This document shows positions 1 to 25,469 of a stretch of DNA of 25,469 nt, piece by piece (position 1 is the first letter of the stretch; each line of letters opens with the position of its first letter). A program made the translations under genes and the position numbers. Origin of the DNA: a virus; the IMG/VR virus record IMGVR_UViG_3300046010_002589, positions 1 through 25,469 of that record; one strand, written 5' to 3'. The notes beneath the pieces were generated by a model. The model saw nothing but the letters and a program-made list of their open reading frames with translations. It was not told the DNA's origin and did not search any database.

Positions 1-388
1 GATCAACATCTTCTCCGGTTTCGGCATTAGATACAGCTTCAATTTCTAATCCCATCTTTTTAGCATGGGCAAAATCCCATTTCATCTCAGTAATGATAAA
101 CACAGGTAACACTCCAAGTTGTTGAGCAGAAACTGCTGCTTCAATCATTAGTGTAGTTTTTCCTGTATCAGATCCTCCTCTAGCTATAGTTACTTGTCCC
201 ATTGGCACTCCCGGGATAGAGAGTGCTTCGGCTACTGCATGTGAGAATGGGATCCATCTTTGTTTTTTAAACTTTGATGATTCTGATAGATTTTTAGATT
301 TTTTGAATGAATCTAAATCAAATCCTTTGTTAGAAGATGACCTGATGGCAACAGATGCTGCATCATTTATAGTGTTTCTTTTGGCCAT
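1..388 (-). CDS. uvsX: UvsX/RecA-like recombinase, N-terminal part (cut by window edge)
   Basis: The first 129 codons of a strand-exchange recombinase are present; the rest lies beyond position 1. I read this frame by hand from the minus strand; it starts at the ATG at 386-388. A Walker A loop reads GGSDTGKTT at residues 71-79 with K77 and T78. It is followed by the strand ending in a likely catalytic Glu (E101, context FIITEMKWDF), which matches the RecA pattern of an acidic residue about 25 residues after the lysine. The loop is closer to the RecA consensus than to that of T4 UvsX. In T4-type phages UvsX forms filaments on single-stranded DNA with gp32 and drives recombination-dependent replication. 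The gene begins only two bases after the gp32-like stop codon, so the two are almost certainly co-transcribed. The first 40 residues are polar and Ser/Lys-rich. Confidence 0.82.
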   Translation of the reverse strand, partial: MAKRNTINDAASVAIRSSSNKGFDLDSFKKSKNLSESSKFKKQRWIPFSHAVAEALSIPGVPMGQVTIARGGSDTGKTTLMIEAAVSAQQLGVLPVFIITEMKWDFAHAKKMGLEIEAVSNAETGEDVD

Positions 389-390
389 AA

Positions 391-1224
391 TTATTCTTTA
401 TCAAATAAATCTTCGAACTTGTCAGCTTTTGGTTGTTTTGTTTGTAGTGTGTATGGAGATGCTTTTTCTTCTTTCTTTTCCCAAGGTAAGTCTCCCATAC
501 CTGGTGTTTCATCTTCATCATCAGTAGTAGAAGCAATAGGAGTATTGTCTTCTTCTTCTTCAGGATTAGCCCACTTTTCAAAAATTTCTTTTAAGCTTTC
601 GTAAGTGTGTTTTTTATTGATAGCAAAGATATCAGGTTGTTCATCTAAGTATGAACGTAATGCTACTGCATCTTCTGTAATAGGTGTAGTTTTTACTCTT
701 GGTGTAAGAATACATTTTACTACTTTACGACCTGCTACTGTATCGTCTGTTCCTTCTACAATGAAGTCACGTCCATCTTGAATATCGGTAAAATCACCGT
801 AATCTTCATTCATAGCAATGTTCATTAATTGAGTGTAAATTTCTTTACCGAACTCCCATAAACGAACTCCTTTGTCTTCTTCACCTCTTACGATAACAGG
901 TGCAAATACTCTCATTTTAGGAGTAATTTTCTTAGCCATTTGCCAATGGTCTGGGTTGTCTGATTTACGAAGTTTTTGTGCTGCTTCTGCAATAGGATCA
1001 GCTTCACCCCAATTAGTCAATGCTAAAATTGGACCTTTAGTGTACCCATAATGGAAATAAACCTCACGGAAAGGAGTAGATTTATTAAATTTAGAAGGCA
1101 CAATACGAATTTGATGTTTTCCTACTTTAGGTTTCCAAAAAATCTTTGTGTAGTCAGTTTTTTCCTTAGATTGTCCTTTGTTGTTAAAGGACTCTAATGT
1201 TTGTTTAATTAAAGATAAATCCAT
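391..1224 (-). CDS. 32: gp32-like single-stranded DNA-binding protein
   Basis: This 277-residue protein resembles the T4 gp32 family of single-stranded DNA-binding proteins. The basic N-terminal stretch (SKEKTDYTKIFWKPKVGKHQ) leads into the core, followed by the conserved block around residues 105-135 (MRVFAPVIVRGEEDKGVRLW, then EFGKEIY). The last 55 residues are strongly acidic, with EEEED and DDEDE runs, and end FEDLFDKE. This is the acidic tail through which gp32 contacts replication partners in T4. The core has no Cys/His zinc site: only one cysteine is present, late in the core (KCILTP). T4 gp32 uses one His and three Cys, so the zinc subdomain appears lost or replaced, as I recall for several marine relatives. 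It lies between an unknown gene and uvsX in a replication block. The leader of 66 bases is A/T-rich and lacks a ribosome binding site. Confidence 0.85.
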   Translation of the reverse strand: MDLSLIKQTLESFNNKGQSKEKTDYTKIFWKPKVGKHQIRIVPSKFNKSTPFREVYFHYGYTKGPILALTNWGEADPIAEAAQKLRKSDNPDHWQMAKKITPKMRVFAPVIVRGEEDKGVRLWEFGKEIYTQLMNIAMNEDYGDFTDIQDGRDFIVEGTDDTVAGRKVVKCILTPRVKTTPITEDAVALRSYLDEQPDIFAINKKHTYESLKEIFEKWANPEEEEDNTPIASTTDDEDETPGMGDLPWEKKEEKASPYTLQTKQPKADKFEDLFDKE

Positions 1225-1258
1225 AACGTTTTAAAATTTGTTTATAACTTGTTTTGTG

Positions 1259-1265
1259 TAAATAT
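1259..1265 (-). promoter_or_regulatory. Promoter-like motif ATATTTA before gp32-like gene
   Basis: Coding-strand context TTTATATTTACAC, 34 bases before the ATG at 1224. It is one of seven copies of ATATTTA in the intergenic gaps of this window. The role is inferred from position only. Confidence 0.35.
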
Positions 1266-1289
1266 AAAAAAGAAAGTTGGGGAATCCAA
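1264..1289 (-). terminator. Weak candidate terminator after the 153-residue gene
   Basis: A short hairpin (TTGG/CCAA, loop of five) starts two bases after the stop codon. On the coding strand it is followed by CTTTCTTTTTT. The stem is only four pairs, so this is a weak call, supported mainly by the T-rich tail and by its position just before a promoter-like motif. Confidence 0.3.
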
Positions 1290-1290
1290 A

Positions 1291-1752
1291 TTATAGTTTG
1301 ACTATATTATGAATTTTTGTATGTACTTTTCTTAATCCCCCTTCTTGTGTAAGTAAGATAACATTCTGATGGTCTAACCAATTTACTTTATAATTAGTAT
1401 CTAATACACCTCCGTTCAATTCTTTAATTAAAGCGTTAAGAGCATTGATTGTGTATAAAGTATTTGATTCTTTTTTACGATGTAATAAAATCGTACTAGG
1501 CAATGCGTTTTTAGAGCTAGTATTAATTACATCTATATTATAGGTTAATATAAATTCATCAGTATCCGGAGATTCTAATACAAATATTTTGTTATATAGA
1601 ATTGAGTACTTATGTGTAAGCGTGTGTAAAGTTTCGTCTAGTTTATCTTGTGCAACAAATGTGCAAAAAAGTTTATTTCCTACCATGTCATTTATAATGA
1701 TGTCATTAAATTCATAACTGGTGATAAATATCGGGTTGTCTGTCATAACCAT
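1291..1752 (-). CDS. Conserved unknown protein of the phage replication block
   Basis: A 153-residue protein I cannot assign to a function. It has no signal peptide, membrane segment or recognisable catalytic motif. The central and C-terminal parts (STILLHRKKESNTLYTINAL, then LIKELNGGVLD, then NVILLTQEGGLRKVHTKIH) look well ordered, with alternating strands and helices. The pattern resembles small proteins I recall beside gp32 or polymerase genes in marine T4-type phages. It starts eight bases after the polymerase stop codon and is followed by the gp32-like gene, so a replication role is likely from context alone. The start could also be the second ATG, two codons in (MVM), as neither has a ribosome binding site. 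Confidence 0.7.
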   Translation of the reverse strand: MVMTDNPIFITSYEFNDIIINDMVGNKLFCTFVAQDKLDETLHTLTHKYSILYNKIFVLESPDTDEFILTYNIDVINTSSKNALPSTILLHRKKESNTLYTINALNALIKELNGGVLDTNYKVNWLDHQNVILLTQEGGLRKVHTKIHNIVKL

Positions 1753-1760
1753 TGGGTATC

Positions 1761-3038
1761 TTATGTTAATTCGTTATAGTTGTTTCCTATTTTTACTTTA
1801 GTTGGGTACTTAAATTTAGATATTATTTCTTTAATTTGTGGTATTTCGTCTTTAACGGCGTCTATTAATATAGAATCGTACGTGTATAACACAATTCTTG
1901 ATTTCAATACTCTAAAATCATTAAATAAATTAAATAATTGTTCAACATTTTGTGATGTTTCGAAATTTTGTATAAGATAATTTAATATTTTTTGAGGATT
2001 AGGATTTTCAATGTCTTTTAAACGAAATATTTTTCCTGATGGCGCCGTAATTGAACCCCCGTATTGTATTTCATCCCAAAGATTATCTGTAAACATGTGT
2101 ACATTCTTAAAGAATGGTCTTTGTTGTAATTCATATCTTATACCACCATATAAATTTTGGAATGTTGTTTCTTTAACTTTTGGTATGTCTTCAGTTTGTA
2201 ATATTTCTGCTATTTGAGCATAAACATTTGTTTCTTTATCGAATTCATATCCTGTTAAAGTCCCTAACAATCGTGGATGGTAACCATTAAAATCAAACTC
2301 TAAATATACATCATTATTAGGAATATAACAAGTTCTTTCACCATTTTCTTTATTTAAAGCAGCATAATTTATGTTGTTAAATGAATTAGAAGGACGACCT
2401 GTTAATGTATATAAATTGTATTGAGTATAAGCTCTTCCTTTACTAATTGAAAATTGAGGTGTGTTATGATCTTTATGATATTTAATAAAGCATTCTTTAT
2501 CTAACCTTATGCCTTCTTTTTCTATTTTAAAGAACACAGTAGTTAATTTATGTAAATACTCAGTATTTTTAATCATATAATTCTGTAGTAATTCGTATAA
2601 ATTCTCACAATATTCATAATGTTTAGATATAGGAATTAAAGTATTTATATTTTTTAATTCTCCGTATCGTGTATATAAATCTGAATTTATGTTAGGGATA
2701 CAAGATGATAAGTCTGGTTTGGTTCCATGTTTATCTATGTAATTGAATGTTATATCATTTATTTTTCCTCCTAAAAAATATTTGGTGTGTTTAGCATCTA
2801 TGGCATATAATTCTTTTTCCGATAAGAATTTTTTAAGAGATTGCCATTTTAAACCTAATGACTCTGTATGATTTATACAAAATATATATCCTTTATCATC
2901 AAATGGTTTAACATATATTAATGATACTTCAGATATAGCAGGATGATAATTGTCATTGTTCGTTATAATATGAACAAAACATTTATCAAAAGACGGTAAG
3001 TGAGGTAATTGATCTTCTTTTTCAATTATATAAAACAT
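1761..3038 (-). CDS. Compact, divergent family A DNA polymerase
   Basis: A 425-residue protein with the polymerase motifs of family A (Pol I type). The template/primer-binding TGRPSN is at 213-218. Motif A is EFDFNGYHPRLL with catalytic D249 and R256. Motif B (O helix) is K289-x3-F293-x3-Y297-G298. Motif C is YTYDSILID with catalytic D388. Both metal-binding aspartates are therefore kept. Three usual residues differ: the motif A glutamate that acts as steric gate is H254, and the HDE of motif C is Y387-D388-S389. Residues 20-155 sit where a 3'-5' exonuclease domain belongs and show its outline (YAIDAKHTKYFLGG like exo II, HYEYCENLYELL like exo III), but the acidic catalytic residues are not visible. 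It is far shorter than E. coli Klenow (about 600) or T7 polymerase (about 700). It sits with gp32-like and uvsX-like genes, where T4 itself uses a family B enzyme. I am confident of the family but not of its activity. Confidence 0.82.
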   Translation of the reverse strand: MFYIIEKEDQLPHLPSFDKCFVHIITNNDNYHPAISEVSLIYVKPFDDKGYIFCINHTESLGLKWQSLKKFLSEKELYAIDAKHTKYFLGGKINDITFNYIDKHGTKPDLSSCIPNINSDLYTRYGELKNINTLIPISKHYEYCENLYELLQNYMIKNTEYLHKLTTVFFKIEKEGIRLDKECFIKYHKDHNTPQFSISKGRAYTQYNLYTLTGRPSNSFNNINYAALNKENGERTCYIPNNDVYLEFDFNGYHPRLLGTLTGYEFDKETNVYAQIAEILQTEDIPKVKETTFQNLYGGIRYELQQRPFFKNVHMFTDNLWDEIQYGGSITAPSGKIFRLKDIENPNPQKILNYLIQNFETSQNVEQLFNLFNDFRVLKSRIVLYTYDSILIDAVKDEIPQIKEIISKFKYPTKVKIGNNYNELT

Positions 3039-3059
3039 AACCTTATTTATTTTGTTCGC

Positions 3060-3066
3060 TAAATAT
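3060..3066 (-). promoter_or_regulatory. Promoter-like motif ATATTTA before the DNA polymerase gene
   Basis: Coding-strand context CGTATATTTAGCG, 21 bases before the polymerase ATG. It lies in the loop of an imperfect AT-rich inverted repeat (3049-3077) directly after the preceding stop codon. If real, it would allow the replication genes to be expressed apart from the tail genes upstream. Confidence 0.35.
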
Positions 3067-3078
3067 ACGAATAAAATT

Positions 3079-3576
3079 TTAGGTACCCAAGAAAGCTGCC
3101 AATCCAGGCATTTGTTTATTTACCTCTTCTAAAGTTTGAGTATTTTTATTATATGATATTACTTGATAATTATTACTTAATTTACCTGCTAATTGATCAT
3201 ATGCTTTTTTATCAATTTCTTTAATTAAATTATTAGATGAAGTTAAATCTTTATAAAAGTAACGAACTGGGGAAGCAGTTGAAGGTGAATTTTTATTACC
3301 AGAAAGTATAACCCCTGCAGCAGAAATAGCTGCTAGAGTTGGAATGGAACCAGCTGATGCTACAGCGCTAGGGTTTATGGGTAGAGTATATCGTTCTAAA
3401 AGTTGTGAACTTTCTATATATTCTTTCCCACTATAGTACTTAGAACCATTTATTACTGAGTATGATCCAATGTATGGTTTTTTAGTATTAGGAAAACGTA
3501 ACAAGATATTTTTCCCAAAACCGGTTCCATTAGTATATTGATTTTCTACTATTTTGCTTTTTGGTATTGGTCTCAT
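3079..3576 (-). CDS. Small phage protein, probably virion-associated
   Basis: A 165-residue protein without an assigned function. The N-terminal third has a pattern (PIPKSKI, YTNG, then KKPYIGSYSVINGSKYYSGK) that I recall from small proteins encoded beside baseplate genes in T4-type marine phages. It looks like a small beta module with a Tyr/Gly-rich core. A weakly hydrophobic Ala/Ile-rich stretch at about 70-92 (SAVASAGSIPTLAAISAAGV) could be a membrane-active or packing helix. It starts three bases after the stop of the large hub protein and is the last gene of the tail block before the replication genes, so a structural or tail-assembly role is the best guess. Confidence 0.65.
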   Translation of the reverse strand: MRPIPKSKIVENQYTNGTGFGKNILLRFPNTKKPYIGSYSVINGSKYYSGKEYIESSQLLERYTLPINPSAVASAGSIPTLAAISAAGVILSGNKNSPSTASPVRYFYKDLTSSNNLIKEIDKKAYDQLAGKLSNNYQVISYNKNTQTLEEVNKQMPGLAAFLGT

Positions 3577-3579
3577 ATT

Positions 3580-6500
3580 TTATGATTGTATAAATGCTCT
3601 AACAGCGTCTAAATTTATTACTTTTTTTCCATTTACAAATACATTACTATATTTAGCTATACCTGGGTTTTGTTCTGCTAATTTATGTTGGAAACTTATA
3701 GAATTATCACTTCCTACTATATAAGTACTAGGTTTTCCTATAGCAGCAGGATAGAATGTTGCTACATAAAGATCAGTAAGTGTTCTAGGTTTGTCAGATC
3801 TAAATCCTAATGATTTGTAATAAGATTCAACAACATCTAGTTGTTGATCTCTTGTCATTTGACTTAAGTTAGATAAAGTATATTGTTTACCACTAATAGT
3901 TTTAATAGATCCTCTAGCTACATCAGGACAGAATTGAATTAAACCTACACATCCTATTGAATTAGTAGTAGAAGGATCTAAAGTTCCTGCTGTTTCTTTA
4001 TACATTACTGTTAACAAATCAGATTCACTAACTCCTATGTTTTGTGCTACTGATTTTAATTTATTTGCAAAATTTGGTTCGTTTTTAACAGCTTCAAGAT
4101 AAGCTTCAGTTTGGTTTGAATAAATAGCACCAATTCCTCTCCCTCCTACTCTAATTATAGTAGCATCTCCGGGGTATTGATCATTATTCCATTGTTTCCA
4201 AACTTCACTTCCTGTAGATTGTTCAAATATTATTGGGTAAGCACTTATTTGTGTAGTCCAATCATTATCAGATATAGTATGTCCTAATCTTGTAACAATA
4301 TATGCTAATTTTCTACCAGATACACCTCTATATCCTTTAGGTACAATATCTTCATTAATTTTAAATAAATTTCCTATAATTATACCTCCGATACCATCTA
4401 AGGTAACTTGTAATTCTGTTGGTATAATTGTTTTAAATCTATTACTTCCTACATTTTCTTTATCTAAATGTGATAAAAAATCTCTAAAAGAAAAATTTAA
4501 ACCACCGTACACTAAATTAAGATCATCTTCAGAAGATCCATCTGAGATGGTTTTAAAGTATTTCCACATTTGAGTTAAAAATGGTAGTATATAAGTTGTT
4601 GCTTCATTTGGTTTATCTAATAAATCATTTTTACTAGTTAATTTTTTAGGAATTAATCTGTCAGAAATACCTTGATTCCAAGCAACTAATGTAGCATTAT
4701 CATATCCTAACGTACCAATACCAGCAGGATCTTGAGCACTAATAGCTATAATTGATCCCATTTCTGGAAATATTTTGGATTGAAAATTGTATTGTCTTAC
4801 ACATGAGCTTAGGTTGTGCATTTGTAATGTAAATAATTCATCTTTTACATTTAAAGGATCTTGAGTAGAATTAATATCTATTATTCTTCCTATAGAATTT
4901 CTATCATCTACTTGAAGATCAAATGTATTTAAGTTACCAATACTATTTTGAACATCTCTTAATATTTCTTGTAAATAATCTCTAAGAGAAATAACATTCT
5001 TAGTTTGATTATCATTAGCTGCTAAATTTCTAGATATGGCTTTATCATAAAGATATTCTAAATTAATATATATATTTCCTGTAATTCCAAGTTGTTTTTC
5101 ATTAATTCCTTTTACATCTACTAAAAATTGTTTAGAGGCTTCACTTTTTCCAGCTTGTTCTGCTTGTTCTGCTATTTGTTGAGCTACTTCTGGTAAAAGT
5201 CTATTTACTAATTCTTGTAATTGATCTGATAGAGGAACGGCTTTTATTATTTGAGTTAAATTCTTTTGTGCGTCTTCTCTAGTCCATTTTGTTCCTGTGT
5301 TGTCAATAAATACAGTGTTATTAATAAAAGTATCTTCTGTAAAAATTAATTCTATATTTTCTCTTTGTCTTACAAAACCATCTTTATTATATGTTCCTTG
5401 AGGTGTATTATAAGCATAATCAAATAAACTTCCTACTTTAAACGCATCAGAATATTGTTCTAAATCTACTTGAGCGGTACCAGTAATTACTGAGTTTGTA
5501 AAAGATTGTCCTCCTTCAAAAACATAACGTAATAACTCGTCTCCATTTGCATTTTTTTCTAATTTTACATTAGTTATAGCTTTAATAAAATCATCAGCTA
5601 ATGTCCTAAAATCTTCTGTTAAATTACCATTATATCTATAAGTTATAGTATCTTTTGTAAGAGAGGTAATAAGACTAAAAGCAACTCCGGGGTTAGTTAA
5701 AGTTAATGTATTTGCGGCCGCTGTTGCCTCTAGTAAAGAAGTTCCTGGTTTTACTGTTTTTCTGATTTTTTTTACAAATCTATTGTAAACATTATTTTCA
5801 TAATCTCCTGTATTAAATTCTCGTCCTAATCGTTTAGCTTCTAAAGCTACTTTTATATCAGGAGATACATTTACATTAGATACAGGTTGTTCATTTGTTG
5901 GAGTTTGTATTTCTAAACTTTCCCAATTAGGGTTTTCAACATAACATACTCCTAAATTTGTAGATAATGATAAAGGACTAGCAATACATTTAAGAGGAAC
6001 ATTAGTTAAAGTACCATTAGGAGCTTGCTCGTTAGTAGTAATTTGAACTAAAGGATTATCTTCTTTAGAGCCATCTTTTAATAGAACATGTTTATTTATT
6101 AAATCACAAAAACTTTGTAATGTTATATAATGCTCATAACTTGTTTCTCCTGTACTTAAATTTTTAGCTAGACCTCCTCTATTATTCTTTTTAGCACTAC
6201 CTACTTTTTTTCGAAAAACATCATAAGATATATCATTATCAGGTACTTTAAAGTTAGCACCTATAACTCCTGTATTGCTTCCTGGTTTTACATACTGGTA
6301 GATTTCACGGATCAATCCAGGGATTATACCTTGTTTATAAGATTCTGGTATTAGTGGTGAGCTTGTTAGTCCTAGTAATCCTTTACCGCCTCTATCAAAT
6401 GCTTTAGTATTAATAGGAACCCAGTTACATTTTAATGATTCTAATACTTCTCCTAAAGATATAATAGATGTAGTACAATCATATCCACCATCATCACGAG

Positions 6501-7155
6501 CTGACCAGCTATAATTTTTTACATATCCTAATAAAGCACTGTAGCTTCCTTTACTTTTTTCTATTAGGGCATGTATATCTTTAAAAGCATCATTTAATAC
6601 TAAAGGTATTTTTGTAGGAGTTAATATATTATATCGAGGTAATACACCATTTGCTTTAGCATAATCCCATCCCATTTCAAACAATACAGTATATCCTGGG
6701 CGCATATAAAGTAGTTCTAGTTCCTCTAATTGTTTAATATCCCAACAAACAAATGATACTGTTGCTTCTTGAAGGGAACCGTAAGCACCTTTAGATTGAA
6801 TAGAAACATTAGTAATACCAGGCATAGGTTTTATACCTAATCTATTTGTAGCACCTCCAGCAGTTTTATTACTATATGTATTAGAAGCACCGCCTAATCC
6901 CGATTTTAACGCGAAAATATCGGTTACTTTATCGCCTTTAGTAGCCGTGGCGACGTTTAAGATACCGCCTTGTAAAACGTAATTTTTCGCTAAATTATTA
7001 CTACCATTAACATTAACTCCAGACGTCATCCTTACCCAAGCTGATCTTGAGTTTAATTGATGGATAAAGTTAGGGTTACGAGTAAGCATACCCGCTTGTC
7101 TTCGATTTAGTTCTTCTTTAACAAAAGGCTCAAACGTTTCTCTAAATATAGACAT
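3580..7155 (-). CDS. Baseplate hub protein with C-terminal lysozyme-like (SLT) domain
   Basis: A 1191-residue protein. The N-terminal part (to about residue 240) resembles phage hub proteins of the gp27/gpD type, with an aromatic stretch ending in YSWSARDDGGYDCTTSI (about 216-231). The middle part contains another hub-like block near residues 925-970 (FKINEDIVPKGYRG, then LAYIVTRLGHTISDNDWTTQ). The last 180 residues form a transglycosylase/lysozyme-like domain: IGVSESDLLTVMYKETAG with the probable catalytic E1054, then SIGCVGLIQF, matching the Glu and GL(M/I)Q motifs of soluble lytic transglycosylases. In T4 the hub is gp27 plus gp5, where gp5 carries the lysozyme; here hub and wall-cutting activity appear to be one chain. 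It would sit at the tail tip and open the peptidoglycan during infection. It follows the LysM protein by six bases. Hub assignment is probable and the lysozyme fold is strong. Confidence 0.8.
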   Translation of the reverse strand: MSIFRETFEPFVKEELNRRQAGMLTRNPNFIHQLNSRSAWVRMTSGVNVNGSNNLAKNYVLQGGILNVATATKGDKVTDIFALKSGLGGASNTYSNKTAGGATNRLGIKPMPGITNVSIQSKGAYGSLQEATVSFVCWDIKQLEELELLYMRPGYTVLFEMGWDYAKANGVLPRYNILTPTKIPLVLNDAFKDIHALIEKSKGSYSALLGYVKNYSWSARDDGGYDCTTSIISLGEVLESLKCNWVPINTKAFDRGGKGLLGLTSSPLIPESYKQGIIPGLIREIYQYVKPGSNTGVIGANFKVPDNDISYDVFRKKVGSAKKNNRGGLAKNLSTGETSYEHYITLQSFCDLINKHVLLKDGSKEDNPLVQITTNEQAPNGTLTNVPLKCIASPLSLSTNLGVCYVENPNWESLEIQTPTNEQPVSNVNVSPDIKVALEAKRLGREFNTGDYENNVYNRFVKKIRKTVKPGTSLLEATAAANTLTLTNPGVAFSLITSLTKDTITYRYNGNLTEDFRTLADDFIKAITNVKLEKNANGDELLRYVFEGGQSFTNSVITGTAQVDLEQYSDAFKVGSLFDYAYNTPQGTYNKDGFVRQRENIELIFTEDTFINNTVFIDNTGTKWTREDAQKNLTQIIKAVPLSDQLQELVNRLLPEVAQQIAEQAEQAGKSEASKQFLVDVKGINEKQLGITGNIYINLEYLYDKAISRNLAANDNQTKNVISLRDYLQEILRDVQNSIGNLNTFDLQVDDRNSIGRIIDINSTQDPLNVKDELFTLQMHNLSSCVRQYNFQSKIFPEMGSIIAISAQDPAGIGTLGYDNATLVAWNQGISDRLIPKKLTSKNDLLDKPNEATTYILPFLTQMWKYFKTISDGSSEDDLNLVYGGLNFSFRDFLSHLDKENVGSNRFKTIIPTELQVTLDGIGGIIIGNLFKINEDIVPKGYRGVSGRKLAYIVTRLGHTISDNDWTTQISAYPIIFEQSTGSEVWKQWNNDQYPGDATIIRVGGRGIGAIYSNQTEAYLEAVKNEPNFANKLKSVAQNIGVSESDLLTVMYKETAGTLDPSTTNSIGCVGLIQFCPDVARGSIKTISGKQYTLSNLSQMTRDQQLDVVESYYKSLGFRSDKPRTLTDLYVATFYPAAIGKPSTYIVGSDNSISFQHKLAEQNPGIAKYSNVFVNGKKVINLDAVRAFIQS

Positions 7156-7161
7156 AACTTA

Positions 7162-7473
7162 TTAATTTGTGTTATTAAAACTACTTAATACTTCATTTAT
7201 ATCAATAGGAATTCTAAGTTGTGTACCAGGTTCAGGAAACATAGAACCAAATGTAACTCCATTATTTACTCCCGATATAACCCACCATAACGAAGCATCA
7301 TTATAATATGAAAAAGCAAGTAAATCTAATCTATCTCCTACTGTAGTAATAACATATATATCACTTTCTGAGGGTGGTATAGGTGGAAATTTTTTTGCTT
7401 TGTAATACTGTTTCCCAGCACCAAATGGTGAATTAATATTTGTAGTTAATATGTCTGAATTATCGTATATCAT
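7162..7473 (-). CDS. LysM-domain baseplate protein (gp53-like)
   Basis: A 103-residue protein with one LysM-like domain at about residues 38-92 (DIYVITTVGDRLDLLAFSYY, then SLWWVISGVNN and PGTQLRIP). The VxxGDrLdlLA...y....WW.i...N pattern is typical of tail LysM proteins such as P2 gpX and the wedge protein gp53 of T4-type phages. In T4, gp53 links the wedges around the hub. Here the gene lies between two large baseplate genes with gaps of 6 and 14 bases, which fits the same role. The N-terminal 35 residues are a short extension of unknown function. Confidence 0.75.
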   Translation of the reverse strand: MIYDNSDILTTNINSPFGAGKQYYKAKKFPPIPPSESDIYVITTVGDRLDLLAFSYYNDASLWWVISGVNNGVTFGSMFPEPGTQLRIPIDINEVLSSFNNTN

Positions 7474-7487
7474 AATTTATGAATATA

Positions 7488-15657: not shown

Positions 15658-15915
15658 TTATTCAAGAGCACCTGTTTCTAAATTAACTTGCTTATCACCG
15701 TACTTATCGCCTAATTTTCCTACTATTTCTAATCTTTTTTCATTTACTTCGTAAACTAGATTAGATAAACGGGTTTTTTCTTTATTTAAATTTTCTAAAT
15801 CTAAAGATAATAAACCTAAATTAAATACCGCTGTTTGGTATTCTTGATAAATGTTTTTGAATTCTTGTAATTCTTCTGATGTCAGATGTGTTGGATTTTC
15901 TGTTTGTTTTATCAT
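15658..15915 (-). CDS. Small coiled-coil protein
   Basis: An 85-residue protein with no known family that I can name. After a polar start (TENPTHLTSEELQEF) the segment from about residue 15 to 70 is a long amphipathic helix with regular hydrophobic spacing (YQEYQTAVFNLGLLSLDLEN, then RLSNLVYEVNEKRLEIVGKL), so a coiled coil is likely. It lies between neck and sheath genes, where T4 has the terminase genes 16 and 17, which are absent here. It may be an assembly or scaffolding helper. The leader shares the 12-base string AACAAGTTATAA with that of the gp32-like gene. Confidence 0.65.
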   Translation of the reverse strand: MIKQTENPTHLTSEELQEFKNIYQEYQTAVFNLGLLSLDLENLNKEKTRLSNLVYEVNEKRLEIVGKLGDKYGDKQVNLETGALE

Positions 15916-15931
15916 AATTATAACTTGTTAT

Positions 15932-16174
15932 TTATTCTTCCCATTTATTTGCGGGACATGGATTTTGGTTTGGGTTTTTAAGTGAAAATATTTTTTTATT
16001 TAATGGGCATAAACATATACCACAATAATAAAATTCAATTATATTTTCATTTTCTTCTCTAAATTCACAAGTATTACATACTGTTAATCTGTCTTCTGCT
16101 AATTGTTTTTCTTCAGATGTTGGGTTAGCCGCTGTTATCCAAGCATTTGCTATTTCTTTAAATTTTCTTAACAT
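15932..16174 (-). CDS. Small cysteine-rich (zinc-ribbon-like) protein
   Basis: An 80-residue protein with two CxxC-type knuckles: C33-x2-C36 and C51-x2-C54, followed by C56 (CLCPL) and C73 (NPCPANKW). The order CNTC...YYCGICLCPLNKK...CPANKW is common in small phage zinc-ribbon proteins. A bound zinc ion is inferred. The first 25 residues form a helix with hydrophobic faces. Its role is unknown; it lies between the gp15-like and coiled-coil genes. The start codon lies in a 16-base near-palindrome (16170-16185), so a small hairpin could cover it. Confidence 0.72.
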   Translation of the reverse strand: MLRKFKEIANAWITAANPTSEEKQLAEDRLTVCNTCEFREENENIIEFYYCGICLCPLNKKIFSLKNPNQNPCPANKWEE

Positions 16175-16214
16175 AACGTAATGTTTTTTGTATTATACGA
16201 AAAATATTTTAGTT

Positions 16215-17090
16215 CTACAACTCTCCTGCGCGAGAATTGGCAAGATTTGATACTACTTCTGCTCCTATTGATATAATTGATTTGGAAAAGAATTGTTTTT
16301 TACCATTTGTAGCCATATCCCTATTAATAGTATCAGGAATAATATAACCATAAAGTGTTAAGGTCATACTTGTTTTAGCTATACGTTGATCACTAATACC
16401 ATATTCATTAGTAGAATCAAATCTATCAATATATGTTCTAAATTGAAAACGATTCTTATCACCCCAATACGAATCTGATGCGAATTCTATAGATTCAACT
16501 ATTTTATTGTTTTCCTGTATAAAGTTAGTTATAATAGCGCATTCATATGTTATATTAACATAATCCGGTACAGGAGTTAAATAGAATTTTTCTGATGGTT
16601 GTATATTATTTAAAATATCAAATGGAGTATACTGGTTTTGAGAATTGTATCTAGCTCTAGCAACAGCAAAGTTATTTACATTATTACCATCTAATTTATT
16701 TGCTAATGTTCTGTTTTTTTCAAATCCAGTTCTTCTAACAATAATATATGGGTGCATTGCTTTCCCATTTTTATCTCTAAAATAACCATCTTTTTGAACA
16801 GATACCCATCTTTCAGCAGAAGCATAAGCTACTGGTACTGGTATTTGGTTACCATTTTGAACTATGGTAGGTTGGATAATATTATTAAAATAAAAAAATA
16901 CAGCATCATCAATATCTTGTAACCCAATTGAAAATGGTTTAATATTATTTTCAACATCAGTAGATATTTGACTTGCTCTATTGATTTGATCTTCAGGTAA
17001 TATAGGTTTCGTACCTGGTATGTACGGTTCTATATATTCATTTAGAGCACGAGCTGGTGTATTTGGTAATATTGGTAGTTGTTTTGCCAT
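16215..17090 (-). CDS. gp15-like tail completion / sheath stabiliser protein
   Basis: A 291-residue protein. Gene order (after gp14-like, before sheath) and length fit gp15 of T4 (272 residues), which caps the tail and joins it to the neck. The central and C-terminal parts carry the pattern I associate with this family: YLTPVPDYVNITYECAIITN, then FIQENNKIVESIEFASDSYW, then a beta region ending KTSMTLTLYGYIIPD. The N-terminal 50 residues are Pro-rich. It overlaps the stop codon of the gp14-like gene by one base (TAATG), so the two are probably translationally coupled. The name rests on order and pattern, so alternatives among neck proteins remain possible. Confidence 0.66.
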   Translation of the reverse strand: MAKQLPILPNTPARALNEYIEPYIPGTKPILPEDQINRASQISTDVENNIKPFSIGLQDIDDAVFFYFNNIIQPTIVQNGNQIPVPVAYASAERWVSVQKDGYFRDKNGKAMHPYIIVRRTGFEKNRTLANKLDGNNVNNFAVARARYNSQNQYTPFDILNNIQPSEKFYLTPVPDYVNITYECAIITNFIQENNKIVESIEFASDSYWGDKNRFQFRTYIDRFDSTNEYGISDQRIAKTSMTLTLYGYIIPDTINRDMATNGKKQFFSKSIISIGAEVVSNLANSRAGEL

Positions 17091-17590
17091 TATCTAGTTT
17101 GAGTTAATCCTAGTGATTCTGGTGATACATAATGAGCATTGCAAATTATTGAAAAACTTGCTCCAAAGTCATCTAGGTAAGCGCCTCCATAGTTATATTG
17201 AGGTACTTTACCTACTATGTCTTGGTTTTCATTTACTAAATTAATTTCATAGTAATCGTTATTCCATAACACAACATCACCAATTTGAGGTACTACATTT
17301 TGATCAACTAAATCTCTTCTTAAAAATCTAAATGAAAAATTTCTAGTAAAGTCAGGTCCTATTTCGTTATCATAATCACCTTCATAATCACCTCTATCAA
17401 TTAAACATTGAATTAAAACAGGTGGATAATACATCTTAGTACCATCAGCTGCTTCACCATAAACATTCACAGAAGTTTCATCTAGTGATATTTGGTAATA
17501 CCCTACGTTTTGTTCAATTATGTTATGAATTAACTCTCTGTTAATAACATGAAAGAATGAAATATCTCTAGATGAACCGTATAAAGCCAT
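17090..17590 (-). CDS. gp14-like neck protein
   Basis: A 166-residue protein that fits T4 gp14-like neck proteins. Typical segments are FFHVINRELIHNIIEQNVGY, then the DRGDYEGDYDNEIGPDF loop, FRFLRRDLVDQNVVPQIGDV followed by VLWNNDYYEINLVNENQDIV, and the close SIICNAHYVSPESLGLTQTR. Neck proteins gp13 and gp14 join the filled head to the tail. T4 gp14 is longer (256 residues), so this is a shorter form, as in other distant relatives. It overlaps the gp15-like gene by one base. The gp13-like candidate is 6.7 kb upstream, separated by the adhesin cassette. Confidence 0.7.
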   Translation of the reverse strand: MALYGSSRDISFFHVINRELIHNIIEQNVGYYQISLDETSVNVYGEAADGTKMYYPPVLIQCLIDRGDYEGDYDNEIGPDFTRNFSFRFLRRDLVDQNVVPQIGDVVLWNNDYYEINLVNENQDIVGKVPQYNYGGAYLDDFGASFSIICNAHYVSPESLGLTQTR

Positions 17591-17610
17591 AATTATTTAT
17601 TTAGTTTAAA

Positions 17611-18669
17611 TTAAGGACATAATGCTGCTGGGTTTATCGGATACCCATTAGTATCTATATCTTGACTTCTAGAAACAACATCTGTAAGTTTTTTGAAACG
17701 CCAGTATGCATTTCCTCCATTGAATGGGATAGTTCCTCCAGCATCTACAAATATTCTGTTAAAATTACCTTCTATCCAAACTGTATTAACTAAACTAAGA
17801 GAACAAGCATTAGAAGGATCAGATGTTATTGATGAAAGTCCTTCAAATATATTAGAAGATGATGGAGAAGGTGTAATACTAGGTGTTGTGCTAGGTGTAA
17901 CACTAATTGATATACTTGGTGTAACAGATGGTGTAGCACTAATTGATATACTTGGTGTTATGCTAGGTGTAATACTAGGTGTTGTGCTAGGTGTAACACT
18001 AATTGATATACTTGGTGTTATGCTAGGTGTAATACTAATACTAGGAGTAATTGATGGTGATGGTTCAGGAGAACAATATCCTTGTGCATAGAAATTATTT
18101 ACATTGTCCCAAGCATCTACACTACGAGCACAAAGACCAAAATCAAAACTTTCACTATTTACAGTAGTAGTATTCCAAGGTATTCCATTACAATCTGTAT
18201 AATACACTGTTACAGGTCCTGTTAATACCCAACCACGACAAGTTGTATCAGGATTAGAACATAAATCTCCAGTTAATGAGTATGATCCTGTATCGCTTGA
18301 AGCTATTATAGATGTAGCACAGAATGATCCTGATATACCGAATGGTACGCTTATATTTTGTAAATTGTAGTTACAATCTACATATTTTATTGTTAATGTT
18401 GATCCTGATGTAGCATTAACAAATGAATATTCAAAACAACATTCACCTAAATTAACACTAAATGTAGCTGTTAAAGATGTATTATCTATAAGTTGCCATC
18501 CTGTTAAAGGAATATCAGTATCGGTATAATTTATAGGTGTTCCATCATAGGGCCAATATAAAATTGTCCAAAACACACCAGTCCATACTATTTTCATTCC
18601 ATATTGAGTTGATTCCCAATAAGGACGTCCATTTTCATATCCTACAAATACAAAGCTTACGTTTAACAT
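17611..18669 (-). CDS. Virion surface stalk protein with Pro/Ser/Thr tandem repeats
   Basis: A 352-residue protein made of several small modules. Residues 1-65 resemble a short phage fibre module (NVSFVFVGYENGRPYW, then IVWTGVFWTILYWP). Two four-cysteine modules follow: C77/78-C99-C117-C137 and C144-C160-C180-C199, each with a VxYxDCN core. Residues 201-272 are a Pro/Ser/Thr/Ile stalk built from TPS and SIS units. The end (285-352) is a Cys-bounded module with FNGGNAYWRF and IDTNGYPINP. I infer an extended protein on the virion surface, possibly a fibre or decoration. The same cysteine module and stalk occur in the 1334-residue neighbour, so they probably belong to one adhesion apparatus. There is no signal peptide. 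The exact host target cannot be told. Confidence 0.7.
   Translation of the reverse strand: MLNVSFVFVGYENGRPYWESTQYGMKIVWTGVFWTILYWPYDGTPINYTDTDIPLTGWQLIDNTSLTATFSVNLGECCFEYSFVNATSGSTLTIKYVDCNYNLQNISVPFGISGSFCATSIIASSDTGSYSLTGDLCSNPDTTCRGWVLTGPVTVYYTDCNGIPWNTTTVNSESFDFGLCARSVDAWDNVNNFYAQGYCSPEPSPSITPSISITPSITPSISISVTPSTTPSITPSITPSISISATPSVTPSISISVTPSTTPSITPSPSSSNIFEGLSSITSDPSNACSLSLVNTVWIEGNFNRIFVDAGGTIPFNGGNAYWRFKKLTDVVSRSQDIDTNGYPINPAALCP
17854..18069 (-). repeat. Tandem-repeat stalk coding region (TPS / SIS units)
   Basis: This stretch encodes residues 201-272 of the stalk protein. It contains a 54-base exact direct repeat (17869-17922 and 17965-18018, spaced 96 bases or 32 codons apart) and a 41-base exact repeat (17937-17977 and 17997-18037, spaced 60 bases or 20 codons). 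Both spacings keep the frame, so copy-number changes would lengthen or shorten the stalk without breaking the protein. Confidence 0.9.
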
Positions 18670-18678
18670 TTATATATT

Positions 18679-19953
18679 TTAATTACAAGGGTTAGTGTTA
18701 CTGATTGTTCCTACCTGCCAATAAATATTGTCATTACAATCTATTGTTTTATCATAGCTACCACCAGGTGTTGTTCTAAATTGTCTTGAACCAGTATTGA
18801 AATAGTTTTTAGTGGTTGCATCCCAAGCTGATATGTTTAATTGAGCAGCTACTTCATCTATTCTACAAGCAAATCCATAATATTCACTTGCAGCAAATAT
18901 TAATCCTATTATTTTAAATATTCCATTAAAATTAGCTACTAAAGCTGATCCTGAATCTCCTCCTACTACAGGAAACGGGCATTGTGCGCTAGTTCTAGTA
19001 AATCCTATAATTTTACTAAAAGTTACAGGAGTCATAGTTCCATCTAAATTATAACCAGATGCTGGTGGGCCTGATGATCCTACAGGTACTGTCATATTCA
19101 AAGCAAAAGTTGTTAAACCACATAATGATCCTGTTTTGGCTCCTGATGTTCTTCCACTGCTGTATAATTCGGGATCACTGTATAGTAATAAGTCAATCTC
19201 AGAAGTTGTAGCAAAAGGCATTGCTGCTGCATATGTAAAACCATACTGTTTAACCGATTCAGAATTTGTTACAGTTGATGAATCTATTGTAATCAAAGCA
19301 CCATCTACCTGATTATAAGCATTAGCCTGTATTGGAACATATCTTACTACTTCTCCTATAACATATGCCGGATTTGTATTTGGTGGGTTAGTTTCCCAAG
19401 GTGAAGGCTGCCATACTATATCCTGATATTCATTTACAGGTGATGAGTTTCTTAATGCTGTATAGAATGGATTTCCTACTACAACGTGGTTATTAGTTAC
19501 TCCTACTAAGGCATTCTTTGTATTATCTACTGCTATGAATCCTAATGTACCCATGTAACCTGATTGGTTCTGTGATATTGTAGAAATACCTCCTTTTAAA
19601 GGTCTAATGTATCCTCTGTTTCCAGGTGGTATATTTAGTCCATATTGTACTCCATCATATATGAAGGGTGCTCTCCAATCATAGCAAGTATTTAAAGTAG
19701 TAGAATCACATGACATTAATTCTATTTTTCCGATTTCAACAACATCAGTTTTGTAAGTAACACCATCAATTTCAATTTCTTTAGGTAATAATTCGTCTTC
19801 AGGTATTTCTTCAATAGGACGTTTTTTATCTACAGTAAAAATAACAGCATGGTCTTCTGTGTATTCTCTATTTGTAAGCTTAAAACCGAAGCCTACCCCA
19901 ACATAATCTGGGGTAGATTCGTATAATTCTTCTATTTTTTTATTTGTTATCAT
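18679..19953 (-). CDS. Trypsin-like serine protease in the adhesin cassette
   Basis: A 424-residue protein with a chymotrypsin-fold protease domain at about residues 130-365. The likely catalytic triad is H156 (GVTNNHVV), D217 (NQVDGALI) and S334 (GGDSGSALV). The first 80 residues (YVGVGFGFKLTNREYTEDHA, then FTVDKKRPIEEIPEDELLPK) look like the N-terminal domain I recall from bacterial proteases of this type, with a GVGxGxK start and a KKxPxEExPxxxxxPKxI loop. A Cys-containing tail follows (DCN, NPCN). It has no signal peptide, so it is probably packaged in or on the virion or acts inside the infected cell. Its start overlaps the stop of the 1334-residue adhesin by four bases (ATGA), which suggests coupled translation and a shared job: cutting the adhesin during assembly or cutting host surface proteins. 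Both are inferences. Confidence 0.82.
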   Translation of the reverse strand: MITNKKIEELYESTPDYVGVGFGFKLTNREYTEDHAVIFTVDKKRPIEEIPEDELLPKEIEIDGVTYKTDVVEIGKIELMSCDSTTLNTCYDWRAPFIYDGVQYGLNIPPGNRGYIRPLKGGISTISQNQSGYMGTLGFIAVDNTKNALVGVTNNHVVVGNPFYTALRNSSPVNEYQDIVWQPSPWETNPPNTNPAYVIGEVVRYVPIQANAYNQVDGALITIDSSTVTNSESVKQYGFTYAAAMPFATTSEIDLLLYSDPELYSSGRTSGAKTGSLCGLTTFALNMTVPVGSSGPPASGYNLDGTMTPVTFSKIIGFTRTSAQCPFPVVGGDSGSALVANFNGIFKIIGLIFAASEYYGFACRIDEVAAQLNISAWDATTKNYFNTGSRQFRTTPGGSYDKTIDCNDNIYWQVGTISNTNPCN

Positions 19954-22900
19954 AGAATATCTAAATATTTGTAAATTGTATTAACTCCTACATTTGGTGA
20001 CACTGGTGGTGTTAAACTAGGTGTTGGTGTTGGTGATTGTGATGGTGCTGGTGGTGGTGGATTTAATGCTACTGTGTTACAATTGATTGATGAATTAAAT
20101 GTAGATCCATTACCTGGGAGTATTATGTTAGACCAAACAGGTGTAAGATTATATGGGCTGTTTAAATCAATTTGGTATATTTTTACTACAGCAACACCTA
20201 AATTAATTGAGTTAACAGCTAAATATAAATTTCCATTTATTTCAAATAAATGACGTGGTGTATCAATTTGTAAAATTACAGATGCTAAACTAATATCTAC
20301 TTCTAAAGCACCATCAGGATAAGAGTATTGAGATAAATACGCTACTTCTAATCCAGTATCTAAAGTACGTCGTCTTCCAATAGTTAATAATTTATTATTT
20401 GTTGTTAATAATATTGAATCTAAACCATCTGGGGCATATATATCAAATAATGTTGTTAAATCACCAGCTGTAACATTTGAGTTAGTTATATCCATTTGGG
20501 TTAATGAAAATATATAAGATCCTGCTGGTGTTGGTGTTGGGTTTAGGGTTGCAATTGTAGTAAGTAATGTTGTATCATTAATAGCTTGTAAAAAGAAGAA
20601 ATAATTACCAAAGATAGATGTTATACCAGATACATTAATTGTTCTATTTAATGCTAATACATTAGGTGTGTTTGTAGGTATCCATTCTTTAATAGTATCA
20701 GTTTGATTACCTTTCCAATATCTAGTTGATGTATGAGTTTCAGCAAAAGCATTAGATGAAAAATCATTAGGAAGTGTCACTGGTGTTGAAGTATTATTAA
20801 TAACATTATATAAATAAGTACCTGTTGTGCTACTGTAATAAACACATCCTAAAGCATTAGCTGGTTGTGGTGTTATGCTTCCTGAGCATATGCTAAATAC
20901 TGTACCTTGGTTACCTCCAGGGGATGTTAAAGTTAATGTTGTGTAATTTAATGGAGCCGATATTGTTATTATTCCTCCACCTGCTTGTTGAATTTCACCT
21001 AAATTAATATTCCCTGATGAAGAACCGGTTACTGTATTTCCATTTATTGTTTGATAACATCCTTTACATAATGATATATTAGGAACTCCTACATTTGTAT
21101 TCCAAGTAAATAATTCACCTGGGTTAGGATTACTATTAGTTCCACCATATGATATTTTAATATTATTTACTGGTTGGCTAAAATTTAAAGAATATGTATA
21201 ATCTCCAGGAAGGTATCCTAGAAAAGCAGAATATGATGGATATGTTGTAACATTAGTTCCTTCACAAACTGGCATTCCTAAGTTACTTAATGGAAAAAAA
21301 TTATCATAAGCTACTGGTCCTGTGTATGTAGGAATTATATTAATTCCATTATAATTCATAGGAGTTGATAGTTTTAAAGGTAATGTTAAACATTCAGGAC
21401 AACTTGATATAGGTAAATTTACATTAATACAACTTGCTAATTGCGAAGCCGCTACTAATTGTGTTTGCGGTGATTGAACTAATGTTAATGCAAATGTTGT
21501 AGGATTAAACTTATACACATTATACCCCATTAAATATATTTCATTATTTACTTGAGCTAAACCACAATCTGTTGTTATAGTAGGTGATATTTGTTTTCTA
21601 AATTCTAATACTCCTGTATTGTAATTATATTGATTTAAAAAATGATAATTTTGGTATTTAGTAAGTACTATAAGTTTATTACCTGAAGTTAGTAATAAAT
21701 CTCCTGCTGGGTCTTCTTGTGGGGGTAACTTAACTTTAAGAGTCCAAGTAGCTACATTTGATGTAATATCATATTCTACTACCATTACACCATTAACATA
21801 TTTATCTACAGGATTATCTACTACATCTTGTTCCGAGGCTATAGAACGTAATTGGAGACCACCTATTCTATTTACAGTCCCTATTAATTTTGTATTACTA
21901 ATAGCAAATAAACCAGTTCCTGGATAGAACTCTGTTCCTCCTGGAAAAGTAGATTCTGGTATTTGAGGTAAAGCAATATATCGGTTAATAGTAGCAGTAA
22001 ATGGATTATCTGTTATGTCATATTCTATTATACTATTATTGTTTAAATTTCCACCATTAACATTCCAAGAATAAGACCATAATTTATTAGAAGTATGTGT
22101 TAATGGTGATATATCAATACCTAACGAAGTTGCAACACTATCATATGGTGCAGCAGGTACATTTAATAATGTAGATGCATTAGTTGAAAAATTATATGAA
22201 TAGTATTGATTTCCTTGTGTTTTATATAATATGGTATTACATGTAGTTGGATTTGGAACATCTTTAATTAAACGTACAGAATACCCACTGGTTTTATTAA
22301 ATCCTTTAAGATCAAGTGTTGCGTTAAAGTAATATAAATCCATGTACACTGCTAATCCTGCTACTGAGCTAGAAGTAGAAGTCCAATGAGGACCGGCAAT
22401 GCCTCTTCCTCCAAATTGTCCGTTTTCTCTTCCACCCCCTGGTAATCCTGTCCATCCTGTTTCATTTGTTGCTCCAGCATTCGGACTGTTCCAAAGTGTA
22501 GTTCCTGTTTGTTTTACTTTACCTCCTGCTACAGTTGTGCCTCCTAAATAATTACGTAATGTTTGAACTTCAGCCTCTGTTGGTATATGATATCCAACAG
22601 GAGCTAATCCACGAGGATCGTTTACAGCATACCAGTTATAAAGTTTATTGTACGTACAACCATTAACTGGGTTGTTATCATAATAACACCACGCCCCTGT
22701 AGTTAAACTATTCCAAGTTGATAGATCTGTAACTTGTGGTATAGGATCACCATTTCTGTAAGTAGTTACATCTAAATTACATGCTGTCCATGTTTGTTCT
22801 CCAATAACAACATCAGGTAAAGCACATGGTGTACATGGTAGTGAAGGAGATGGAGTTGGAGTAATAGAAATACTAGGTGTTCTACTTGGAGATATACTAG

Positions 22901-25469: not shown

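Follow-up and report, generated by a model that had tools for sequence, protein, structure and literature searches.

The window that we have analysed, an entire IMG/VR record of 25,469 bases, encodes a small DNA polymerase of the family A type inside a T4-type replication block. Since gp43, the polymerase of T4, belongs to family B, the locus raises the question of what such an enzyme does there. A preliminary description of the window had taken it for the replicase of a distant T4 lineage that uses family A, and had described its proofreading region as decayed. The window is a 25-kb fragment, and genome-wide questions were put to its relatives. The open reading frame proved to be real, and D249, H254, D388 and a YDS motif C were present as described (Table 1).

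Table 1. Positions and supporting observations for the polymerase gene, its segments and its neighbours in the window.
Feature	Positions	Strand	Basis or remark
Small family A-type DNA polymerase, 425 aa	1761..3038	minus	ORF, PHROG 17, Klenow profile, AF2 model
Vestigial 3'-5' exonuclease-like domain (DxE lost), residues 1-155	2574..3038	minus	Bst alignment, no conserved acid
Reduced thumb region, residues 172-213	2400..2525	minus	41 residues from IE-G to TGR
Motif A, D249-FNGY-H254	2277..2294	minus	D and H 107/107; 58/58 in partner-fetched set
Motif B, K289-x3-F293-x3-Y297-G298	2145..2174	minus	Klenow R754 position unconserved
Motif C, T-Y387-D388-S389	1866..1883	minus	Y and D 107/107 and 60/60
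165-aa protein, upstream of polymerase	3079..3576	minus	Kept in close relatives
Unnamed partner protein, 153 aa	1291..1752	minus	8 bases downstream of polymerase gene
gp32-like single-strand DNA-binding protein (SSB)	391..1224	minus	Pfam gp32 1.9e-11; PHROG 1192 7.1e-20
UvsX-like recombinase, cut by window edge	1..388	minus	PHROG 97 4.9e-11

The polymerase gene lies in a tight same-strand run formed by a baseplate hub-like gene, the 165-aa protein (which matched no Pfam or PHROG family), the polymerase, the partner, the gp32-like SSB and the UvsX-like recombinase. The matches of the last two supported the T4-type block of the preliminary description. Elsewhere in the window, long proteins with proline/serine/threonine repeat tracts of the TPSISITPS type are encoded at 17611-18669 and 19950-23954, with a protease-like protein between them (18679-19953; PHROG 20754, 1.6e-16).

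In single-sequence searches, the sole convincing match was to PHROG 17 "DNA polymerase" (residues 200-423, 1.5e-8), and the window protein did not match Pfam DNA_pol_A. A profile of 12 homologues matched Klenow at 6e-6, the orthologue of Flavobacterium phage immuto scored above the DNA_pol_A cut-off (42.7 vs 34.3 bits), and 36 of 79 members matched this Pfam model at E up to 0.1. An AlphaFold2 model based on 79 homologues reached a pLDDT of 93.1 and aligned with Bst Pol I at a Z of 27.1 (396/425 residues, rmsd 3.7). Foldseek searches with the same model retrieved the apicoplast Pol at E 2.8e-20, as well as Klenow and Bst. The predicted model thus displayed the Pol I palm/fingers fold, and the family B (gp43-type) motifs SLYPS and DTD were absent from the 425-aa sequence. 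The resemblance to family A polymerases is not due to chance, and the assignment to this family, for which structure prediction and comparison with Klenow had been proposed as a check, was supported.

We have then compared the active-site motifs in 107 sequences, a set that is biased because part of it was fetched with motif patterns, and in a further set retrieved via the partner gene. D249, H254, R215, K289, F293, Y297, Q357, Y387 and D388 were invariant in the 107 sequences, with H254 found in 58/58 and D388 in 60/60 sequences of the partner-fetched set. The counterparts of the catalytic D705 and D882 (D249 and D388) are therefore kept in both sets, the former in 58/58 of the second. The O-helix residues K758, F762 and Y766 correspond to K289, F293 and Y297 (K289-ETT-F293-QNL-Y297-G in the window), present in 107/107 sequences; the counterparts of R668 and Q849 were equally invariant, and that of N845 was found in 104/107.

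The canonical Pol I trio E710/R754/H881 was replaced by His, by an unconserved position and by Tyr, respectively. The His was present at the E710 position in every readable homologue, as the preliminary description had proposed for H254. All five ordinary enzymes that we aligned (E. coli, T7, CRP-3, CRP-235 and the long Pol I of immuto) keep the three residues. Their replacement is a trait of the subfamily, and membership of the superfamily does not require them. E710, a residue reported to be universal among family A enzymes (PMC4882331), has also been assigned to the gate that excludes ribonucleotides (PMC9324360). With these three counterparts replaced, the protein may bind dNTPs differently or weakly. 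The residue after D388 is Ser or Ala in the homologues; S389 is not unique, because Ser occupies the E883 position in CRP-3 according to our alignment and in the active Tt72 enzyme (PMC9324360).

A feature that the preliminary description had missed is the apparent loss of almost the entire thumb. The region from IE-G to TGR, which spans 126 residues in E. coli Pol I, has 41 here and only 22 in the homologue of Microcystis phage Mel-JY01, which suggests that the thumb is nearly absent. In a profile alignment, its helix anchor IEKEGI corresponds to IERNGV of Klenow. The fingers are also small, with 40 residues between motifs A and B vs 53 in E. coli Pol I.

Structure comparison of the predicted model aligned 396-404 of the 425 residues to Bst residues 300-876. 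As this leaves at most ~30 residues unaligned, the N-terminal 155 residues fall mostly on the exonuclease-like domain. The assignment rests on structure, because the profile comparison with the Klenow exonuclease that had been proposed gave no match (E 0.2-0.6). In a register placed by eye on the predicted strands, which no profile alignment to the Klenow exonuclease anchors, the 107 sequences contained no conserved acidic residue at positions 22-28, the strand expected to carry the DxE motif of DEDD 3'-5' exonucleases, and neither 85 nor 143 (Exo II/Exo III) was a conserved Asp. Other acids of the N-terminal part are conserved, though (E6, E59, D95, E142 and E145). For the DxE strand, the result agreed with the earlier view that the region lacks visible acidic catalytic residues. 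The term "decayed" fits the lost motif, but not the domain as such: both halves of the polymerase are under purifying selection, with a dN/dS of 0.07-0.26 against close relatives. The exonuclease-like domains of Bst and Taq Pol I are likewise inactive.

Some relatives encode a separate DEDD-type exonuclease of 252-261 aa (L211:214-972, minus strand; also L212, L213 and L214), which in L211 matches PHROG 403 "DNA polymerase exonuclease subunit" (3.6e-62) and in all four loci ends with a zinc-ribbon-like CPECG...CNSC motif. We have considered it as the proofreader of the small polymerase and rejected it: although present in some relatives, it is unlinked to the polymerase cluster.

An altered active site could belong to a specialised polymerase with a different substrate choice, devoted to lesion bypass or tolerant of ribonucleotides or modified nucleotides. 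The invariant His at a gate position reported as universally Glu, the loss of R754, the absence of the DxE motif and of proofreading and the small fingers are consistent with this, but Y297 and F293 are kept, the His could still close the pocket, and the replication-operon setting gives no pointer to lesions. We regard such a specialisation as rather unlikely. Separately, we have asked whether the gene is linked to deazaguanine DNA. The TGT model (PF01702) was above cut-off in 0/14 records and also missed the annotated DpdA of immuto, making this search uninformative.

The partner lies just downstream of the polymerase in 99/99 testable loci and, when the search was started from the partner, the polymerase was found upstream of it in 57/57 loci. 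The linkage extends to SSB (83/83 loci), FEN nuclease (47/47), DnaB (47/47) and UvsX (46/47). Polymerase, partner, gp32-like SSB, UvsX, FEN nuclease and DnaB form a conserved operon. The partner and the polymerase family occurred in the same six phage records, beyond which other phage polymerases gave weak matches only. The partner is the better conserved of the two, at roughly 50-60% where the polymerase shows 36-45%. Its sequence matched nothing in NCBIfam or the PDB, nothing in Pfam above the cut-off and nothing credible in PHROG, and the resemblance of its model to ferredoxin-like or origin-binding-domain folds was weak (best Z 5.6) and was treated as uninformative.

This gene order bears on a second alternative, in which the enzyme would extend UvsX-made D-loops in recombination-dependent synthesis instead of filling Okazaki gaps. 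Indeed, the gp32-like SSB accompanies the polymerase without exception and UvsX does so almost without exception; FEN and DnaB are, however, equally linked, and D-loop extension in T4 is carried out by the family B enzyme, so we consider this improbable. It is less probable still that the protein is a non-catalytic scaffold derived from a polymerase. The loss of the thumb and of the exonuclease motif and the replacement of E710, R754 and H881 could be read that way, but both catalytic Asp and the K758, F762, Y766 and Q849 counterparts are invariant down to ~30% identity.

We have next asked which polymerase replicates these genomes. A family B polymerase (PF00136) was detected in 11/13 records above 100 kb that carry the small polymerase, namely nine IMG/VR contigs, Mel-JY01 and LR756508, and the family B exonuclease domain (PF03104) was present in those same 11 records. 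One of the relatives, G004, has 11.6 kb in common with the window at 93.2% DNA identity. Its family B polymerase (PHROG 262, 1.7e-159) is intact, with the motifs DIE, NSEFFD, YNIRD, DFTSLYPS and SDTDS, and is followed by a processivity-factor (clamp-like) gene. For the phage of the window, the evidence against a replicase role comes from this contig, 93% identical over 11.6 kb. The two other records differ from each other. The T4-like phage immuto encodes a 777-aa Pol I with an exonuclease domain (PF00476 2.8e-56, PF01612 9.9e-11; L131:16855-19188), its genome gave no family B match, and it has likely swapped its replicase for this full-length Pol I. In the other (G010, a 111-kb contig that may be incomplete), neither a family B polymerase nor a second full-length Pol I was found. 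As a separate observation, the family B gene of G002 is in two pieces (L218:755-3556, minus strand), separated by an ORF that resembles a GIY-YIG homing endonuclease, and the family B matches of G009 and LR756508 are likewise distributed over different frames.

Rhodothermus phage RM378 had been invoked as the precedent for a split family A polymerase. In RM378, the polymerase and exonuclease domains do lie in different genes, but both are family B; no family A match was found, nor the small polymerase or its partner. The analogy thus fails. The preliminary description had also recognised that a family B polymerase elsewhere would speak against its reading, and near-identical relatives encode one, with exonuclease motifs. 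That the small polymerase is the replicase is therefore extremely improbable: its place in a T4-type replication block, and the case of immuto, where a T4-like phage without detected family B can rely on family A, are outweighed by the family B polymerase with exonuclease in 11/13 large records, including the 93%-identical relative, and by the separate 777-aa Pol I with exonuclease in immuto itself, leaving a lineage with family A as replicase unsupported.

The reading that we favour, at somewhat better than even chances, is that of an accessory DNA polymerase of family A, deficient in proofreading and with a reduced thumb, encoded in a conserved operon and coexisting with the real replicase of the phage. 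The main replicase would usually be a gp43-type family B polymerase with its clamp, and the small polymerase beside it would make short DNA stretches, probably closing the gaps that remain once RNA primers have been removed by the FEN nuclease, or those left by recombination. The Pol I function would then be split over separate genes, FEN nuclease and small polymerase. The invariant partner may take over from the missing thumb in helping the polymerase to grip DNA; gene order suggests that the two possibly bind each other. Observed here are the fold prediction, catalytic-residue conservation, gene order and coexistence in relatives; activity and role are inferred from them, and none of these observations separates gap filling from lesion bypass or D-loop extension. 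To our knowledge, T4 itself manages without such an enzyme, which counts against an accessory polymerase. More tentatively, we propose a two-subunit polymerase, a dedicated second enzyme in which an unrelated protein of ~150 aa stands in for the thumb of a minimal Pol I and His for the Glu gate; this is possible, although we would not expect it.

The small polymerase is encoded in at least 586 IMG/VR stretches and the partner in at least 575. Among bacterial genome contigs, it appeared only in seven metagenome-derived or uncultured bins (L223-L229), 3/7 of them Flavobacteriales, and these copies are probably stray phage contigs. It represents a widespread, previously undescribed variant subfamily of family A: the immuto gene was already annotated "DNA polymerase family A", and our literature search, with many subscription journals outside its coverage, found no description of a thumbless, His-gated subfamily or of the polymerase-partner pair. 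If active, it would be a natural family A polymerase that departs from a supposedly universal residue (E710) and almost lacks a thumb, and so a test of other solutions to the exclusion of ribonucleotides and the gripping of DNA. Unlike T4, many T4-like phages, among them some with Flavobacterium hosts, possess two DNA polymerases, in most cases from different families, and the locus draws attention to a conserved but unstudied pair of proteins in a core replication gene cluster.

Far-T4 phages have been described with T4-like replication genes (PMC4360716). The nearest known counterpart is the Immutovirus "DNA polymerase family A" (immuto35A_1, QQO91919.1), a homologue with ~35% identity over 99%, the same partner and the same gene order; immuto differs in having a full-length Pol I besides, and no family B match. 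The large fragments of Bst, E. coli and Taq Pol I share with the small polymerase the predicted fold, the catalytic Asp and the motif B residues, whereas in the latter the thumb region is reduced to 41 residues (E. coli, 126), E710 is replaced by His and H881 by Tyr, and R754 is lost. T4 gp43 and the split polymerase of RM378 are replication polymerases of T4-like phages, but of family B. Finally, Thermus phage Tt72 Pol A is an active phage family A enzyme that also has Ser at the E883 position but, in contrast to the small polymerase, keeps E389 (= E710) and displays strong proofreading (PMC9324360).
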